This document shows positions 1 to 64,000 of a DNA stretch of 64,000 bases, one piece after another (positions within the stretch are counted from its first letter, which is position 1; each line of letters starts with the position of its first letter). The position numbers were made by a program, and so were the translations under genes. Below the pieces are notes generated by a model. That model ran no database searches and was not told where the DNA came from. It worked only from the letters and a program-made list of their open reading frames with translations. The DNA is from Collinsella phocaeensis (GTDB lineage: Bacteria > Actinomycetota > Coriobacteriia > Coriobacteriales > Coriobacteriaceae). The stretch lies in the NCBI RefSeq assembly GCF_900119895.1, contig NZ_FQLR01000004.1, forward strand, positions 868,001 to 932,000, in the 5' to 3' direction.

Positions 1-857
1 GCGAGCAGCAAGCAGAGGGAGCTGGAGAGGTCGGCGGAGAATCCCTGGTACTTCTCGAGCTTCACCATGTCCATGCCGACGGACTTGATGATCTTCTCGC
101 CGCCGACGCTGGTGCCCACGCCCATCACGACGGAGCACAGCAGCATGAGCCAGACGGGGATGAGCATGTTCTCCACGGATGGCTGGCCGTTGCAGAAGGC
201 GACGCCCAGGAACAGGACGCCGATGAACTTCTGGCCGTCCTGCGCGCCGTGCATGAAGCTCATGCCGGCTGCGCCCGCGATCTGCGCATAGCGGAAGAAG
301 GCGTTGGTGCGCCGCCGGTCGGCCCCGGAGAACAGGAGCGTGACGATCTTGCAGACGAGCCAGCCCATGCCGAATCCGAGGATGAGGGAGAGGAACAGAC
401 CGTAGATGACCTTGATCCACTCGTTCATGTTGACGCCGTCGGCGCCGCCGAGCGCGATCGCCGCGCCGGTGAGACCGGCGATGAGGCTGTGGCTTTCGCT
501 CGTGGGGATGCCGAAGACGCTCGCCCCCACGGAGTAGACCACGATGGAGAAGAGGGCCGCGCACAGCGCGATGAGAGCAATCTGGGTGTCCATGCCGAAG
601 TCGACCATATTCGAGATCGTCGAGGCGACGCTGGCGTTGATATGCGTCATGATGAACACGCCGAGGAAGTTGAAGATGGCGCTCATGATGATCGCCGCAC
701 GCGGAGGAAGGCAGCGCGTGGTGACGCAGGTGGCGATGGCGTTCGGCGCATCGGTCCAGCCGTTGACGAAGATGACGCCTAGCGTGAGGGCGACGGTCAT
801 CGCAAGAATCGGATTTGAGAGAACTTGCGATACGAAATACGAAAACGAGACGTCCAC
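1..857 (-). CDS. pit: PiT-family inorganic phosphate transporter, N-terminal part (runs off window)
   Basis: Low-affinity phosphate permease of the inner membrane (PiT family, ion-coupled phosphate uptake). Read on the minus strand, the protein starts VDVSFSYFVSQ and soon shows the family signature around VNGWTDAPNAIATCV, a long run of hydrophobic helices, and later the second-half motif GAQDGQKFIGVL. The GTG start at 857 is preceded by AAGGA at good spacing. The 3' end is cut off by the window edge, so only about 285 residues are visible. The usual PiT partner, a PhoU-like protein, would have to lie outside the window. Family assignment is firm; the transported ion and regulation are not visible. 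Confidence 0.88.
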   Translation of the reverse strand, partial: MDVSFSYFVSQVLSNPILAMTVALTLGVIFVNGWTDAPNAIATCVTTRCLPPRAAIIMSAIFNFLGVFIMTHINASVASTISNMVDFGMDTQIALIALCAALFSIVVYSVGASVFGIPTSESHSLIAGLTGAAIALGGADGVNMNEWIKVIYGLFLSLILGFGMGWLVCKIVTLLFSGADRRRTNAFFRYAQIAGAAGMSFMHGAQDGQKFIGVLFLGVAFCNGQPSVENMLIPVWLMLLCSVVMGVGTSVGGEKIIKSVGMDMVKLEKYQGFSADLSSSLCLLL

Positions 858-1232
858 GAAACCTATCCTTTGCTCTTCGCGCGCGCACGCGATCGGTGCC
901 CCTGCGGTCGGGAGGTGCACGTCGCACCGATATCATATGGTAGCACCTTACAGAATCGTTACCATGTCTTGATGCGCCTGCTCCCGGCTGCACGCGGCGC
1001 GCGTTCCGCGCGGAGCGCATGATCCAGTTGCGGCGAGGCGTGGCCTCGGGCAACGCGTGCGGCCCTCCGCTTGGCGATAGGCGCGCCGACCGGCTGGGAG
1101 CGAGCCGGACCCCGCGGTCTGCCGCGGGCGATCCAGGGGTTCCCGCGTGGCTGCTCGAGGGCGTCTCAGAAGAAATCCGCGTCCCTTTCAAGCTGCTGAG
1201 CTGGCACGATGATAAGAAACCGGATATGTCGC
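858..1232. other. Intergenic region without a recognisable gene
   Basis: This stretch separates the phosphate permease from tRNA-Val. I see no open frame with a ribosome binding site and coding-like composition. A TATGAT-like hexamer near 926-932 on the minus strand could belong to the permease promoter, but no convincing -35 accompanies it. Confidence 0.5.
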
Positions 1233-1281
1233 AAACTTTTTCAAAAAAGTGCTTTACAGGGTGCATGGCCTTCGATATATT
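1233..1281 (+). promoter_or_regulatory. Promoter of tRNA-Val with upstream A/T element
   Basis: TTTACA (1253-1258) and TATATT (1276-1281) are separated by exactly 17 bp. Immediately upstream, AAACTTTTT..AAAAAAGT (1233-1250) resembles a UP element; the same arrangement precedes tRNA-Leu and both tRNA-Gly genes in this window. Confidence 0.75.
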
Positions 1282-1310
1282 ATTCCTCGCGCCGAAGAGC
1301 GCAGCAGTTC

Positions 1311-1385
<75 letters not shown>

Positions 1386-1393
1386 CGAACAGT

Positions 1394-1426
1394 ACAGGTC
1401 ATCGGGAAGTCCCGGTGGCCTGTTTT
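1394..1426 (+). terminator. Intrinsic terminator of tRNA-Val
   Basis: A hairpin with ACAGG/CCTGT outer and CGGG/CCCG inner pairing is followed by TTTTG, nine bases after the tRNA. Confidence 0.8.
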
Positions 1427-1975
1427 GCTATCTCGAGACGTTGCGAGGCTCAAGCTCTCGGTGGTCCCTTCTTGGGGATCCACACGAGCGGGGCGTCCGA
1501 TGCGATGCGTTCAGTGAGGTCGGATCGCGGGGCGCGGCGCCCCGATTCTTTCCTGGGGCCGGGAAGCGCGCCAGGGCTCTGCAGAAAGGGCGGCGCTGCG
1601 GGCGCCGGCGATCTTCGCGACGGCTCGGAGAGGGCCGGCGGCTCGCCGCCTTGTTTCGGAAACGGCTGACGCGCCGCGCTTCGATGCGCTGATCCCGATG
1701 CGGCACCGGCGAGGCGCCCGGTGCTGGATTCGGGCGACCGCGGGAAGACGGGCGCCGGCTCGATCGATGCCGGTCTGGCTTGAGCGCCCCGCCTGGAACC
1801 GCGGCCGCCTCAGGAGGTCGGCACGTTGTCGTTGAGTCCGGTCGCGGTACCTTGGGCTCGAATCGCCCGGACGCACCGGGAATCTGCGTCCCGGCCTTAG
1901 GGCCGGCTCCTCGCCGTCCGACCCGGCAGGGGTGCCGTGCGGCAGACATGGGGGAGGGGATTCGCGTTTGCGATT
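1427..1975. other. Intergenic region without a recognisable gene
   Basis: About 550 bp between the tRNA-Val terminator and the tRNA-Cys terminator. Open frames exist on both strands, but they are Arg/Pro/Ala-rich, lack ribosome binding sites and look like the chance open frames of GC-rich DNA. No homology is recognisable. It could be an old degraded gene. Confidence 0.45.
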
Positions 1976-2006
1976 AAAAAACAGGGCACCCCGGAAGGGC
2001 GCCCTG
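1976..2006 (-). terminator. Intrinsic terminator after tRNA-Cys (minus strand)
   Basis: On the minus strand CAGGGC..CCC pairs with GGG..GCCCTG and is followed by six T residues. It ends the tRNA-Gly/tRNA-Cys transcript. Confidence 0.88.
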
Positions 2007-2015
2007 AACGGTTCC

Positions 2016-2089
2016 TGGAGGCGAAGCCCGGATTCGAACCGGGGGTAAAGGCTTTGCAGGCCTCTGCCTTACCACTTGGCCACTTCGCC
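2016..2089 (-). tRNA. tRNA-Cys (GCA), copy 1
   Basis: Minus-strand cloverleaf: GGCGAAG/CTTCGCC acceptor, anticodon loop CTGCAAA giving GCA, CCA encoded. Identical to the plus-strand copy at 27039-27112. Confidence 0.95.
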
Positions 2090-2134
2090 ATCTATATGAA
2101 AAGAGCCGATGTGAAACCGGCTCCTTGCATGCGA

Positions 2135-2210
2135 TGGAGCGGACAACGGGGCTCGAACCCGCGACCCCAACCTTGGCAAGGTTGTGCTCTACCAACTGAG
2201 CCATGTCCGC
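2135..2210 (-). tRNA. tRNA-Gly (GCC), copy 1
   Basis: Minus-strand cloverleaf: GCGGACA/TGTCCGC acceptor, anticodon loop TTGCCAA giving GCC, CCA encoded. It is cotranscribed with tRNA-Cys. A small GAGCCG/CGGCTC hairpin with TTTT lies between the two tRNAs. Identical to 26918-26993. Confidence 0.95.
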
Positions 2211-2222
2211 TTGCGAGAAAGT

Positions 2223-2273
2223 ACTATACGTAATTCTCCGGGGTGGCGCAAGACCTTTTTCTAAAAACTTTTC
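2223..2273 (-). promoter_or_regulatory. Promoter of the tRNA-Gly/tRNA-Cys unit, copy 1
   Basis: On the minus strand TTGCGC (2251-2246) and TATAGT (2228-2223) are 17 bp apart. The upstream A/T element AAAAGTTTTTAGAAAAAGG lies directly before the -35. Confidence 0.78.
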
Positions 2274-2365
2274 GAGAGGATGCGGCTTGACCGTTCGGGA
2301 GCCGGACCGGCTCGGGCCGCGGGTATACTGGGTGACGTGAAAACGCGCGAACCAAGGAGGCAGCC

Positions 2366-3286
2366 ATGCGAGAGGCGGATGCTATCACCACGGCCGAGCT
2401 CGCGGACCGTGTGCCCGACGTCGTCATCATCACCGGCATGTCCGGATCGGGGCGCACGCAGGCCATGCACGTGTTCGAGGACATGGGGTATTTCTGCATC
2501 GATAACTTGCCGCCGCGTCTCATCCTTCAGCTTGCCGAGCTCGTGGGGATCAACGCCGGCATCGGGCGCCACCTGGCGGTCACGTGCGATCTGCGCAGCC
2601 AGGGCCTGTTCGATGAGCTTCAGGATGCCATCTCGACCCTCGGGGACCATGAGATGTCGAGCAAGATTGTGTTCCTTGACGCCTCCGACGAGGTTCTCAT
2701 CCGTCGCTACAGCGAGAACCGCCGCCGCCACCCGCTTGCGATGGCGGGGGAGTCCACCGCCGACGCCATCCAGCGAGAGCGCGTCCAGCTCTCCCATGTG
2801 CGCGATCGGGCCGATATGATCATCGACACGAGCCGCCTGCGCACCACGGCGCTTCGCGCCCGCCTGCGTCACGCCTTCTCCGAGCTGACCGACCAGCAGC
2901 TCATGGAGGTCCACGTGTTCTCCTTCGGCTTCAAGCACGGTCTGCCCGTCGAGGCGGACCTCATGATCGACGTCCGGTTCCTTCCTAACCCGTTCTACGA
3001 TCCGGAGATGCGCACCATGACCGGCCTCGACCGCAAGGTGTCCGATTTCGTCCTCGAGCACCCCAAGACGCAGGAGTTCATGGAGGCGTGGCACAAGCTC
3101 TTGGATGCGGTCATGCCCGGCTATATAGCCGAGGGCAAGCCGCAGCTCTCCATAGCCATCGGGTGCACGGGCGGGCAGCACCGCAGCGTGGCCATCGCCG
3201 AGGCGACGGCCCGCTACCTCGAGCGCCAGCAGTACCATGTGAGCATCTCGCATCGCGATCTTCCGCGTGCGAACATGGCTGGGTAG
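2366..3286 (+). CDS. rapZ: RapZ/YvcJ-type nucleotide-binding adaptor protein
   Basis: P-loop protein of the RapZ/YvcJ (UPF0042) family, 306 residues; in other bacteria it links cell-wall precursor sensing or competence to RNA turnover. Visible marks are the N-terminal P-loop (residues 24-31), EDMGYFCIDNLPP just after it, DVRFLPNPF in the middle, and the C-terminal GCTGGQHRSVAIAE. The P-loop reads GMSGSGRT, so the Walker lysine appears as arginine. The ATG at 2366 has AAGGAGG at good spacing. It heads the conserved rapZ-yvcK-whiA trio; the next gene starts 9 bp later. A TATACT -10-like hexamer sits at 2324-2329. Confidence 0.95.
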   Translation: MREADAITTAELADRVPDVVIITGMSGSGRTQAMHVFEDMGYFCIDNLPPRLILQLAELVGINAGIGRHLAVTCDLRSQGLFDELQDAISTLGDHEMSSKIVFLDASDEVLIRRYSENRRRHPLAMAGESTADAIQRERVQLSHVRDRADMIIDTSRLRTTALRARLRHAFSELTDQQLMEVHVFSFGFKHGLPVEADLMIDVRFLPNPFYDPEMRTMTGLDRKVSDFVLEHPKTQEFMEAWHKLLDAVMPGYIAEGKPQLSIAIGCTGGQHRSVAIAEATARYLERQQYHVSISHRDLPRANMAG

Positions 3287-3295
3287 GCGGGCGCC

Positions 3296-4360
3296 ATGAA
3301 CGCAAGCGCCTGCGCTCGTCCCGCCGCCGGGGCGCGACCGCTGCGCGCGGTCTCGGTCGGCGGCGGCACGGGCCAGCCGAACCTCATACGCGCCCTGCGC
3401 ACCATGGGCGCGCGCATCGACTCCGTGGTCGCGATGGCAGATGACGGGGGTTCAACCGGCTTGCTGCGCGAGGCCGCCCACGTGATTCCGCCCGGGGACG
3501 TCCGGAAGTGCATCTCGGCGCTCGCCGAGGACCCGGCGTCCCCGCTGTCCCGTGCGTTCGCGCACCGCTTCCCGTATATCGACGACCACGCCCTCGGCAA
3601 CCTGGTCCTCGTGGCGCTCGCCGAGGAGACGGGCTCCTTCATCGAGGGCATCCGGGCCTGCGAGCGCATCCTCGGGTGCGTGGGCCGCGTCCATCCCTCG
3701 ACCCTCGAGTACGTCAGCCTATCCGGGCGCACGACCGCGGGCGAGGTCGTCCATGGGCAGGCGCAGATCTCCTACGGAGAAAGCGCCTATTCCGACGTGT
3801 GGCTCGATCCGGCGGACGCCCCCGCGAACGACGAGGCCGTTCGCGCGATCATCGAGGCCGACCTCGTCGTGCTCGGACCCGGCTCGCTGTTCACGTCCAT
3901 CATCCCTAATATCCTGGTCGGCGGTATACGCGATGCGCTGCGGGCGACGAAGGCCGTGCGCGTCTTCGTGTGCCCCAAGATCGATTCGCTGGGCGAGACG
4001 AGCGGGATGAGCGCCGCGGACCATGTCGACGCTCTGCTCGCACACGGTTTAGAGGGAGCCGTCGACGCGGTGCTCGTGCACCGCGCGAGCCGTCACGAGG
4101 TCGTCTTCCCCTACGTTCGCCGCGCATGGGAGCGCGTGCCCCGGCCGACTGGCGCCGCGCCGCGCCCCGTGGTCAGCGCGGGGGCGATCGCACGGGCGAA
4201 GGATGCTCCATTCGGCCCCATAGCTGCCGACGACGAGGTGCTCGAGCGCATCGGCGCGCGCGTCCCGCGCGTGATCGTCCGCGATTTCACCGGGGACGGG
4301 TCGCCCGCCTCGCACGACCCGGCGCTGCTCGCCCGCGCCCTGAGCGAGGTGGTGGGTTAG
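3296..4360 (+). CDS. yvcK: YvcK/CofD-like gluconeogenesis factor
   Basis: Member of the GlmM/PEP-carboxykinase-linked YvcK family (CofD-like fold, binds UDP-sugars in Bacillus and is needed for growth on gluconeogenic carbon and for normal cell shape). The 354-residue protein shows VSVGGGTGQPNLIRAL near residue 20, MADDGGSTGLLRE near 50, and NLVLVALAEETGSF near 100, all family hallmarks. It is the middle gene of the rapZ-yvcK-whiA operon: 9 bp after rapZ, and its stop codon directly abuts the whiA start. Function is by family; no CofD pathway genes are near, which favours YvcK over the F420 enzyme. Confidence 0.93.
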   Translation: MNASACARPAAGARPLRAVSVGGGTGQPNLIRALRTMGARIDSVVAMADDGGSTGLLREAAHVIPPGDVRKCISALAEDPASPLSRAFAHRFPYIDDHALGNLVLVALAEETGSFIEGIRACERILGCVGRVHPSTLEYVSLSGRTTAGEVVHGQAQISYGESAYSDVWLDPADAPANDEAVRAIIEADLVVLGPGSLFTSIIPNILVGGIRDALRATKAVRVFVCPKIDSLGETSGMSAADHVDALLAHGLEGAVDAVLVHRASRHEVVFPYVRRAWERVPRPTGAAPRPVVSAGAIARAKDAPFGPIAADDEVLERIGARVPRVIVRDFTGDGSPASHDPALLARALSEVVG

Positions 4361-5293
4361 ATGTCGTTCACTGCTGAGGTTCGCGACGAGCTCTCGCGCT
4401 GCGTCCCCGCCTGCGAATACTGCAACCTTGCGACGCTTGCGGCGCTGACGCGCGTCTGCGGCACGCTGGGTGTATCCGGGTCCGGCCGCTATCGGCTCCA
4501 GGTCGCCACCGAGACGGGCGCCGTCGCGCGCACGATGATCGGCCTCACGCACCAGATGCTCAAGCTCGAGACCGAGTTCACCGTCCGCAAGAGCGTCCTG
4601 CACCGCGTGAGGAACTACCTCATCGTGCTTCCCGACCAGCCCGATCTCGAGAAGGCGCTGGTGCTGCTCGGCATCCTGGACCGGTCGGGGGGCCTGGTGC
4701 GCGGCGTGCCGCACCATGTGGTGGCGCGCGACTGCTGCCGCCTGTCCTATATACGGGGGAGCCTGATCGCGGGCGGCTTCGTCGCGGACCCGCGCGGAGA
4801 CTTCCATCTGGAGATCTCGGTGCAAGGGGAGGAGTACGCCCGCGCGCTCGCCGACCTGATCGGGCAGGTGGGCGTCCCGGCCCGGGTCAACGCCCGGCGC
4901 GGCTCCTTCGCGGTGTACATCAAGAGCGCGCGCGACATTCGCCGCCTGCTCGAGATGCTGGGCGCCGCCCGGTCGGTCCGCGACATCGATGAGGCGCGCG
5001 CCATGAAGTCGGTCAAAAACGACGTGAACCGTCGCGTCAACGCGGAGCTCGCCAACCAGGGGCGCTCCGCCGCCGGCGCGCAGCGGCAGATCGAGATGAT
5101 CGAGCGGCTGGAGCGCGAGGGCTTGCGCCAAAGCCTTCCGGACGCCTTGGCGGACTTCTGCGACCTCAGGGAGCGCTACCCCGACCTTTCCTTGCGCGAC
5201 TTGGGCCAGATGGCGGACCCGCCCTTGTCCAAATCCGCCCTGTACCACCGCGTCCTGCGCATCGAGAAGCTGCTCGATGGGGCCGAATTTTAG
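4361..5293 (+). CDS. whiA: WhiA sporulation/cell-division type DNA-binding protein
   Basis: WhiA combines a degenerate LAGLIDADG homing-endonuclease fold with a C-terminal helix-turn-helix; it controls sporulation septation in Streptomyces and affects cell division in other Gram-positives. The 310-residue product has CRLSYIRGSLIAGGFVADP (about 125-145, the LAGLIDADG-like core) and a C-terminal region with LSLRDLGQMADPPLSKSALYHR that forms the HTH. The ATG starts at the base after the yvcK stop, indicating translational coupling. This non-mycelial type of organism probably uses it as a general division or cell-cycle regulator (inference). Confidence 0.94.
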   Translation: MSFTAEVRDELSRCVPACEYCNLATLAALTRVCGTLGVSGSGRYRLQVATETGAVARTMIGLTHQMLKLETEFTVRKSVLHRVRNYLIVLPDQPDLEKALVLLGILDRSGGLVRGVPHHVVARDCCRLSYIRGSLIAGGFVADPRGDFHLEISVQGEEYARALADLIGQVGVPARVNARRGSFAVYIKSARDIRRLLEMLGAARSVRDIDEARAMKSVKNDVNRRVNAELANQGRSAAGAQRQIEMIERLEREGLRQSLPDALADFCDLRERYPDLSLRDLGQMADPPLSKSALYHRVLRIEKLLDGAEF

Positions 5294-5296
5294 CGA

Positions 5297-5365
5297 TGAA
5301 ACGCTTCACACCATATCTTACCTGCGAATTTGAAGCGAATCAACGCGGTGAAATCTATCAAATCT
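5297..5365. promoter_or_regulatory. Candidate operator repeats upstream of gap
   Basis: Two copies of TGAARCGNNTCA occur at 5297-5308 and 5331-5342 (34 bp apart), followed by a CGGTGA..TCACCG inverted repeat. A TATATT -10-like hexamer lies at 5400-5405. This looks like a regulator-binding region for the glycolytic genes; the regulator is unknown. Confidence 0.4.
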
Positions 5366-5476
5366 CACCGTTCTCGAGGTAAACGGGTCGGAAAAAAGGT
5401 ATATTCAGGTCGTGGTTAGTTTGTGGGTCTCGACGGCGGGCAAAGCGCCTGCGGGGACCTAACGAAAGGAGACACA

Positions 5477-6502
5477 ATGGCAGTAAAGGTTGCTATTAAC
5501 GGCTTCGGTCGCATCGGTCGTCTGGCCTTCCGTCAGATGTTCGGCCACGAGGGCTCCGAGATCGTCGCCATCAACGACCTCACCTCTCCCGACATGCTTG
5601 CTTACCTGCTGAAGTACGACTCCACGCAGGGCAACTACTCCCGCGATCACAAGGTCGAGGCCACCGAGGACTCCATCATCGTCGACGGCAAGGAGATCAA
5701 GATCTACGCCGAGGCCGACGCCAACAACCTGCCTTGGGGCGATCTCGACGTCGACGTCGTGCTCGAGTGCACCGGCTTCTACACCTCCAAGGCCAAGGCC
5801 CAGGCCCATATCAACGCCGGCGCCAAGAAGGTCGTCATCTCCGCTCCGGCCGGCAACGACCTGCCCACCATCGTGTACAACGTGAACCACGAGGAGCTCA
5901 CCGCTGAGGACAACATCATCTCCGCGGCCTCCTGCACCACCAACTGCCTCGCTCCGATGGCCAAGGGTCTGAACGACTTCGCCCCCATCGTCTCCGGCAT
6001 CATGACCACCATCCACGCCTGGACCGGCGACCAGATGCCGCTCGACGGCCCGCAGCGCAAGGGCAACAAGCGCCGCGGCCGCGCCTGCGCCGTCAACATC
6101 GTCCCCAACTCCACCGGTGCCGCCAAGGCCATCGGCCTGGTTCTCCCCGAGCTCAACGGCAAGCTGATCGGCGCCGCCCAGCGCGTCCCGACGCCCACCG
6201 GCTCCCTCACCAACCTCTATGCCGTCGTTGACAAGGAGGTCACCGTCGACGAGGTCAACGCCGCTATGAAGGCGTATGCCGAGACCATCTCCGAGACCTT
6301 CGCCTACAACGAGGACGATATCGTCTCCACCGACATCATCGGCGAGACCCACGGCTCCATCTTCGACGCCACCCAGACCATGTGCAACCCGCTCGGCAAC
6401 GGCCAGACCCTGGTCCAGGTTGTCTCTTGGTACGACAACGAGAACTCCTACACCTCCCAGATGGTCCGCACCATCAAGTACTTCGAGAAGTTCGTCGCCT
6501 AA
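5477..6502 (+). CDS. gap: Glyceraldehyde-3-phosphate dehydrogenase
   Basis: Catalyses oxidative phosphorylation of glyceraldehyde 3-phosphate to 1,3-bisphosphoglycerate with NAD. The 341-residue product has the N-terminal Rossmann motif [14 protein letters not shown] (Asp after the second strand, typical of NAD use), and the catalytic SCTTNC with Cys153. The start at 5477 is fixed by GAAAGGAG eight bases upstream; an in-frame start farther upstream has no Shine-Dalgarno sequence. Codon use is strongly biased, as expected for a very highly expressed gene. It heads the gap-pgk-tpiA-gpmI cluster. Confidence 0.98.
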
Positions 6503-6542
6503 GCGAGCGCCTGCTTGACGGCCTACGCTTCATAGCGTCTTG

Positions 6543-6592
6543 CGAGGGCGCGGCCTCTTGGCTTCATGCCCTGGGGTCGCGCCCTCGTTCTT
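6543..6592 (+). terminator. Hairpin between gap and pgk (attenuator/terminator)
   Basis: GAGGGCGCG pairs with CGCGCCCTC across a loop of about 25 bases, followed by GTTCTTCC. It probably lowers read-through from gap into pgk or protects the gap 3' end. Confidence 0.6.
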
Positions 6593-6637
6593 CCTCGCGG
6601 GGCGCACCGTCCCGCGTTTCCATGAAAGGTTGTAACC

Positions 6638-7834
6638 ATGGCTTTCACCAAGAAGACCATTCGCGACATCGATGTCGACGGCAAGCGCGTTCTCGTGCGC
6701 GTCGACTTCAACGTGCCCGTGGCCGACGGCGTGGTGGGCGACACCACCCGAATCAAGGCCGCCCTGCCGACCATCAACTACCTGGTCGAGCACAACGCCC
6801 GCGTCATCCTCATGAGCCACCTCGGCCGTCCCAAGGGCGAGGGCGCAGAGCCGCAGTTCTCCCTCGAGCCCGTCGCCGCCAAGCTCGCCGAGCTCTCCGG
6901 CCTGGATGTCACCTTCGTCGCCGATACCTACGGTGACGAGGCCGCTGCCGCCGTCGAGGCTCTCGAGCCGGGCAAGGTCCTCGTCCTCGAGAACGTCCGC
7001 TTCGACAAGCGCGAGAAGAAGAACGATCCCGAGATCGCCAAGACCCTCGCTTCCTACGGCGACGTCTTCGTGCTCGACGCCTTCGGTACCGCTCACCGCG
7101 CCCAGGGTTCCGTCGTGGGCCCCGCTGCCTATCTGCCCGCCGTCGCCGGCTTCCTGCTCGAGAAGGAGGTCTCCACGCTGAGCGGCCTCTTCGCCGAGCC
7201 GAAGCGCCCCTTCGTCGCCATCCTCGGCGGCTCCAAGGTCTCCGATAAGATCGGCGTGATCGATCGCCTGCTCGACTCCGCGGACACCGTCATCGTGGGC
7301 GGCGGCATGGCCTACACCTTCACCAAGGCCCAGGGCGGCAAGATCGGCAACTCCCTGTGCGAGGACGATTGGTGCGATCGCGCCCTCGAGATGCTCGAGA
7401 AGGCCAAGAAGAACGGCGTGCAGTTCCTGCTCCCGATCGACAACGTCGTCGCCGACGACTTCGCCAACGACGCCAACACCAAGGTTTGCGCCACCGGCGA
7501 GATCGAGGACGGCTGGGAGGGCCTGGACATCGGCCCCGAGACTGAGAAGCTCTTCGCCGACGCCATCGCCGGCGCTAAGACCGTCTTCTGGAACGGCCCC
7601 TGCGGCGTTTTCGAGATGGACACCTTCGCCCACGGCACCAAGTCCATTGCTGAGGCCATCGCTGCCAACACCGAGTGCGACTCCGTCATCGGCGGCGGCG
7701 ACTCCGTCGCCGCGGTCAACAAGTTCGGCCTGGCCGACAAGATGACCTTCATCTCCACCGGCGGCGGTGCATCCATGCAGCTCGTCGAGGGCAAGCCCCT
7801 TCCCGGAGTGGAGGCGCTGAACGATGCCGAGTAA
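6638..7834 (+). CDS. pgk: Phosphoglycerate kinase
   Basis: Transfers the acyl phosphate of 1,3-bisphosphoglycerate to ADP, the first ATP-yielding step of lower glycolysis. The 398-residue protein shows VLVRVDFNVP at the N terminus, HLGRPKGEGA near 65, FGTAHRAQGS, the hinge segment with FVAILGGSKVSDKI, and the C-terminal nucleotide-binding motif IGGGDSVAAVNKFG followed by STGGGASMQLVEG. Length is normal. The ATG at 6638 follows GAAAGG. Its 3' end overlaps the tpiA start by 11 bp, so the two are translationally coupled. Confidence 0.98.
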   Translation: MAFTKKTIRDIDVDGKRVLVRVDFNVPVADGVVGDTTRIKAALPTINYLVEHNARVILMSHLGRPKGEGAEPQFSLEPVAAKLAELSGLDVTFVADTYGDEAAAAVEALEPGKVLVLENVRFDKREKKNDPEIAKTLASYGDVFVLDAFGTAHRAQGSVVGPAAYLPAVAGFLLEKEVSTLSGLFAEPKRPFVAILGGSKVSDKIGVIDRLLDSADTVIVGGGMAYTFTKAQGGKIGNSLCEDDWCDRALEMLEKAKKNGVQFLLPIDNVVADDFANDANTKVCATGEIEDGWEGLDIGPETEKLFADAIAGAKTVFWNGPCGVFEMDTFAHGTKSIAEAIAANTECDSVIGGGDSVAAVNKFGLADKMTFISTGGGASMQLVEGKPLPGVEALNDAE

Positions 7835-8594
7835 CCGCACCACCCTCATCGCCGGCAACTGGAAGATGAACAACGACGTCGAGGCCGCCGCGGTCCTCGC
7901 CGGCGAGCTCGTCGAGGCCCTCGCGGGCGTCGACAACGGCGTCGAGGTCCTCGTCTGCCCGCCCACCATCGACCTCACCACGGTCGCTGCCAAGCTCGAT
8001 GGCTCCGCCGTCAAGCTGGGCGCCCAGAACTGCTACTGGGAGGCTTCCGGCGCCTACACCGGCGAGTCCTCCTGCGACATGCTCAAGTCCGCCGGGTGCA
8101 CCTACTGCATCATCGGCCATTCCGAGCGCCGCGACTACTTCCATGAGACCGATGAGGATCAGAACAAGAAGGCCAAGGCGCTTGTCGCCGCCGGTCTCGT
8201 TCCCGTCTTCTGCTGCGGCGAGCCGCTCGAGGTCCGCGAGGCGGGTACCTATGTCGAGCACGTCGTCGCTCAGGTGAAGGCCGGTCTTGAGGGCCTCGAG
8301 ATCACCGATCCGACCCAGCTCGTCGTCGCCTACGAGCCCATCTGGGCCATCGGCACCGGCATGACCGCCACCGCCGATGACGCGCAGGAGGTCTGCGCTG
8401 CCGTCCGCGAGGCCCTCGCGGACCTGTTCGGCGCCGAGCTCGCCTCCGGCATCCGCGTGCTGTACGGCGGCTCCGCCAAGCCCGGCAACATCGCCGAACT
8501 CGTGGCCGAGCCCGACGTCGACGGAGCGCTCGTCGGCGGCGCCTCGCTCAAGGCCGCGGACTTCTCCGAGATGGTCGTCAAGGCCGCGGAGTAG
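7824..8594 (+). CDS. tpiA: Triosephosphate isomerase
   Basis: Interconverts dihydroxyacetone phosphate and glyceraldehyde 3-phosphate. The 256-residue TIM barrel carries GNWKMNN at the start, the catalytic histidine in IGHSERRDY, the catalytic glutamate in AYEPIWAIGTG (flexible loop 6), and the phosphate-binding YGGSAKPGN and GGASL motifs. The start lies inside the end of pgk (11-bp overlap). A strong hairpin terminator follows within 15 bp of the stop. Confidence 0.98.
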   Translation: MPSNRTTLIAGNWKMNNDVEAAAVLAGELVEALAGVDNGVEVLVCPPTIDLTTVAAKLDGSAVKLGAQNCYWEASGAYTGESSCDMLKSAGCTYCIIGHSERRDYFHETDEDQNKKAKALVAAGLVPVFCCGEPLEVREAGTYVEHVVAQVKAGLEGLEITDPTQLVVAYEPIWAIGTGMTATADDAQEVCAAVREALADLFGAELASGIRVLYGGSAKPGNIAELVAEPDVDGALVGGASLKAADFSEMVVKAAE

Positions 8595-8608
8595 CACCCG
8601 TATCCGCA

Positions 8609-8648
8609 AGGGGGCCGTGGCGTATTGGCGCTGCGGCCCTTCTTTTTG
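8609..8648 (+). terminator. Intrinsic terminator between tpiA and gpmI
   Basis: AAGGG..GCCG pairs with CGGCCCTT, followed by CTTTTT. gpmI starts only about 20 bp later, so gpmI either depends on read-through or on a promoter I cannot see. Confidence 0.85.
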
Positions 8649-8666
8649 AATTAGGGAGAATCAAAC

Positions 8667-10217
8667 ATGGCTAATCGCCACCTTCCTGCACTTCTCGTCA
8701 TCATGGACGGCTTCGGCCTGGCGCCCGCGGGTTCCAACAACGCGGTCAGCGCCGCGAGCACGCCCTTCATCGACGGGCTCTACGAGAAGTACCCCCACAC
8801 CACCTTGGGCGCTTCCGGCGAGGACGTCGGCCTGCCTGACGGCCAGATGGGCAACTCCGAGGTCGGCCACCTCAACATCGGTGCCGGCCGTATCGTCTTC
8901 CAGGAGCTTTCCCGCATCAACAACGCCATCAAGGACGGCTCCCTCAAGACCAACGAGGTCTTCGTCAAGACGATGGACGATGTCGCCTCTGCGGGCAAGA
9001 CGCTGCACCTCATGGGCCTCATGAGCCCCGGCGGCGTGCACTCCATGCAGAGCCACTGCGAGGCGCTCGTCTCCATGGCCGCCGAGCGCGGCGTCAAGAC
9101 CGTCCGCGTCCATTGCTTCATGGACGGCCGCGACGTCGCGCCCCAGTCCGGTGCCGGCTACGTCTCCGAGCTCGCCGCGTTCCTGGCCGACCTTTCCGAG
9201 AAGGCCGGCTGCGACGCCCGCATCGCCACGGTGTCCGGCCGCTATTACGCGATGGACCGCGACAACCGCTGGGAGCGCATCCAGCGCGCCTACGACGTGC
9301 TGGTCCAGCCCTCCGACGCCGACGTCGACGCCGTCGCCGGCATCAAGGCCTATTACGAGACCGATCCGCGCGGCGATGAGTTCGTCGAGCCCTTCGCCTG
9401 CCACAACGAGGGCGTCCGCGAGGGCGACGCCGTCATCTTCTTCAACTTCCGCCCCGACCGCGCCCGTCAGATGACCCGCGCCTTCACCGATGCCGACTTC
9501 GACGGCTTCGAGCGCGAGAAGATCGCCCTGTCGCACTTCGTCACGATGACCGAGTACGACCCGTCCTTCGATGTCGAGGTCGCATTCCCCAAGTCGTTCC
9601 CCGAGAACGTGCTCGCGGACGTCATCGCCGCCAACGGCTTGAAGCAGCTCCACACCGCCGAGACCGAGAAGTACGCGCACGTGACGTTCTTCCTGAACGG
9701 CGGCATCGAGGAGCCCAAGGAGGGCGAGGAGCGCGTGCTCGTCGCTTCGCCCAAGGTCGCGACCTACGATCTCAAGCCCGAGATGAGCGCGCCCGAGGTT
9801 ACCGAGAAGCTCGTCGAGGCCATCAACGAGGATCGTGCCGACTTCTATATCGTTAACTTCGCGAACTGCGACATGGTTGGCCACACCGGCGTCTTCGATG
9901 CCGCCAAAGCCGCCGTCGAGGCTGTCGACCACGCACTCTCGCAGGTCATCCCGGCTATCCAGGCCAAGGGCGGCTTCGCGCTCATCACGGCCGACCATGG
10001 CAACGCCGACCACATGTTCGATGAGGTCGACGGCGTGAAGAAGCCGTTCACCGCGCACACCACCAACCGGGTCCCGTTCATCATCGTGAGCGAGAGCGCC
10101 AAGCTCGTGGGTATCGAGGACGGACGCCTGTCCGACATCGCCCCGACGATGCTTTCGCTCGCGGGCCTCGAGCCCAGCGCGGAGATGACGGGTCGCGTCC
10201 TCGCTGTCGAGGAGTAG
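8667..10217 (+). CDS. gpmI: 2,3-bisphosphoglycerate-independent phosphoglycerate mutase
   Basis: Converts 3-phosphoglycerate to 2-phosphoglycerate through a phosphoserine intermediate with two metal ions (Mn2+ type). The 516-residue length is typical. Visible are VIMDGFGLAP (first metal ligand), the catalytic serine in GNSEVGHLNIGAGR, HCFMDGRDVAP, NFRPDRARQMTRAF, and the C-terminal metal ligands in TADHGNADHMFD and FTAHTTNRVPF. GGGAG precedes the ATG. It is the last glycolytic gene of the cluster and ends at a clear terminator. Confidence 0.97.
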   Translation: MANRHLPALLVIMDGFGLAPAGSNNAVSAASTPFIDGLYEKYPHTTLGASGEDVGLPDGQMGNSEVGHLNIGAGRIVFQELSRINNAIKDGSLKTNEVFVKTMDDVASAGKTLHLMGLMSPGGVHSMQSHCEALVSMAAERGVKTVRVHCFMDGRDVAPQSGAGYVSELAAFLADLSEKAGCDARIATVSGRYYAMDRDNRWERIQRAYDVLVQPSDADVDAVAGIKAYYETDPRGDEFVEPFACHNEGVREGDAVIFFNFRPDRARQMTRAFTDADFDGFEREKIALSHFVTMTEYDPSFDVEVAFPKSFPENVLADVIAANGLKQLHTAETEKYAHVTFFLNGGIEEPKEGEERVLVASPKVATYDLKPEMSAPEVTEKLVEAINEDRADFYIVNFANCDMVGHTGVFDAAKAAVEAVDHALSQVIPAIQAKGGFALITADHGNADHMFDEVDGVKKPFTAHTTNRVPFIIVSESAKLVGIEDGRLSDIAPTMLSLAGLEPSAEMTGRVLAVEE

Positions 10218-10246
10218 CCGCGCCTCTGAATCCAGGTGTTGTCTGG

Positions 10247-10280
10247 CCGCTCGCTCGCGTACCGCTGGCGAGCGGTTTTT
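10247..10280 (+). terminator. Intrinsic terminator of gpmI
   Basis: GCCGCTCGC pairs with GCGAGCGG and runs into TTTTT. Confidence 0.9.
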
Positions 10281-10299
10281 GGCATGTGTCGGCTCAAAG

Positions 10300-10328
10300 T
10301 AGACGCATGTCTAAAAGAGTGCTATGAT
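10300..10328 (+). promoter_or_regulatory. Candidate promoter of the first secG
   Basis: TAGACG (10300-10305) and TATGAT (10323-10328) are 17 bp apart, with TG one base before the -10. The ATG codons at 10324 and 10327 fall inside the -10, so translation must start farther downstream. Confidence 0.6.
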
Positions 10329-10365
10329 GAAATATTGTCTTTTGATTCTCGTGAATGATTTACTC

Positions 10366-10620
10366 GTGGGTCCACTTCAAATTGCCCTGTTCGCCGTTTG
10401 GGCGCTCTCCGGTCTTTTCCTTATCGCGCTTGTGCTGATGCACTCCGGTAAGGGCACCGGCGTTTCCGACATGATCGCTAGCTCGCTGTACAATTCCAGC
10501 GCTGCCACCGGCGTCATGGAGCAGAACCTCGACAAGCTGACGGTCATCGTCGCCGTCGTGTTCTCCGTGTGCGTGGTCTTCTGCATGTCCTTCTTCCCGC
10601 AGGGCATCGTCGGCCTGTAA
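10366..10620 (+). CDS. secG: Preprotein translocase subunit SecG, copy 1
   Basis: Small two-helix subunit of the SecYEG protein export channel. From the GTG at 10366 the 84-residue product aligns end to end with the second SecG at 16344: hydrophobic helix, LMHSGKGTGVSDM loop, SSAATGVMEQNLDKLT, second helix, FFPQGIVGL end. The start is uncertain: upstream in-frame starts at 10324 and 10327 overlap the -10 hexamer, and no candidate has a good Shine-Dalgarno sequence. Position after gpmI is the usual actinobacterial place for secG. The weak translation signals and more AT-rich third positions make this copy look either acquired or in decline. Confidence 0.85.
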   Translation: MGPLQIALFAVWALSGLFLIALVLMHSGKGTGVSDMIASSLYNSSAATGVMEQNLDKLTVIVAVVFSVCVVFCMSFFPQGIVGL

Positions 10621-10673
10621 GGCGCTTGCCCGTAATAGGGGAGAGCGCTCTAATCAAGAGAGTTGTTTTTTAA

Positions 10674-10706
10674 AACTCGTCTCGGTATCGAGGCGGGTTT
10701 TTATTT
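10674..10706 (+). terminator. Intrinsic terminator of the first secG
   Basis: A 10-bp stem (AACTCGTCTC with GAGGCGGGTT, some G-T pairs) and loop GGTATC, followed by TTTTTATTT. Confidence 0.88.
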
Positions 10707-11108
10707 ACATCCTCTATGTGCTTCGCATCGCGCGCTGTTCGATATTTCCTTCTAAGTGCATGGGGAACGGTATTGCTAAATGCTGACCGTAATTGATGCG
10801 ATTTATTACGCAGCCACGCTCGACAACGAATAACTAACTGTCAAGAACAATTCTACTAGTGGAAATACAAAAGCGAATATCTAATTAACTATATACGTTA
10901 ATCCGTTAATATAAGTGCATTAGATGGCGATAACATATACATTAATATGCAAACCGTATGCAAAAAATACAGTTGATTAACGGCTGTCCATCAACTTTTC
11001 TACAAAAATCGTCCACTAAACGATTACAAGATTAAGCTGTGGCGTACGCAAAGGTATGACCAGCCACTGCGCGCTCCAATATCCGCAAGAAGGGATTAGA
11101 GTCGGATA
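10707..11108 (+). promoter_or_regulatory. AT-rich control region upstream of the mannose PTS operon
   Basis: About 400 bp with much lower GC than its surroundings and no coding frame. It holds a GTTGAT..ATCAAC inverted repeat (about 10972-10996) and repeated GTTAAT motifs near 10899-10912. Low GC and lack of genes suggest a promoter/operator region, possibly brought in with the operon. I cannot place the promoter. Confidence 0.5.
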
Positions 11109-11124
11109 AAAGGAGGTTGGAGAA

Positions 11125-12105
11125 TTGGTAGGAATTGTTATCGCTAGTCATGGCGAGCTCGCACCCGGAATCAAGCAGGCGGGCAGCATGGTGTTCGGTG
11201 ACCAGCCCAACGTTGGCGCCGTGTCGCTGATGCCAAGCATGGGTCCTGACGATATCCGTGCCAAGATCGAAGAGTGCATCTCTTCGTTCGACGACCAGGA
11301 TCAGGTTTTGATTTTGGCCGATCTCTGGGGTGGTACCCCGTTCAACCAGGCGAGTGCCGTGCTCGATGGCCATGAGGATTCTTGGGCTATTGTAACCGGT
11401 CTCAATCTGCCTATGTTGATCGAGGCGTATGCATCCCGCATGTCATGCGAGTCCGCGCAGGAAGTTGCCGTCGCGGTTCTCAAGACTGCCCGCGAGGGCG
11501 TTCGCATCAAACCCGAGGAGCTCGAACCCGCAGAGGAGAAGCCCGCTGCAGCCGCCGTCGCCCCCCAGGGTGCAATTCCCGAGGGCACCGTTCTTGGTGA
11601 TGGTCACATCAAGTACGTGCTCTGCCGCATCGACACGCGTTTGCTCCATGGTCAGGTTGCAACCACGTGGACCAAGATGACCGGTCCGGACCGCATCATC
11701 GTGGTCTCCGATGCCGTCGCGCATGATGATTTGCGCAAATCCATGATCGAGCAGGCTGCTCCTCCGGGAGTCAAGGCTCACGTCGTGCCCATCGACAAGA
11801 TGATCGCCGTTTCAAAGGATCCGCGCTTTGGCGCTACCAAGGCGATGCTTCTGTTCGAGAACCCGCAGGATCTCCTGCGTGCCATCGAGGGCGGAGTTGA
11901 CATTAAGAAGGTCAACCTGGGCTCCATGGCCCACTCCGTCGGCAAGGTCGTTGTTTCCAACGCCGTCGCTATGGGCAAGGAAGACGTCGAGACCATCGAG
12001 GCTCTTATCGATAAGGGCATCGAGTTCGACGTCCGCAAGGTTCCGGCAGATTCGCCGGAGTCTATCGACGCCATGCTTAAGAAGGCTAAGGCCGAACTTG
12101 CCTAA
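11125..12105 (+). CDS. manX: PTS mannose-family EIIAB component
   Basis: Cytoplasmic phosphotransfer protein that relays phosphate from HPr to the sugar on EIIC/EIID. The 326 residues comprise an EIIA domain (about 1-135; phospho-His in VIASHGELAPG), an Ala/Pro-rich linker (about 135-160) and an EIIB domain (about 160-326; phospho-His in RIDTRLLHGQVATTW). The start is a TTG at 11125 with a strong AAAGGAGG upstream, giving MVGIVIASHG. The gene is the first of a four-gene operon (EIIAB, EIIC, EIID, ManO). Substrate could be mannose, glucose, glucosamine or another hexose; the sequence does not decide. Confidence 0.93.
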   Translation: MVGIVIASHGELAPGIKQAGSMVFGDQPNVGAVSLMPSMGPDDIRAKIEECISSFDDQDQVLILADLWGGTPFNQASAVLDGHEDSWAIVTGLNLPMLIEAYASRMSCESAQEVAVAVLKTAREGVRIKPEELEPAEEKPAAAAVAPQGAIPEGTVLGDGHIKYVLCRIDTRLLHGQVATTWTKMTGPDRIIVVSDAVAHDDLRKSMIEQAAPPGVKAHVVPIDKMIAVSKDPRFGATKAMLLFENPQDLLRAIEGGVDIKKVNLGSMAHSVGKVVVSNAVAMGKEDVETIEALIDKGIEFDVRKVPADSPESIDAMLKKAKAELA

Positions 12106-12117
12106 AAGGAGGTAGAA

Positions 12118-12930
12118 ATGTCGATTATCACGATTGCACTCATCGTCCTCGTCGCCTTCCTTGCAGGCATGGAGGGCGTTCTGGACGAGTTCCAGTTCCA
12201 TCAGCCCCTGGTGGCGTGCACGCTCATCGGCCTGGTGAGCGGTCATTTGGCCGAGGGCATCATACTCGGCGGCTCCCTGCAGATGATTGCCCTTGGTTGG
12301 GCGAACATCGGTGCCGCGCAAGCGCCGGATGCGGCACTTGCTTCCGTCGCTTCCGCGATCATCATGGTGCTCGCGCTCGACGGCGGTACCGCGAACTCGA
12401 CCGACGCGATCAGCACCTCGATCGCCCTGGCCGTGCCACTGTCCGTCGCAGGCCTGTTCCTTACCATGATCTGCCGCACCATCGCAATCCCCATCGTCCA
12501 TGCTATGGACGCCGCGGCGGAGAAGGGTAACTTCGCCGCTATCGACGGCCTGCAGATCGCCGCTATCGCCCTGCAGGGCATCCGTATCGCCATCCCGGCG
12601 CTCGCGCTGTGCTTCGTTCCCGCTCAGGTCGTTACCGACGCCCTGAACATGATGCCTGCATGGCTCTCCGGCGGCATGGCCGTCGGCGGTGGCATGATCG
12701 CCGCCGTTGGTTACGCCATGGTCATCAACATGATGGCGACCAAGGAGGTCTGGCCGTTCTTCGCGCTTGGCTTCTGCCTCGCCGCCATCAGCCAGCTCAC
12801 GCTGATCGCCCTCGGCGTCATCGGTGTCTCCCTCGCCCTTATCTACCTTGGCCTCAAGGACCTTGCCAAGAACGGTAACGGCGGCGGTTCCGGCGACCCG
12901 CTCGGCGACATCTTGAATGATTACGAGTAG
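12118..12930 (+). CDS. manY: PTS mannose-family EIIC component
   Basis: Integral membrane part of the mannose-type sugar channel. The 270-residue protein is strongly hydrophobic, with the family features FLAGMEGVLDEFQFHQPLVACTL at the N terminus and GGSLQMIALGWANIGAAQAPDAALAS (about 60-85). It starts 12 bp after manX with AAAGGAGG, and manZ follows after 18 bp. The substrate is not defined from sequence. Confidence 0.93.
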   Translation: MSIITIALIVLVAFLAGMEGVLDEFQFHQPLVACTLIGLVSGHLAEGIILGGSLQMIALGWANIGAAQAPDAALASVASAIIMVLALDGGTANSTDAISTSIALAVPLSVAGLFLTMICRTIAIPIVHAMDAAAEKGNFAAIDGLQIAAIALQGIRIAIPALALCFVPAQVVTDALNMMPAWLSGGMAVGGGMIAAVGYAMVINMMATKEVWPFFALGFCLAAISQLTLIALGVIGVSLALIYLGLKDLAKNGNGGGSGDPLGDILNDYE

Positions 12931-12948
12931 GAAAGGGGGACAACGATA

Positions 12949-13866
12949 ATGGCTGAGAAGATTACTCTCTCTAAGAAAGACCGTATGGCCGTTGCCTGGC
13001 GCCACCAATTCCTGCAGGGCTCTTGGAACTACGAGCGTATGCAGAACGGCGGCTGGTGCTATTCCATGGTCCCGGCTATCAAGAAGCTGTACTCCAATAA
13101 GGAGGACCAGGTTGCCGCGCTTAAGCGCCATATGGAGTTCTACAACACGCATCCGTACGTCTCCGCTCCGGTTATCGGCGTTACCCTGGCCCTCGAGGAG
13201 GACCGTGCTAACGGCGCCAAGGTTGAGGACGCCGCGATCCAGGGCGTTAAGGTCGGTATGATGGGCCCGCTGGCCGGCGTCGGCGACCCCGTCTTCTGGT
13301 TCACCCTTCGCCCCATTCTCGGCGCTCTGGGCGCTTCGCTGGCGCTCGGAGGCTCCATCCTGGGTCCGCTGCTGTTCTTCTTCGGCTGGAACATCATCCG
13401 CATGCTGTTCCTCTGGTACACCCAGGAGTTCGGCTACAAGGTTGGTACTGCCATCACCAAGGACCTCTCCGGCGGCCTGTTGGGCAAGATCACCGAGGGC
13501 GCTTCCATCCTCGGTATGTTCATCATCGGATCGCTGGTCCAGCGCTGGGTTTCCATTTCCTTCACCCCGGTCGTTTCCAAGGTCACCCAGCCTGCCGGTG
13601 CCTATATCGACTGGGCCAACCTGCCCGCCGGCACCGATGGTATCCGCGAGGCCCTTACGCAGTTCGCCTCGCTTGGCGCCACCGGCCTTGATGTCATCAA
13701 GACCACCACGCTTCAGGCCAACCTCGACTCCCTCATTCCGGGTCTCGCCGCTGTCTGCCTGACGCTTCTGTGCTGCCAGCTGCTCAAGAAGAAGGTTTCC
13801 CCCATCGTCATCATCCTGTGCCTGTTCGCCGTCGGTATCGGCGGACGCCTGCTCGGCATCATGTAA
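12949..13866 (+). CDS. manZ: PTS mannose-family EIID component
   Basis: Second membrane subunit unique to the mannose PTS family. The 305-residue protein contains the long cytoplasmic N-terminal part (residues 1-110, with WRHQFLQGSWNYERMQNGGW and MEFYNTHPYVSAPVIGVTLA) and the central MMGPLAGVGDPVFWFTLRPI motif typical of EIID, then transmembrane helices to the end. AAAGGGGG precedes the ATG. It is followed by manO after about 175 bp. Confidence 0.93.
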   Translation: MAEKITLSKKDRMAVAWRHQFLQGSWNYERMQNGGWCYSMVPAIKKLYSNKEDQVAALKRHMEFYNTHPYVSAPVIGVTLALEEDRANGAKVEDAAIQGVKVGMMGPLAGVGDPVFWFTLRPILGALGASLALGGSILGPLLFFFGWNIIRMLFLWYTQEFGYKVGTAITKDLSGGLLGKITEGASILGMFIIGSLVQRWVSISFTPVVSKVTQPAGAYIDWANLPAGTDGIREALTQFASLGATGLDVIKTTTLQANLDSLIPGLAAVCLTLLCCQLLKKKVSPIVIILCLFAVGIGGRLLGIM

Positions 13867-14042
13867 GTCCTCGTTCGACGTGCATGTACGGCTTTTCTGG
13901 ACGATGAATCCGATAGCAGCCTGATTCTCGCATTCGCGCCCCGTGTATTCGACTTTGCGTCGCGTGCAAGGGGCGTGCTGTATTCTCTGGTACCTATGTG
14001 GTACGGTTAATTGGTTTCAGCATATCTAATGAGGGGAGTGGG

Positions 14043-14414
14043 ATGGCTCAGTCGCAAAACAGCGTCGTGGACCTTACGATTCCCGCAACGTCCTACCATG
14101 GTCTTGCCACCTACGGCAACGTCATGATCGGCAACAAGGCCTTTGAGTTCTATAACGAGAAGAATCCCGAGGATTTCATTCAGATACCGTGGGAGCAGAT
14201 CGACCACGTAGCGGGCTCCGTCATGTTTGGTGGCAAGTGGATCGCGCGCTTTGCGATCATGACCAAGAACGATGGAGACTTCTCGTTCTCTACCAAGGAC
14301 AACAAGAAGACCCTGCGCGTTATGCGCGCTTATATTCCAGAGGACCATCTGGTGCGGTCGCTGAGCTTCTTCGATGTGGTCAAGCGCGGCTTCTTAAGCT
14401 TGTTCAAGCGGTAG
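14043..14414 (+). CDS. manO: ManO-like DUF956 protein
   Basis: Small protein of the DUF956/ManO family, which is regularly encoded behind mannose PTS operons and thought to modulate them. The 123-residue product shows VDLTIPATSYHGLATYGNVM, EFYNEKNPEDFIQIPWEQID, GSVMFGGKWIARFAI and LVRSLSFFDVVKRGF, all family features. GAGGGGAG before the ATG at 14043 decides the start over upstream in-frame codons. The IS element begins only about 38 bp after its stop. Confidence 0.85.
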   Translation: MAQSQNSVVDLTIPATSYHGLATYGNVMIGNKAFEFYNEKNPEDFIQIPWEQIDHVAGSVMFGGKWIARFAIMTKNDGDFSFSTKDNKKTLRVMRAYIPEDHLVRSLSFFDVVKRGFLSLFKR

Positions 14415-14451
14415 GTAAAGCGCTTGTAAACGCATATTGTTTCTAAATGGT

Positions 14452-15615
14452 TTCTAACAGTCACCCAGATAGGTGATAGGGGAACGCCCCTCACCTGCGG
14501 AACCTCGCTTCGGCCATGAGCAGATGGCGGACCACCCTTGCGATCTTGGGCCACCTCTCGTCGTCGCGCTTGACCCTGAAGAAGTAGACGTAGGGGTTCA
14601 GGTAGGACTGCAGGTTCTCGGGGTCCATTCCGGTGAAGCGCCAGAGTTGGCGCTTATGCCACGAGCACAGGTTGTTCGCCAGCCCCATCGCCTCCAGGTA
14701 CTCCGGGTCCCGCGCGTCCGCCCTGTAGGACTCGTCCGCAAGCACGTTCTCCCTGACGAAGGAGCTATGGGCCCTCTCGCGGCAGTGGACGAGCGTCGCG
14801 CCCTCCGCGACGTGGCCGCCGAGCGCCGCCCTGATGCGGGCGGCGGAGGGCTTGCCGTGCCCGCAGACCACCGCGACGGGCTCCTTGCGGGCGTCGATGC
14901 CCACCGCCATGCACAGCTTCTGCTTGGACAGCCCGCGCCTGCGCGCCCGCCCGTATCCCTTGGAGAGGCCCGTGTCGTCGACGTAAGTCTCGTCGACCCA
15001 GACGCGGCCCCGCAGCACGATGCGGTCCTGGTAGCCGTCGACGGCGGCGAACAGGCGGTGGCGCCACTCCCAGGCGGTGTGGTGGCTGATGCGGCAGGCC
15101 TCCGCGCAGGCGTCGAGCGGCACGGCGAACAGCGCCAGCCTGATGAAGGACACCCAGGTCGCGAGCGGCTTCTTGCAGCCCTCGAGGACCGTGCCGGTCA
15201 GCGACGTGAACCTGGCTGCCGCACGCCGGGCACCTCCACCTCCGCACCCCCGAGGGCTCGAGCCCGTCTCTCCAGGCCGGCGAGGCGCCGCACCGCGGGC
15301 AGGGAGGCGACGGGCGGAACATCTCCGCCGTCTCGGCGAGCGTGCCGAAGCCGGTCTCGCCTCGGAGCCTGCGCTCCTCGACGGCGTCGGACAGGTCCTC
15401 CAGCTCGGCGGGCGTCAGCGACCCGACGAGCCCGGCGTAGGGGTTCGCGTGCTTCATGGCGGGATCGTCCCATCCGCCCGAACGCCCACCCGGAGGGATT
15501 GTCGCCAAGCAAAGATCCGGGTGGGCGCTCGGGCACATTCTCTGTTTGGCACGCATAAGGACAGCGCGGCCCGCGGGGCCGCGCTGTCTATCACCTATCT
15601 GGGTGACTGTTAGAA
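14452..15615 (-). mobile_element. IS1595/ISXO2-like insertion sequence, probably dead
   Basis: A 1164-bp element bounded by perfect 28-bp inverted repeats (14452-14479 and 15588-15615), whose core reads AGTCACCCAGATAGGTGATAG. Each terminal repeat is joined to a hairpin: AGGTGA..TCACCT at the left end (about 14470-14495) and GACAGCGCGGCC/GGCCGCGCTGTC (15560-15588) at the right. No direct target duplication is visible at the flanks (left ..TAAATGGT, right TTGCCTTC..), so the element has probably suffered, or caused, a deletion. It carries one transposase frame on the minus strand, which is frameshifted. Confidence 0.85.
14491..15457 (-). pseudogene. IS1595-family (ISXO2-like) transposase, frameshifted
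   Basis: The N-terminal segment (from ATG 15457) encodes SLTPAELEDLSDAVEERRL and a zinc-ribbon CPRCGASPAW..RRWRCPACG. The reading frame then breaks near 15215-15225, and the rest continues in another frame as RFTSLTGTVLEGCKKPLATW and the DDE-like domain with DETYVDDTGLSKGY, ending FRVKRDDERWPKIARVVRHL. Besides the frameshift, the place where these transposases usually have an aspartate after TLVH reads TLVHCRERAH, so a catalytic acidic residue also appears lost. An intact product would be about 320 residues. Confidence 0.8.
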
Positions 15616-15989
15616 TTGCCTTCATTCTGCCGAAGAGGGACTGCTCCGTGCGTTTCATATCGGTAGCGTGTCAACCTATCGCATCGACGACGATTTCTGT
15701 ATTGCACAGGATGGGCCGCATCTCGCCGTCGGCATCGACATCAACAGCATGGAGTTTCGTGGCCATGGATATGCAGTCCGCGCTCTTCGCCTCCTCATAG
15801 ACTACCTGCTCGAGGCAGGAGAGAGAGCTGTACTGCCAAACGTGGTCCGGTAATGCGCGGATGATCAAGCTGGCTCTCAAGCTCGGTTTCGTTGAGTGCT
15901 GTCGCAAACCCGGCCTACGCGAGGTGCGCGGTCAGCGATACGACGGGTTGACGTTCGTGCTCAAGAGCTCTTGCGCCTTCGACCGTTGA
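15616..15989 (+). pseudogene. GNAT acetyltransferase remnant, 5'-truncated by the IS and frameshifted
   Basis: From the IS end a frame encodes YRIDDDFCIAQDGPHLAVGI and FRGHGYAVRALRLLIDYLLEAGER, the acetyl-CoA-binding part of a GNAT fold (the R-GHGYA pattern). After about 15830 the frame shifts, and NARMIKLALKLGFVECCRK plus the end of the domain follow to a stop at 15987-15989. The first half of the gene is missing and is not found left of the IS. The substrate of the former enzyme is unknown. Confidence 0.75.
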
Positions 15990-16343
15990 GCTGCCACCTC
16001 GCGGCGGGCGGATACGCGCGCATATGTGCGAAGTGGTCCTTTCTCGGGGTGCCAGTCAGTAGCACAACTCGACAAAACTCCCGGATATCGCGAAGTTTTG
16101 TCGAGTCATGCTACCGTTTGCCGTTTGAGCCGTTCAGGGCGAGTGGATGGGGGCAAGAATGAAGGGGCGGCGATGTGGGGCTGGGGAACTTCGGAAGCCG
16201 AGGATCCCAGGCGGCCGAGCCCCGAGGCTGTCGAGGCCATGAGGGCCGCTCGTGACCTCCTCGTTTGGAGTTTCGCTGGGGAGCGGGGGAGTGTGCTACC
16301 ATTACCTCCTGTCCGTCAACACCAATCAAGGAGACGCCAACCT
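15990..16343 (+). other. Region upstream of the second secG, with a long inverted repeat
   Basis: No convincing gene. It contains an inverted repeat with arms of about 21 bp (16059-16079 and 16094-16114; the inner 13 bp, ACTCGACAAAACT/AGTTTTGTCGAGT, are perfect). A short GTG/ATG frame near 16174 lacks recognisable homology. A TACCAT hexamer at 16297-16302 might be the -10 of secG copy 2. Confidence 0.5.
16059..16114. repeat. Imperfect 21-bp inverted repeat upstream of secG copy 2
   Basis: Arms GTAGCA..ACTCGACAAAACT and AGTTTTGTCGAGT..TGCTAC with a 14-base spacer; only two positions per arm fail to match. It could be an operator, a cruciform site or the end of a lost mobile element. Confidence 0.7.
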
Positions 16344-16598
16344 ATGGGTCCGTTCCAGATCATCCTCTTCGCCGTTTGGGCGCTGTCCACGCTCCTGCTC
16401 ATCGCGCTCGTCCTCATGCATTCCGGTAAGGGCACCGGCGTGTCCGACATGATCGCCAGCTCGCTGTACAACTCCAGCGCTGCGACGGGTGTCATGGAGC
16501 AGAACCTCGACAAGCTCACGGTCATCGTCGCGGTCGTCTTCGCCGTGTGCGTCGTGCTCGCCATGTTCTTCTTCCCGCAGGGCATCGTCGGCCTGTAG
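16344..16598 (+). CDS. secG: Preprotein translocase subunit SecG, copy 2
   Basis: An 84-residue SecG, starting MGPFQIILFAVWALS, with the LMHSGKGTGVSDM loop and FFPQGIVGL end. It has a proper Shine-Dalgarno sequence (AAGGAGA) before ATG 16344, unlike the copy at 10366. The two copies share the whole middle of the protein exactly and differ mainly in the two membrane helices. Ending at a good terminator, it is a monocistronic unit. One SecG per cell is the norm, so the second copy is unusual; this is the better-translated one. Confidence 0.93.
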   Translation: MGPFQIILFAVWALSTLLLIALVLMHSGKGTGVSDMIASSLYNSSAATGVMEQNLDKLTVIVAVVFAVCVVLAMFFFPQGIVGL

Positions 16599-16625
16599 GC
16601 CCTATTTTATATTCCAAGCGCTTCG

Positions 16626-16660
16626 GCCCCGTTCGGTTCAGTTCCGGACGGGGCATTTTG
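16626..16660 (+). terminator. Intrinsic terminator of secG copy 2
   Basis: GCCCCGT pairs with ACGGGGC with extra inner pairing, followed by ATTTTG. Confidence 0.82.
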
Positions 16661-17126
16661 CTTGCATGCCTGGCCACCGGCAGCACTCCATGCATCGGTC
16701 AGGCCGACCGTGGGATCGTCTGCTTTCTGTCCGGATCCGTCACGATGCCCTGCGCAACGCTGCCCAACGTTTCTGAAGGGGTCTCCCGTATTTCTTTCGC
16801 GCCTTCTGAATGGACCTTTCCGTTTGCCGGCGAAATCCTACCGTCTGCATCCTGTACGGAACGTTTCCGAATCGTTTCCAAACGGTCACAACGACGAAAG
16901 AATATGCGCAAATATACAGTTCATCGATAGCAATATGCTGCGTTTATAGAGGACACGCTTTCGCAAAATAAAGAAAATGCTGAGTGATAACCAAAATCAG
17001 CACTTTATTATGCACAAGTTGGGTTAAGGTATTGCCTACGCAACGCGCCCGGTGGGCCTGCAGCCTGGGGTCGTCGGCAACCGCTGCGTGCGCTGCCCGC
17101 ACTCCGGGTGGCGTGGTCAATCACCG
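16661..17126 (+). promoter_or_regulatory. Non-coding control region upstream of oppA
   Basis: About 470 bp without a supported gene; GC falls towards its 3' part (16900-17030). It contains three related motifs with CGTTTC: AACGTTTCTGAA (16766-16777), AACGTTTCCGAA (16860-16871) and ATCGTTTCCAAA (16871-16882). A TGCTGA..TCAGCA hairpin lies near 16979-17002. The opp promoter is expected here but I cannot fix it. Confidence 0.45.
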
Positions 17127-17138
17127 AAGGAGGATGGC

Positions 17139-18830
17139 ATGGCTGAATTCAAGGTCAACGAGCCCGTGATGGGTCGTCGTGCGTTCGTGGGCGGTTCGCT
17201 CGCGGCTGGTTCGCTTGCGTTCCTGGCTGCTTGCGGCCAGAAGGGCGACGGCGCCGGTTCCGGCGACGCCCCTGCGACCGATGGCGGCAAGACGCTCAAC
17301 TACTACATCAACAACCCGGTCTGTATCGACCCCTATAACGTCCAGGAGGACCAGGGCACCCAGGTCGAGTTCCAGCTCTTCGATACCCTTATGCAGTTCG
17401 ACTTCGAGAACAACGAGCTCAAGGGTCTCGCCGCCGAGTCCTTCGACGCCACCGAGGACGCCACCGAGTTCACCTTCCATCTGGTCGAGGGCGCCAAGTT
17501 CCACAACGGCGACCCCGTCACCGCCCAGGACTTCGTCCGCGGCTGGACCCGTCTCGTGAGCCCGAAGAGCGCCATCGCCACCGAGTACGGCCCGTCCGAG
17601 ATCTCCTATCACCTCTCCGTTGTCGAGGGCTACGACGCGCTGGCCAACGGTGAGACCGACGAGTTCTCCGGCCTTTCCTGCCCGGATGACAACACCCTCG
17701 TCGTGAAGCTCTCCTCCGCCTATGCGGACTTCGCCTACATCGCCTCCCACCCGGCCCTGTCTCCGGTGCCGGCGTGCGCCGAGGAGGACGCCAAGAACTT
17801 CTACCTCGCCCCCGTGGGCAACGGTCCCTTCATGATGAAGCCCGATACCAAGTGGGAGGACGGCCAGTACATCGACATCGTCAAGTTCGACGACTACTAC
17901 GGCGAGCCCGCCAAGATCGACGGCGTCCACTTCATCATCCAGAAGGACATAGAGACCGCTTACAAGGAGTTCCAGGCCGGTAACCTCGACGTCTGCGACG
18001 TTCCCGTCGCTCAGATCGAGGCTGCTCGCAAGGAGCGCGGCGAGGCCGAGTACACCATGGAGGATGGCAAGCACATGCTCCTCGGTGCCGAGCCCTCCGC
18101 GTACTACCTCGTCGTGAACAACAACGACGAGCAGTTCAAGAACCCCGATCTCCGCAAGGGCGTCTCGCTCGCCATCAACCGCGAGGCCATCTGCGAGACC
18201 CTCTTCAAGGGCACCCGCACCCCGGCCGACGGCATCATCCCTCCGGGAATCGACGGCTACACCGAGGGCGCCTGGGAGTTCTCGGCCTACGACGTCGACA
18301 AGGCCAACGAGTATCTCGACAAGGTCGCCCCGATGAGCGGCGACTCCCGTGGCATCAACGTCGTTCTTACCTACAACCAGGACGGCGGCCACAAGGAGAT
18401 CATGGAGTCCGTCATCGGCGACCTCGCGAAGGTCGGCATCACCGCTGAGTCCGAGACCCCCGAGTGGTCTGCGGTTCTCGAGCAGTATACCGCCGGCACC
18501 TTCCAGTTCGGCCGTCTCGGCTGGATCGCCGACTACCCGATCATGGATAACTTCCTCTATCCGCTGTTCCACTCCGATTCCATCGGCGGCGACAACAAGT
18601 CCGGGTACAGCAACGCCGAGGTCGACAAGTTGATCGACGAGGCTCGCGCCACCACCGACGACGACGCCCGCATCGCGAAGATGAAGGAGGCCGACGCCAT
18701 CATCGCGTCCGACTGCCCGGTCATCCCGCTGATGTTCTACACTCACACCCTCGTGGGCTCCGATCGTATCAAGAACCTGTATGTCGACCCGCAGAAGAAG
18801 GCCGACCTTGCGACGTGCGAGCTTGCATAA
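17139..18830 (+). CDS. oppA: Oligopeptide ABC transporter substrate-binding lipoprotein
   Basis: Family 5 extracellular solute-binding protein that delivers peptides to the OppBC permease. The leader contains MGRRAFVGG, a twin-arginine-like motif, and the lipobox LAAC with the lipidated cysteine at residue 32, so it is a membrane-anchored lipoprotein. Family features include FTFHLVEGAKFHNGDPVTAQDF (about 110-130), DLRKGVSLAINREAI and FYTHTLVGSDRIKNL at the end. Length 563 residues. GAAGGAGG before ATG 17139 fixes the start. It is the first gene of oppABCDF and is separated from oppB by a promoter-like sequence and a hairpin. Confidence 0.94.
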   Translation: MAEFKVNEPVMGRRAFVGGSLAAGSLAFLAACGQKGDGAGSGDAPATDGGKTLNYYINNPVCIDPYNVQEDQGTQVEFQLFDTLMQFDFENNELKGLAAESFDATEDATEFTFHLVEGAKFHNGDPVTAQDFVRGWTRLVSPKSAIATEYGPSEISYHLSVVEGYDALANGETDEFSGLSCPDDNTLVVKLSSAYADFAYIASHPALSPVPACAEEDAKNFYLAPVGNGPFMMKPDTKWEDGQYIDIVKFDDYYGEPAKIDGVHFIIQKDIETAYKEFQAGNLDVCDVPVAQIEAARKERGEAEYTMEDGKHMLLGAEPSAYYLVVNNNDEQFKNPDLRKGVSLAINREAICETLFKGTRTPADGIIPPGIDGYTEGAWEFSAYDVDKANEYLDKVAPMSGDSRGINVVLTYNQDGGHKEIMESVIGDLAKVGITAESETPEWSAVLEQYTAGTFQFGRLGWIADYPIMDNFLYPLFHSDSIGGDNKSGYSNAEVDKLIDEARATTDDDARIAKMKEADAIIASDCPVIPLMFYTHTLVGSDRIKNLYVDPQKKADLATCELA

Positions 18831-18840
18831 CATACCTGAT

Positions 18841-18869
18841 TTGCGCAGCTTAGCGTAACGGGCTATACT
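18841..18869 (+). promoter_or_regulatory. Internal promoter between oppA and oppB
   Basis: TTGCGC (18841-18846) and TATACT (18864-18869, exact start within one base) are 17 bp apart. It would give oppBCDF transcription independent of oppA. Confidence 0.62.
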
Positions 18870-18882
18870 GAACGTTCGCGAT

Positions 18883-18920
18883 AACGGGATGCCGATCAAG
18901 GCGGTCGGCATCCCGTTTAA
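18883..18920 (+). terminator. Hairpin between oppA and oppB
   Basis: A perfect 12-bp stem (AACGGGATGCCG with CGGCATCCCGTT) followed by TAAGTTG. The T-run is short, so it may be a partial terminator or mRNA stabiliser that raises oppA over oppB. It sits within the first ~15 bases of a transcript from the internal promoter. Confidence 0.65.
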
Positions 18921-18953
18921 GTTGTCCCTACGATGGGGGAGAGAAAGACAAGT

Positions 18954-19991
18954 ATGGGTAAGTACATCATCAAGCGTGTGCTGCAATTCATCCCGGTCTT
19001 CTTGGGCGTGACGCTGATCCTGTTCGCGCTCCAGAACATCGTACCGGGCGATCCGATCAAGTTGATAGGTGGCGACAAAGCCCTGCCGCCGGCGACCGAG
19101 CTTCAGCTTCGCGTGCGTTATCACCTTGTTCAGGTCGATGAGAGCGGCAACGCTGTCCTGGACGAGAACGGTGATCCCGTTCCCGAGACCATGTGGAACC
19201 GCTACGTCTACTATATGACGGGCCTGCTCCACGGAGACCTCGGCCAGTCCTATCAGCGTAAGCTCCCGGTCACGGATATCTTCCTCCAGAAGTATCCCTA
19301 CACCGTCAAGCTCGCCGCGTGCGCCATCGTGCTCGAGGCCATCATGGGCATTGGCGCCGGCATCATCTCGGCGGTCAAGCGCTACTCCTTCTGGGACATC
19401 CTCGTGACGCTCACCACATCGGTGCTCGTCGCCGTTCCCGCGTTCTGGCTGGGCATGCTGCTCCAGCTCTTCTTCGGCGTGCTTATCAAAGACTGGACGG
19501 GAGGCGCCTTCTCCCTGCCCATCTCCGGCGCAGGCGGACCGTCCTCTCAGTACCAGGATTGGGTCCACTACATCCTGCCCGCCATCACCCTTGCATCCGT
19601 CTCCACGGCGTACGCCGCGCGCATCATGCGCTCGCAGCTGCTCGACGTGATGAATCAGGACTATATTCGCACCGCCAAGGCCAAGGGCCTGTCCAACCGC
19701 GCCATCATCTGGAAGCACGCTCTCAAGAACGCGCTTATCCCCGTCGTGACCTACATCGGCGTCGACTTCGGCGCGATGCTCTCCGGCGCGATCCTCACCG
19801 AGACGGTCTTCAACTGGCCGGGCATCGGCTCCGAGATCTACCGCGCCATCTCGATGCGCGACTGGCCTCTCGTCATGGGCGGCGTCACGCTCATCGTCGT
19901 GGTCGTCATGGTCATCAACCTGCTCGTCGATGTCAGCTACGCCTTCCTCGATCCGCGTATCCGCCTCGGCGGTCCTTCGGACAAGGCTTAA
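18954..19991 (+). CDS. oppB: Oligopeptide ABC transporter permease OppB
   Basis: Membrane subunit of the peptide importer, 345 residues. It begins with YIIKRVLQFIPVFLGVTLILF (first helix) and carries the periplasmic insert seen in OppB, then the EAA loop region ALKNALIPVVTYIGVDFGAMLSGAILTETVFNWPGIG that contacts the ATPases. ATG 18954 has GGGGGAGAG upstream at about 10 bp; the in-frame ATG at 18933 has none. oppC follows after 18 bp. Confidence 0.94.
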   Translation: MGKYIIKRVLQFIPVFLGVTLILFALQNIVPGDPIKLIGGDKALPPATELQLRVRYHLVQVDESGNAVLDENGDPVPETMWNRYVYYMTGLLHGDLGQSYQRKLPVTDIFLQKYPYTVKLAACAIVLEAIMGIGAGIISAVKRYSFWDILVTLTTSVLVAVPAFWLGMLLQLFFGVLIKDWTGGAFSLPISGAGGPSSQYQDWVHYILPAITLASVSTAYAARIMRSQLLDVMNQDYIRTAKAKGLSNRAIIWKHALKNALIPVVTYIGVDFGAMLSGAILTETVFNWPGIGSEIYRAISMRDWPLVMGGVTLIVVVVMVINLLVDVSYAFLDPRIRLGGPSDKA

Positions 19992-20009
19992 AGGGGAGAG
20001 TGAACTTAC

Positions 20010-20960
20010 GTGAACCAGACCAACAGTCCCGTCCAGCAGCAGGAAGCTGCCGCGAAGGCCGAGACCAAGAGCGCTTCTAAGGCCTCGGGCAAGTCCCGCA
20101 CTCTTTGGAGCGACGCCTTCAAGCGCCTGAAGAAGAACAAGCTCGCCGTCATCGGCATCTGCTGGATCGTCTTCGTCGTGCTCGTCGCGCTCACCGCCGA
20201 CCTCTGGGCCCAGCAGTGGCTCGGCTCGCCCACGGCGTCCGATTCCACCACGATGGCCACCACCTCGCTGCTGGCGCCTTGCGCTGAGCATCCCTTCGGT
20301 ACCGACTCGCTGGGCCGCGACATTCTCGTGCGCGTCATCTACGGCGCCCGCGTCTCGCTGTCCGTCGGTATCCTCGCGACCGCGATCTCCACGGCCATCG
20401 GGCTGGTGATGGGTGCCCTCGCCGGTTTCTACGGCGGCATCTGGGACACCATCATCATGCGCGCCGCCGACATCTTCCTGGCGTTCCCGTACGTCCTCTT
20501 CGTCGTGTCGCTCATCGCCGTCATCGGCCGCTCGCTCACCAACGTGTTCGTGGCCATCGGTATCCTCGGTTGGCCGTCGATCGCCCGCGTCTTCCGCAGT
20601 GCGATCCTCACCGTCAAGGAGAACGACTACGTCGATGCCGCGCGCGCTATGGGCGCTTCCGACGTCCGCATCATCGCGCGTCACATCTTCCCGAACTCCG
20701 TTGCCTCCATCGTCGTCTACGCGACGATGAACATCGGCGGCGCCATCCTCACCGAGAGCTCCCTGTCGTTCCTCGGCATGGGCGTCATCCCGCCTACGCC
20801 CTCGTGGGGTTCCATGATTCAGGACGGCCAAACGTATCTCATGACTGCGCCGTGGATGATGATCATGCCCGGCCTGGCCATTCTCACGACCGTGCTCGCG
20901 TTCACCCTTCTGGGTGATGGCTTGCGAGACGCGCTCGACGTCAAGATGAAGGATGCGTAA
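20010..20960 (+). CDS. oppC: Oligopeptide ABC transporter permease OppC
   Basis: Second permease subunit, 316 residues, starting at a GTG (20010) with AGGGGAGAG upstream. The N-terminal cytoplasmic tail of about 35 residues is Gln/Ala/Lys-rich, followed by KRLKKNKLAVIGICWI (OppC N-terminal domain), HPFGTDSLGRDILVRVIYGARVSL (about 95-118, a family hallmark) and the EAA loop ARHIFPNSVASIVVYATMNIGGAILTESSLSFLGMG. oppD begins 3 bp after the stop. Confidence 0.94.
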   Translation: MNQTNSPVQQQEAAAKAETKSASKASGKSRTLWSDAFKRLKKNKLAVIGICWIVFVVLVALTADLWAQQWLGSPTASDSTTMATTSLLAPCAEHPFGTDSLGRDILVRVIYGARVSLSVGILATAISTAIGLVMGALAGFYGGIWDTIIMRAADIFLAFPYVLFVVSLIAVIGRSLTNVFVAIGILGWPSIARVFRSAILTVKENDYVDAARAMGASDVRIIARHIFPNSVASIVVYATMNIGGAILTESSLSFLGMGVIPPTPSWGSMIQDGQTYLMTAPWMMIMPGLAILTTVLAFTLLGDGLRDALDVKMKDA

Positions 20961-20963
20961 GCG

Positions 20964-22094
20964 ATGAAGAAGGATTCCAAGAACTACGTCGATCTGAAGA
21001 CGCAGCCCATCCCCGAGGGAAGCCATCTTCTTGAGGTCGACGACCTCAAGATGTATTTCCATACCGAGGACGGTATCGTTCGCGCCGTCGACGGCGTGAG
21101 CTACACGCTCGACCGCGGTGAGACCCTCGGCGTCGTCGGCGAGTCCGGCTCCGGTAAGTCCGTGACGGCCATGACCATCATGGGCCTCATCTCGATGCCC
21201 CCGGGCAAGATCGAGGGGGGTGACGTCCGCTACCGCGGTCGCTCCATCCTCGAGATGTCCGAGGAGGAGATGCAGCATGTGCGCGGCAACGACATCGCCA
21301 TGATCTTCCAGGACCCCATGACCTCCCTGAACCCCGTCTACAAGATCGGTAAGCAGGTGGGTGAGGGCCTTCGCCTCCATCGCGGCTATTCCAAGCAGGA
21401 GGCTCTTAAGCGCGCCACCGAGCTGCTCGACCTCGTGGGTATCCCCGAGCCCGAGAAGCGCGTCAACGAGTACCCGCATCAGTTCTCCGGCGGCATGCGC
21501 CAGCGCGTCATGATCGCCATGGCGCTCGCTTGCGACCCCGACATCCTGATCGCCGACGAACCCACCACGGCTCTCGATGTGACCATCCAGGCTCAGATCA
21601 TCGAGCTCATGCAGGAGATGCAGGAGAAGAACGGCAACGCGATCATCATGATCACCCACGACCTCGGCGTCGTGGCCGACATGGCCGACAAGATCATGGT
21701 TATGTATGCCGGCCGCCCGGTGGAGTTCGGCACTGCCGACCAGATCTTCTACGAGAGCCGTCACCCCTACACCTGGGGTCTCATCCGCTCCATTCCGGAG
21801 CAGGCTATCGATGAGAAGAAGCCGCTCACGCCGATTCACGGCAACCCGCCTTCGCTCATGAACCTGCCCGCCGGCTGCGTGTTTGCGCCGCGTTGCCCGT
21901 ATGCCACCGAGAAGTGCATGAACGAGCGTCCTGAGCGCGTCATGTCCGCCGATGGCCACTACGCCGCCTGCCATTACGCTGCGGACGAGGACTTCGTCAA
22001 GAAGAACGCACCCGACACGTCCCGCTCCCGTGGCCATATCGCCACGGGCCAGCCTGACGTGCTCGCCCCCGAGTTGATTGGAGGTCAGGCGTAA
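20964..22094 (+). CDS. oppD: Oligopeptide ABC transporter ATPase OppD
   Basis: First ATPase of the Opp importer, 376 residues. Walker [10 protein letters not shown] (about 60), Q-loop [18 protein letters not shown], signature [32 protein letters not shown] and H-loop [11 protein letters not shown] are all present. The C-terminal oligopeptide-type extension carries the cysteine pattern [19 protein letters not shown], which in some relatives binds an Fe-S cluster. It is joined to oppF (stop TAA followed at once by ATG). Confidence 0.95.
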
Positions 22095-23123
22095 ATGACC
22101 GATACCACTGAGCGTACCCCGCTTCTTAAGGTCGAGCACCTGTCCAAGGAATTCCCCGCGGAGGCCGGCATGTTTGCCAAGCGCTTCTCCAAGCGCGTCG
22201 TCTCCGCCGTGAACGATATCTCCTTCGAGATCTACCCGGGCGAGACCTTCGGCCTTGTCGGCGAGTCCGGCTGCGGTAAGTCCACCACCGGCCGTTCGAT
22301 CATGCGCCTCACCAAACCCACGGCAGGCAAGGTCTTCTTCGAGGGCCGCGACATCTCCGAGATGAACAAGCATGAGCTCAAGGATATGCGCCGCGAGATG
22401 CAGTTCATCTTCCAGGATCCCTACGCGTCGCTCAATCCTCGCATGACCATCGGCGAGATCGTTTCCGAGCCGATGACCATCCACAACGTGGGCACGAAGG
22501 AAGAGCGCATGGAGACCGTGCGCGAGCTCCTCGACGTCGTCGGCCTCAATCCCGAGCACATCAACCGCTATCCGCATGAGTTCTCCGGCGGTCAGCGCCA
22601 GCGCGTCGGCATCGCCCGCGCGTTCGCGCTCAAACCGAAGCTCATCATCTGCGACGAGCCGGTTTCCGCACTCGACGTCTCCATTCAGGCGCAGGTCCTG
22701 AACCTGCTCAAGGACCTTCAGGACAAGTTCGGTACGGCGTATCTTTTCATCGCGCACGACCTGTCCGTCGTCCAGCATATTTCCGACCGCGTGGGCGTCA
22801 TGTACCTCGGCAAACTTGTCGAGCTTTCCGACTGGAAGACGCTCTACACCGAGCCGCACCATCCGTACACGCAGTCCCTGCTGTCGGCCGTTCCCGTGCC
22901 CGACCCGGATATCCAGCGTACGCGCAAGCGCATCATCCTCGCCGGAGATCCTCCCTCGCCGCTCGATCCGCCGTCCGGCTGCCGGTTCCACACGCGCTGT
23001 CCGATGGCAAGCGAGCGTTGCTCGCAGGACCAGCCCTCCTTCAATGAGGTTGCCCCGGGGCATTTCTGCGCGTGCCATTACGCGGAGCCGTTCCCCATCA
23101 AGGAGAGCCATATCGATCTGTAG
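22095..23123 (+). CDS. oppF: Oligopeptide ABC transporter ATPase OppF
   Basis: Second ATPase, 342 residues. Walker [15 protein letters not shown]-loop [18 protein letters not shown], signature [32 protein letters not shown] and H-loop [12 protein letters not shown] are visible, with the C-terminal [21 protein letters not shown] cysteine motif. It ends the opp operon and is followed by a strong terminator. Confidence 0.95.
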
Positions 23124-23134
23124 CGATCGTATAG

Positions 23135-23162
23135 GAGCCCCGGTTGTCCGGGGCTCTTTTCT
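23135..23162 (+). terminator. Intrinsic terminator of the opp operon
   Basis: A 9-bp GAGCCCCGG/CCGGGGCTC stem with TTGT loop and a TTTTCT tail. Confidence 0.92.
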
Positions 23163-23398
23163 ATCGCGGCAAGGTCTTGCGCGCCCTTCGCCTTGGATAC
23201 CCCTGTGCCGGAGAGGCGACCTCCCGGTCATCCGACCCGCATTTCGGGCTTGGGTGCACCTGCCGGGCGGGGTGGGCCATACTGCTGCATTCGTCCCAGG
23301 AAGCGGAGGCCATGCAGGTCATGGGATGGGATATAGCGCTCTCCAGACCGTCTAACCTGTAGATATCTTGTCCTGATGTCTTGATGGCACCGTATCTC

Positions 23399-23449
23399 AA
23401 ACTTTTTTGAAAAAAGTCCTTGCACACTCCTCTGGGCCTAGGGTATTAT
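23399..23449 (+). promoter_or_regulatory. Promoter of tRNA-Leu with upstream A/T element
   Basis: AAACTTTTTTGAAAAAAGT (23399-23417) lies directly before TTGCAC (23420-23425); TATTAT (23444-23449) follows after 18 bp. Confidence 0.75.
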
Positions 23450-23493
23450 TTTCTTCGTTGCGAGCGGCAATGAAGCCGAACACAACAGAGCAT

Positions 23494-23582
23494 GTCGGAG
23501 TGGCGGAATTGGCAGACGCGCTAGCTTGAGGTGCTAGTGACCGATTTTGGTCATGCGGGTTCAAGTCCCGCCTCCGACACCA
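23494..23582 (+). tRNA. tRNA-Leu (GAG)
   Basis: Class II tRNA with a long variable arm: GTCGGAG/CTCCGAC acceptor, anticodon loop TTGAGGT giving GAG, variable stem GACCGATTTTGGTC-like, CCA encoded. Confidence 0.94.
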
Positions 23583-23593
23583 TCGTGATGAAT

Positions 23594-23617
23594 CAAGAGC
23601 CCCGGAAGGGGCTCTTG
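23594..23617 (+). terminator. Intrinsic terminator of tRNA-Leu
   Basis: CAAGAGCCCC pairs with GGGGCTCTTG around a GGAA tetraloop; the T-tail is weak (TCATAT). Confidence 0.65.
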
Positions 23618-23676
23618 TCATATAGGTCGAAAGCGCTCGAGGCCCGGGTTCCTGCGCCCGGATGATCGGAGGTCCC

Positions 23677-26028
23677 ATGGACGCTATGGCTCAGATCGAG
23701 TTCGCCGAGCTGTCCCGCGTCGTCGAGGTCACGAGCGACGCCGTCGCCGTCTGCGCCCCCGACGGCTCGATTCTCCATGCCAACCGTCAGCTGCTCGCGC
23801 TGCTTAACCGCGATCGTGCTGCCGTTATCGGCGAGGACGTCAAAGACCTCCTGTTCAGCAACGTGTTCGAGCGCGCATGCGATCACAGCTTCCCGTTCAG
23901 CCTCGATGGCTCGGATAACGAATGCATGCTGAAGCTCGCCGACGGCTCGTTCGTCCCGGTTCGCGTGCGCGCCCTCGACATGCCGCACCCGCCTGTCAAA
24001 TCGATCGATTCCGCTGCCGCCGACCGCGTGCTCGTCGTTATGAAGAGCCTTGAGGAGCAGCGCGCCTACGACCGTGAGACCCAGCGCCTGCTCGCAGAGC
24101 TCAGGACGGCGAATACGCGCCTTTCCGGCACGCTGTCCGTCATCATGTCCGCAGCCGGCTCTAAAGATCTTCCCTCGTTGATCGACAGCGTGCTCAACAA
24201 GCTCGTCGACACGCTTGAGGCCGATGGGTCCACGCTCTACTTCGCCGAGAGCGGAGGCTTCAAGCTCCGCGGCGTCTCGAACGGCCTTACGCGCTCCTAT
24301 GTTCCCGAATTCATACCCTACGGTGCGGGGATACCTACCTACGTGCTGCGGGAGCAGCGCGCATGCCGCCTGTCCGTCATCCCCCTGCACAGTGCCGACG
24401 GACCCGCCTCCTTCACGCTGTTCGACATCGATGCGCGCCTCGAGCGGCCCTTGCGCGTGGAGAACGTTCCTCCGTACCGCACGCTTATCGCGGTCCCCGT
24501 CTATTTCGGCACGCAGATGCTCGGAATCATCGAGCTCGGGTGGACGCGGTCCCGCATACCGCGCGAGTACGACGCACGGGTGCTCGAGGTCGTCTGCGAG
24601 TACCTGTCTATCGAGCTCGTCGGGCTGGTGAGCGCCTTGCGGTCCCAGCGCACGGAGGACCTCACGCGGTCGCTCAACAGGATTCGGGAGCAGCTGTTCG
24701 ATGGGGAGGGCGAGCAGTCCGTCTTCGAGGAGGTGCGCCGCGAGATCGTCCGCATGCTCTCGTGCCGCCTGTGCTCGATCATCCCGGATGAGGCGGGGGG
24801 ATACCAGATCGATTTCGAGGGGGGCAGCCGTATCGCACTGCCCCTATCGGTCGACGAGACGTTCTTTTCCACGACCGCGCCGGCGGCGCGCGTCAGCGCC
24901 GTCGAGGGTCTTCCCTTTGCGCGGCCCCAGGGCGTGTGGTCTTGCACGCCGGACGACCTCGACGCGGTGCGGCTCGTTCGCGTGGACCTGACTTCCTGGG
25001 CGGGCAACTGGCTTGCGTCCTTCGGGCTGCCGTGCCAAGGCGTGTTCATCGACCTGCGCGCCCTCGCCGGCGCCACGGAGGACGCCGGCGGCGGCAGCGC
25101 GTCGTCCGGGCCGCTCATGTTTCTGCTCCTGCGCGACGCGACCCAGGAGCCCATCGATGACCTCGAGTACGATTACCTGGTGCGCCTCGCGCACGATTAC
25201 GAGATCGCCCACCAGGGTGCGCGCAAGGCCGAGTCCGAGCGCCGTATCGCGCAGACGCTGCAAGCGGGTATGCGGAGCGGCCTTGGATCCGTGCCCGGCC
25301 TGTCGAGCGACGCGCTCTATTCTTCCGCCACGCAGCAGGCGCTCGTGGGCGGGGACTTCTATACGCTCATCCGCCTGCCCGACGACCGTGCGGTCATGAT
25401 CCTCGGCGACGTGTCCGGAAAGGGCGTCGAGGCCGCGTCCATGTCGGCGCTCGTCAAGACGGCGCTCACCGCGTACGCCTGGGAGGGGGCGAGCCCGCAG
25501 AGCATGGTGCGCTCGCTCAACAGCATGCTCATGGGCTTCTCGCGCGTCGAGACGTTCGCGACCATGTTCGTGGCCAAGATCGATCTGCGCAGCGGCGTCG
25601 CGGCGTATTGCTCCGCAGGGCACCCTCCCACGGTCCTCATCCGGCCCGCGGCGCCCGCAGGGGAGGGGGAGGCTCGGCCGACCGAGCTCGAGGCGCTTCC
25701 CGTGCAATCCGGTGTCGTCGGCGCCTTCGAGAACATGGTGTATCGCAACGGGGTCTTCTCGTTCGCCCCGGGCGACATCCTGTTCATGTACACGGACGGC
25801 GCCATCGAGGCTCGCGACGCCGCGGGCAACTTCTTCGGCGAGCAGCGCCTGCACGAAACGCTTATTCGCGTCGCGCCCGAAGGTGTGGAGGGGCTGTGCG
25901 CCAAGGTGCTCGCCGAGCTCGACGAGTTCTCGGGCTCCGCGCTTGATGACGATATCGCGATGGTCGCCCTGCGGTTCGACTGCGGTGCCGATTCCGTGCG
26001 GGCCCTGCGGACGGGGGGCGCGGCGTGA
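23677..26028 (+). CDS. PAS-GAF-SpoIIE (PP2C) sensory serine phosphatase
   Basis: RsbU/SpoIIE-type phosphatase expected to dephosphorylate a STAS anti-anti-sigma protein. Cytosolic, 783 residues, no membrane segment. A PAS-like domain lies at about 8-110 (VVEVTSDAVAVCAPDGSILH), a GAF domain at about 155-310, a divergent linker at 320-520, and the PP2C-type SpoIIE domain from about 525: ALVGGDFYTLIRLPD, MILGDVSGKGVEAASMSALV, CSAGHPPTVLI, FMYTDGAIEARDAAGNFFG, SALDDDIAMVALRF, which give the metal-binding aspartates. CGGAGG fixes the start at 23677. The next gene encodes a STAS-HATPase protein, its likely partner. The signal sensed is unknown. Confidence 0.9.
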   Translation: MDAMAQIEFAELSRVVEVTSDAVAVCAPDGSILHANRQLLALLNRDRAAVIGEDVKDLLFSNVFERACDHSFPFSLDGSDNECMLKLADGSFVPVRVRALDMPHPPVKSIDSAAADRVLVVMKSLEEQRAYDRETQRLLAELRTANTRLSGTLSVIMSAAGSKDLPSLIDSVLNKLVDTLEADGSTLYFAESGGFKLRGVSNGLTRSYVPEFIPYGAGIPTYVLREQRACRLSVIPLHSADGPASFTLFDIDARLERPLRVENVPPYRTLIAVPVYFGTQMLGIIELGWTRSRIPREYDARVLEVVCEYLSIELVGLVSALRSQRTEDLTRSLNRIREQLFDGEGEQSVFEEVRREIVRMLSCRLCSIIPDEAGGYQIDFEGGSRIALPLSVDETFFSTTAPAARVSAVEGLPFARPQGVWSCTPDDLDAVRLVRVDLTSWAGNWLASFGLPCQGVFIDLRALAGATEDAGGGSASSGPLMFLLLRDATQEPIDDLEYDYLVRLAHDYEIAHQGARKAESERRIAQTLQAGMRSGLGSVPGLSSDALYSSATQQALVGGDFYTLIRLPDDRAVMILGDVSGKGVEAASMSALVKTALTAYAWEGASPQSMVRSLNSMLMGFSRVETFATMFVAKIDLRSGVAAYCSAGHPPTVLIRPAAPAGEGEARPTELEALPVQSGVVGAFENMVYRNGVFSFAPGDILFMYTDGAIEARDAAGNFFGEQRLHETLIRVAPEGVEGLCAKVLAELDEFSGSALDDDIAMVALRFDCGADSVRALRTGGAA

Positions 26029-26086
26029 CGGCCGGCAAGTTCGGTCTCGGTGAATACGCCGCGCTTCGAGCGGGAACCATGCTGAT

Positions 26087-26815
26087 ATGAACGAATGGAG
26101 CGACATAGCGGTTATCGCGCCCGCCGGAGACATCGACATCTCCATGCTCGATGGTCTGCGGGCGCAGGTCGACGGCCTCATCGACGGCGGGGCGAGCCGC
26201 GTGCTCGTCAACTGTCAGGCGGTCGGCTTCATCGACTCCTCCGGGATCGCCTTCCTGCTGTCGTGCGCGCGCCGCTTGGCGCGAACCGGGGGGTTGCTCT
26301 CCCTGGTCAACACGTCTCCTAATGTGACCCGCTTCATACAGATCGCGTGCCTGGCCGAGGTTCTTCATGTCACCGCCGCGGAGCGCCCGCCCGTGCCCGT
26401 TCTCGCGCCGGGCGCCATGCCGCTCTGGAGCACGAGCCTCTCGGTCCAGCCTGGGATCGAGCACCTCGGCTATTACCGCCATCGCGTCGCCGACATGCTC
26501 GCGGACGTGCGGATGGGGGAGAGCGATCGCTTCGATATGGCGCTCGCGGTGGGCGAGGCTCTCTCGAACGCATACGACCATGCCGACGATGCCTGCGGCT
26601 GCAGGCTGACGGTGACCGCGTACGCCGACCGCATCGTCGTCGAGGTGCGGGACAGCGGATGCGGCTTCGAACTCGCCGAGGGCGATGAGCCGACGGCGAC
26701 GCGGGAGCGCGGTCGCGGCATCCGTCTGATGCGCATGCTCGTGGACAGCGTCGAGGTGCGTCGCCGTGTCGAGTCCCCGGGCACGCTGGTCCGCCTTATC
26801 AAGATGCTCGTGTAG
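26087..26815 (+). CDS. STAS domain fused to a RsbW-like HATPase (anti-sigma kinase) domain
   Basis: A 242-residue fusion of two partner-switching parts that are normally separate and opposed. Residues 1-105 form a STAS domain (VIAPAGDIDISMLDGL, then GFIDSSGIAFLLS, where the DSSG serine is the usual phosphosite). Residues about 120-242 form a GHKL ATPase like RsbW/SpoIIAB: N-box ALAVGEALSNAYDHADDA, G1 box EVRDSGCGFEL, G2 box RGRGIRLMRMLVDSVEVRR. It lies 58 bp after the SpoIIE-type phosphatase gene. No sigma factor gene is adjacent. The Shine-Dalgarno sequence is weak. It may autophosphorylate its own STAS serine (inference). Confidence 0.85.
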   Translation: MNEWSDIAVIAPAGDIDISMLDGLRAQVDGLIDGGASRVLVNCQAVGFIDSSGIAFLLSCARRLARTGGLLSLVNTSPNVTRFIQIACLAEVLHVTAAERPPVPVLAPGAMPLWSTSLSVQPGIEHLGYYRHRVADMLADVRMGESDRFDMALAVGEALSNAYDHADDACGCRLTVTAYADRIVVEVRDSGCGFELAEGDEPTATRERGRGIRLMRMLVDSVEVRRRVESPGTLVRLIKMLV

Positions 26816-26856
26816 GGCGCGTCAGGCCGTTGCGTGCGGCAGCGCGGAAGATGGGC

Positions 26857-26905
26857 AAACTTTTTTAAAATAACGCTTGCATCGGATTCGGACTTCCCAT
26901 ATAGT
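26857..26905 (+). promoter_or_regulatory. Promoter of tRNA-Gly/tRNA-Cys unit, copy 2
   Basis: The upstream element AAACTTTTTTAAAATAACG (26857-26875) precedes TTGCAT (26877-26882) and, after 17 bp, TATAGT (26900-26905). Confidence 0.78.
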
Positions 26906-26917
26906 AATTCCTCGCAA

Positions 26918-26993
26918 GCGGACATGGCTCAGTTGGTAGAGCACAACCTTGCCAAGGTTGGGGTCGCGGGTTCGAGCCCCGTTGTCCGCTCCA
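26918..26993 (+). tRNA. tRNA-Gly (GCC), copy 2
   Basis: Same 76-nt gene as the minus-strand copy at 2135-2210, anticodon GCC, CCA encoded. Followed by a small GAGCCG/CGGCTC hairpin before tRNA-Cys. Confidence 0.95.
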
Positions 26994-27038
26994 TCGCATG
27001 CAAGGAGCCGGTTTCACATCGGCTCTTTTCATATAGAT

Positions 27039-27112
27039 GGCGAAGTGGCCAAGTGGTAAGGCAGAGGCCTGCAAAGCCTTTACCCCCGGTTCGAATCCGG
27101 GCTTCGCCTCCA
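27039..27112 (+). tRNA. tRNA-Cys (GCA), copy 2
   Basis: Same 74-nt gene as the copy at 2016-2089, anticodon GCA, CCA encoded; cotranscribed with tRNA-Gly. Confidence 0.95.
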
Positions 27113-27121
27113 GGAACCGTT

Positions 27122-27154
27122 CAGGGCGCCCTTCCGGGCGTCCTGTTTCGTTTT
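27122..27154 (+). terminator. Intrinsic terminator after tRNA-Cys, copy 2
   Basis: CAGG..GCCC pairs with GGGC..CCTG around TTCC, followed by TTTCGTTTT. Confidence 0.85.
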
Positions 27155-27235
27155 GCGCCTCGTGTGCTGAGCGGGCGCATCCCTCCGAGCGCGCCATAAG
27201 CGTAGGCTCGCTTTTGCGCACAAGGAACCGTCTAG

Positions 27236-27274
27236 GAAAAGAAAAAGCTCCAGCCACGGGGGAGTGGCTGGAGC
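27236..27274 (-). terminator. Intrinsic terminator of tRNA-Arg (minus strand)
   Basis: On the minus strand GCTCCAGCCAC pairs with GTGGCTGGAGC and is followed by TTTTTCTTTT. Confidence 0.9.
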
Positions 27275-27284
27275 GCATGACCGA

Positions 27285-27361
27285 TGGTGCGCCATGGGGG
27301 ATTCGAACCCTCGACCTTGAGATTAGAAGTCTCCTGCTCTATCCAACTGAGCTAATGGCGC
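27285..27361 (-). tRNA. tRNA-Arg (TCT)
   Basis: Minus-strand cloverleaf with GCGCCAT/ATGGCGC acceptor, anticodon loop CTTCTAA giving TCT (AGA codons), CCA encoded. A TATAAT -10 lies at 27378-27373. Confidence 0.94.
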
Positions 27362-27405
27362 GCGTCCAGCCGATTATAGCAAAAGGTCGATGCGGTCCAC
27401 GTGCA

Positions 27406-28263
27406 TCATTCGACGTCCTTGTCCTCTCCGATGAGCTCCTCATAGGTGCTGATGCGTTCGCGCGCGTCATCGATTTCGGGAAGCAGGAAGTTGTAGAGCA
27501 CTTCGATCACGAGGATCGCTGATATCTTGGAGAACGTGAAGTCGCCGGTGGTGAGCAGGGCCTCGTGGTTCACGGTCTGAAGGACGAGGTCGGCGGCGCT
27601 CCCGAGCGGTGAGGACGGATAGCCGGTGATGACGACGCAGGTCGCCCCGGCGCTTCGGGCGGCGGACATGGTGTCGAGCAGGCGGCGGGACTTCCCTGAG
27701 TTGGATATCGCGATGAACACATCGCCGGGGCGCAGCGTGAGCGCATAGGCCTTCGCCGCCTCCGACACCTCGAAGGTGGCGCTTCTCAGCCCGAGCTGGC
27801 CGAACTTGATGCTCGCGTCGAGCGCGACCGCATGGGTGTTGCCTACGGCGGCGAGCTGGATGCAGCCCGCCGAGCGTATCGCGTCGACGCACGACCGGAG
27901 CGCCGCGGGATCGATGGCGCGGATGGTCGATTCGATCTCGCTGATCTTTGCATTCTGGATGTTGCGGAGCGACTGCTCGATATCGTCGAGCGATACCTCG
28001 CGCGTCACGCCGTCGTCGTGCGCCAGCGCGACATCGCGGGCGAGGGAGAACTGGAAGCTCCGGTAGCTGCCGAAGCCGAGTCGCTTGCAGAACCGCGACA
28101 CCGTCGCCTCGGACGTCGAGCTGCTGCGGGCGAGTTGCGCCAAGGTCATGCCCGCGGCGTCGGCCTGGTTGGAGAGGATGAACTCGACGATCCTCTGCTC
28201 TGTTTCGAAGAAATCGCGCTTGCTGCTGATGAGTCCGAGCGCGCTGGGTTGCGATTTGCCCAT
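27406..28263 (-). CDS. RpiR/MurR-family transcriptional regulator (HTH + SIS)
   Basis: Sugar-phosphate-responsive regulator, 285 residues. The N-terminal HTH (about 1-80) has LAQLARSSSTSEATVSRFCKRLGF, the RpiR signature; the C-terminal SIS domain (about 115-260) has AVGNTHAVALDASIKFGQLG and DVFIAISNSGKSRRLLDTM, which bind a phosphosugar. CAAAGGAG upstream of ATG 28263 decides the start over an in-frame ATG at 28308. It is transcribed away from the fructose PTS operon, from which 235 bp separate it, and most likely controls it. The GAAAGAAAC repeats between the genes are candidate operators. Confidence 0.9.
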   Translation of the reverse strand: MGKSQPSALGLISSKRDFFETEQRIVEFILSNQADAAGMTLAQLARSSSTSEATVSRFCKRLGFGSYRSFQFSLARDVALAHDDGVTREVSLDDIEQSLRNIQNAKISEIESTIRAIDPAALRSCVDAIRSAGCIQLAAVGNTHAVALDASIKFGQLGLRSATFEVSEAAKAYALTLRPGDVFIAISNSGKSRRLLDTMSAARSAGATCVVITGYPSSPLGSAADLVLQTVNHEALLTTGDFTFSKISAILVIEVLYNFLLPEIDDARERISTYEELIGEDKDVE

Positions 28264-28294
28264 GATGCTCCTTTGGAAGACATTGCTATGACGG

Positions 28295-28418
28295 GTCTCT
28301 TTCACCATACCTCAGATGTGTACCTTATTTACCTGCAAAAAGACTGATTGGTTCCATCTACCGCTTACCGGAAAGAAACTACCTTTCATATGGAACTTAA
28401 GTTGTGAAAGAAACTAAC
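28295..28418. promoter_or_regulatory. Candidate RpiR operator repeats in the divergent rpiR-fruA region
   Basis: Three related sites: GTGAAAGAGAC on the minus strand (28305-28295), GAAAGAAACTACCTTTC (28371-28387, itself a GAAAG/CTTTC palindrome) and TGAAAGAAACTAAC (28405-28418). The last two share GAAAGAAACTA. Their placement between a regulator and its likely target supports an operator role. Confidence 0.55.
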
Positions 28419-28498
28419 ACCAAGAAGGCATGCTAGATTTTCATCATGGAACGAATGCGGCGCATGGGGCGCCGCGATTCGATAGGGAAGGGGGACGC

Positions 28499-30550
28499 AT
28501 GGCACAGCAGTTCGACATCATTGCTGCGACCGGATGCCCGACCGGGATAGCGCATACCTTCATGGCGAAGGAAGCGCTTGAGAAAGCCGCCGCGGAGCGC
28601 GGGCTCACCATCAAGGTCGAGACCCATGGTCAGGTCGGCGTCGAGAACGGGTTGAGCGCAGGCGAGATCGCCGCGGCGCGCGCCGTGGTGGTCGCCGCCG
28701 ACAAGGACGTGAGCGCCGAGCGCTTCGCCGGCAAGCCCATGGTCTCGGTCGGCGTGTCCAAAGCGCTGTCCGTCGAGGCTGCCGGCGCGCTCATCGATCG
28801 CGCCCTGGCGGCCAAGGCGGATCCCAGCGCCGTCGCAGCCCAGGCTGCCGAGGATGCGCCCGAGGAGAAGGAGTCCTTCGGCCATCAGCTCTACAAGCAC
28901 CTCATGAACGGCGTCTCCCACATGCTGGTGTTCGTCGTCGCCGGCGGCGTCCTCACGGCGCTGTCGTTCCTGTGGGGCATCACCTCGTTCGATTCGACGG
29001 CGGCCGACTACAACTCTTTCGCCGCCATGCTCAAGATCATCGGCGGCATCGCGATGAACCTCATGGTTCCCGTCCTGTCCGCCTATATCGCCGAGTCCAT
29101 CGGCAAGCGCCCCGCGCTCGTACCCGGCTTCGTGGCCGGCATGATCGCCATCCAGGGCCTGCCCGTCAACGCCGCGACCGGCATGATCGATGCGGGCGGC
29201 GCCGGCGTGGGCTTCGGCTTCCTCGGCGGCATCGTCGGCGGCTTCCTGTCCGGTTACGTCATCCTGCTGCTGGAGAAGGTCTTCTCCAAGCTCCCCGCCA
29301 ACCTCAACGGCCTCAAGGCGATCTTCCTCTATCCGCTGTTCTCCACGCTCATCGTCGGCCTCGTGATGCTCGGCATCTCCGGTCCCATGGTCACGATCAA
29401 CAACGCCATGATGGACTTCCTGCGCAGCCTGCAGCATGCCGGTGCCATTCCGCTGGGCATCGCCATCGGCTGCATGTGCGCGGTCGACATGGGCGGCCCG
29501 GTCAACAAGGCTGCCTACGTCACCGGCACCATGCTGCTCGGCGCCGGCCTCGAGGCGGGCGTGGGCACTCCCGAGTACGCCGACGGCACCGCGTTCATGG
29601 CCGCCGTCTCCGCAGCCTGCATCGTTCCGCCGCTGGTCACGAGCTTCGCCGTCATCGTCGGCAAGAAGTATTTCTCCCAGGAAGACCATGACGCCGGCAT
29701 CGTCAACATCATCCTCGGCTGCACGCACATCACCGAGGGTGCCATCCCGTTCATGACCAAGAACATCTGGCCCGTCATGCCGATCATGATGCTGTCCTCC
29801 GCGCTCGCATCCGTGCTCACCCTGCTGCTCGGTGTCCACGTCCCCGCTCCCCACGGCGGCTTCCTGGTCCTGCCCGTCGTCGACGGCGGCATCCAGTGGG
29901 TGCTCGCCATCCTCGCCGGCACCGTCGTGGGCGGCATCCTGTTCACCGTCTTCAAGAAGCATGAGTGGGCTCGCGGCCAGCGGGCTTTCGAGGCCTCCCC
30001 GGCCATGCCCGCCGCGGCCGAGCGGCCCGATGCCTCCCCCGAGCCCGCCGATGCCCCCGCTCCGTCGGCGGACCCCGCCTCCGAGCCCGCCGAGGTCCAG
30101 GACTTCGTCTCTGCCGACAACGTCTTCCTCGGCCTTGATCTGGCCGGCCGCGACGACGCGCTCTCCTTCGTGAGCAACGAAGCGGTCAAGCTCGGCATCG
30201 CCGACGACGCCGACGAGCTCATGGCCGCCTTCCTCAAGCGCGAGGACGAGGGCTCGACCGGCATGATGGACGGCTTCGCCATCCCGCACGCCAAGGCCGC
30301 CACGGTCAAGCGCGCCGCCGTCGTCGTCGTGAAGGACGACGGCGGGATCGAGGGCTGGGAGTCCATGGACGGCGCCCCCGTCAACGTGGCCATCGCCCTG
30401 TTGATACCCGAGTCCCAGGCCGGGACCACCCATCTCAAGCTCCTGTCCAAGGTCGCCGAGGCGCTCATGGACGACGAGTTCCGCTCGACGGTCAAGTCTG
30501 CCGACGACGCGCAGGAGATCGCGGGAGCCATCAACGCGCGGCTCGGCTAG
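28499..30550 (+). CDS. fruA: PTS fructose-family EIIBCA permease
   Basis: A single 683-residue polypeptide that imports and phosphorylates a sugar, probably fructose. Domain order: EIIB at 1-100 (phospho-Cys13 in ATGCPTGIAHTF), EIIC at about 120-490 with FGHQLYKHLMNGVSHMLVFV, FVAGMIAIQGLPVN and GCTHITEGAIPF, then an Ala/Pro-rich linker (about 500-535) and EIIA at about 537-683 with phospho-His597 in DGFAIPHAKAA. The ATG at 28499 follows GGGAAGGGGG; an earlier in-frame ATG has no such site. It heads fruA-ptsH-ptsI-fruK-fruK and lies opposite an RpiR gene. Confidence 0.94.
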   Translation: MAQQFDIIAATGCPTGIAHTFMAKEALEKAAAERGLTIKVETHGQVGVENGLSAGEIAAARAVVVAADKDVSAERFAGKPMVSVGVSKALSVEAAGALIDRALAAKADPSAVAAQAAEDAPEEKESFGHQLYKHLMNGVSHMLVFVVAGGVLTALSFLWGITSFDSTAADYNSFAAMLKIIGGIAMNLMVPVLSAYIAESIGKRPALVPGFVAGMIAIQGLPVNAATGMIDAGGAGVGFGFLGGIVGGFLSGYVILLLEKVFSKLPANLNGLKAIFLYPLFSTLIVGLVMLGISGPMVTINNAMMDFLRSLQHAGAIPLGIAIGCMCAVDMGGPVNKAAYVTGTMLLGAGLEAGVGTPEYADGTAFMAAVSAACIVPPLVTSFAVIVGKKYFSQEDHDAGIVNIILGCTHITEGAIPFMTKNIWPVMPIMMLSSALASVLTLLLGVHVPAPHGGFLVLPVVDGGIQWVLAILAGTVVGGILFTVFKKHEWARGQRAFEASPAMPAAAERPDASPEPADAPAPSADPASEPAEVQDFVSADNVFLGLDLAGRDDALSFVSNEAVKLGIADDADELMAAFLKREDEGSTGMMDGFAIPHAKAATVKRAAVVVVKDDGGIEGWESMDGAPVNVAIALLIPESQAGTTHLKLLSKVAEALMDDEFRSTVKSADDAQEIAGAINARLG

Positions 30551-30594
30551 CATGATGTTCCCCGGGGCGCGCCCCCTGTAACCGCCACCCCCGT

Positions 30595-30630
30595 CGGGCC
30601 GGCCCGCACCGTGCGCGCCGGCCCGTTTTC
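30595..30630 (+). terminator. Intrinsic terminator between fruA and ptsH
   Basis: CGGGCCGGC pairs with GCCGGCCCG, then TTTT. ptsH therefore probably also has its own promoter; a TACACT hexamer lies at 30722-30727. Confidence 0.85.
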
Positions 30631-30790
30631 CAGACGGGCGCCGACGGTTGCGGAAGGTGGTGGGAGCGCGTTAATTCCCCTTGCTCCGGTGTTCTCGAGC
30701 TGTATTCCCCGAGGGATGCGGTACACTAGCGGTTGTTATCGTGCGCCGCGTCCATCGAGTGCGCAGCGCTGGTCTAAAAAGGAGACATCC

Positions 30791-31054
30791 ATGGTTTCTG
30801 AGAAGGTCACCCTCGTCAACCCGCAGGGCCTGCACATGCGTCCGGCCGGTCTGTTCGCGTCCTCCATGGGCAAGTACGCCTGCGACGTGACCATCGTCAC
30901 CGCCGACAAGGAGGTCAACGGCAAGAGCCCGATGGCCCTCATGGCCGCCGGCATCCCGTGCGGCACCGAAGTCGAGGTCAAGTGCGACGGCGCCGACGAG
31001 GCCGAGGCACTCGCCTGCGCGGTCGAGCTCATCAAGAGCGGCTTGGGCGAGTAG
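30791..31054 (+). CDS. ptsH: Phosphocarrier protein HPr
   Basis: General PTS phosphocarrier, 88 residues, cytosolic. His15 lies in NPQGLHMRPAG (the EI phosphorylation site) and Ser46 in NGKSPMALMAAGI (the position phosphorylated by HPr kinase in Gram-positives). AAAAGGAG precedes ATG 30791. It lies between the fructose permease and EI genes and is likely the HPr for the mannose-family system too, since no other ptsH is in the window. Confidence 0.96.
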   Translation: MVSEKVTLVNPQGLHMRPAGLFASSMGKYACDVTIVTADKEVNGKSPMALMAAGIPCGTEVEVKCDGADEAEALACAVELIKSGLGE

Positions 31055-31089
31055 CTCAACAGGGGGGATACGTTCACGCGTGAGCGTTA

Positions 31090-31122
31090 GCAGGCGTCCG
31101 CGCTCAGGGGCAGGGCGCCTGC
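31090..31122 (+). repeat. Intercistronic hairpin between ptsH and ptsI
   Basis: GCAGGCG pairs with CGCCTGC across about 18 bases; no T-run follows, so it is more likely a processing or stability element than a terminator. Confidence 0.5.
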
Positions 31123-31170
31123 GTTCATGTCAGTCACCCGCACGGAGGGTGCACGGAGAGAGGAATGGAA

Positions 31171-32874
31171 ATGTATCAGGGAGTCAACGCCTCGGAGGGT
31201 ATCGGCATCGGTACCGTCATGGTCGCCGTCGACCCGGACCTGTCCTTCGAGCCGCATGCCGTCGAGGACGTCGAAGCTGAGAAGGCCCGCTACCAGGCGG
31301 CGCTCGACGTCTTCTGCGCCAAGACCGAGGCCCAGGCCGAGCATATGAAGACCGCCGTGGGTGAGGCCGAGGCCGAGATCATGGCCGGACACGTCGTGCT
31401 CGCTCAGGATCCGGGCATGACCGACGCCATCATGGGCGCGATCGCCGGCGGCACCTGCGCCGAGCAGGCTCTGCAGGACACCTCGACCATGTTCGAGAAC
31501 ATGTTCCTGTCCATGGATGACGAGATGTTCCGTCTGCGTGCGGCCGATATCGCCGACATCCGCACCGGGATCCTCGCCGAGCTCCTCGGCGTCCAGGTCG
31601 TCGACCTGTCCGTTCTCCCCGAGAACACCATCGTCGTCGTGCACGACCTCACCCCGTCGATGACGGCCACCATCGATAAGGCCAACGTGGCGGGCATCGT
31701 CACCGAGACCGGCGGCCGCACCTCTCATTCCGCCATCATCGCCCGTGCGCTGGAGATCCCTGCGGTCCTGTCCGTGGCCAACAGCTGCTCCGCGCTGCGC
31801 AACGGCATGACTGCCGTGGTCGACGGCTCCAAGGGCGTCGTTCTTGCCGAGCCCGACGAGGCGACCCTCGCCGAGTACGCCGCCGCCGCCGAGGCGTTCG
31901 CCGCCGAGAAGGCGGCCCTCGAGGCGTTCCGCGGCAAGGAGTCCGTCACCGCCGACGGCATCAAGAAGATCGTCGCCTGCAACATCGGCAGCCCGAACGA
32001 CGTGACCAACGCGCTCGAGCATGATGCCGAGGCCATCGGCCTGTTCCGCTCGGAGTTCCTGTTCATGGACGCCACTGAGCTTCCCAGCGAGGAGGAGCAG
32101 TTCCAGGCCTACCGCAAGGTCGCCACGGCCCTCAAGGGCGCACCCGTCATCATCCGCACCCTCGACGTGGGCGGCGACAAGGAGATCCCCTATCTCGACA
32201 TGGAGAAGGAGGAGAACCCGTTCATGGGCTTCCGCGCCGTGCGCTACTGCCTCGAGAACGCCGATCAGTACAAGGTCCAGCTGCGCGCCCTGCTGCGCGC
32301 CGGCGCGTTCGGCGACGTGAAGATCATGGTCCCGCTCGTCACCTGCGTCGAGGAGGTCCGTGCCGTCAAGGCGCTCGTCGAGGAGTGCAAGGCCGAGCTT
32401 GAGGCCGAGGGCCTGAAGTACGATGAGAACATCGAGGTCGGCGTCATGATGGAGACGCCCGCCGCCTCCCTCATCGCCGACAAGCTCGCCGAGGAGGCCG
32501 ACTTCTTCTCCATCGGCACCAACGACCTCATCGGCTACACGATGTGCGCCGACCGCGGCAACGATCACATCTCCAACCTGTACCAGGTCTACTATCCGTC
32601 CGTGCTCCGCTCGATCAAGAACATCATCGAGAGCGGCGTCCGCGCCGGCATCATGGTCGGTATGTGCGGCGAGGCCGCTGCCGACCCGCTGCTCGAGCCG
32701 CTGCTGATCTCCTTCGGCCTGGAGGAGTTCTCCATGTCCGCGCCGAGCATCCTGCGCGCCCGCAAGACCATCTCCCAGTGGACCAAGGCCGAGTGCGACG
32801 AGCTCGCCGAGAAGGCGCTCGCCTGCTCCACCGCCGCTGAGGTCAAGGAGCTGCTCGAGGCGAACGCCCGCTAA
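31171..32874 (+). CDS. ptsI: PTS enzyme I (phosphoenolpyruvate-protein phosphotransferase)
   Basis: Transfers phosphate from PEP to HPr, feeding all PTS permeases. The 567-residue protein has the phospho-His186 in TGGRTSHSAIIARAL, the PEP-binding FRSEFLFMDATELPSEEEQF segment, DVGGDKEIPYLDM, and the C-terminal barrel with IGTNDLIGYTMCADRGN and GMCGEAAADP. ATG 31171 (MYQGVNASEGIGIG) is preferred to the ATG six bases upstream because AGAGAGG is then correctly spaced. It lies 116 bp after ptsH. Confidence 0.96.
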   Translation: MYQGVNASEGIGIGTVMVAVDPDLSFEPHAVEDVEAEKARYQAALDVFCAKTEAQAEHMKTAVGEAEAEIMAGHVVLAQDPGMTDAIMGAIAGGTCAEQALQDTSTMFENMFLSMDDEMFRLRAADIADIRTGILAELLGVQVVDLSVLPENTIVVVHDLTPSMTATIDKANVAGIVTETGGRTSHSAIIARALEIPAVLSVANSCSALRNGMTAVVDGSKGVVLAEPDEATLAEYAAAAEAFAAEKAALEAFRGKESVTADGIKKIVACNIGSPNDVTNALEHDAEAIGLFRSEFLFMDATELPSEEEQFQAYRKVATALKGAPVIIRTLDVGGDKEIPYLDMEKEENPFMGFRAVRYCLENADQYKVQLRALLRAGAFGDVKIMVPLVTCVEEVRAVKALVEECKAELEAEGLKYDENIEVGVMMETPAASLIADKLAEEADFFSIGTNDLIGYTMCADRGNDHISNLYQVYYPSVLRSIKNIIESGVRAGIMVGMCGEAAADPLLEPLLISFGLEEFSMSAPSILRARKTISQWTKAECDELAEKALACSTAAEVKELLEANAR

Positions 32875-32907
32875 TGGCTGCCTCGACGGCATAGCATCGA
32901 CTCTCTC

Positions 32908-32948
32908 GGGCCGCTCGGCAGCGCATTCGCGCTGGCGGGCGGCCCTCG
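32908..32948 (+). repeat. Nested hairpin between ptsI and the first fruK
   Basis: GGGCCGC pairs with GCGGCCC with an inner AGCGC/GCGCT stem; no T-run follows. Confidence 0.5.
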
Positions 32949-32966
32949 TACGAACAGGTGGTTCCT

Positions 32967-33899
32967 ATGTTCTACACCCTCACCGCGAACCCTGCCGTGG
33001 ATATGACGGTCGCTTGCGGCGGCCTCGTCCCCGACGAGAACATCCGCTCCGGGTCCGCCGACTACACTCCCAACGGCAAGGGCCTCGACGTCTCCTTCGC
33101 CCTCAAGAAGTTCGGCGTCGACTCCGTCGCCCTGGGCTTCTTCGCCGGTTTCACCGGTAAGTTCATCGTCGACGAGACCATGAACATGGGTTGCCTGTGC
33201 CGCCCGGTCTGGACTGACGGCATCACCCGCATCAACACGTACCTGAACGACGGCGAGCACGAGTACGGCATCCTCAACCCCGGCGCCCCGCTTACGCCCC
33301 AGTACGAGCAGGAGCTCTACCGCATCCTCGACACGTCCGGTGATCTCGACTGCCTGGTCGTGTCCGGTTCCGTGCCTCCGCGCGCGTCCAAGGATTTCCT
33401 CGCCAACGTCATGGACCATGCCCAGAGCCGCGGCTCCGACGTCGTCCTGGACCTCTCCAGCTCCGACCTCAAGACGCTCGCGCATAAAAAGCCGCTGCTC
33501 ATCAAGCCGAATCACCACGAGATGCGCGCGATCTTCGGCGTGAAGATCGATACGGACGACGACGCTCGCCGCGCACTCGCCATGGCGCACGAGGTCGGCG
33601 TCCAGAACGTCCTGCTCACCATGGGCAGCCGCGGTTCGGCCTACTTCTCCAACGGCGAGGACATCTGGTACGCGAAGCGCCAGTTCAACATCAAGCTCGT
33701 CAGCTCCGTCTGCGCCGGCGACTGCACGCTCGCAGCCTTCCTGCTCAAGTGGTACAAGGACCGCGATAACGTCGAGGAGGCCATGAAGCTCGCGCTCGCG
33801 ACCGGCGCCAACGTCGCAGAGAGCGTCGGCTTGGGCGATTTCGCGCGTGTGGACGAGTACAGCAAGCGCATTACCGTCCGCAAGCTCGACCGTCTGTAA
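32967..33899 (+). CDS. fruK: 1-phosphofructokinase-like PfkB kinase, copy 1
   Basis: PfkB-family hexose-phosphate kinase, 310 residues, expected to convert fructose 1-phosphate (the fructose PTS product) to fructose 1,6-bisphosphate; tagatose-6-phosphate kinase (LacC) is the main alternative. Visible: YTLTANPAVDMTV at the start, YTPNGKGLDVSFALKKFG (about 30-48), SGSVPP, LIKPNHHEMRAIFG, and the catalytic SSVCAGDCTLAAFL, where the usual GAGD is read as CAGD. It starts after AGGTGG. A close paralogue follows after 69 bp. Confidence 0.9.
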   Translation: MFYTLTANPAVDMTVACGGLVPDENIRSGSADYTPNGKGLDVSFALKKFGVDSVALGFFAGFTGKFIVDETMNMGCLCRPVWTDGITRINTYLNDGEHEYGILNPGAPLTPQYEQELYRILDTSGDLDCLVVSGSVPPRASKDFLANVMDHAQSRGSDVVLDLSSSDLKTLAHKKPLLIKPNHHEMRAIFGVKIDTDDDARRALAMAHEVGVQNVLLTMGSRGSAYFSNGEDIWYAKRQFNIKLVSSVCAGDCTLAAFLLKWYKDRDNVEEAMKLALATGANVAESVGLGDFARVDEYSKRITVRKLDRL

Positions 33900-33965
33900 G
33901 CGAAACCCTCGCGGGCCCCGTGCACGCCCGCCGTGCGCGGGCCCGTTCTCGTACCGTCTGGAGCC
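33900..33965 (+). repeat. Hairpin between the two fruK genes
   Basis: CGGGCCC pairs with GGGCCCG, followed by TTCTCG; weak terminator or stabiliser. Confidence 0.5.
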
Positions 33966-33968
33966 GCT

Positions 33969-34898
33969 ATGATCTACACCCTCACCGCTAACCCCGCAAT
34001 CGATTACAACATCTCCTGCGACGGGCTTTCCGCCAACACGGTCACGCGCACGCGCGATGCGGTGTACAGCCCGAACGGAAAGGGCTTGAACGTCTCGTTC
34101 GCCCTCAATCATTTCGGTGTCGATACGGCGATCCTGGGTTTCTTCGCGGGATTCTCCGGTCGATTCATCGTCGAGGGCGCTCGGGCGAAGGGCGTCGACG
34201 TCCATCCTGTCTGGACCGAGGGCATCACGCGCGTGAACGTCTTTCTCAACGCCGGACCGGATACCGAGTACAACATGGTCAACGCCGGTGCCGCCGTGTG
34301 CCCCGCCGACGAGCAGGCCATGTGCGAGCTCGTCGACTCGCTCGAGGACCTCGATTGTCTCGTCATATCGGGCTCGCTGCCTCCGTGCACGTCCGAGGAC
34401 TTCCTGGCCCGTATCATCGATCGCGTTCGCGCCCGCGGCGCCGAGTTCGTGCTGGATATCTCGAGCCCGCAGCTCACCGAGCTGATCGAGCGCGAGCCGC
34501 TTCTCATCAAGCCGAACGACGACGAGCTGCGAGACATATTCGGCATCGAGGTCGATTTGGCCGACGACTCGTCCGTTCTCGCCGCCATGGCCGATCTGCA
34601 CGGGCGCGGCGCCCAGAACGTCTTGTTGACGCTGGGCGGCAAGGGCGCGTATTTCAGCAACGGCGAGCATGTCTGGTACGCGCGCTGCACGGCGCCCGTG
34701 AAGGTGCTTTCCACGGTGTGCGCCGGCGACTCGACGCTTGCCGCCTTCCTGTCCGCGTGGCACGGCGACCGCGGCAACGTCGACGCCGCCCTGCGCCTCG
34801 CCATGGCGACGGGTGCCAACGTCGTCGAATGCGCGGGTCAGGGAGATTTCTCGCGAGTCGAGGAGTACCGTGCGCAAGTCGAGGTGCGTGAGCTGTAG
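33969..34898 (+). CDS. fruK: 1-phosphofructokinase-like PfkB kinase, copy 2
   Basis: Second PfkB kinase, 309 residues, paralogous to the gene just upstream (YTLTANPAIDYN, YSPNGKGLNVSFALNHFG, SGSLPPCTSEDFL, LIKPNDDELRDIFG, STVCAGDSTLAAFLSAW). The two differ throughout, so this is an old duplication with possible substrate divergence, for instance fructose 1-phosphate against tagatose 6-phosphate. TGGAG precedes ATG 33969; an in-frame start 36 bases earlier lacks a ribosome binding site. A terminator follows. Confidence 0.9.
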   Translation: MIYTLTANPAIDYNISCDGLSANTVTRTRDAVYSPNGKGLNVSFALNHFGVDTAILGFFAGFSGRFIVEGARAKGVDVHPVWTEGITRVNVFLNAGPDTEYNMVNAGAAVCPADEQAMCELVDSLEDLDCLVISGSLPPCTSEDFLARIIDRVRARGAEFVLDISSPQLTELIEREPLLIKPNDDELRDIFGIEVDLADDSSVLAAMADLHGRGAQNVLLTLGGKGAYFSNGEHVWYARCTAPVKVLSTVCAGDSTLAAFLSAWHGDRGNVDAALRLAMATGANVVECAGQGDFSRVEEYRAQVEVREL

Positions 34899-34932
34899 AT
34901 TCGCGCTGCTGCTGCGCTCTCGTGGCCGTTTC

Positions 34933-34967
34933 GCCTCCCGTCCCCGATTGGGAACGGGAGGCTTTAT
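34933..34967 (+). terminator. Intrinsic terminator of the fru/pts gene cluster
   Basis: GCCTCCCGT pairs with ACGGGAGGC (further inner CCCC/GGG pairing), followed by TTTAT. Confidence 0.85.
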
Positions 34968-35081
34968 ACTGTCTCCTCGACTCCGCATCGGCTCCGTACC
35001 CCGCGAGCCGAAGCAGCCGGGCCACGGCCCGGCGCTGCGAAGGTATACTTGAGCGCAATCATACGCATAGGGGAGTTCGAG

Positions 35082-36515
35082 ATGGATAGGAAACGTATGC
35101 AGCGCTACGAGGGGTGCGCGTTGAACGGGATCGAGCCGGCGCCTGCCGCCCTCGAGGTCCTGTCCGCCCTCGAGGAGGCCGGCCTCGAGGCGTGGATCGT
35201 CGGCGGCTGGGTGCGGGACGCCCTGCTCGGCAACGCGGGCCACGATATCGATATCTGCTGTTCCGGCTCGTGGCGGAGCAGCGCCGCCGCTCTTGAGGCG
35301 GCGGGCATCGCGGTCATCGAGTCCGGCATCAAGTTCGGCGGCATCACCGCCGTGCTGCGCGGCGAGCGCTTCGAGGTGACGTCGTACCGCTACGACGGCT
35401 TCTACACCGACGGGCGCCACCCCGACGAGGTCAAGCTCGCATCCCGGGTGGAGGAGGACCTCGCCCGGCGCGACTTCACCGTCAACGCGATGGCATGGCA
35501 CCCCGCACGCGGACTGCTCGATATCTACGGGGGCGCCGCCGACCTGGCCCGCGGCCTCATCCGTGCCGTGGGCGACGCGGCCACGCGGTTCGAGGAGGAT
35601 GCGCTGCGGATGCTGAGGGCCGTTCGCTTCGCTTGCAGGCTTGATTTCTCTATCGAGGAGGCCACGGCCCGGGCCCTCGCCGCGTGCTCCCCGCTGCTCG
35701 ATGCCGTCGCTCGCGAGCGCGTGGGCGTCGAGCTCGGCGGCATCCTGGTCACGCGGCATGGCGGGGACGCGCTCAGCCGTTATCCCGAGTTGATGTGCGC
35801 CGCCGTGCCGGAGCTCGCGCGCATGCGCGGGTTCGATCAGCACAGCGTCTACCATGCCTACGATGTCTACGAGCATACGGTGCGCGTGCTCACCGTGGCT
35901 GGCGAGCTGTCGCGTTTCCGCATCGACGGGGGGGATCCGCTCGCACCGCCTTCGCCGTCGCTCATGTGGGCCGCCCTCCTGCATGACGTGGGCAAGCCCT
36001 CTTGCTTCACGCAGGACGAGTCGGGGCGCGGCCATTTCTACGGGCATCCGGAGTCGGGGGAGCGCATCGCACGGGATATCTTGGGCCGCCTTGCCGTCCC
36101 GGGCGAGGTCGCTCGGGACGCCTGCCTGCTCATCCGCTATCACGACACGCCGCTGCGCGCCGAGCGGCAGGACCTGCTGCGCATGATGGGCAGAATGGCG
36201 GGCGCGGGGCGCGACACCGCGCGCCTCATGGGGGAGCTCTTCGACCTCAAGCGCGCCGACACCCTCGGCAAGGCACCCTCGTGCTTCTACTACGTGGAGG
36301 AGATCGAGCGCATGCGCGAGATGGTCCGCGAGCTTATCGCGAACGGAGAGCCGTACAGCGCCGCCACGCTCGCGCTCACGGGCCGCGACCTGATCGCGGC
36401 AGGCGTTGCGCCCGGACCCCGGATCGGACAGATGCTCTCCGCCGCGCTCGACGCGGCGATCTCCGGCGTGGTGCCCAACGAGACCGCGGCGCTGCTGTCT
36501 TGGCTCGACCTGTGA
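35082..36515 (+). CDS. cca: CCA-adding tRNA nucleotidyltransferase with HD domain
   Basis: Adds or repairs the 3' CCA of tRNAs. The 477-residue protein has an N-terminal class II nucleotidyltransferase head: WIVGGWVRDALLG (about 35-48) and the metal-binding HDIDICCSG, then RRDFTVNAMAWHP and the neck RFEEDALRMLRAVRFACRLDF. The C-terminal HD domain has MWAALLHDVGKPSCF and GHPESGERIA. AGGGGAG supports ATG 35082 over the TTG at 35049. All tRNAs in this window already encode CCA, so the enzyme probably serves repair. Single gene, unrelated to its neighbours. Confidence 0.93.
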   Translation: MDRKRMQRYEGCALNGIEPAPAALEVLSALEEAGLEAWIVGGWVRDALLGNAGHDIDICCSGSWRSSAAALEAAGIAVIESGIKFGGITAVLRGERFEVTSYRYDGFYTDGRHPDEVKLASRVEEDLARRDFTVNAMAWHPARGLLDIYGGAADLARGLIRAVGDAATRFEEDALRMLRAVRFACRLDFSIEEATARALAACSPLLDAVARERVGVELGGILVTRHGGDALSRYPELMCAAVPELARMRGFDQHSVYHAYDVYEHTVRVLTVAGELSRFRIDGGDPLAPPSPSLMWAALLHDVGKPSCFTQDESGRGHFYGHPESGERIARDILGRLAVPGEVARDACLLIRYHDTPLRAERQDLLRMMGRMAGAGRDTARLMGELFDLKRADTLGKAPSCFYYVEEIERMREMVRELIANGEPYSAATLALTGRDLIAAGVAPGPRIGQMLSAALDAAISGVVPNETAALLSWLDL

Positions 36516-36633
36516 AGCACTTCTGCTGCATGCCTGCGCAGCAGGTGTTCTCGGTTGGTCCGAGCGGCCGCGAGGCGTAAGGTAAGGCGTCCGTGTTTCG
36601 AGCGCCGGAAGGCACGCGCGAGGGGAACCGTCT

Positions 36634-38301
36634 ATGCAACCGATCAATCGATACGCCGCGTCAGCCCCGACGTCGCCTGCCCCCGCCTGCCTGACGCGTC
36701 GCGCCCTCGTCGGCGCCGCCGCGCTGGTCGGTCTCGGCGGATGCGCCGTCTTCCCTGATGCGGGCGCGGACTCCGCATCCGACGGCGTCGATCCGAACCG
36801 CACGGTGACCATCGCGATGAGCCCGGAGAGCGAGCCTGCGGCCGGTTTCGATCCGCTCGTCTCGTGGGGCTGCGGCGAGCACGTGCACGAGCCGCTCATC
36901 CAGTCCACGCTCGTGGTAACCGATGACGCCATGAACGTCACCTGCGACCTGGCCACCGAATTCCTCTGCAGCGACGACGGCCTCGTGTGGACGTTCACGA
37001 TACGCGACGACGCCGTGTTCTCCGACGGCGAGCCCTGCACGGCGGAGGACGTGGCCTTCACGGTCGATCGCGTCGCCCACGGCGATACGTCCCAGGCCGA
37101 CCTCTCCATGGTGGACGCCGCGGTCGCACTGGACGACCGTACCGTCGAGCTGCGGCTCTCGCGCCCGCACAACGCGCTGCTCTACACGTTGGCCGTCTTG
37201 GGGATCGTGCCCGCGCACGCGTACGGCGACGGCTACGGCTCCGCGCCGATCGGCTCCGGCCGATATCTGCTTGAGCGCTGGGACCGTGGACAGCAGGTGG
37301 TGTTGACCGCGAATCCCGGTTACTACGGCGCCGCCCCCGCCATGGAGCGCGTCGTCGTGGTGTTCATGGAGGAGGACGCGGCGCTGGCCGCCGTCCGCGC
37401 GGGCGAGGTCGACCTCGCCTACACGAGCCCGGTCCGCGCCTCGGAAGATGTCGCGGGCTACGAGCTCGTGGCGTACGACACGGTCGATTCGCGCGGCATC
37501 TCGTTGCCGACGGGCCCGGCGGGCGGCACGAAGGTCGTCGACGGGGACGTGGCGTATGACGCCGGCAATGCCGTGACGAGCGATGTCGCGGTGCGGCGCG
37601 CGATGGTCACCGGCGTCGATCGGGCCGCGTTGATCGATGAGGTGCTGAACGGTTACGGGACGGTCGCGTACAGCGTCGGGGACGGTATGCCCTGGTCGAG
37701 CGACGACATGCGCGTCGAGTGCGACGCGGGAGCCGCCCGCCGCATGCTGGAGGAGGCGGGGTGGCTGCTCGGCTCCGACGGCGTGCGCGCACGGGACGGC
37801 CTGCGCGCATCCATCGACCTGTGGTACACGGCGGGCGATTCGGCGCGCCAGGCCATCGCGCACGCGTTCGCCGACCAGATGTCCGAGCTGGGTATCGAGG
37901 TGTGCCCGCGCGGGGCGAGCTGGGACGAGATCTACCTGCACCAGTATGCCAGCCCGGTCCTGTGGGGCTGGGGCTCGAATGCCCCCATCGAGGTCTACGA
38001 GCTGCATCATTCCAAGGGTTGGGGCAATTACGCATGCTACGAGAGCGACGCCGTCGACGCCTGGCTCGATGCGGCGCTGGCCCAGCCGGAACTCACGGAT
38101 TCCTATGACCTGTGGAAGCGCGCGATGTGGGACGGAACCGAGGGCGTGGCGCCGCAGGGCGCGGCGACCTGGTGCTGGCTCGCCAACGTCGATCACCTGT
38201 ACTGGAAGCGCGAAGGGCTCGACGTCGCCGAGCAGAAGCCGCATCCGCATGGGCACGGATGGTCGGTCGTGAACAACGTGGATCGCTGGAGTTGGGCCTA
38301 G
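36634..38301 (+). CDS. Peptide/nickel-type ABC transporter substrate-binding lipoprotein
   Basis: Family 5 solute-binding protein, 555 residues, with a leader ending in the lipobox LGGC (Cys37) after TRRALVGAAALVG. Core family features are DGLVWTFTIRDDAVFSDGEPCTAEDVAFT, SGRYLLERWDRGQQVVL and ADQMSELGIEV. The C terminus is unusual: KPHPHGHGWSVVNNVDRWSW, a His-rich patch that could coordinate a metal. It heads a five-gene importer (SBP, two permeases, two ATPases). Ligand could be peptide, nickel or a metallophore; the His patch is suggestive only. Confidence 0.88.
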   Translation: MQPINRYAASAPTSPAPACLTRRALVGAAALVGLGGCAVFPDAGADSASDGVDPNRTVTIAMSPESEPAAGFDPLVSWGCGEHVHEPLIQSTLVVTDDAMNVTCDLATEFLCSDDGLVWTFTIRDDAVFSDGEPCTAEDVAFTVDRVAHGDTSQADLSMVDAAVALDDRTVELRLSRPHNALLYTLAVLGIVPAHAYGDGYGSAPIGSGRYLLERWDRGQQVVLTANPGYYGAAPAMERVVVVFMEEDAALAAVRAGEVDLAYTSPVRASEDVAGYELVAYDTVDSRGISLPTGPAGGTKVVDGDVAYDAGNAVTSDVAVRRAMVTGVDRAALIDEVLNGYGTVAYSVGDGMPWSSDDMRVECDAGAARRMLEEAGWLLGSDGVRARDGLRASIDLWYTAGDSARQAIAHAFADQMSELGIEVCPRGASWDEIYLHQYASPVLWGWGSNAPIEVYELHHSKGWGNYACYESDAVDAWLDAALAQPELTDSYDLWKRAMWDGTEGVAPQGAATWCWLANVDHLYWKREGLDVAEQKPHPHGHGWSVVNNVDRWSWA

Positions 38302-38385
38302 GGATGCTCGGCGTCCGCTTCCGCTTGTGGAATGCAGGGCGCTTCGTCCCGCGGGAGGCGCACACGAGAAAGAAGGGGAGAAGAG

Positions 38386-39375
38386 ATGGCGCGAAACGTC
38401 CTGAGCGGTGCCGTTCGGCTGGCGTTGCTGCTGCTCGCGGTGAGCTTCGTCACCTTCACCCTGGTCGCCGTCTCGCCGGTCGACCCGGTCCAGGTGAACG
38501 TGGGGCAAGTCGCCTACCTTACGATGGGCTCGGCTCGCAGGGCCGCGCTCCATGAGCTGTGGGGAACCGATGAGCCTCTCCTTGCCCGCTACGGGTCCTG
38601 GCTTGCGGGCGCGTTGCGCGGCGACCTGGGCACGAGCCTGCGATTCAACGCCCCCGTCGCCCAGGTCCTGGGAGAGCGCCTCGCTGCGTCCGCGCTGCTG
38701 CTGGTCGCCTCCTGGATGCTCTCGGGCGCGCTCGGATTCACTTTAGGGGCCGTGGCCGCCGTGCGCCGCGCCTCGATAGCCGACCGCGCCGTCTGCGCCC
38801 TGTGCTACGTGCTCTCGGCGACACCCGCCTTCTGGCTCGCCCTCCTCGCGCTCATGGTCTTCTCGGTCGAGCTCGGATGGTTCCCGATCGGGTTCGCCGC
38901 GCCCGTCGGCGTCGGGCCCGAGGACGTCTCGTGGGCACTCCGCCTGCACCACCTTGCGCTGCCGGCGCTCATCCTCTCCCTCACGGGCATCGCCCCGGTG
39001 GCCCTCCATACGCGCGACAAGGCGATCGAGGTTCTGGAGAGCCCCTATGCGCGCTTCGCCCGTGCCCGTGGGGAGAGCGAGCGGCGCATCGTGCTGTGCC
39101 ACGGGTTGCGCAACGTCGCCGCCCCGGCCCTCATGCTGCAATTCGCCTCCGTGGGGGAGGTCGTAGGCGCCTCGGTCCTCGTCGAGCAGGTGTTCTCGTA
39201 TCCCGGTCTTGGCCAGGCTGCGGTCGCCGCAGGGTTAGGCGGGGATGCGCCCCTGCTCGTCGGCATCGCATTGCTCACGACCGCTCTCGTGTTCGCGGGC
39301 AACGCCCTCGCCGATATCCTGCACGGCGCGGTCGATCCTCGCGCGAAGGGGGCCGACGTCCGTGCCGCGCGCTGA
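38386..39375 (+). CDS. ABC transporter permease, OppB/NikB type
   Basis: Membrane subunit, 329 residues, start at ATG 38386 after AAGAAGGGGAG. It shows LRGDLGTSLRFNAPVAQVLGERL and the EAA loop CHGLRNVAAPALMLQFASVGEVVGASVLVEQVFSYPGLGQA. Belongs to the importer headed by the lipoprotein at 36634; the next permease gene overlaps its 3' end by 14 bp. Confidence 0.9.
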   Translation: MARNVLSGAVRLALLLLAVSFVTFTLVAVSPVDPVQVNVGQVAYLTMGSARRAALHELWGTDEPLLARYGSWLAGALRGDLGTSLRFNAPVAQVLGERLAASALLLVASWMLSGALGFTLGAVAAVRRASIADRAVCALCYVLSATPAFWLALLALMVFSVELGWFPIGFAAPVGVGPEDVSWALRLHHLALPALILSLTGIAPVALHTRDKAIEVLESPYARFARARGESERRIVLCHGLRNVAAPALMLQFASVGEVVGASVLVEQVFSYPGLGQAAVAAGLGGDAPLLVGIALLTTALVFAGNALADILHGAVDPRAKGADVRAAR

Positions 39376-40234
39376 TCTCCCGGCGGCCGAGGGGTCCCTG
39401 CACGTCCTCCCCGCTGATACCCGACGTTTCTGCGCGCCCCGCGCGCGCCTGCTCGCCTTCTGCGCCGCGATCGCCGTCGTCATGGTGTCCGGGGCCGTCC
39501 TCTACGACTCCGCCATCTCGACGGATTTCGCCGCCGCATATCTGGCTCCCTGCTGGGAGCATCCGTTCGGTACTGATTGGATGGGGCGCGACATGCTTGC
39601 CCGCACCGTGAGCGGGCTGGCGGTGTCGCTTGCCGTGGCGCTTGTCGCCGCTGCCGCCACGTCGGTCGTGGCCCTGCTGCTCGCGCTCGTCGCGGCGCTC
39701 GGGGGCAGTTGGGCCGATGCCGCTGTGGCGTGGCTTACCGACCTGGTTCTCGGAATCCCCCATATCATCCTGCTTATCCTTATCTCGTATGCGCTGGGCC
39801 GCGGCGCGGCGGGCGTGCTCGTCGGCCTCGCGCTCACGCACTGGCCCGCGCTTTCGCGCGTGCTGCGCGCCGAGCTCGTCGAGCTGCGATCCCGGCCGTA
39901 TATGGCGTGTTCGCGCGCCCTCGGCGTCTCAAGGCTGTCTCTTGCGCTGCGGCATGGGCTTCCGGCCATCTTGCCCCAGTACCTCGTGGGGCTCGTGCTG
40001 CTGCTTCCGCATGCCGTCCTCCATGAGGCTTCCATCACGTTTCTCGGGTTCGGCTTGTCTCCCGAGCAGCCTGCCATCGGCGTCATCCTTTCTGAGGCCA
40101 TGGGTTATCTTTCCTCGGGGTCCTGGTGGCTTGCGGTGTTTCCCGGGCTCGCCCTGCTCGCCGCCGTGCTCGCGTTCGAACGCGCGGCGGCGTCGCTGCG
40201 TGCCCTCGTGCTGCCTGCGGAGGTGAGAAGATGA
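39362..40234 (+). CDS. ABC transporter permease, OppC/NikC type
   Basis: Second membrane subunit, 290 residues, from the GTG at 39362 preceded by GAAGGGGG. It has WEHPFGTDWMGRDMLARTVSGLAVSL, the OppC/NikC hallmark, and the EAA loop around RHGLPAILPQYLVGLVLLLPHAVLHEASITFLGFGLSPEQPAIG. It overlaps the preceding permease gene by 14 bp and the following ATPase gene by 4 bp (ATGA), so the cluster is tightly translationally coupled. Confidence 0.9.
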   Translation: MPRADLPAAEGSLHVLPADTRRFCAPRARLLAFCAAIAVVMVSGAVLYDSAISTDFAAAYLAPCWEHPFGTDWMGRDMLARTVSGLAVSLAVALVAAAATSVVALLLALVAALGGSWADAAVAWLTDLVLGIPHIILLILISYALGRGAAGVLVGLALTHWPALSRVLRAELVELRSRPYMACSRALGVSRLSLALRHGLPAILPQYLVGLVLLLPHAVLHEASITFLGFGLSPEQPAIGVILSEAMGYLSSGSWWLAVFPGLALLAAVLAFERAAASLRALVLPAEVRR

Positions 40235-41118
40235 GAGGTGCCGACGACAACCTTCCCGCATCGATGGGGCCCCTGCTTTGCGTCGAGGGCCTGTATGCCG
40301 CGTACCGGGGCGATGCCGCGCGCCGCGCTGGCGATGCGGCGGACGCAGACGGCTGGGTGCTCCGCGACCTGTCGCTGAGCGTCTCGCGCGGCGAGCTGCT
40401 GGCTGTCGTGGGCGCCAGCGGAGCGGGCAAGAGCGTGCTCGCGGATGCCCTGTTGGGGCTCTTCGGGCGGGATGAGGAGGTTCACGGGACCGTCCGCTTC
40501 GAGGGGCGCCCCCTCGATGCCTCGGCGCTCGCGGCGCTGCGCGGTAAGGGGATTTCGCTCGTCCCCCAGAGCGTGTCCTGCCTCGATCCGCTCATGCGGG
40601 TGGGCGCTCAGGTGCGCGGCGTCCCCCGTGGCCTCACGAGGTCCGAGCGCTCCTGCGATCGCGCCCGCCGCGCCGCGCGGCAGCGCGCGCTGTTTGCCGC
40701 CTACGGTTTCGATCGCGCCGTCGAGGACCTCTATCCGCACGAGCTCTCGGGCGGGATGGCGCGTCGCGTGCTGTTGATGTGCGCCCTTGTCGAGGAGCCG
40801 GAGCTGCTCGTCTGCGACGAGCCCACGCCCGGCCTCGACATGGACCTCGTCGAGCGCGCGGCCCTCGACCTGCGCGCCTTCGCGGACACGGGCAAAGGCG
40901 TTCTCATGATCACGCATGATATAGAGCTGGCCCTGCGGACGGCCGATCGCATCGCGGTCTTTTACGACGGCCGGGTGGTCGAGGAGGTTCCCGTCGCTGC
41001 GTTCGAAGACCCTGCGTCTTTGAGGCATCCGTTCAGCCGGGCGCTCTGGCACGCGTTGCCCGAACACGGCATGGTGCGGCCGTCGAGGTCGAGAGAGGGG
41101 GAGGGCGCATGGCGCTGA
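40231..41118 (+). CDS. ABC transporter ATPase 1 (OppD/NikD type)
   Basis: 295 residues: Walker A GASGAGKSVLADALLG (about 72-87), signature HELSGGMARRVLLMCALVEEPELLVCDEPTPGLD, H-loop LMITHDIELAL. It ends shortly after the H-loop, without the Cys-rich C-terminal extension found in OppD. The ATG overlaps the upstream stop (ATGA); GGAGGTGAG precedes it. The next ATPase gene overlaps its end by 10 bp. Confidence 0.9.
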   Translation: MRGADDNLPASMGPLLCVEGLYAAYRGDAARRAGDAADADGWVLRDLSLSVSRGELLAVVGASGAGKSVLADALLGLFGRDEEVHGTVRFEGRPLDASALAALRGKGISLVPQSVSCLDPLMRVGAQVRGVPRGLTRSERSCDRARRAARQRALFAAYGFDRAVEDLYPHELSGGMARRVLLMCALVEEPELLVCDEPTPGLDMDLVERAALDLRAFADTGKGVLMITHDIELALRTADRIAVFYDGRVVEEVPVAAFEDPASLRHPFSRALWHALPEHGMVRPSRSREGEGAWR

Positions 41119-41723
41119 CGGCTGCGGACATCCGCTTCTCCTACGATGCTGCGGTCACCGTGCTGGACGGCGTGTCGCTTGAGGTCCGTCCTGGCGAGCG
41201 GGTGGCTCTGGTCGGCCCGTCGGGGGCGGGGAAGACCACGCTCTGCCGCGTCCTTGCGGGGCACCTTGAGCCCTGTGCGGGCCATGTGGAGGCGGACGGC
41301 GAGCCGGTGTCGATCCGCCGCACCGCAGGTCCGCTGCCGGTGCAGCTCGTGTGGCAGCATCCGGAGCAGGCGTTCGACCCGCGTCTTGCGCTCGGGGCAT
41401 CCCTGAGGGAGGCCGGCGACCTCGATACCCCACAATCTCGCCGCGTGCTCGATGCCTTGGGCATCCGTGCGGACTGGCTCGTCCGCCGCCCCTGCGAGCT
41501 CTCGGGTGGGCAGCTTTCCCGCCTGTCCGTCGCGCGCGCTCTCATCGCTCGTCCGGCGTACCTCATCGCCGATGAGGTTTCCGCCATGCTCGATGCGGTG
41601 ACGCAGGCCGAGCTGTGGGGAGCGCTGCTCGAGCTTCAGGGGGAGCGCGGCTTCGGCATCGTTTTGGTGTCCCATAGCGCGGCGCTTGTCGGGCACGTGG
41701 CCACCCGCATGGTGGCCCTGTAG
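41109..41723 (+). CDS. ABC transporter ATPase 2, short (NikE/OppF type)
   Basis: Only 204 residues, shorter than NikE or OppF. It keeps Walker A GPSGAGKTTLCRVLAG, the Q-loop LVWQHPEQAFDPRLALGASL, signature CELSGGQLSRLSVARALIARPAYLIADEVSAMLD and H-loop VLVSHSAALVGHV, then stops at VATRMVAL. So the nucleotide-binding domain is essentially complete but the C-terminal helper domain is absent. GAGAGGGGGAG precedes the ATG. Last gene of the importer. Confidence 0.88.
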   Translation: MALTAADIRFSYDAAVTVLDGVSLEVRPGERVALVGPSGAGKTTLCRVLAGHLEPCAGHVEADGEPVSIRRTAGPLPVQLVWQHPEQAFDPRLALGASLREAGDLDTPQSRRVLDALGIRADWLVRRPCELSGGQLSRLSVARALIARPAYLIADEVSAMLDAVTQAELWGALLELQGERGFGIVLVSHSAALVGHVATRMVAL

Positions 41724-41839
41724 GGTCGGAGTCGCCCGCATATGCGGGTCTCGATGCTGCTCTATGTATCTCGATATAAGCCTCTGACCTGTGCAGTCCA
41801 TAGTAAATGCACAAAGTTGGGAAAAGTTAGAATTGATGC

Positions 41840-41868
41840 TTGCGCTATCTGGGGTCCTCACCTAATAT
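41840..41868 (+). promoter_or_regulatory. Promoter of the tRNA-Gln/tRNA-Glu cluster
   Basis: TTGCGC (41840-41845) and TAATAT (41863-41868), 17 bp apart. AT-rich sequence upstream, but the tRNA A/T element is poorly conserved here. Confidence 0.7.
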
Positions 41869-41904
41869 ATTTTCTCGCGCAAGGGAGCGCAGACAACAAC
41901 CCGA

Positions 41905-41978
41905 TGGGATGTCGTCTAATGGCAGGACAGCGGATTCTGGTTCCGTCAATGGGGGTTCGACTCCCTCCATCCCAGCCA
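41905..41978 (+). tRNA. tRNA-Gln (CTG)
   Basis: TGGGATG/CATCCCA acceptor, anticodon loop TTCTGGT giving CTG, CCA encoded at 41976-41978. Confidence 0.94.
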
Positions 41979-42000
41979 GTTGCTGTTCTCCTGAGCTCAC

Positions 42001-42077
42001 GGCCCGTTCGTCTAGCGGTTCAGGACGCCGCCCTCTCAAGGCGGAGATCACCAGTTCGAATCTGGTACGGGCTACCA
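42001..42077 (+). tRNA. tRNA-Glu (CTC), copy 1
   Basis: Acceptor GGCCCGT/ACGGGCT (first pair G-T), anticodon loop CTCTCAA giving CTC, CCA encoded. Confidence 0.92.
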
Positions 42078-42111
42078 CGAGTCTCCGGGACACTCTGAGT
42101 CCCTTACATAC

Positions 42112-42188
42112 GGCCCGTTCGTCTAGCGGTTCAGGACGCCGCCCTCTCAAGGCGGAGATCACCAGTTCGAATCTGGTACGGGCTACCA
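42112..42188 (+). tRNA. tRNA-Glu (CTC), copy 2
   Basis: Identical to the copy at 42001-42077 over all 77 bases; 34-base spacer between them. Confidence 0.92.
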
Positions 42189-42193
42189 ACAAG

Positions 42194-42222
42194 CACAGCG
42201 GCCTGCGGGTCGCTGTTTTGTT
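42194..42222 (+). terminator. Intrinsic terminator of the tRNA-Gln/Glu cluster
   Basis: ACAGCG pairs with CGCTGT and is followed by TTTTGTT. Confidence 0.8.
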
Positions 42223-42404
42223 ATGGCGAGGCCCCTTCGTCTCCAAGATGCACCGACATCCCGGTCCCCGGCGTCCGTTCGGTGCGAAGATAATCTTACA
42301 TTACGCTTACGGTCTGATGATCCTGCCGGCCCGTGTATGGACGCTAGGTAGAATGGGGCGATTTTATTTCGACTGCGGCGCGAAGACATGTCAAGAAATG
42401 GACT

Positions 42405-42462
42405 GCATCCCCATGCCGCTCGCCGTATCCGGAGAGGGGTGCGGCGAGCGGCATGGGGATGC
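42405..42462. repeat. Perfect 21-bp inverted repeat downstream of engB
   Basis: Arms 42405-42425 and 42442-42462 (starting GCATCCCCATGCCGCTCGCC) pair perfectly around a 16-base loop. It lies in the convergent space after engB (minus) and may end that transcript, though no T-run follows. Confidence 0.8.
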
Positions 42463-42517
42463 GGGATTGCGGTGCGCGCGGCGTTCCTGCACGCTGTCGC
42501 GTATCTAGGCGTTAAGC

Positions 42518-43150
42518 CTATGCGTTATCAGGAACGGACTCGGTGTCCCCGTCTTCCTCGAGGCAGGCGGATGAGATTCTGCACTTGAGCTCATCGATGC
42601 CGGCACCCGTCTGGGACGAGGTGATGAAGATCCGGTCTCCGGAAAGGCCCAGCTGCTTGCGGATGCTCGCAAGCTGCTTCATCTGCTGGCTGCGGCTGAG
42701 CTTGTCCGCCTTGGTGAGCGCGACGACGAAGTTGAAGCCGCCCTCGCGCAAGTACTCGACCATCTCGAAATCGAGCTTGCTGGGATCATGCCTGATGTCG
42801 ACGAGCGAAACGATGAGGTTGAAGCTTCTCGGACTGTCCAGGAACTCGCCGATCAGGCGGGCCCAGCGGTCGCGCTCTGATTTGGAGCGCTGGGCAAACC
42901 CGTAGCCCGGCAGGTCGACGAAGTGGATGCCGTCGGCCTCGAAGAAGTTCACGTTTGCCGTCTTGCCCGGCGTGCTCGAGACCTTGACCAGGCCCTTGCG
43001 GCCGAACAGCTTGTTCATGATGGATGACTTGCCCACGTTGGAGCGGCCAACGAAGCAGACCTCGGGGCACGTCGACGCGGGGATCTGCGAGGTCTTGCCG
43101 TAGCTTGCGACGAAGTGGGCGAGGTTGTAGTTGATATCGGATTCGGCCAT
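42518..43150 (-). CDS. engB: Ribosome-biogenesis GTPase EngB/YsxC
   Basis: Small essential GTPase acting in 50S subunit assembly, 210 residues. G1 VGRSNVGKSSIMNKL, G2 STPGKTANVNFF, G3 DLPGYGFAQRSK, G4 TKADKLSRSQ and G5 ITSSQTGAG are all present in order. GGAGGGCCC precedes the ATG at 43150. It lies 45 bp downstream of mtnN on the same strand and is probably cotranscribed with it. Confidence 0.95.
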   Translation of the reverse strand: MAESDINYNLAHFVASYGKTSQIPASTCPEVCFVGRSNVGKSSIMNKLFGRKGLVKVSSTPGKTANVNFFEADGIHFVDLPGYGFAQRSKSERDRWARLIGEFLDSPRSFNLIVSLVDIRHDPSKLDFEMVEYLREGGFNFVVALTKADKLSRSQQMKQLASIRKQLGLSGDRIFITSSQTGAGIDELKCRISSACLEEDGDTESVPDNA

Positions 43151-43195
43151 GGGCCCTCCTCGGTTCTCGTTCGTCCCGCGTGCGCGGGCCCGTCG

Positions 43196-43942
43196 TTACA
43201 GGTCGGCGATGTCTTCGTTCTCGAGCGCGCGGATGATGTCGAGCGTGACGGAGCTTGCCGTGCGGGCGTACTCGTCCAGGTCGAAGACGCGTTCGCAGAG
43301 GGCGTCGTAGGCCTCGTCGCAGTTGTCGGAGATGGCGCGCAGGACAAGGCAGGCGACCTCGTTTTTAGCGGCGACGTGGGCGACGGCCGCGCCCTCCATC
43401 TCGACGCAGTCGGCGCCGGTGGCGGCGATCGCCGCCTCGCGCATGGCAGGGCCGGTCACGAATCGGTCGCCGGTCGCGATGGTTCCCAGCAGGTAGCGGG
43501 GCGCATCGATGGGTGCGCCGTCAGCAAGGTCGACGTAGCCGTGCGCGGCGAGGACGGAGCGCGCCATGCACGCAAGGGCGGGAGTCGATGCGAATTCCTC
43601 GAGCTCCGGTGCGCTCTCTGCGATGAGGGCGGTATCGGTGTCGAGGTAGCGCAGGGTCCCGCCGACGACGACGTCGCCGATATGCAGGGCGGGGTTGAGC
43701 CCTCCGGCGATGCCCGAGAACAGGAGCGCCTCCGCCCCGTACCTGCTCACGAGGTGCTGCGCCGCGGCCGCGGCGTTCACGGTGCCCATGCCGGCGACCG
43801 TCGCCACCACGCGGACGGATCCAAGAGAGCCCTCGACCACCGTAAGGCCGGCCTCCTTACGTTCGGTGCCTTCTGCGAGCTCTGCGAAGATCTGGCGGAC
43901 CTCTTTCTCGAGTGCGCCGATGACGGCGACGGTGCGTGCCAT
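43196..43942 (-). CDS. mtnN: 5'-methylthioadenosine/S-adenosylhomocysteine nucleosidase
   Basis: Cleaves MTA and SAH to adenine and the ribosyl thioether, recycling SAM by-products. The 248-residue product has VIGALEKEV at the start, VATVAGMGTVNAAAAAQHL, LLFSGIAGGLNPALHIGDVVVG, GTIATGDRFV, and the catalytic VEMEGAAVAHVA near 175. TTGGAG precedes ATG 43942. It is the upstream gene of an mtnN-engB pair. Confidence 0.94.
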   Translation of the reverse strand: MARTVAVIGALEKEVRQIFAELAEGTERKEAGLTVVEGSLGSVRVVATVAGMGTVNAAAAAQHLVSRYGAEALLFSGIAGGLNPALHIGDVVVGGTLRYLDTDTALIAESAPELEEFASTPALACMARSVLAAHGYVDLADGAPIDAPRYLLGTIATGDRFVTGPAMREAAIAATGADCVEMEGAAVAHVAAKNEVACLVLRAISDNCDEAYDALCERVFDLDEYARTASSVTLDIIRALENEDIADL

Positions 43943-44239
43943 ATCGCTCCAATCCGGGCGGCGATTCGATGCGCTGCGCCCTGATGTGACCTGTGGGAAT
44001 CCTGTCGTACCTATCCTACCTGCTCGAGTCGATCCGTGCCGCGTCGCGCGCGACCCCACACGAATCGTCCGGGCGAAGCCGCTCGCCGCATGCAGCTATT
44101 TTGTTTTGAGCATGTTCTCTTTGGGTACGGGTCCCCCGATTGCGGTACCCTTCTCTCTAGGATATTTGATGACTGGACGCTCGCGTCGCCGATCGGTTCC
44201 GCACCTTGCCGTCGGCGCGACTTGAAGGGAGCCCACTAC
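43943..44239 (+). promoter_or_regulatory. Divergent mtnN/glnA1 intergenic region
   Basis: About 300 bp with no gene. It holds a GGGTAC (44123-44128) / GTACCC (44145-44150) inverted repeat and T-rich stretches near 44098-44122. The promoters for mtnN and glnA1 must lie here; I cannot fix them. Confidence 0.45.
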
Positions 44240-46330
44240 ATGGCAGATCTCACCGAACGCTTCGGCACGATGGTCTTCTCCGAAGACGTGATGAAGCGCT
44301 GGCTGCCCAAGGACATTTACAAGAAGCTCGCCGCGACCATCGAGGAGGGCCAGCCGCTCGACCTGGACGTGGCCAACGCCGTGGCGCACGCCATGAAGGA
44401 ATGGGCGCTGCTCAACGGCGCCACGCACTACGCGCACTGGTTCCAGCCGCTCTCGGGCATCACGAGCGAGAAGCACGACAGCTTCCTCGAGCCCAACCAC
44501 GACGGCACGGCGATCACCAAGTTCTCGGGCAAGGCGCTCATCAAGGGCGAGTCCGACGCTTCGAGCTTCCCCAACGGCGGCCTGCGCGCCACCTTCGAGG
44601 CGCGCGGCTACACGGTGTGGGACGCTACCAGCCCCGCGTTCATCAAGGACGACGTCCTGTGCATCCCCACGGCCTTCTGCTCCTACACCGGCGAGGCGCT
44701 CGACAAGAAGACGCCGCTGCTGCGCTCCATGACGGCCCTGGACATCCAGGCGAAGCGCGTGCTCGCGCTGTTCGGCAAGCATCCGAAGAAGGTCGTCCCC
44801 AACGTGGGCGACGAGCAGGAGTACTTCCTCATCAAGAAGGACGCCTACCGACGCCGCCGCGACCTGGTCATCTGCGGCCGCACCCTCTACGGCGCCGCGC
44901 CCGCCAAGGGCCAGGAGCTGGAGGAGCACTACTTCGGCGCGATCCGGCCCACCGTCTCGGCGTACATGAAGGACCTCGACGATGAGCTCTGGGCGCTCGG
45001 CATTCCCGCGAAGACCAAGCACAACGAGGTCGCTCCGTGCCAGCACGAGCTGGCCCCGGTGTACTCCGAGCTGAACGAGGCCGTGGACAACAACCTCCTC
45101 ATCATGGAGAAGATGAAGCTCATCGCGAGCCGCCACGACCTGGTGTGCCTGCTGCACGAGAAGCCCTTCGAGGGCATCAACGGATCGGGCAAGCACAACA
45201 ACTGGTCGCTGGGCACCGCCGACGAGAACCTGCTGGATCCGGGCGACACGCCCGAGGAGAACCTGCAGTTCATCGTGTTCCTCACCGCGGTGATCGAGGC
45301 CGTGGACAAGTATCAGGACCTGCTGCGCGCGAGCGTCGCCAGCTGCGGCAACGACCATCGCCTGGGCGCAGATGAGGCGCCCCCGGCGATCATGTCGATC
45401 TTCTTGGGCGACCAGCTCACCGAGGTGGTCGAGATGATCATGGACGGCGAGGCTTCCGTCCACGCCACCACCGACACGCTGGATCTTGGCGCCGTGGTGC
45501 TGCCCAATCTCGAGCAGGACAACACGGACCGCAACCGCACCAGCCCTTTCGCCTTCACCAACAACAAGTTCGAGTTCCGCGCCGTGGGCTCCGAGGCGAA
45601 CGTCTCCGACGCCAACATGGTGCTGGATACCGCGGTGGCACAGGCGCTGCGCGACTTCGCCGACGCCCTCGAGGGCACGCCCGCCGAGGGCTTCCATGAG
45701 GCTGCGCTCGATTACTGCGCCGAGCATCTGCGCGAGCACCGTCGCATCCTGTTCTCGGGTGACGGCTACTCCGATGCGTGGCATGCGGAGGCCGAGGAGC
45801 GCGGGCTGGTCAACCTGCCCACCACGGCCGAGGCGCTGCCGGCGTTCGTGGCGCCCAAGAACCTCGCGCTCTTCTCCGAGATGGGCGTGCTTACCGAGGC
45901 GGAGGCGGTGTGCCGCTACGAGGTCAAGCTCGAGAAGTACAACAAGCTCATGAACATCGAGGCCACCACGATGGTCCGCGAGGCGCGCCGCACGTACCGC
46001 CCGGTCATCACCGCGTACGCCACCAAGGTGGCCAAGGGCCTGGAGACCATCCGCGCCGCTGGCGCTGAGGCCGCCATGGCGTTCGAGCAGGCCACGCTGA
46101 ATGAGCTGTGCTCGGGCATCACCGCGATCAACATGTCCATCGCCAAGCTCGATGAGCTGCATGCGAGGGCGGAGGGCATTGTCGACGGGCAGGCCCAGGC
46201 CGAGGTCTACGCCCACGAGGTGGTGCCCGCCATGAACGAGCTGCGCCGCGCCGTGGACGCGATGGAGGAGATCGTCGCCGCCGACTACTGGCCCGTCCCC
46301 ACCTACGACGACATCCTGTTCTACGTGTAG
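44240..46330 (+). CDS. glnA: Type III glutamine synthetase, copy 1
   Basis: ATP-dependent ligation of ammonia to glutamate by the large-subunit GSIII class. The 696-residue length is typical of GSIII (types I and II are much shorter). Hallmarks: [19 protein letters not shown] (about 70-90), [56 protein letters not shown] and [28 protein letters not shown] precedes ATG 44240. A near twin lies at 52773, and gltDB (minus) is between them, so this is a nitrogen-assimilation block. Parts of the two GS genes are identical at DNA level. Confidence 0.96.
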
Positions 46331-46333
46331 CCC

Positions 46334-46362
46334 CTCAGAAAGGGGACAGGCACTTTTCTGAG
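46334..46362 (+). repeat. GGGGACAGGCAC palindrome, unit 1
   Basis: Four bases after the glnA1 stop: CTCAGAAA arm, GGGGACAGGCAC core, TTTTCTGAG arm. Paired with an inverted copy at 46430-46458. Confidence 0.85.
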
Positions 46363-46383
46363 GGCTCATCGCATCGAGGCTGA

Positions 46384-46421
46384 CAGGCCCGGCACCGTTC
46401 TTGGCGGTGCCGGGCCTGTTT
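46384..46421. terminator. Bidirectional terminator between glnA1 and gltD
   Basis: A perfect 14-bp stem (CAGGCCCGGCACCG with CGGTGCCGGGCCTG), loop TTCTTGG, TTTG tail on the plus strand. It separates convergent glnA1 and gltD. Confidence 0.82.
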
Positions 46422-46429
46422 GCGTCTGC

Positions 46430-46458
46430 CTCAGAAAAGTGCCTGTCCACTTTCTGAG
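46430..46458 (-). repeat. GGGGACAGGCAC palindrome, unit 2 (inverted)
   Basis: CTCAGAAAAGTGCCTGTCC..TTTCTGAG, the reverse orientation of unit 1 (core GTGGACAGGCAC on the minus strand). Units 1 and 2 flank the terminator symmetrically. Confidence 0.85.
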
Positions 46459-46472
46459 GTCTCGATCTGAGG

Positions 46473-47951
46473 CTACAGCGCGAGCTCGCGGGCGACCTCG
46501 TCTGCACAGGCCAGGGCGTCGGCGATGGCGTTGACTACCAGCGAGGAGCCGGTGCGCGCATCGCCGCAGGCGAAGACCGCGGCCCCCGGCGCGCCCTGCG
46601 TCTTGGGGACGCAACGGTGGGAAGATCCCTCCATGACGGGCAGGGGGCGTCCCTGGTCGGAGACGAGTGCGCCGAAGGCGTCGAACGTGCTCGCCTCCGG
46701 GCCGGTGAAGCCGCAGGCGATCAGCACCAGCTGCGCGGGCAGCGTGCGCTCTGTTCCCTCTAGGCGTCGGGGCTTGCCGGTGCTCCAGTCCAGATCGACC
46801 ACGACGGCGCCGGTCGCGGCTCCGGATTCGTCACGTGCGATCTCGATCGTGTCGACGCCCCAAGAGCGCATCTCGCCGCCCATGAGGTCGATGGCCTCCT
46901 GCTGGCCGTAGTCCGTCTTGAGTGCGCGGGGCCATTCGGGCCACGCGTCGCCCGGGCGCGGATTCGCGGGCGGCTTCGGCAAGAACTCGAGCTGGGCGAA
47001 GGAGCGCGCGCCCTGGCGCACGGCGGTGCCCACGCAGTCGTTGCCCGTGTCTCCGCCGCCGATCACCACGACGTCCAGGCCTTTCGCGCTGATTCGGGGC
47101 TCGGCGCCGTCGAGCAGCGAGCGCGTGGCGTCCGTGAGGTAGTCCACGGCGAAGACGACGCCCGCCCCTTTCGCCCCCGCGGCGCCGATGCCGCGCGCGG
47201 CACGCGAGCCGGCGGCGATCACCACGGCGTCGAACTCGTCGAGCAGCTTGCCCGCGATCGCGGGGTTGGCGGCATCCGTCTTCAGGCGAAACTCGACGCC
47301 AAGCTCTTCCATAAGCTCGGTGCGGCGCCCGACCACGCTCTTTTCGAGCTTCATGTTGGGGATGCCGTACATCAGCAGGCCGCCCGCGCGGTCGTCGCGC
47401 TCGATGACGGCGACCTGCGCGCCGCGGCGAGCGAGCTCCCAGGCGCAGGCAAGGCCGGCGGGGCCGGATCCCACTACGGCGACGCGCGGCGCACCTTCCG
47501 GCGCGGGTTCGAAGCGGGCGGGCCCGCCATGGGCCCATTCCCAGTCCGAGATAGCGCGCTCGTTATCGTGGATGGTGGTGGGCTCGCCGTCGACCACGTT
47601 CAGGTTGCAGGCCGCCTCGCAGAGCGCGGGGCACACGCGGCTGGTGAACTCGGGAAGGGGGCTGGTGAGGGCCAGGCGCGCGGCGGCGCGGTCCCATTGG
47701 CCGCGGTACACCAGCTCGTTCCACTCGGGGATGAGGTTGTGCAGAGGGCAGCCGCTGGGGCGCGCGGCGCCGAACGAGATGCCCGTCTGGCAGAACGGCA
47801 CGCCGCACTTCATGCAGCGGCCGGCCTGCGCGCGGCGCGCGTCCTCGTCCAGCTCCACGTAGAGCGGGTCGAAGTCGCGGACGCGCTGGGATACGGGGCG
47901 CAACGCGCACGCTGCGCGATCGATGTCGAGAAAGGCTCCGGGTTTACCCAT
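46473..47951 (-). CDS. gltD: Glutamate synthase (NADPH) small subunit
   Basis: Transfers electrons from NADPH to the GOGAT large subunit. The 492-residue flavoprotein has N-terminal cysteines for an Fe-S cluster (GRCMKCGVPFCQTG, then GCPLHNLIPEWN), the FAD-binding VVGSGPAGLACAWELARRGAQVAVIE (about 150-175), and the NADPH-binding VVIGGGDTGNDCVGTAVRQG. It starts 3 bp after the gltB stop, with GAAGGAGG within the end of gltB, and ends convergent to glnA1. Confidence 0.95.
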   Translation of the reverse strand: MGKPGAFLDIDRAACALRPVSQRVRDFDPLYVELDEDARRAQAGRCMKCGVPFCQTGISFGAARPSGCPLHNLIPEWNELVYRGQWDRAAARLALTSPLPEFTSRVCPALCEAACNLNVVDGEPTTIHDNERAISDWEWAHGGPARFEPAPEGAPRVAVVGSGPAGLACAWELARRGAQVAVIERDDRAGGLLMYGIPNMKLEKSVVGRRTELMEELGVEFRLKTDAANPAIAGKLLDEFDAVVIAAGSRAARGIGAAGAKGAGVVFAVDYLTDATRSLLDGAEPRISAKGLDVVVIGGGDTGNDCVGTAVRQGARSFAQLEFLPKPPANPRPGDAWPEWPRALKTDYGQQEAIDLMGGEMRSWGVDTIEIARDESGAATGAVVVDLDWSTGKPRRLEGTERTLPAQLVLIACGFTGPEASTFDAFGALVSDQGRPLPVMEGSSHRCVPKTQGAPGAAVFACGDARTGSSLVVNAIADALACADEVARELAL

Positions 47952-47954
47952 GGT

Positions 47955-50900
47955 CTAGACCTCCTTCTGGTAGCTGGCGCCGGCGGACTGCTGCATGACG
48001 CGCTCGTATTCGATGGGAACCGCCTTGACGAAACGGTCCTTGACGGCCTCGAAGCGATAGAGCAGCTTGATGCCGCGGGGGCTCTGCGTGGCGGCGACGT
48101 GCTCTTCGAGCAGGGTGCGAATCCGGTCGAGCTCTGCGTCCGCGGGCGCGCGCAGCGCGATGCCGGCGTCGTTGATGCGGTCGGGCAGGGTGCCGTACTC
48201 GTCGTAGACGTAGGCGACGCCGCCGGTCATGCCCGCGGCGAAGTTGTGGCCGACCTCGCCCAGCACCAGCACGCACCCTCCGGTCATGTATTCGCAGCCG
48301 CAGTTGCCCACGCCTTCCACCACGGCGACGGCGCCGGAGTTTCGCACGGCGAAGCGCTGTCCGGCCAGGCCGTTGATGTAGGCGCGACCACCCGTGGCAC
48401 CGATGAGCGCGACGTTGCCCACGATCACGTTCTCGTCGAACTTGTAGCTCGCGGTGGCTTTGGGGCGCACGGAGAGCGAGCCGCCGGAGAGTCCCTTGCC
48501 GAAGTAGTCGTTCGCGTCTCCCTCGACGTTCAGGGTGATGCCGGCGGGCAAGAAGGCGCCGAAGCTCTGGCCCGCGGAGCCATCGCAGTCGATGGTGATC
48601 GACCCTGCCGGGAGCCCGTCGGGGTGCGCCGCGGTGACGGCATGGCCCAGCATGGTGCCGACGCAGCGGTTGATGTTGGCGATGTCGGCGCGGAAGCGTA
48701 TCGGGCGCAGGTGCTCGCGCGCCTCGGCGGTGTGGGGGATGAAGAGCGTGGCGTCCAGCGTGCGTTCGAGCTGGGAGTCGGCAGCCATCTCGGGCAGGTA
48801 GTGCGGGCACGCGGCGCCCGGCAGATGGCTGCCGAAGCTGCAGGCGGCCGGTGCCAGCACGGCGGACAGGTCGACGCGGTTCGCTTTGTCGTTGCCCGCG
48901 ACCGCAACCTGGCGCAGGCACTCCACATGCCCCACCATGTCCTCGACCGTGGCGAAGCCCAGGCGCGCCATGACCCCGCGCAGCTGCTCGGCCACGAAGA
49001 GCATGAAGCGCTCGACGTGTTCGGGCTTGCCGGCAAACCCGCGGCGCAGGCGGCAGTTCTGCGTGGCGATGCCCGCGGGGCAGGTGTCCTGCTGGCAGTC
49101 GCGCTGCATGAGGCAGCCCATCGCGATGAGCGGCATGGTGGCGAAGCCGAACTCCTCGGCGCCGAGCAGGCAGGCCACGGCGACGTCCGTGCCGTCCATG
49201 AGCTTGCCGTCGGCCTCCAGCACGACGCGCGAGCGCAGGCCGTTTTGCACGAGCGTCTGCTGCGCCTCGGCCAGGCCCAGCTCGAGCGGCAGGCCCGCGT
49301 GCCAGATCGAGTCGCGCGGCGCGGCACCGGAGCCGCCGTTGTGGCCGCTGATCAAGATCTTGTTGGCGGCGCCCTTGGCCACGCCGGTGGCGATGGTGCC
49401 CACGCCCGCTTCGCTCACGAGCTTGACGCTGATGCGCGCGCCGGGGTTGGCGCACTTGAGGTCGAAGATCAGCTCGGCGAGGTCCTCGATGGAGTAGATG
49501 TCGTGGTGGGGCGGGGGAGAGATGAGGCCGATGCCGGGGGTCGAGCGGCGCACCTCGGCGATCCAGGGGTAGACCTTCTTGCCGGGCAGGTGGCCGCCCT
49601 CGCCGGGCTTGGCGCCCTGGGCCATCTTGATCTGGATCTCGGTCGCGCTGGCCAGGTAGCGGCTCGTCACGCCGAAGCGCCCGCTCGCCACCTGCTTGAT
49701 GGCGGAATTCCTGGAGTCGCCGTTGGCGAGCGGCGTCTCGCGGGCGGGATCCTCGCCGCCCTCGCCGGAGTTGGAGCGGCCGTGCAGGCGGTTCATGGCG
49801 ATGGCCATGCACTCGTGGGCCTCTTGGCTGATGGAGCCGTAGCTCATGGCGCCGGTGTTGAAGCGCGTGGCGATGCTGCGCGCGCTCTCCACCTCGTCGA
49901 GCGGCAGCGGCGTGCGCCCGGCGTCGTCGAAGTCCAGCAGGTCGCGCAGGCGCACGGCGCGGCCCGGGCGGTGCAGGCGCGCGCTGTAGGCCGCGAAGTC
50001 CTCGGAGCTGTCCGTGCGGACGGCGCGCTGCAGCAGGTAGATGGTCTGCGGATCGATGAGATGGTCCTCGCCGCCCAGCGGGCGCCAGCTGGTGAGGCCC
50101 AGGGAGGGCAGCTCGTCCGGGGCCGCCGAGCGCGCGACGGAAACCGCCGCGTCGAACCTGCGCTCGAGTTCGTCTTGAATCTGGGGCAGGCCGAGTCCGC
50201 CCACGCGGCTCACGGTGCCGGTGAAGTGGTGCTCGACGAGCTCGTCCGCCAGGCCGACGGCCTCGAAGATCTGAGCCGAGTGGTAGCTCTGCGCGGTGGA
50301 GATGCCCATCTTGGACATGATGCCCACCATGCCCGCGACGGCCGCGCGGTTGTAGTTGGAGATCGCCTCCTCGGCGCCCAGGGCTCGGCCGGATGCATCG
50401 GCAAGGTCCCCCTCCCGTGCCATCGCCTCGATCTGCGCGTGCGCCTCGTAGGGGAAGATGCCGCTCGCCGAGTAGCCCACCAGGGCGGAGAAATCGTGGG
50501 ACGAGACGGCGTCCCCGCATTCCACGATGATGTCCGCGAAGGTGCGCAGCCCGCAGCGGATGAGGTGGTGGTGCACCGAGGACACCGCGAGCAGCGAGGG
50601 GATGGGCAGCTCGTCGGCGCCGGCGCGGTCGGACAGGGCGATGATGTTGGCGCCGCCCCGCACGGCCGCCTCGACCTGGGAGCCCAGCCGTTCCAACGCG
50701 GCCTCGAGCGCGCCGGCGCCGCTGTCGTGCGGGAACACGGCGCGGAACCGGGCGCTCTTGAAGCCCGTGTGCCGTATGGAGACGATGCTCTCGAACTGCT
50801 CGCGGGTGAGCAGCGGGGCGTCCAGGCGGATGAGCTGGCAGGTGTTGCGGCAATCTTCAAGCAGGTTGCCGTGGTTTCCCAGGTAGAGCACGGTGGAGGT

Positions 50901-52580
50901 GACGTGGGCCTCGCGCAGCGCGTCGATGGGCGGATTGGTGACCTGGGCGAAGAGCTGGTAGAAGTAGTCGAAGAACGAGCGCGTCTTGCTGGAGAGGCAG
51001 GCGAGCGGCGCATCGATGCCCATGGAGGCGAGCGGCACCTTGCCCGTGGTCGCCATGGGGCGCACGATCTCGTCCACGTCATCCCAGTGGATGCCCAGCT
51101 TGGTGGCGCGCACCGCCGGCGTCACGTCCGCGTCCTCCGTCGGGCCTTCCTGCGCGCGTCCGCGTTCGCGCTGTGCGCGGGCGAGGTCGTCCAGGGTGAG
51201 GGTCTCCTCGTCGATCCAGTCGCGGAACGGCTTGAGCTTGGCCATCTGGTCGCGCAGCTGGTCGTTGTAGCGCACGCGGCCCGCCTGCATGTCGACCTCG
51301 AGCATCTCGCCGGGCCCCAAGCAGCCGCTGGTCAGCACGTTCGCGGGGTCGACCTCGATGGTGCCCACCTCCGAGGAGAGCAGGAAGCGGTCGTCGCGGG
51401 TCACGTAGTAGCGCGCGGGGCGCAGGCCGTTGCGGTCGAGCGCGGCGCCCAGGGTGCGGCCGTCGGTGTAGGCGATCGCGGCGGGGCCGTCCCAGGGCTC
51501 CATGAGCATGGACTGGTAGGCGTCGTAGGCACGGCGCTCGGACGACAGCGCATCGTTGTTGTCCCAGGGCTCGGGAACCAGCAGCGAGACGGCGCGCGTC
51601 ATGGGGCGCCCGTTCATGACGAGGAATTCAAGCACGTTGTCCAGGATCGCGGAATCCGAGCCCTCGCGGTTGATGATGGGCAGCACGCGCTCGAGGTCGC
51701 GCTGCAGGACGGGGGAGTACAGGTTCGGCTCGCGGGCGCGGATCCAGTTGACGTTGCCCTTGAGCGTGTTGATCTCGCCGTTGTGGATGATGAGGCGGTT
51801 GGGATGCGCGCGCTCCCAGCTCGGCGTGGTGTTGGTGGAGTAGCGCGAGTGGACGAGCGCCACGGCGGTCTTGACCGCGGCGTCGTTGAGGTCCGTGTAG
51901 AACCTGCGCATCTGCGTGGCCACGAGCATGCCCTTGTAGACGATGGTGCGGCTCGACATGGAGCACGCGTAGAAGATCTTCCCCTCAAGGGCGGGGCAGG
52001 CGTCGGCGCGCTTCTCGATGGTGCGGCGGCAGATGTAGAGCGTGCGCTCGAAGTCGTCGCCGGCGTTCACGCCCTCGGGTCTTCCCAGAAACGCCTGCAT
52101 GATGGTGGGCATGCAGGCTTGCGCGGTGGACCCCAGGTCATGAGGGTCGACCGGTACCTGGCGCCAGAACAGCAGGGGCACGCCGCAGGCGGCGCAGCCC
52201 TCTTCGAAGACGCGCCTGGCGTCGGTCACGCCCTGCTCGTCTTGAGGTAGAAACAGCATCGCCACGCCGTAATCGCCCTCTTCCGGGAGGATCTGGCCGC
52301 ACTTCTGGGCCTCTTTGCGAAAGAAGCGGTGCGGGACCTGGAAGAGGATGCCTGCGCCGTCGCCGGTGTTGCGCTCGAGCCCGACGCCGCCGCGGTGCTC
52401 GAGGTTGACGAGGACGGAGAGGGCGTCGTCGAGGATCTGGTGGCTCTTGTGCCCGTTGATGTTCGCGAGCGCGCCGATGCCACAGGCGTCGTGCTCGAAT
52501 TCGGGGCGCCAGAGGGTGCGGGCACGCTCATCTGATCGGACGCGCCGCTCGGGCGGCTCATATGCTTGCATGGCAGTCAT
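47955..52580 (-). CDS. gltB: Glutamate synthase large subunit
   Basis: Glutamine amidotransferase plus FMN/Fe-S synthase making two glutamates from glutamine and 2-oxoglutarate. The product has 1541 residues. A 32-residue propeptide precedes the nucleophile Cys33 in [14 protein letters not shown]. The order is class II amidotransferase (about 33-430), central domain, FMN-binding synthase domain with [16 protein letters not shown] and [17 protein letters not shown], the Fe-S cysteines in [19 protein letters not shown], and the C-terminal beta-helix. ATG 52580 follows AAAGGGAG. It is the first gene of gltBD and is divergent from glnA2. Confidence 0.96.
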
Positions 52581-52772
52581 GGATGTGCTCCCTTTCATGT
52601 GTTCGCATGCGTGCAATCTCGGCGGCATATGGTATGTGGACGATTTTTCTATCTTTTTGCTGGGTTGTTGCCCGCTCGTTTCGAAACGCACATGCAACGA
52701 AGCGTGCGTAATCTGCAGCATGTCCTGCACGACGGGCCGCGCACGCCGCGGCCGACGAGAAGGGAGCTCGGT
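52581..52772. promoter_or_regulatory. Divergent gltB/glnA2 promoter region with a 12-bp palindrome
   Basis: The 192-bp gap holds CGTTTCGAAACG (52677-52688), a perfect palindrome, next to T-rich sequence at 52643-52657. It may be an operator acting on both directions. Confidence 0.5.
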
Positions 52773-54863
52773 ATGGCCGACCTCACCGCCCGCTTCGGAA
52801 CCAAGGTGTTCTCCGAAGACGTCATGAAGCGCTGGCTTCCGAAAGATGTGTACAAGAAGCTCGCCGCGACCATCGAGGAGGGCGAGCCGCTCGACCTGGA
52901 CGTGGCCAACGCCGTGGCGCACGCCATGAAGGAATGGGCGCTGCTCAACGGCGCCACGCACTACGCCCATTGGTTCCAGCCGCTCTCGGGCATCACGAGC
53001 GAGAAGCACGACAGCTTCCTCGAGCCCAACCACGACGGCACGGCGATCACCAAGTTCACCGGCAAGGCGCTCATCAAGGGCGAGCCGGATGCGTCGAGCT
53101 TCCCCAACGGCGGCCTGCGCGCCACCTTCGAGGCGCGCGGCTATACCGCATGGGACGCCACCAGCCCCGCGTTCATCAAGGACGAGGTCCTGTGCATCCC
53201 CACGGCGTTCTGCTCCTACACCGGCGAGGCGCTCGACAAGAAGACGCCGCTCCTGCGTTCCATGACGGCGCTCGACCGCGAAGCCAAGCGCGTGCTCGCG
53301 CTGTTCGGCAAGACGCCGAAGAAGGTCGTCCCCAGCGTGGGCGACGAGCAGGAGTACTTCCTCATCAAGAAGGACGCGTATCGCCGCCGCCGCGACCTGG
53401 TCATCTGCGGCCGCACCCTCTTCGGCGCCGCGCCCGCCAAGGGCCAGGAGCTCGAGGAGCACTACTTCGGCGCGATCCGGCCCACCGTCTCGGCGTACAT
53501 GAAGGACCTCGACGATGAGCTCTGGGCGCTCGGCATTCCCGCGAAGACCAAGCACAACGAGGTCGCTCCGTGCCAGCACGAGCTCGCGCCCGTCTACTCC
53601 GAGCTCAACGAGGCCGTGGACAACAACCTCCTGACGATGGAGAAGATGAAGCTCATCGCGAGCCGCCACGACCTGGTGTGCCTGCTGCACGAGAAGCCCT
53701 TCGAGGGCATCAACGGGAGCGGCAAGCACAACAACTGGTCGCTGGGCACCGCCGACGAGAACCTGCTCGATCCGGGCGACACCCCGCTCGAGAACCTGCA
53801 GTTCATCGTGTTCCTCACCGCGGTGATCGAGGCCGTGGACAAGTATCAGGACCTGCTGCGCGCGAGCGTCGCCAGCTGCGGCAACGACCATCGCCTCGGT
53901 GCCAACGAGGCGCCCCCGGCGATCATGTCGATCTTCCTGGGCGACCAGCTCACCGAGGTCGTCGAGCTCATCATGGACGGCGAGGCGAGCGTGCACGCCA
54001 CTGCCGGCGTGATCGATCTGGGCGCCGTGGTGCTGCCCGACCTGGAGCGGGACAACACCGACCGCAACCGCACCAGCCCCTTCGCCTTCACCGGCAACAA
54101 GTTCGAGTTCCGCGCCGTGGGCTCCGAGGCCAACGTGTCCGACGCCAACATGGTGCTCGACTGCGCCGTGGCGGCGTCCCTGCGCGATTTCGCCGACGCT
54201 CTCGAGGGCGTGCGCGCCGAGGACTTCCAGAAGGAGTCGCTCGCGTACTGCGCCCAGCATCTGCGCGAGCACCGCCGCATCCTGTTCTCCGGCGACGGCT
54301 ACTCCGACGCCTGGCCCATCGAGGCCGAGAAGCGCGGCTTGAGCAACTTCCGCACCACGGCCGACGCTCTGCCGTCGTTCGTCGCGCCGAAGAACCTCGA
54401 GCTGTTCGAGAGCCTGGGCGTCCTGTCCCACGCCGAGGCCGTCTGTCGTTACGACTGCAAGCTCGAGAAGTACAACAAGCTCATGAACATCGAGGCCACC
54501 ACGATGGTCCGCGAGGCGCGCCGCACGTACCGCCCGGTCATCACCGCGTACGCCACCAAGGTGGCCAAGGGCCTGGAGACCATCCGCGCCGCCGGCGCCG
54601 AGGCCGTGATGCAGTGCGAGCAGAACACGCTCAACAAGCTGTGCTGCGGCGTCACCGAGATCAACGAGTCCATCAAGGCGCTTGATGCCCTGCATAAGGA
54701 AGCGGAGGCCATCGAGGATGCGCAGGGGCAGGCCAACCTGTATGCGCACAAGGTCGCTCCCGCGATGGAGCGCCTGCGCCGCGCCGTGGACGCGATGGAG
54801 GAGATCGTCGCCGCCGACTACTGGCCCGTCCCCACCTACGACGACATCCTGTTCTACGTGTAG
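52773..54863 (+). CDS. glnA: Type III glutamine synthetase, copy 2
   Basis: A second GSIII of exactly the same length (696 residues) and the same hallmarks as the copy at 44240: [71 protein letters not shown]. The start at 52773 follows GAAGGGAG. Differences cluster in the region before the last quarter and near the C terminus (for example [20 protein letters not shown] against [20 protein letters not shown]), while other stretches are DNA-identical. It diverges from gltBD. A heteromeric enzyme or differently regulated isoforms are possible. Confidence 0.96.
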
Positions 54864-54866
54864 CCC

Positions 54867-54913
54867 GCTCAGAAAGGGGACGGCTCAGAAAGGGGACAGG
54901 CACTTTTCTGAGC
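54867..54913 (+). repeat. GGGGACAGGCAC palindromes, units 3a (partial) and 3b
   Basis: GCTCAGAAAGGGGAC (54867-54881) is a half unit; the full unit 54883-54913 has GCTCAGAAA / TTTTCTGAGC arms and the GGGGACAGGCAC core. It starts right after the glnA2 stop, like unit 1 after glnA1. Confidence 0.85.
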
Positions 54914-54917
54914 TGCT

Positions 54918-54946
54918 CTCAATTTAGGGACAGGCACCGAATTGAG
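54918..54946 (+). repeat. GGGACAGGCACC palindrome, unit 4 (AATTGAG-armed)
   Basis: CTCAATTTA arm, GGGACAGGCACC core, GAATTGAG arm: same core as units 1-3 but a different pair of complementary arms. Confidence 0.82.
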
Positions 54947-54969
54947 GTGCTGAGGAGATGCCGGATTCC

Positions 54970-55003
54970 GTGCCCCGCCCTCCCGTACGGGAAGGCGGGG
55001 CAC
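54970..55003. repeat. 34-bp near-perfect palindrome
   Basis: GTGCCCCGCC..TCCCGTACGGGA..GGCGGGGCAC; a single mismatched pair. Followed by TTCCTTAT, so it could terminate glnA2. Confidence 0.75.
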
Positions 55004-55028
55004 TTCCTTATCGGCCTCGGTGACGGGC

Positions 55029-55057
55029 GTGCCAGAGGGGTACGTCCCCTTTGGCAC
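55029..55057. repeat. 29-bp imperfect palindrome
   Basis: GTGCCAGAGGGG pairs with CCCCTTTGGCAC around TACGT; one mismatch. Confidence 0.7.
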
Positions 55058-55107
55058 GGCGGCAGGCTAGGGGAGGACGAGCCCCGGCAGGCCTGCACGG
55101 CTTCATC

Positions 55108-55136
55108 CTCAATTCGGGGACGGGCGCCAATGTGAG
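55108..55136 (+). repeat. GGGGACGGGCGCC palindrome, unit 5 (degenerate)
   Basis: CTCAATTC arm, GGGGACGGGCGCC core, AATGTGAG arm; a decayed version of unit 4. Confidence 0.65.
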
Positions 55137-55158
55137 ACGGGGAAAACGTGCCCCGGTT

Positions 55159-55187
55159 CTCAACTCGGTGCCTGTCCCCTTTCTGAG
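55159..55187 (-). repeat. GGGGACAGGCACC unit 6, hybrid arms (inverted)
   Basis: On the plus strand CTCAACTC, GGTGCCTGTCCCC, TTTCTGAG: the left arm belongs to the AATTGAG type and the right arm to the CTCAGAAA type, so the arms no longer pair well. Confidence 0.7.
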
Positions 55188-55419
55188 GGGCGGCGCGGGC
55201 GGCTCCTCGTGCTTCTCGGGGACACAAGATGTGGCTTCCTGTCCGTTTTCTTCCCGTGCGACCGTTTGCGGAATTGTTTGTGGAGCACGGTAAAACCACA
55301 TCGCGCAATCGTCCGCACGATACGCGCAGGTCGGGGAAGTGCGCGCGGCGAGGCACTTTCGATAGCGCGCCGCCCAGTAAAGGAATCTGTCGTTGACTCA
55401 TATTGTTTGACCTGCGGAA
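55188..55419. other. Non-coding spacer before the nrdD promoter
   Basis: No supported gene. Frames on either strand lack ribosome binding sites and recognisable homology. The 815-bp gap between glnA2 and nrdD is thus filled by palindromes, this spacer and the nrdD control region. Confidence 0.5.
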
Positions 55420-55466
55420 ACACAACATATAGTGAATGTCGTACAAAGATTCACAAGATTTTGTAA
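55420..55466 (+). promoter_or_regulatory. Tandem NrdR boxes upstream of nrdD
   Basis: ACACAACATATAGTGA (55420-55435) closely fits the NrdR-box consensus acaCwAtATaTwgtgt. A second, weaker match, TCACAAGATTTTGTAA (55451-55466), begins exactly 31 bp later, the three-helical-turn spacing usual for paired NrdR boxes. NrdR is the ATP/dATP-sensing repressor of ribonucleotide reductase genes. Confidence 0.8.
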
Positions 55467-55489
55467 CTGTTTTTCGTCTATAGTAGATA
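55461..55489 (+). promoter_or_regulatory. nrdD promoter overlapping the second NrdR box
   Basis: TTGTAA (55461-55466) and TAGATA (55484-55489) are 17 bp apart; the -35 lies inside the second NrdR box, so NrdR binding would block polymerase. It leaves an untranslated leader of about 180 bases. Confidence 0.6.
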
Positions 55490-55678
55490 GCACTACAAGC
55501 GGGGCGCACCCGTCCGGTGGAGCAATCCGCCGCGGCGTCGCGGCCCGTGACGTTTGAGCGACGCAGCGTACCGTCAGTCCATGCGGCGGGCACCCCGATC
55601 CGGTGCTCGTCGTTTTGTCCTCACGGCGCGATATGGTTCACAGTACGACGGATTACAGAGGAGCGGAGCGGAGTATCC

Positions 55679-57901
55679 ATGAAGATCATCAAGCGCAGCG
55701 GCACCGAGGTCGATTTCGACATCTCCAAGATCGCCACCGCTATCCGTGGCGCCAACCGCGAGGTCAAAGAGGAGGAGCGCCTCACCGAGCGCCAGGTCGT
55801 CTATGCGTCCCAGAACGTGGCGGATCGCGTCGAGGCTGCGGGCCATACCGTCTCCGTCGAGGAGATCCAGGACATGGTCGAGGATGAGATCATGGCGCTC
55901 GACCACTACGAGGTCGCTCGCCGCTACATCATCTACCGCTACGTCCAGAGCCTCAAGCGCACGAAGAACACCACGGACGATAAGATCCTGTCCCTCATCG
56001 AGTGCAACAACGAAGAGGTCAAGCAGGAGAATTCCAACAAGAATCCCACGGTCAACTCCGTGCAGCGCGACTACATGGCGGGCGAGGTCTCCAAGGACCT
56101 CACCCAGCGCGTCCTGCTGCCGGCCGAGGTGGTGGACGCCCACAACAAGGGCCTTATCCACTTCCACGACTCCGATTACTTCGCGCAGCACATGCACAAC
56201 TGCGACCTCGTCAACCTCGACGACATGCTGCAGAACGGCACGGTCATCTCCGGAACGCTCATCGAGCGCCCGCACAGCTTCTCCACCGCCTGCAACATCG
56301 CCACGCAGATCATCGCCCAGGTGGCTTCCTGCCAGTACGGCGGGCAGTCCATCTCGCTCACGCACCTCGCCCCGTTCGTCGAGGTCAGCCGCCAGAAGAT
56401 TCGCCGCCAGGTGAACGCCGAGCTCGCCGAGCTGGGGGTCGCCGCCGACGAGGAGAAGATCTCCTCGGTGGTCGAGGACCGCCTGCGCGACGAGATCCGT
56501 CGCGGCGTTCAGACCATCCAGTACCAGGTCGTCACCCTCATGACCACCAACGGCCAGGCGCCGTTCGTCACGGTGTTCATGTATCTCAACGAGGCTCGCT
56601 CCGAGGCCGAGAAGCGCGATCTGGCCATGATCATCGAGGAGACGCTGCGCCAGCGCTACGAGGGCGTCAAGAACGAGGCGGGCGTGTGGATCACCCCTGC
56701 GTTCCCCAAGCTCATCTACGTGCTCGAGGAGGACAACGTCGCCGAGGGAACCCCGTACTTCTACCTCACCAAGCTCGCCGCCAAATGCACTGCCAAGCGC
56801 ATGGTGCCCGACTACATCTCTGAGAAGAAGATGCGCGAGTACAAGCTCTCGAAGGGCGAGACGGTGGGCAACGGCGACTGCTACACCTGCATGGGCTGCC
56901 GCAGCTTCCTCACCCCGGACCGCTCGGGCAACGGCTACGACAACATCGCCAACGCGCTCAACTACGAGCCGGGCAAGCCCAAGTACTACGGTCGCTTCAA
57001 CCAGGGCGTCGTCACCATCAACCTTCCGGATGTCGCGCTTTCCTCCCATCAGGACATGGACCGGTTCTGGGAGATCTTCGACGAGCGCCTGGACCTTTGC
57101 CACCGAGCCCTGCGTTGCCGTCACGAGCGCCTGCTCGGCACGTTGTCCGACGCCGCCCCCATCCTGTGGCAGTACGGTGCGCTCGCGCGCCTCAAGAAGG
57201 GCGAGAAGATCGATAAGCTGCTCTTCGGCGGCTACTCGACCATCAGCCTCGGCTACGCCGGCCTGTACGAGTGCGTGAAGTACATGACGGGCGCGAGCCA
57301 CACCGACGATGCAGGCACTCCCTTCGCCATGGCGGTCATGCAGCACATGAACGACAAGTGCGCGGAGTGGAAGGCGGCCGAGAACATCGATTACTCGATC
57401 TACGGCACGCCGCTCGAGTCCACCACGTACAAGTTCGCCAAGTGCCTGCAGCGCCGTTTCGGCATCATCCCCGGGGTCACGGACAAGGGCTACATCACCA
57501 ACAGCTACCACGTCCACGTGTCCGAGGAGATCGACGCCTTCGACAAGCTGAAGTTCGAGAGCCAGTTCCAGCGCCTGTCGCCCGGCGGCGCCATCTCGTA
57601 CGTCGAGGTCCCCAACATGCAGGACAACCTCAAGGCCGTCATCCGCGTCATGCAGTACATCTACGACAACATCATGTACGCGGAGCTCAACACCAAGAGC
57701 GACTACTGCCAGGTCTGCGGATACGACGGCGAGATCAAGATCGTCGAGGACGACGGCAAGCTGGTCTGGGAGTGCCCGCATTGCGGCAACCGCGACCAGG
57801 AGACGCTGAACGTCGCGCGCCGGACCTGCGGCTACATCGGTACGCAGTTCTGGAACCAGGGCCGCACCGAGGAGATCCGCGATCGCGTGCTGCATCTGTA
57901 G
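55679..57901 (+). CDS. nrdD: Anaerobic (class III) ribonucleoside-triphosphate reductase
   Basis: Reduces NTPs to dNTPs using a glycyl radical and formate, strictly without oxygen. The 740-residue protein has an N-terminal ATP-cone (about 1-95), the catalytic barrel with FHDSDYFAQHMHNCDLVNL and GDCYTCMGCRSFL, the zinc site CQVCGYDG..CPHCGN near the end, and the glycyl radical loop RRTCGYIGTQFW (Gly718). ATG 55679 follows GAGCGGAG. NrdR boxes lie upstream and the activase nrdG downstream. No aerobic reductase is in the window. Confidence 0.96.
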   Translation: MKIIKRSGTEVDFDISKIATAIRGANREVKEEERLTERQVVYASQNVADRVEAAGHTVSVEEIQDMVEDEIMALDHYEVARRYIIYRYVQSLKRTKNTTDDKILSLIECNNEEVKQENSNKNPTVNSVQRDYMAGEVSKDLTQRVLLPAEVVDAHNKGLIHFHDSDYFAQHMHNCDLVNLDDMLQNGTVISGTLIERPHSFSTACNIATQIIAQVASCQYGGQSISLTHLAPFVEVSRQKIRRQVNAELAELGVAADEEKISSVVEDRLRDEIRRGVQTIQYQVVTLMTTNGQAPFVTVFMYLNEARSEAEKRDLAMIIEETLRQRYEGVKNEAGVWITPAFPKLIYVLEEDNVAEGTPYFYLTKLAAKCTAKRMVPDYISEKKMREYKLSKGETVGNGDCYTCMGCRSFLTPDRSGNGYDNIANALNYEPGKPKYYGRFNQGVVTINLPDVALSSHQDMDRFWEIFDERLDLCHRALRCRHERLLGTLSDAAPILWQYGALARLKKGEKIDKLLFGGYSTISLGYAGLYECVKYMTGASHTDDAGTPFAMAVMQHMNDKCAEWKAAENIDYSIYGTPLESTTYKFAKCLQRRFGIIPGVTDKGYITNSYHVHVSEEIDAFDKLKFESQFQRLSPGGAISYVEVPNMQDNLKAVIRVMQYIYDNIMYAELNTKSDYCQVCGYDGEIKIVEDDGKLVWECPHCGNRDQETLNVARRTCGYIGTQFWNQGRTEEIRDRVLHL

Positions 57902-57966
57902 GGTTCGGTCCCGGCGGGGCTGCCCGGGCGCATGCCATCCGCTGCTCGGGCAGTTCTGCTCACGAC

Positions 57967-57989
57967 GAAGGCCCCACCGGGGCCTTCTG
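57967..57989 (+). terminator. Hairpin between nrdD and nrdG
   Basis: AAGGCCCC pairs with GGGGCCTT around ACC, followed by CTGTTC. Weak T-tail; likely attenuates nrdG. Confidence 0.6.
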
Positions 57990-58081
57990 TTCGTGCGGAA
58001 CTCGCGACGGATGGCATGCGCTCGGGCAGCCCCTGCCCTCATCCTGCAGGTAGCGGAGTAGAAAGATGTGGGGGGACGGTT

Positions 58082-58663
58082 ATGAATTATGCGGAGATCA
58101 AGCATTCGGACATCGCCAACGGCGAGGGCGTGCGCACCACGCTGTTCGTGAGCGGGTGCCGTCGGCACTGCCCGCACTGCTTCAACGAGTCGGCGTGGAA
58201 TTTCGCCGCCGGCGAGCCCTTTACCGATGAGGTCGCCCAGGCGGTTGCGGACAGCATCGCCCCGGCCTATGTGGACGGCATCACCCTCTTGGGCGGGGAG
58301 CCCATGGAGCCGGAGAACCAGGAGGGGCTGGTCGGTTTCCTCGAGGACCTGCGCCGCCGCTATCCGCGCGGAGGCGGGAAGACCGTTTGGTGCTACACCG
58401 GCGACACGCTCGATGAACTCATGCCCGGCGGCCCGCATCGCACCGATGTGACCGACCGCCTGCTCGACTGCATCGACATCCTGGTCGACGGCGCCTTCGT
58501 GCAGGAGCTCCACGACATCACGCTGAGGTTTCGCGGCTCTTCCAACCAGCGCGTGATCGATCTCAACGCCACGCGCGACCGCGCCTCGCGCGAGGGCGTC
58601 TCGCTCGCCGAGGCGGTTTGCCTGTGGGAAGACGACCCCGTGTTCTCGACGCACAGCATGTAG
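58082..58663 (+). CDS. nrdG: Anaerobic ribonucleotide reductase activating protein (radical SAM)
   Basis: Radical SAM activase that forms the glycyl radical on NrdD. The 193-residue product has the cluster motif GCRRHCPHC (Cys26, Cys30, Cys33, CX3CX2C), GEGVRTTLFVSG just before it, and GITLLGGEPMEPENQEGL. GGGGGACGG precedes ATG 58082. It lies 180 bp after nrdD; the gap contains inverted GC-rich sequence (GAAGGCCCCACCGGGGCCTTC) that could act as a partial terminator. Confidence 0.94.
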   Translation: MNYAEIKHSDIANGEGVRTTLFVSGCRRHCPHCFNESAWNFAAGEPFTDEVAQAVADSIAPAYVDGITLLGGEPMEPENQEGLVGFLEDLRRRYPRGGGKTVWCYTGDTLDELMPGGPHRTDVTDRLLDCIDILVDGAFVQELHDITLRFRGSSNQRVIDLNATRDRASREGVSLAEAVCLWEDDPVFSTHSM

Positions 58664-58759
58664 GGTTGTGGCGGGAAGCGCTTTTTGACAGGCCTCGAAG
58701 CGGCTTTTTGCTGATATGCCGAAGCCGCAGCAAATCTCTACGGGCGAAGGCGGCTTTCT

Positions 58760-59239
58760 ATGGTGCAGGACGATTCCAAGACCCGTGTTAAGCGGCATGT
58801 GCTCGTCGGGTTCCTTGCTCTGCTCGCTGTCGCCGCGGCGGTATGCGCCCTGCGCGCCGAGAAGACGATCGACGCGCTGTATGCCGGCGCTCGCACCGGC
58901 TTCACGCCTTACGGCTCGTACCGCGCCATCCCCCGACACACCGTCGGAGCCGACTATTCCGGCAACCTCACGATCTTCGACCCGAGTGAGGCGAAGGATC
59001 CGGATGGCGAGCCGCTTTCCCGGACGCCGTGGACGTACGTCGCCGTGTACGAAGACCGCAGCCAGGACAAGTTTCTGAATGGGTTTCTTGAGGAGACCGA
59101 TGATCCCAACAGGTACAACCTGGTCGATAGCGCCGAGGGTCCGGTCGGCACGTTGCGGCTCTCCTATAAGGACGATCGGGGGCGGGCCGTCGGGTATCTG
59201 GAGATCGATGGCGACCGGATGGGGCTGATGGGGAGCTGA
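58760..59239 (+). CDS. Hypothetical membrane-anchored protein
   Basis: 159 residues. A short cytoplasmic Lys/Arg-rich start (residues 1-12) is followed by one hydrophobic segment (HVLVGFLALLAVAAAVCAL, about 13-31) and an extracytoplasmic domain rich in Asp, Gly and Tyr with a beta-rich look (SRTPWTYVAVYEDRSQDKF, GTLRLSYKDDRGRAVGYLEI). I do not recognise the family. It may be a lone signal-anchored protein; ATG 58760 has no strong Shine-Dalgarno sequence. It lies alone between nrdG and folE. Confidence 0.7.
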   Translation: MVQDDSKTRVKRHVLVGFLALLAVAAAVCALRAEKTIDALYAGARTGFTPYGSYRAIPRHTVGADYSGNLTIFDPSEAKDPDGEPLSRTPWTYVAVYEDRSQDKFLNGFLEETDDPNRYNLVDSAEGPVGTLRLSYKDDRGRAVGYLEIDGDRMGLMGS

Positions 59240-59404
59240 GCGGCAGAGGCACGACGGGCGCCTCGGTTGCCGTGCCGCAACGCGCGGCGCGCAGTGCGGG
59301 AGAACGGTCGGTGTGCGTGCGGCCGCATCGCTTGACGCGTGATACGATAGCAACCAATATCTGCATGCCGTCTACGGGCGCAATGGTGGGAAAGCGGGAG
59401 AGCC

Positions 59405-59962
59405 GTGGTAGATCAGGACAAGGTGAGGCGGGCTGTCGAGCTGCTGCTCGAGGGCATCGGCGAGGACGTGGAGCGCGCGGGGCTCGTCGAGACCCCGGAC
59501 CGCGTCGCGCGCATGTACACGGAGCTCATGGCCGGCCACGGCGCGAGCGCGTCCGAGCATCTCTCCAAGACGTTCGCCGTGCCTTCCGACGATCTGGTCA
59601 TCGAGCGCGACATCACGTTCTACTCCCTGTGCGAGCATCATCTCCTGCCGTTCTACGGAACGGTCGCCGTGGGCTATGTGCCCCGAGGCCGCGTCGCGGG
59701 GTTGTCCAAGCTCGCCCGCACCGTCGAGGTGTTCGCCCGCAGGCTCCAGCTTCAAGAGCAGCTGACCTCCCAGATCGCGGACGCCCTTATGGACGAGCTG
59801 GGCTGCGCCGGCTCCATTGTCCATATCGAGGCCGAGCACATGTGCATGACGATGCGCGGCGTCCAGAAGCCGGGCACGAAGACCGTCACGCTCGCGCGCC
59901 GCGGCGTCTTCGAGTCCGATCCCGCGCTCGAGGAGCGCTTCTTCCGCATGCTTCGGGCGTGA
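59405..59962 (+). CDS. folE: GTP cyclohydrolase I
   Basis: First step of tetrahydrofolate (pterin) synthesis: GTP to 7,8-dihydroneopterin triphosphate. 185 residues. It shows [19 protein letters not shown], the zinc-binding [48 protein letters not shown] and [16 protein letters not shown]. Starts with a GTG at 59405 after GGGAGAG. Followed after 7 bp by an HD hydrolase gene and then folB, forming a small folate operon. Confidence 0.95.
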
Positions 59963-59969
59963 GCGCGCC

Positions 59970-60509
59970 GTGAGCATCCCTGAGGTCGCCGCGCTGTTCC
60001 CGGCGATGCCCCGCGCCGCCGCTGTGCTGCGCGACAGCCGCTTCGCCGCCTCGATCGATGCCGTGGAGGGCTCCGAGCGCGACCGCGTCTGGTGCCGCCA
60101 CGGCCTCGACCACCTGCTGGACGTGGCGCGCCTGGCCCATATCTCCAATCTCGAGTTCGGTTGCGGCATTCCGCGCGACGTCGTCTACGCCGCCGCCCTG
60201 CTCCACGACATCGGTCGTTCCGTGCAGTATGCGACAGGGGAGCACCATGATGCCGCCGGCGCCCGTATCGCCGGCGAGATTCTGGGTACGGTAGATGCCG
60301 ACTACCGTTTTTCGGCTGAAGAGCGTGCGGCGATCGTGGCCGCCGTGGCGGGTCATCGCGGGCTCGACGGATCAGGCGAGACCGGTCTGGACGCGCTGCC
60401 GCGCCTGATCGCCGTCGCGGACAAGGCGAGCCGGCCCTGCTACGCGTGCAGAGCCCGAACGAGCTGCTATTGGCCGGAAGAGAAGAAGAACCTGGAGCTC
60501 AACGCCTGA
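59970..60509 (+). CDS. HD-domain hydrolase in the folate operon
   Basis: 179-residue HD phosphohydrolase: the conserved pairs are in CRHGLDHLLDVARL and AALLHDIGRSV, with EHHDAAGARIAGEIL and RGLDGSG further on. The C terminus carries ADKASRPCYACRARTSCYW, a cysteine pattern C-X2-C-X5-C that may bind metal. It starts at a GTG 7 bp after folE and is followed by folB. Its place between GTP cyclohydrolase and dihydroneopterin aldolase fits the unassigned dephosphorylation of dihydroneopterin triphosphate, but that role is inference. Confidence 0.82.
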   Translation: MSIPEVAALFPAMPRAAAVLRDSRFAASIDAVEGSERDRVWCRHGLDHLLDVARLAHISNLEFGCGIPRDVVYAAALLHDIGRSVQYATGEHHDAAGARIAGEILGTVDADYRFSAEERAAIVAAVAGHRGLDGSGETGLDALPRLIAVADKASRPCYACRARTSCYWPEEKKNLELNA

Positions 60510-60539
60510 CGCGTCGCTCCGGAGAGAGGAGCGCACGAG

Positions 60540-61034
60540 ATGAGCACGAAGCACCTGCCCGAGAACGCGACGAGGACCGAGGGTGCCGAGCTCGCCCGCA
60601 GAGAGGCTGGGGTTCCTGCCACCCGGACCGCCTTGGCCCATGTCGAGGACGACCTGGCGCATGCCGACAAGATCTGCATCGAGGGTCTCGAGGTCTGGGC
60701 GAACCACGGGGTGTACCCCGAGGAGACCGCGCTCGGCCAGAAGTTCGTCGTGTCGCTGACCGTCTATGCCGACACGTCGCGCGCGGGCGCGACCGATGAC
60801 CTGGACGCATCCATCGATTACGGCGCCGTGGCGCATGACGTCGACGCCTTTCTGCGTGACAACACGTACAAGCTGATCGAGGCTGCCGCCGAGGGCGTGG
60901 CGGCGCTCGTGCTGCGCCGGTATCCCGCTGCCCTGGGCGTCCGTGTCCGCCTGGAGAAGCCTTGGGCCCCGGTCGGCCTTCCGCTCGCCACCGTCGCCGT
61001 GGAGATCGAGCGCACCCGGGCCGCGATCCGCTAG
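60540..61034 (+). CDS. folB: Dihydroneopterin aldolase
   Basis: Cleaves dihydroneopterin to 6-hydroxymethyl-dihydropterin and glycolaldehyde. The catalytic domain occupies about residues 43-160: ICIEGLEVWANHGVYPEE, FVVSLTVYADTSRAGATDDL and SIDYGAVAHDV, ending with the conserved lysine in RLEKPWAPVGLP. An extra N-terminal stretch of about 42 residues, charged and Thr/Ala-rich, has no counterpart in typical 120-residue FolB proteins; a later start is possible but ATG 60540 has GGAGAG upstream. Its stop codon overlaps the stop of the opposite metallopeptidase gene in a shared CTAG. Confidence 0.88.
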   Translation: MSTKHLPENATRTEGAELARREAGVPATRTALAHVEDDLAHADKICIEGLEVWANHGVYPEETALGQKFVVSLTVYADTSRAGATDDLDASIDYGAVAHDVDAFLRDNTYKLIEAAAEGVAALVLRRYPAALGVRVRLEKPWAPVGLPLATVAVEIERTRAAIR

Positions 61035-61747
61035 GGGAGCATGCCCGGAGCGTGCGCGCTGCGCGCCGGCGTGATGCCGGCGACTTCGGATGGTGGCCGT
61101 TTGAGCAGCGCCGCCGCCGTGCGGTTGTCGGGGCAGTAGATATCGAGCAGGGCATGGAACCGCGCGTTGTGGCTCGGCTCCATCAGATGACAGAGCTCGT
61201 GGGCGATCACGAAGTCGAGGCACGCCGGCGGGTACGCCGCGAGCTTCGCGTTGATGCGGATGCTCCGCCGCTCCGGCGTGCATGAGCCCCAGCGCGTCTT
61301 CATGTTGCGAACGGACCAGGAAGAGGCGGAAACGCCCATGGCCTGCTCCCATCGCCCCGTTTGGCGCTCGAGGGCGCTTGCGGTTTCGCGCCGGTAGAGC
61401 GCATCGAGCCTGTGTTCGAATTCGGTTCGGCAAAGGTCGTCGAGCGGGCCCGTCCATGCGAGACGGGAGGCGGTGTCGACGACTTCCCCCCATAGCGGGA
61501 TGAGCGGCGGCGCGGGCGCGTCCGCCGCCGGCGCGCCGCCGGCTCGCGCGACGTGCCGTGCGATCCAGCCCGCCCGTCGTTGGACGAACGCCTCAATGTC
61601 TTGCCACGGAACGCGGTGGGGGACGCTCGCCGAGACCGATCCGTCCGGGTGCACGCGAAGGTTGAGGTTCTTGACGTTGGCCCGGCGCACCGCGACGGGA
61701 ACCTCGAGTCCGTCGATATGCAGGATGATGGCGGTCGTCTTCGGCAC
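61031..61747 (-). CDS. YgjP-like (M48-type) zinc metallopeptidase
   Basis: 238-residue protein of the YgjP/DUF45 family, with the zinc motif in FVIAHELCHLMEPSHNARF (HELCH plus a downstream His) near the C terminus and RKNLNLRVHPDGSV-type N-terminal sequence (VRRANVKNLNLRVHPDGSVS). The GTG at 61747 with AAGGGA upstream is a better start than the ATG at 61777, which lacks a ribosome binding site. The substrate is unknown. It is convergent with folB, their stop codons sharing CTAG, and divergent from uraA. Confidence 0.85.
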   Translation of the reverse strand: MPKTTAIILHIDGLEVPVAVRRANVKNLNLRVHPDGSVSASVPHRVPWQDIEAFVQRRAGWIARHVARAGGAPAADAPAPPLIPLWGEVVDTASRLAWTGPLDDLCRTEFEHRLDALYRRETASALERQTGRWEQAMGVSASSWSVRNMKTRWGSCTPERRSIRINAKLAAYPPACLDFVIAHELCHLMEPSHNARFHALLDIYCPDNRTAAALLKRPPSEVAGITPARSAHAPGMLP

Positions 61748-61851
61748 GCGTCGAGTTCCCTTCGAGGCTTTGGGCATACGGGGCTCGCGACGCCTGCTCG
61801 CGAAGCGCTTGGGGCCCGGTCAGAAACGTCACTAGGATACCCCGGTTCGGG

Positions 61852-61880
61852 CTGCGCGTAGGCGGCGGACACGGTACGAT
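61852..61880 (+). promoter_or_regulatory. Candidate uraA promoter
   Basis: CTGCGC (61852-61857) and TACGAT (61875-61880), 17 bp apart, about 35 bp before uraA. Confidence 0.5.
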
Positions 61881-61914
61881 GGTTCGGACGTGTTCCCAAT
61901 CGAAAGGATCGCCC

Positions 61915-63189
61915 ATGAGCCATCGCGAGCGCGAGGTCATCGGCGTCGATGACCGGGTCTCCCCGGCGCGCGCCATCCCGCTCGGCATCCAGCACATGAT
62001 GAGCATGTTCGGTTCCACGGTGCTCGTCCCCGTGCTGACCGGCCTCGACCCCAACGTCGCCATCATGTGCTCGGGTATCGGCACCATCTGCTACGTACTC
62101 GTCACCGGCAACAAGATCCCCAGCTACCTCGGCAGCTCGTTCGCCTTCATCAGCCCCATCCTCGCGGTGGGCGCCACGCGCGGACTCGACGCCGCCATGT
62201 CCGGCGTGATCGTCGCGGGTGCGGTGTTCTTCGCGGTCGCGGGAATCATCAAGCTGGTCGGAACGGGGTGGCTCGACCGTCTGCTGCCGCCTGTGCTTGT
62301 GGCCTCGGTCATGGTGGTCATCGGCGTGGGCCTGTCCGCCACCGCCGCCAACATGGCGTTCATGGGCACCGACGCCGCGGGCGCCTCGGTGTTCAACCCG
62401 CAGGGCGCCTTGGTCGCCGCCGTCACGCTGCTCGCGGCGGTGATCTTCTCCGGCCGCGGCGGCATCGTCGGCACGGTGCCGGTGCTGCTCGCCATCATCG
62501 TGGGCTATGCGGTCGCCGTGGCGTTCGGCATGGTGGACTTCGCGCCCATCGCCGAGGCCGCGTGGATCGGCCTGCCCGGCATCAGCTTCCCTAAGTTCGA
62601 CATGGGGGCCATCGCGCTCATCGCGCCGGTCGCCGTGGTCACGGTCATCGAGCATATCGGCCACCTGCTCGCCGTGGGCGAGATCGTCGACAAGGACTAC
62701 CGCCCGCTGCTGCCGCGCTCCCTTGCGGGCGACGGGCTGTCCACCATGATCTCGGGCTTCCTCGGCGGTCCTCCCACCACCACCTATGCCGAGAACATCG
62801 GCGTCATGAGCGTCACGCGCGTCTACTCCACGCAGATCTTCTGGTACGCCGGTGGCTTCGCGCTCATCGTCGGCGGCCTGTGCCCCAAGCTCGCCGCGCT
62901 CATCAACTCCATTCCCAGCCCGGTCATGGGCGGCGTGTGCTTGCTGCTGTTCGGCCTCATCGCCTCCAACGGTCTGCGCATGCTCGTTTCGAACGGCGTT
63001 GACTTCGACGTCAACCGCAACCTCATGATCGCCTCCGTCGTCATCATCCTGGGCGTCGGCATGGAGACCTCGGGCATCGCCATCCCGCTGGGCGACTACA
63101 CCCTGCCCGGTATGGCGACCTCCACGCTCGTGGGCATCGTCTTGAACCTGGTGCTCCCGCCGGAGAAGAAGGGCGAGCCGGAGGCATAA
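61915..63189 (+). CDS. uraA: Uracil/xanthine permease (NCS2 family)
   Basis: Proton-coupled nucleobase importer, 424 residues, about 14 membrane helices. The N-terminal IPLGIQHMMSMFGSTVLVP and the NKIPSYLGSSFAFISPI loop are of UraA type; VIEHIGHLLAVGEIVDKDY carries the substrate-binding glutamate, and GGPPTTTYAENIGVMSVTRVYS is the second conserved segment. ATG 61915 follows GAAAGG. Uracil is the likelier substrate than xanthine because of the QHMMSMFG motif. Stands alone between a metallopeptidase gene and an FKBP gene. Confidence 0.93.
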   Translation: MSHREREVIGVDDRVSPARAIPLGIQHMMSMFGSTVLVPVLTGLDPNVAIMCSGIGTICYVLVTGNKIPSYLGSSFAFISPILAVGATRGLDAAMSGVIVAGAVFFAVAGIIKLVGTGWLDRLLPPVLVASVMVVIGVGLSATAANMAFMGTDAAGASVFNPQGALVAAVTLLAAVIFSGRGGIVGTVPVLLAIIVGYAVAVAFGMVDFAPIAEAAWIGLPGISFPKFDMGAIALIAPVAVVTVIEHIGHLLAVGEIVDKDYRPLLPRSLAGDGLSTMISGFLGGPPTTTYAENIGVMSVTRVYSTQIFWYAGGFALIVGGLCPKLAALINSIPSPVMGGVCLLLFGLIASNGLRMLVSNGVDFDVNRNLMIASVVIILGVGMETSGIAIPLGDYTLPGMATSTLVGIVLNLVLPPEKKGEPEA

Positions 63190-63317
63190 GCCGCGCCGCG
63201 CTCGGGTATAGTGGTGCAGCATGCCGGCAATCGATCCTGCGAATCGCGCCGGCGGTCACGTAAGGTATGTGTGCGCCCGTGCAGGGCGGGCGACCCATCG
63301 ATAGAAAGAGGATGCAC

Positions 63318-63746
63318 ATGTCCAACCAGGGTAAGACGGTCAAGGCCCACTACCGCGGCACGCTCGACGACGGCACCCAGTTCGATTCCAGCTACGATCG
63401 CGGCGAGCCCATCGAGTTCGTCGCCGGCGCCGGCCAGATGATCAAGGGCTTCGACGCCGCCGTGCTCGACATGGAGGTGGGCGAGAAGAAGACCGTCCAC
63501 ATCCCTGCGGCCGAGGCCTACGGCGAGCGCTCCGAGGACATGATCCTCTTCTTCCCGGCTTCCGAGGTGCCCGATTTCGACAAGATCCAGGTGGGCATGA
63601 AGCTCTTCCTCCAGGGCCCCGGCGGCATGCCCGTGCCCGTGACGGTCGTCGAGGTCACGCCCGAAGGCGTCAAGCTCGACGCCAACCACGAGCTCGCCGG
63701 CTGCGACCTCAACTTCGATATCGAGCTCGTCGAGGTCGCGGAGTAA
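63318..63746 (+). CDS. FKBP-type peptidyl-prolyl isomerase, SlyD-like
   Basis: Folding catalyst and chaperone, 142 residues, cytosolic. FKBP features: VKAHYRGTLDDGTQFDSSYDRGEPIEF, GAGQMIKGFDAAVLDM, GEKKTVHIPAAEAYG. The middle insert (about 75-125, with SEDMILFFPASEVPDF) is the IF chaperone domain of SlyD proteins, but the His/Cys-rich tail of E. coli SlyD is absent. AAAGAGG supports ATG 63318. A TATAGT -10-like hexamer lies at about 63207-63212. Monocistronic, with a terminator after it. Confidence 0.92.
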   Translation: MSNQGKTVKAHYRGTLDDGTQFDSSYDRGEPIEFVAGAGQMIKGFDAAVLDMEVGEKKTVHIPAAEAYGERSEDMILFFPASEVPDFDKIQVGMKLFLQGPGGMPVPVTVVEVTPEGVKLDANHELAGCDLNFDIELVEVAE

Positions 63747-63773
63747 CCCGTTTCCCCACATCGCGCCATGTAT

Positions 63774-63812
63774 CGGATGTCCGGGCCTTGAGCTTGGGCA
63801 TCCGGTTTTTTT
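63774..63812 (+). terminator. Intrinsic terminator of the FKBP gene
   Basis: CGGATG..CC pairs with GG..CATCCG and runs into TTTTTTT. Confidence 0.92.
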
Positions 63813-63935
63813 ATACCGTTCTCCGTCAGCATTGCCGCCGCTCGGATACATGCGGGCATGCCTTCCCGCATGGCTGGGTACCATGAAACGCAACTGACAC
63901 TGCGTGTGCAGCATATCAAAGAGATCGGAGAGACC

Positions 63936-64000
63936 GTGCGCGCTTTGGATGTCGAGATTCTGCAGGATGCCGATCCGCAGGTCGCTCGTGCGCTCGATGC
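63936..64000 (+). CDS. Start of an unidentified gene (runs off window)
   Basis: A GTG at 63936 follows CGGAGAGACC and opens a frame reading VRALDVEILQDADPQVARAL to the window edge. Only 21 codons are visible, too few to name. Start and strand are likely but not certain. Confidence 0.5.
   Translation, partial: MRALDVEILQDADPQVARALD

What the first reader, a model, noticed from the sequence alone, without database searches (positions are those of the whole stretch)
23677..26815. STAS domain fused to a RsbW-like kinase, next to a PAS-GAF-SpoIIE phosphatase
The protein at 26087-26815 joins an anti-anti-sigma (STAS) domain with a conserved DSSG phosphosite to a GHKL kinase domain of the anti-sigma type. 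In Bacillus-like systems these are separate, opposing proteins. The upstream gene encodes a soluble sensory PP2C phosphatase. Together they could form a two-gene switch in which the kinase phosphorylates its own STAS domain and the phosphatase resets it, possibly controlling a sigma factor elsewhere or a non-sigma target. Domain calls rest on visible motifs; the circuit is inference.
Basis: partly seen in the sequence, partly recalled or inferred. Interest (0 to 1): 0.62.

Follow-up and report, generated by a model that had tools for sequence, protein, structure and literature searches.

The report
Kinase fused to its substrate switch
A gut bacterium of the Collinsella type carries one protein that joins a switch domain to the kinase expected to turn it off, next to the phosphatase expected to turn it back on; many relatives in its class share this pair, together with a stress-type sigma factor whose own holder protein appears to have lost its kinase.

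Summary
Window 26087-26815 encodes a 242-aa STAS + GHKL (RsbW-type) fusion with intact phosphosite and N, G1, G2 boxes, directly behind a GAF-SpoIIE phosphatase with a weak PAS match (23677-26028). It is no sequencing artefact: 179 of 246 Coriobacteriia genomes sampled match it, and the 40 homologues read keep the catalytic residues.

New here is the likely target. Elsewhere in the genome lies a SigB/F/G-family sigma gene behind an RsbW-like gene. In all 70 relatives of that RsbW-like protein examined, the catalytic Asn, G1 and G2 are gone while the Arg aligned with SpoIIAB Arg20 stays: a kinase-dead anti-sigma factor. Fusion and sigma occur together in 174 genomes, the fusion alone in 5, the sigma alone in 0, neither in 67.

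Best reading: a split partner switch. The fusion kinase inactivates its own STAS domain, the phosphatase reactivates it, and STAS then pulls the dead-kinase anti-sigma off the sigma. Both ideas have precedents: Mycobacterium smegmatis RsbW1/RsbW2 (split roles) and Actinoplanes SipA (same architecture). So: a new variant of a known kind. No activity was tested.

The parts
23677..26028 (+). GAF-SpoIIE (PP2C-type) phosphatase with a weak N-terminal PAS match, 783 aa from ATG 23677 (788 aa from 23662; residue numbers here count from 23662)
   Evidence: Pfam SpoIIE 8.1e-46, GAF over cut-off, PAS below cut-off. D565, D583, D712, D763, D764 kept in 40 of 40 homologues; that these bind metal is recalled. 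Homologue upstream of the fusion on the same strand in 74 of 80 named loci.
26087..26815 (+). STAS-GHKL fusion, 242 aa: STAS about 5-95, linker about 96-113, GHKL kinase about 114-240
   Evidence: Pfam, NCBIfam, class survey and fold. D50, S51, E157, N161, D189, G191, G209, R210, G211 kept in 40 of 40 homologues.
26237..26239 (+). codon of Ser51, predicted phosphosite (aligned with SpoIIAA Ser58; number recalled)
   Evidence: D50-S51 in 40 of 40 and in all 43 rows of A3
26052..26080 (+). promoter-like element GAATA - N15 - GGGAACCAT, first A of GGGAA 12 nt before the fusion ATG; resembles SigB/F-type promoters
   Evidence: GGGRA with first A exactly 12 nt before the start in 38 of 59 distinct upstream regions. 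Own site scores 23.1 with a matrix trained without it; best score in one shuffled window 16.0. Function inferred.
23494..23582 (+). tRNA-Leu(gag), left neighbour of the gene pair
   Evidence: ARAGORN
26918..27112 (+). tRNA-Gly(gcc) and tRNA-Cys(gca), right neighbours of the gene pair
   Evidence: ARAGORN

Best explanation
A split partner-switching system. The fusion's GHKL domain is a dedicated serine kinase that phosphorylates Ser51 of the STAS domain it is joined to (in cis or across a dimer). The neighbouring GAF-SpoIIE phosphatase removes the phosphate when its sensor part reports a signal. Unphosphorylated STAS binds the kinase-dead RsbW-like anti-sigma factor encoded next to the SigB/F/G-family sigma gene (G000:C1:1215822-1216986, outside the window) and frees the sigma. 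The stand-alone STAS protein (G000:C1:340626-340934) may be a second antagonist and kinase substrate. Shown by sequence: domains, conserved catalytic residues, lost N/G1/G2 boxes in the anti-sigma, shared distribution. Inferred: every phosphorylation and binding step.
For: Catalytic residues and phosphosite invariant in the 40 fusions read. Phosphatase gene next door (74 of 80 named loci) with conserved Asp residues. In the own genome the fusion holds the only HATPase_c_2 domain over cut-off. The RsbW-like gene beside the sigma has Tyr, Phe, Leu or Trp in place of the N-box Asn, a deleted G1 and no G2 in 70 of 70 loci, but keeps the Arg aligned with SpoIIAB Arg20 in 70 of 70; all 70 are followed by the sigma. 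The sigma is SigBFG, 291.9 bits against cut-off 234.35. Distribution: fusion and sigma 174, fusion only 5, sigma only 0, neither 67 of 246; fusion and anti-sigma 173, fusion only 6, anti-sigma only 1, neither 66. Precedent: in M. smegmatis RsbW1 binds SigF and does not phosphorylate RsfB, RsbW2, in an operon with RsfB, is the kinase, and a nearby PP2C phosphatase reverses it. A SigB/F-type promoter-like element precedes the fusion.
Against: No biochemistry. The shared distribution follows families (all 52 genomes of f3 lack fusion, anti-sigma and sigma), so it amounts to only a few independent losses. G130 (98% complete, 2 contigs) keeps the fusion and a phosphatase match but shows no anti-sigma or sigma; the other four fusion-only genomes are 64-94% complete. 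Genomes of f7 and related families have 4-15 HATPase_c_2 matches at E 1e-4, f1 and f2 genomes 1-12, not classified here, so other kinases may exist. Sigma and fusion genes lie about 320 kb apart in the own genome. The promoter-like element is not seen before the sigma operon (1 of 70, shuffled control 1) or the stand-alone STAS gene (0 of 30), and relaxed versions mark no regulon in 864 kb of the own genome. In SipA, the published protein of the same architecture, the RsbW-like domain acts as the anti-sigma factor itself.
Confidence: 0.62

Rival explanations
1. The fusion is itself the anti-sigma factor, as SipA is in Actinoplanes: its RsbW-like domain holds a sigma factor and its STAS domain is an internal regulator.
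For: Same architecture and nearly the same length as SipA (243 aa, STAS 6-103, RsbW-like 158-239). The Arg aligned with SpoIIAB Arg20 is kept in 40 of 40 fusions.
Against: A separate RsbW-like protein sits directly at the sigma gene in 70 of 70 loci. The own sigma has no STAS domain (only 3 STAS hits in the genome, none in it), whereas SipA acts through a STAS domain on its sigma. Fusion kinases and the RsbW-like proteins form separate groups.
Confidence: 0.18
2. The fusion's kinase mainly phosphorylates the separate, tatA-linked STAS protein in trans; the fused STAS domain serves dimerisation or docking.
For: The stand-alone STAS protein keeps D-S-[T/S]-G in the 31 loci read, 30 of them from the own family. 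A STAS match occurs in 180 of 246 genomes, nearly the same set as the fusion (where the fusion itself can also match).
Against: The fused STAS keeps its own phosphosite in 40 of 40, hard to explain for a mere scaffold.
Confidence: 0.15
3. The pair controls something other than a sigma factor, such as a transporter or the Tat system, and its shared distribution with the sigma reflects lineage only.
For: G130 keeps the fusion and a phosphatase match without the sigma or anti-sigma. The stand-alone STAS gene lies in front of a tatA-like gene in the 31 loci read.
Against: None of the 67 fusion-negative genomes has the sigma; the sigma belongs to the family that partner switches normally control (that link is recalled).
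Confidence: 0.1

Closest known systems
Mycobacterium smegmatis SigF switch: RsbW1 (anti-sigma), RsfB-RsbW2 operon, RsfR phosphatase (PMC7693655, PMC10950880; abstracts and passages read)
   Same: Anti-sigma without detected kinase activity encoded beside the sigma gene; dedicated kinase encoded next to its STAS substrate; PP2C-type phosphatase nearby
   Different: Kinase and STAS are separate proteins there; the phosphatase has a receiver domain and a histidine kinase partner instead of GAF (and PAS)
SipA of Actinoplanes missouriensis (PMC10733313; discussion section and passages read)
   Same: STAS then RsbW-like domain in one chain of 243 aa; works with a SigB/F/G sigma
   Different: Its sigma lies next door and carries its own STAS domain; SipA is the anti-sigma; no partner phosphatase was seen in the parts read; the authors knew of no similar protein and found orthologues only in Micromonosporaceae and one Nonomuraea
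Rv1364c of Mycobacterium tuberculosis (as described in PMC7693655 and PMC10950880; 3ke6)
   Same: GHKL kinase and SpoIIE-type phosphatase that act on the serine of its own STAS domain
   Different: All in one chain in the order sensor-phosphatase-kinase-STAS; here the phosphatase is separate and STAS precedes the kinase
Bacillus SpoIIAA/SpoIIAB/SpoIIE and RsbV/RsbW/RsbU (largely recalled)
   Same: Same three domain families and phosphosite position
   Different: There one protein is both kinase and anti-sigma; here these roles appear divided, and the kinase is fused to a STAS domain

Membership tests
STAS anti-sigma antagonists (RsbV/SpoIIAA) | STAS domain with conserved phosphorylatable Ser after Asp | tested here: met
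   Pfam STAS, TIGR00377 over cut-off; D50-S51 in 40 of 40
RsbW/SpoIIAB GHKL serine kinases | N, G1 and G2 boxes of the ATP site | tested here: met
   E157, N161, D189, G191, G209-R210-G211 in 40 of 40; G193 in 39 of 40; fold matches SpoIIAB Z 17.3, rmsd 2.4, 126 aligned
RsbW/SpoIIAB GHKL serine kinases | Score over the NCBIfam equivalog cut-offs (spIIAB, rsbW) | tested here: not met
   36.6 bits against 135 (spIIAB), 23.1 against 155.05 and 30.4 against 145 (rsbW): a relative, not an orthologue by that standard
RsbW/SpoIIAB GHKL serine kinases | Kinase activity and sigma binding | not testable with these tools
   needs purified proteins
SpoIIE/RsbU PP2C phosphatases | SpoIIE domain with the metal-binding Asp residues (role recalled) | tested here: met
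   8.1e-46; D565, D583, D712, D763, D764 in 40 of 40
SipA (Actinoplanes) | N-terminal STAS, C-terminal RsbW-like domain in one chain | tested here: met
   the SipA sequence itself was not compared
SipA (Actinoplanes) | Partner sigma with a C-terminal STAS domain, encoded near the fusion | tested here: not met
   The own sigma, 264 aa, is matched by SigBFG over residues 32-255 and has no STAS hit; the genes lie about 320 kb apart
Rv1364c-type single-chain switch | Phosphatase, kinase and STAS in one polypeptide | tested here: not met
   Phosphatase is a separate ORF; STAS precedes the kinase
Mycobacterial-type split switch (RsbW1 / RsbW2) | RsbW-like anti-sigma without the kinase motifs beside the sigma gene, plus a second, intact kinase beside its STAS partner | tested here: met
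   0 of 70 anti-sigmas have the N-box Asn; intact kinase joined to STAS. By sequence only; activity not tested

The most novel reading that the evidence does not exclude
A tethered, self-resetting partner switch used by much of a bacterial class: the antagonist never leaves its kinase, so the whole fusion docks on the kinase-dead anti-sigma and carries its own off-switch into the complex. The freed sigma then transcribes the fusion from its own SigB-type promoter, closing a feedback loop. The fusion arose from an ancestral neighbouring rsbV-rsbW pair in Coriobacteriia, after the anti-sigma had already lost its kinase.
Probability: 0.3. Interest if true: 0.62.

Novelty: new variant of a known kind. 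Interest (0 to 1): 0.5.

Why it matters
Textbook partner switches rest on one protein that both holds the sigma factor and phosphorylates the antagonist. Here many members of a class of gut and environmental bacteria appear to have divided these jobs and fused the kinase to its substrate. If true, kinase-dead anti-sigma factors are widespread in Actinomycetota rather than a mycobacterial exception, and a stress-type sigma of Collinsella and its relatives, for which no study of its control was found in my searches, gets a complete, testable circuit.

Tried and rejected
Sequencing error or chance fusion: rejected, since the fused frame recurs across the class.

Fusion as the anti-sigma factor: kept as a rival; less likely because a dedicated RsbW-like gene sits at the sigma gene.

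Regulon search: the strict element occurs 5 times in the own genome (control 2), and only the fusion copy stands before a plausible gene. Relaxed versions gave 5 and 6 sites upstream of rough gene starts in 864 kb, against 7, 1 and 2 for three control patterns. No regulon can be claimed. A GTTT-type scan gave 0 of 70 upstream of the anti-sigma (shuffle mean 0.64), 2 of 40 for the phosphatase (0.93), 8 of 40 for the fusion (0.27) and 0 of 30 for the STAS gene (0.17). With the matrix at 12 or more: 22 of 40 fusion genes (control 2), partly by construction because it was trained on them; anti-sigma 1 of 70 (control 1), STAS 0 of 30, phosphatase 0 of 38. In the window, 12 sites reach 7.5 against 23 in one shuffle, so only the top score stands out.

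Second SpoIIE hit in the own genome (L010, 23.1 bits, 30.4 with its neighbours in the frame, in a 1625-residue open frame): not interpreted.

Literature: ten searches, open-access library only and with capped listings, showed me no paper on this fusion in Coriobacteriia. PMC8256260 (term search, no passage found) and PMC4255298 (passages) gave nothing on it.

Fold search shows no function, and families absent from its list are not excluded. A direct comparison with the SipA sequence was not made; I had no copy.
Full report
What is there. Two genes on the + strand lie between tRNA-Leu (23494-23582) and tRNA-Gly/tRNA-Cys (26918-27112). The first (23677-26028) is a sensor phosphatase: GAF over cut-off, PAS only below cut-off, SpoIIE at 8.1e-46. 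The second (26087-26815, 242 aa) joins STAS (residues 5-95) and HATPase_c_2 (125-239). Its predicted structure is confident (mean pLDDT 87.4, pTM 0.79). The kinase half aligns with SpoIIAB (1thn_A, Z 17.3, rmsd 2.4, 126 residues) and with the RsbW domain of Rv1364c (3ke6_B, Z 15.4); the other half aligns with STAS antagonists (3f43, Z 14.2).

Is it real and kept. The fusion query matches 179 of 246 Coriobacteriia genomes at E 1e-6 or better. The listed rows, down to 2.4e-26, are nearly all full length; the weakest positives (for example G017, G085, G107, G133, G149, G151) may be partial or hits to other STAS or kinase genes. From the positives I read 40, chosen to span families: D50, S51, R131, E157, N161, D189, G191, G209, R210 and G211 are identical in 40 of 40, G193 in 39. 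A scan of named genomes found 377 encoding stretches, of which the best 80 were kept (Collinsella, Enorma, Olsenella, Atopobium, Thermophilibacter and others). The phosphatase lies upstream on the same strand in 74 of 80 (3 to 1061 nt between the aligned parts), nearby in another arrangement in 4, and was not found in 2 loci. Its five Asp residues are kept in 40 of 40 homologues.

The rest of the circuit. In the own genome the fusion holds the only HATPase_c_2 match over cut-off; three weaker ones lie in open frames of 472-964 residues that I did not examine. The fourth, at 20.2 bits, is a 129-aa protein whose gene overlaps the start of a sigma gene. That sigma is over the SigBFG cut-off (291.9 against 234.35). 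The 129-aa protein is found in 174 of 246 genomes. I examined 70 loci (68 distinct sequences): the 30 best returned and 40 chosen from other families. All 70 are followed by the sigma. At the N-box Asn they have Tyr 54, Phe 12, Leu 2, Trp 2; the G1 stretch is deleted in 70; no G2 is seen; the Glu aligned with SpoIIAB Glu46 and the Arg aligned with Arg20 are kept in 70 (the alignment used my recalled SpoIIAB). Profile comparison ties the family to B. subtilis RsbW (6m36_A, 2.5e-12), and 30 of 37 members match HATPase_c_2 at E 0.01. So this looks like an anti-sigma factor that can no longer be a kinase. Two PDB chains named 'Anti-sigma-F factor RsbW', matched only weakly (E 0.08), also lack the N-box Asn in the printed alignment.

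Distribution. Sigma hits split cleanly: 5.3e-58 or better in sigma-bearing genomes, 6.5e-30 or weaker (or none) in the other 72; I take the weak ones to be the housekeeping sigma. Fusion with sigma 174; fusion only 5 (G061, G121, G125, G130, G149); sigma only 0; neither 67. With the anti-sigma: 173 both, 6 fusion only (G061, G121, G123, G125, G130, G149), 1 anti-sigma only (G141, 70% complete), 66 neither. All 49 sampled genomes of family f1 and all 60 of f2 have a fusion match; all 52 of f3, 9 of f8, 3 of f9 and 1 of f4 lack it, so losses are few and clade-wise. G130 is 98% complete and still lacks sigma and anti-sigma while its fusion keeps all motifs: a real exception. In f7 and related families several HATPase_c_2 matches occur per genome (4-15 at E 1e-4), so the fusion is not there the only candidate kinase.

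Where the fusion came from. In 346 genomes across the phylum, 22 Coriobacteriia carry the fused frame (stops reported in four of those rows fall at the ends of the match, since one search shows none over the core of the same places). Of the 14 full-length matches elsewhere, all of which I read, 13 are separate neighbouring STAS and kinase genes, with the N-box Asn present in the 10 aligned; one (G490) is fused. The kinase-dead anti-sigma is wider: of 131 genomes matched in the phylum, I read the 8 best outside the class, and all 8 sit beside the sigma and lack the Asn, one of them read from a partial ORF. Weaker matches in that list include intact kinases. In a tree of 64 domains, fusion kinases (88/75) and Coriobacteriia anti-sigmas (100/99) form separate groups. 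The simplest history is fusion of an rsbV-rsbW pair in this class after the anti-sigma had lost its kinase; this is inference.

A promoter-like element. In 38 of 59 distinct upstream regions GGGRA stands with its first A exactly 12 nt before the fusion start; 15 of the 59 have no such motif near the start and 6 have it elsewhere. Of 45 aligned rows (one a duplicate of the own site) 34 have G, 43 A or T, 35 T and 27 A at the places of G-N-W-T-A further up. The published promoter of the Actinoplanes SigB/F/G factor SsdA is GnTT-n14-CGGGTA, rather similar. This suggests that the sigma transcribes the fusion, perhaps as a leaderless message. Against it: the element is not seen before the sigma operon or the stand-alone STAS gene, and no regulon emerged. 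Relatedness of the genomes inflates the count.

Mechanism. By analogy with M. smegmatis, where RsbW1 binds SigF and did not phosphorylate RsfB, RsbW2 phosphorylates RsfB, and RsfR dephosphorylates it (abstracts and passages read), the fusion is read as a joined RsfB-RsbW2. Ser51 phosphate would keep STAS off the dead-kinase anti-sigma; the phosphatase would restore binding and free the sigma. The nearest protein by architecture is SipA (243 aa), where the RsbW-like domain acts as anti-sigma against a sigma that itself bears STAS; its authors knew of no similar protein and reported orthologues only in Micromonosporaceae and one Nonomuraea. The Coriobacteriia family shares SipA's layout but not its partner arrangement.

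Verdict. A real and widely conserved switch of Coriobacteriia; a new variant of partner switching. Its special points are the kinase joined to its likely substrate and the separate kinase-dead anti-sigma. All activities remain to be shown.

Noticed in passing
L006 1456-1782 (own genome G000:C1:340626-340934) and L151-L180, L182: A stand-alone STAS protein with D-S-[T/S]-G stands in front of a tatA-like gene (found by a short motif) in the 31 loci read, 30 of them from the own family; why a sigma antagonist would be linked to Tat is unexplained.
   Followed up: partly
G130 (L184 7043-9803): A 98% complete genome keeps a fusion with all motifs and a phosphatase match but shows no anti-sigma or SigB/F/G sigma; a natural test case for a second role.
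   Followed up: partly
window 26052-26080: SigB/F-type promoter-like element at fixed distance before the fusion ATG, conserved in many relatives; possible leaderless start.
   Followed up: partly
L261-L268: Kinase-dead RsbW-like gene plus sigma pairs in other lineages of the phylum, so the loss of the kinase motifs is not confined to Coriobacteriia.
   Followed up: partly
L231 4837-9988 (G490): The only fused STAS-kinase among 14 loci read outside Coriobacteriia, with further STAS, kinase and SpoIIE ORFs beside it; independent fusion or transfer not resolved.
   Followed up: no
window 20010-23123 and 27406-31054: Neighbours by eye: ABC transporter genes of the oligopeptide type to the left; an RpiR-type regulator, a fructose-type PTS gene and an HPr-like gene to the right (names recalled, no search run).
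   Followed up: no
window 17121-23231 (-): A 2036-aa antisense open frame over the ABC transporter genes, most likely a by-product of GC-rich codon use.
   Followed up: no
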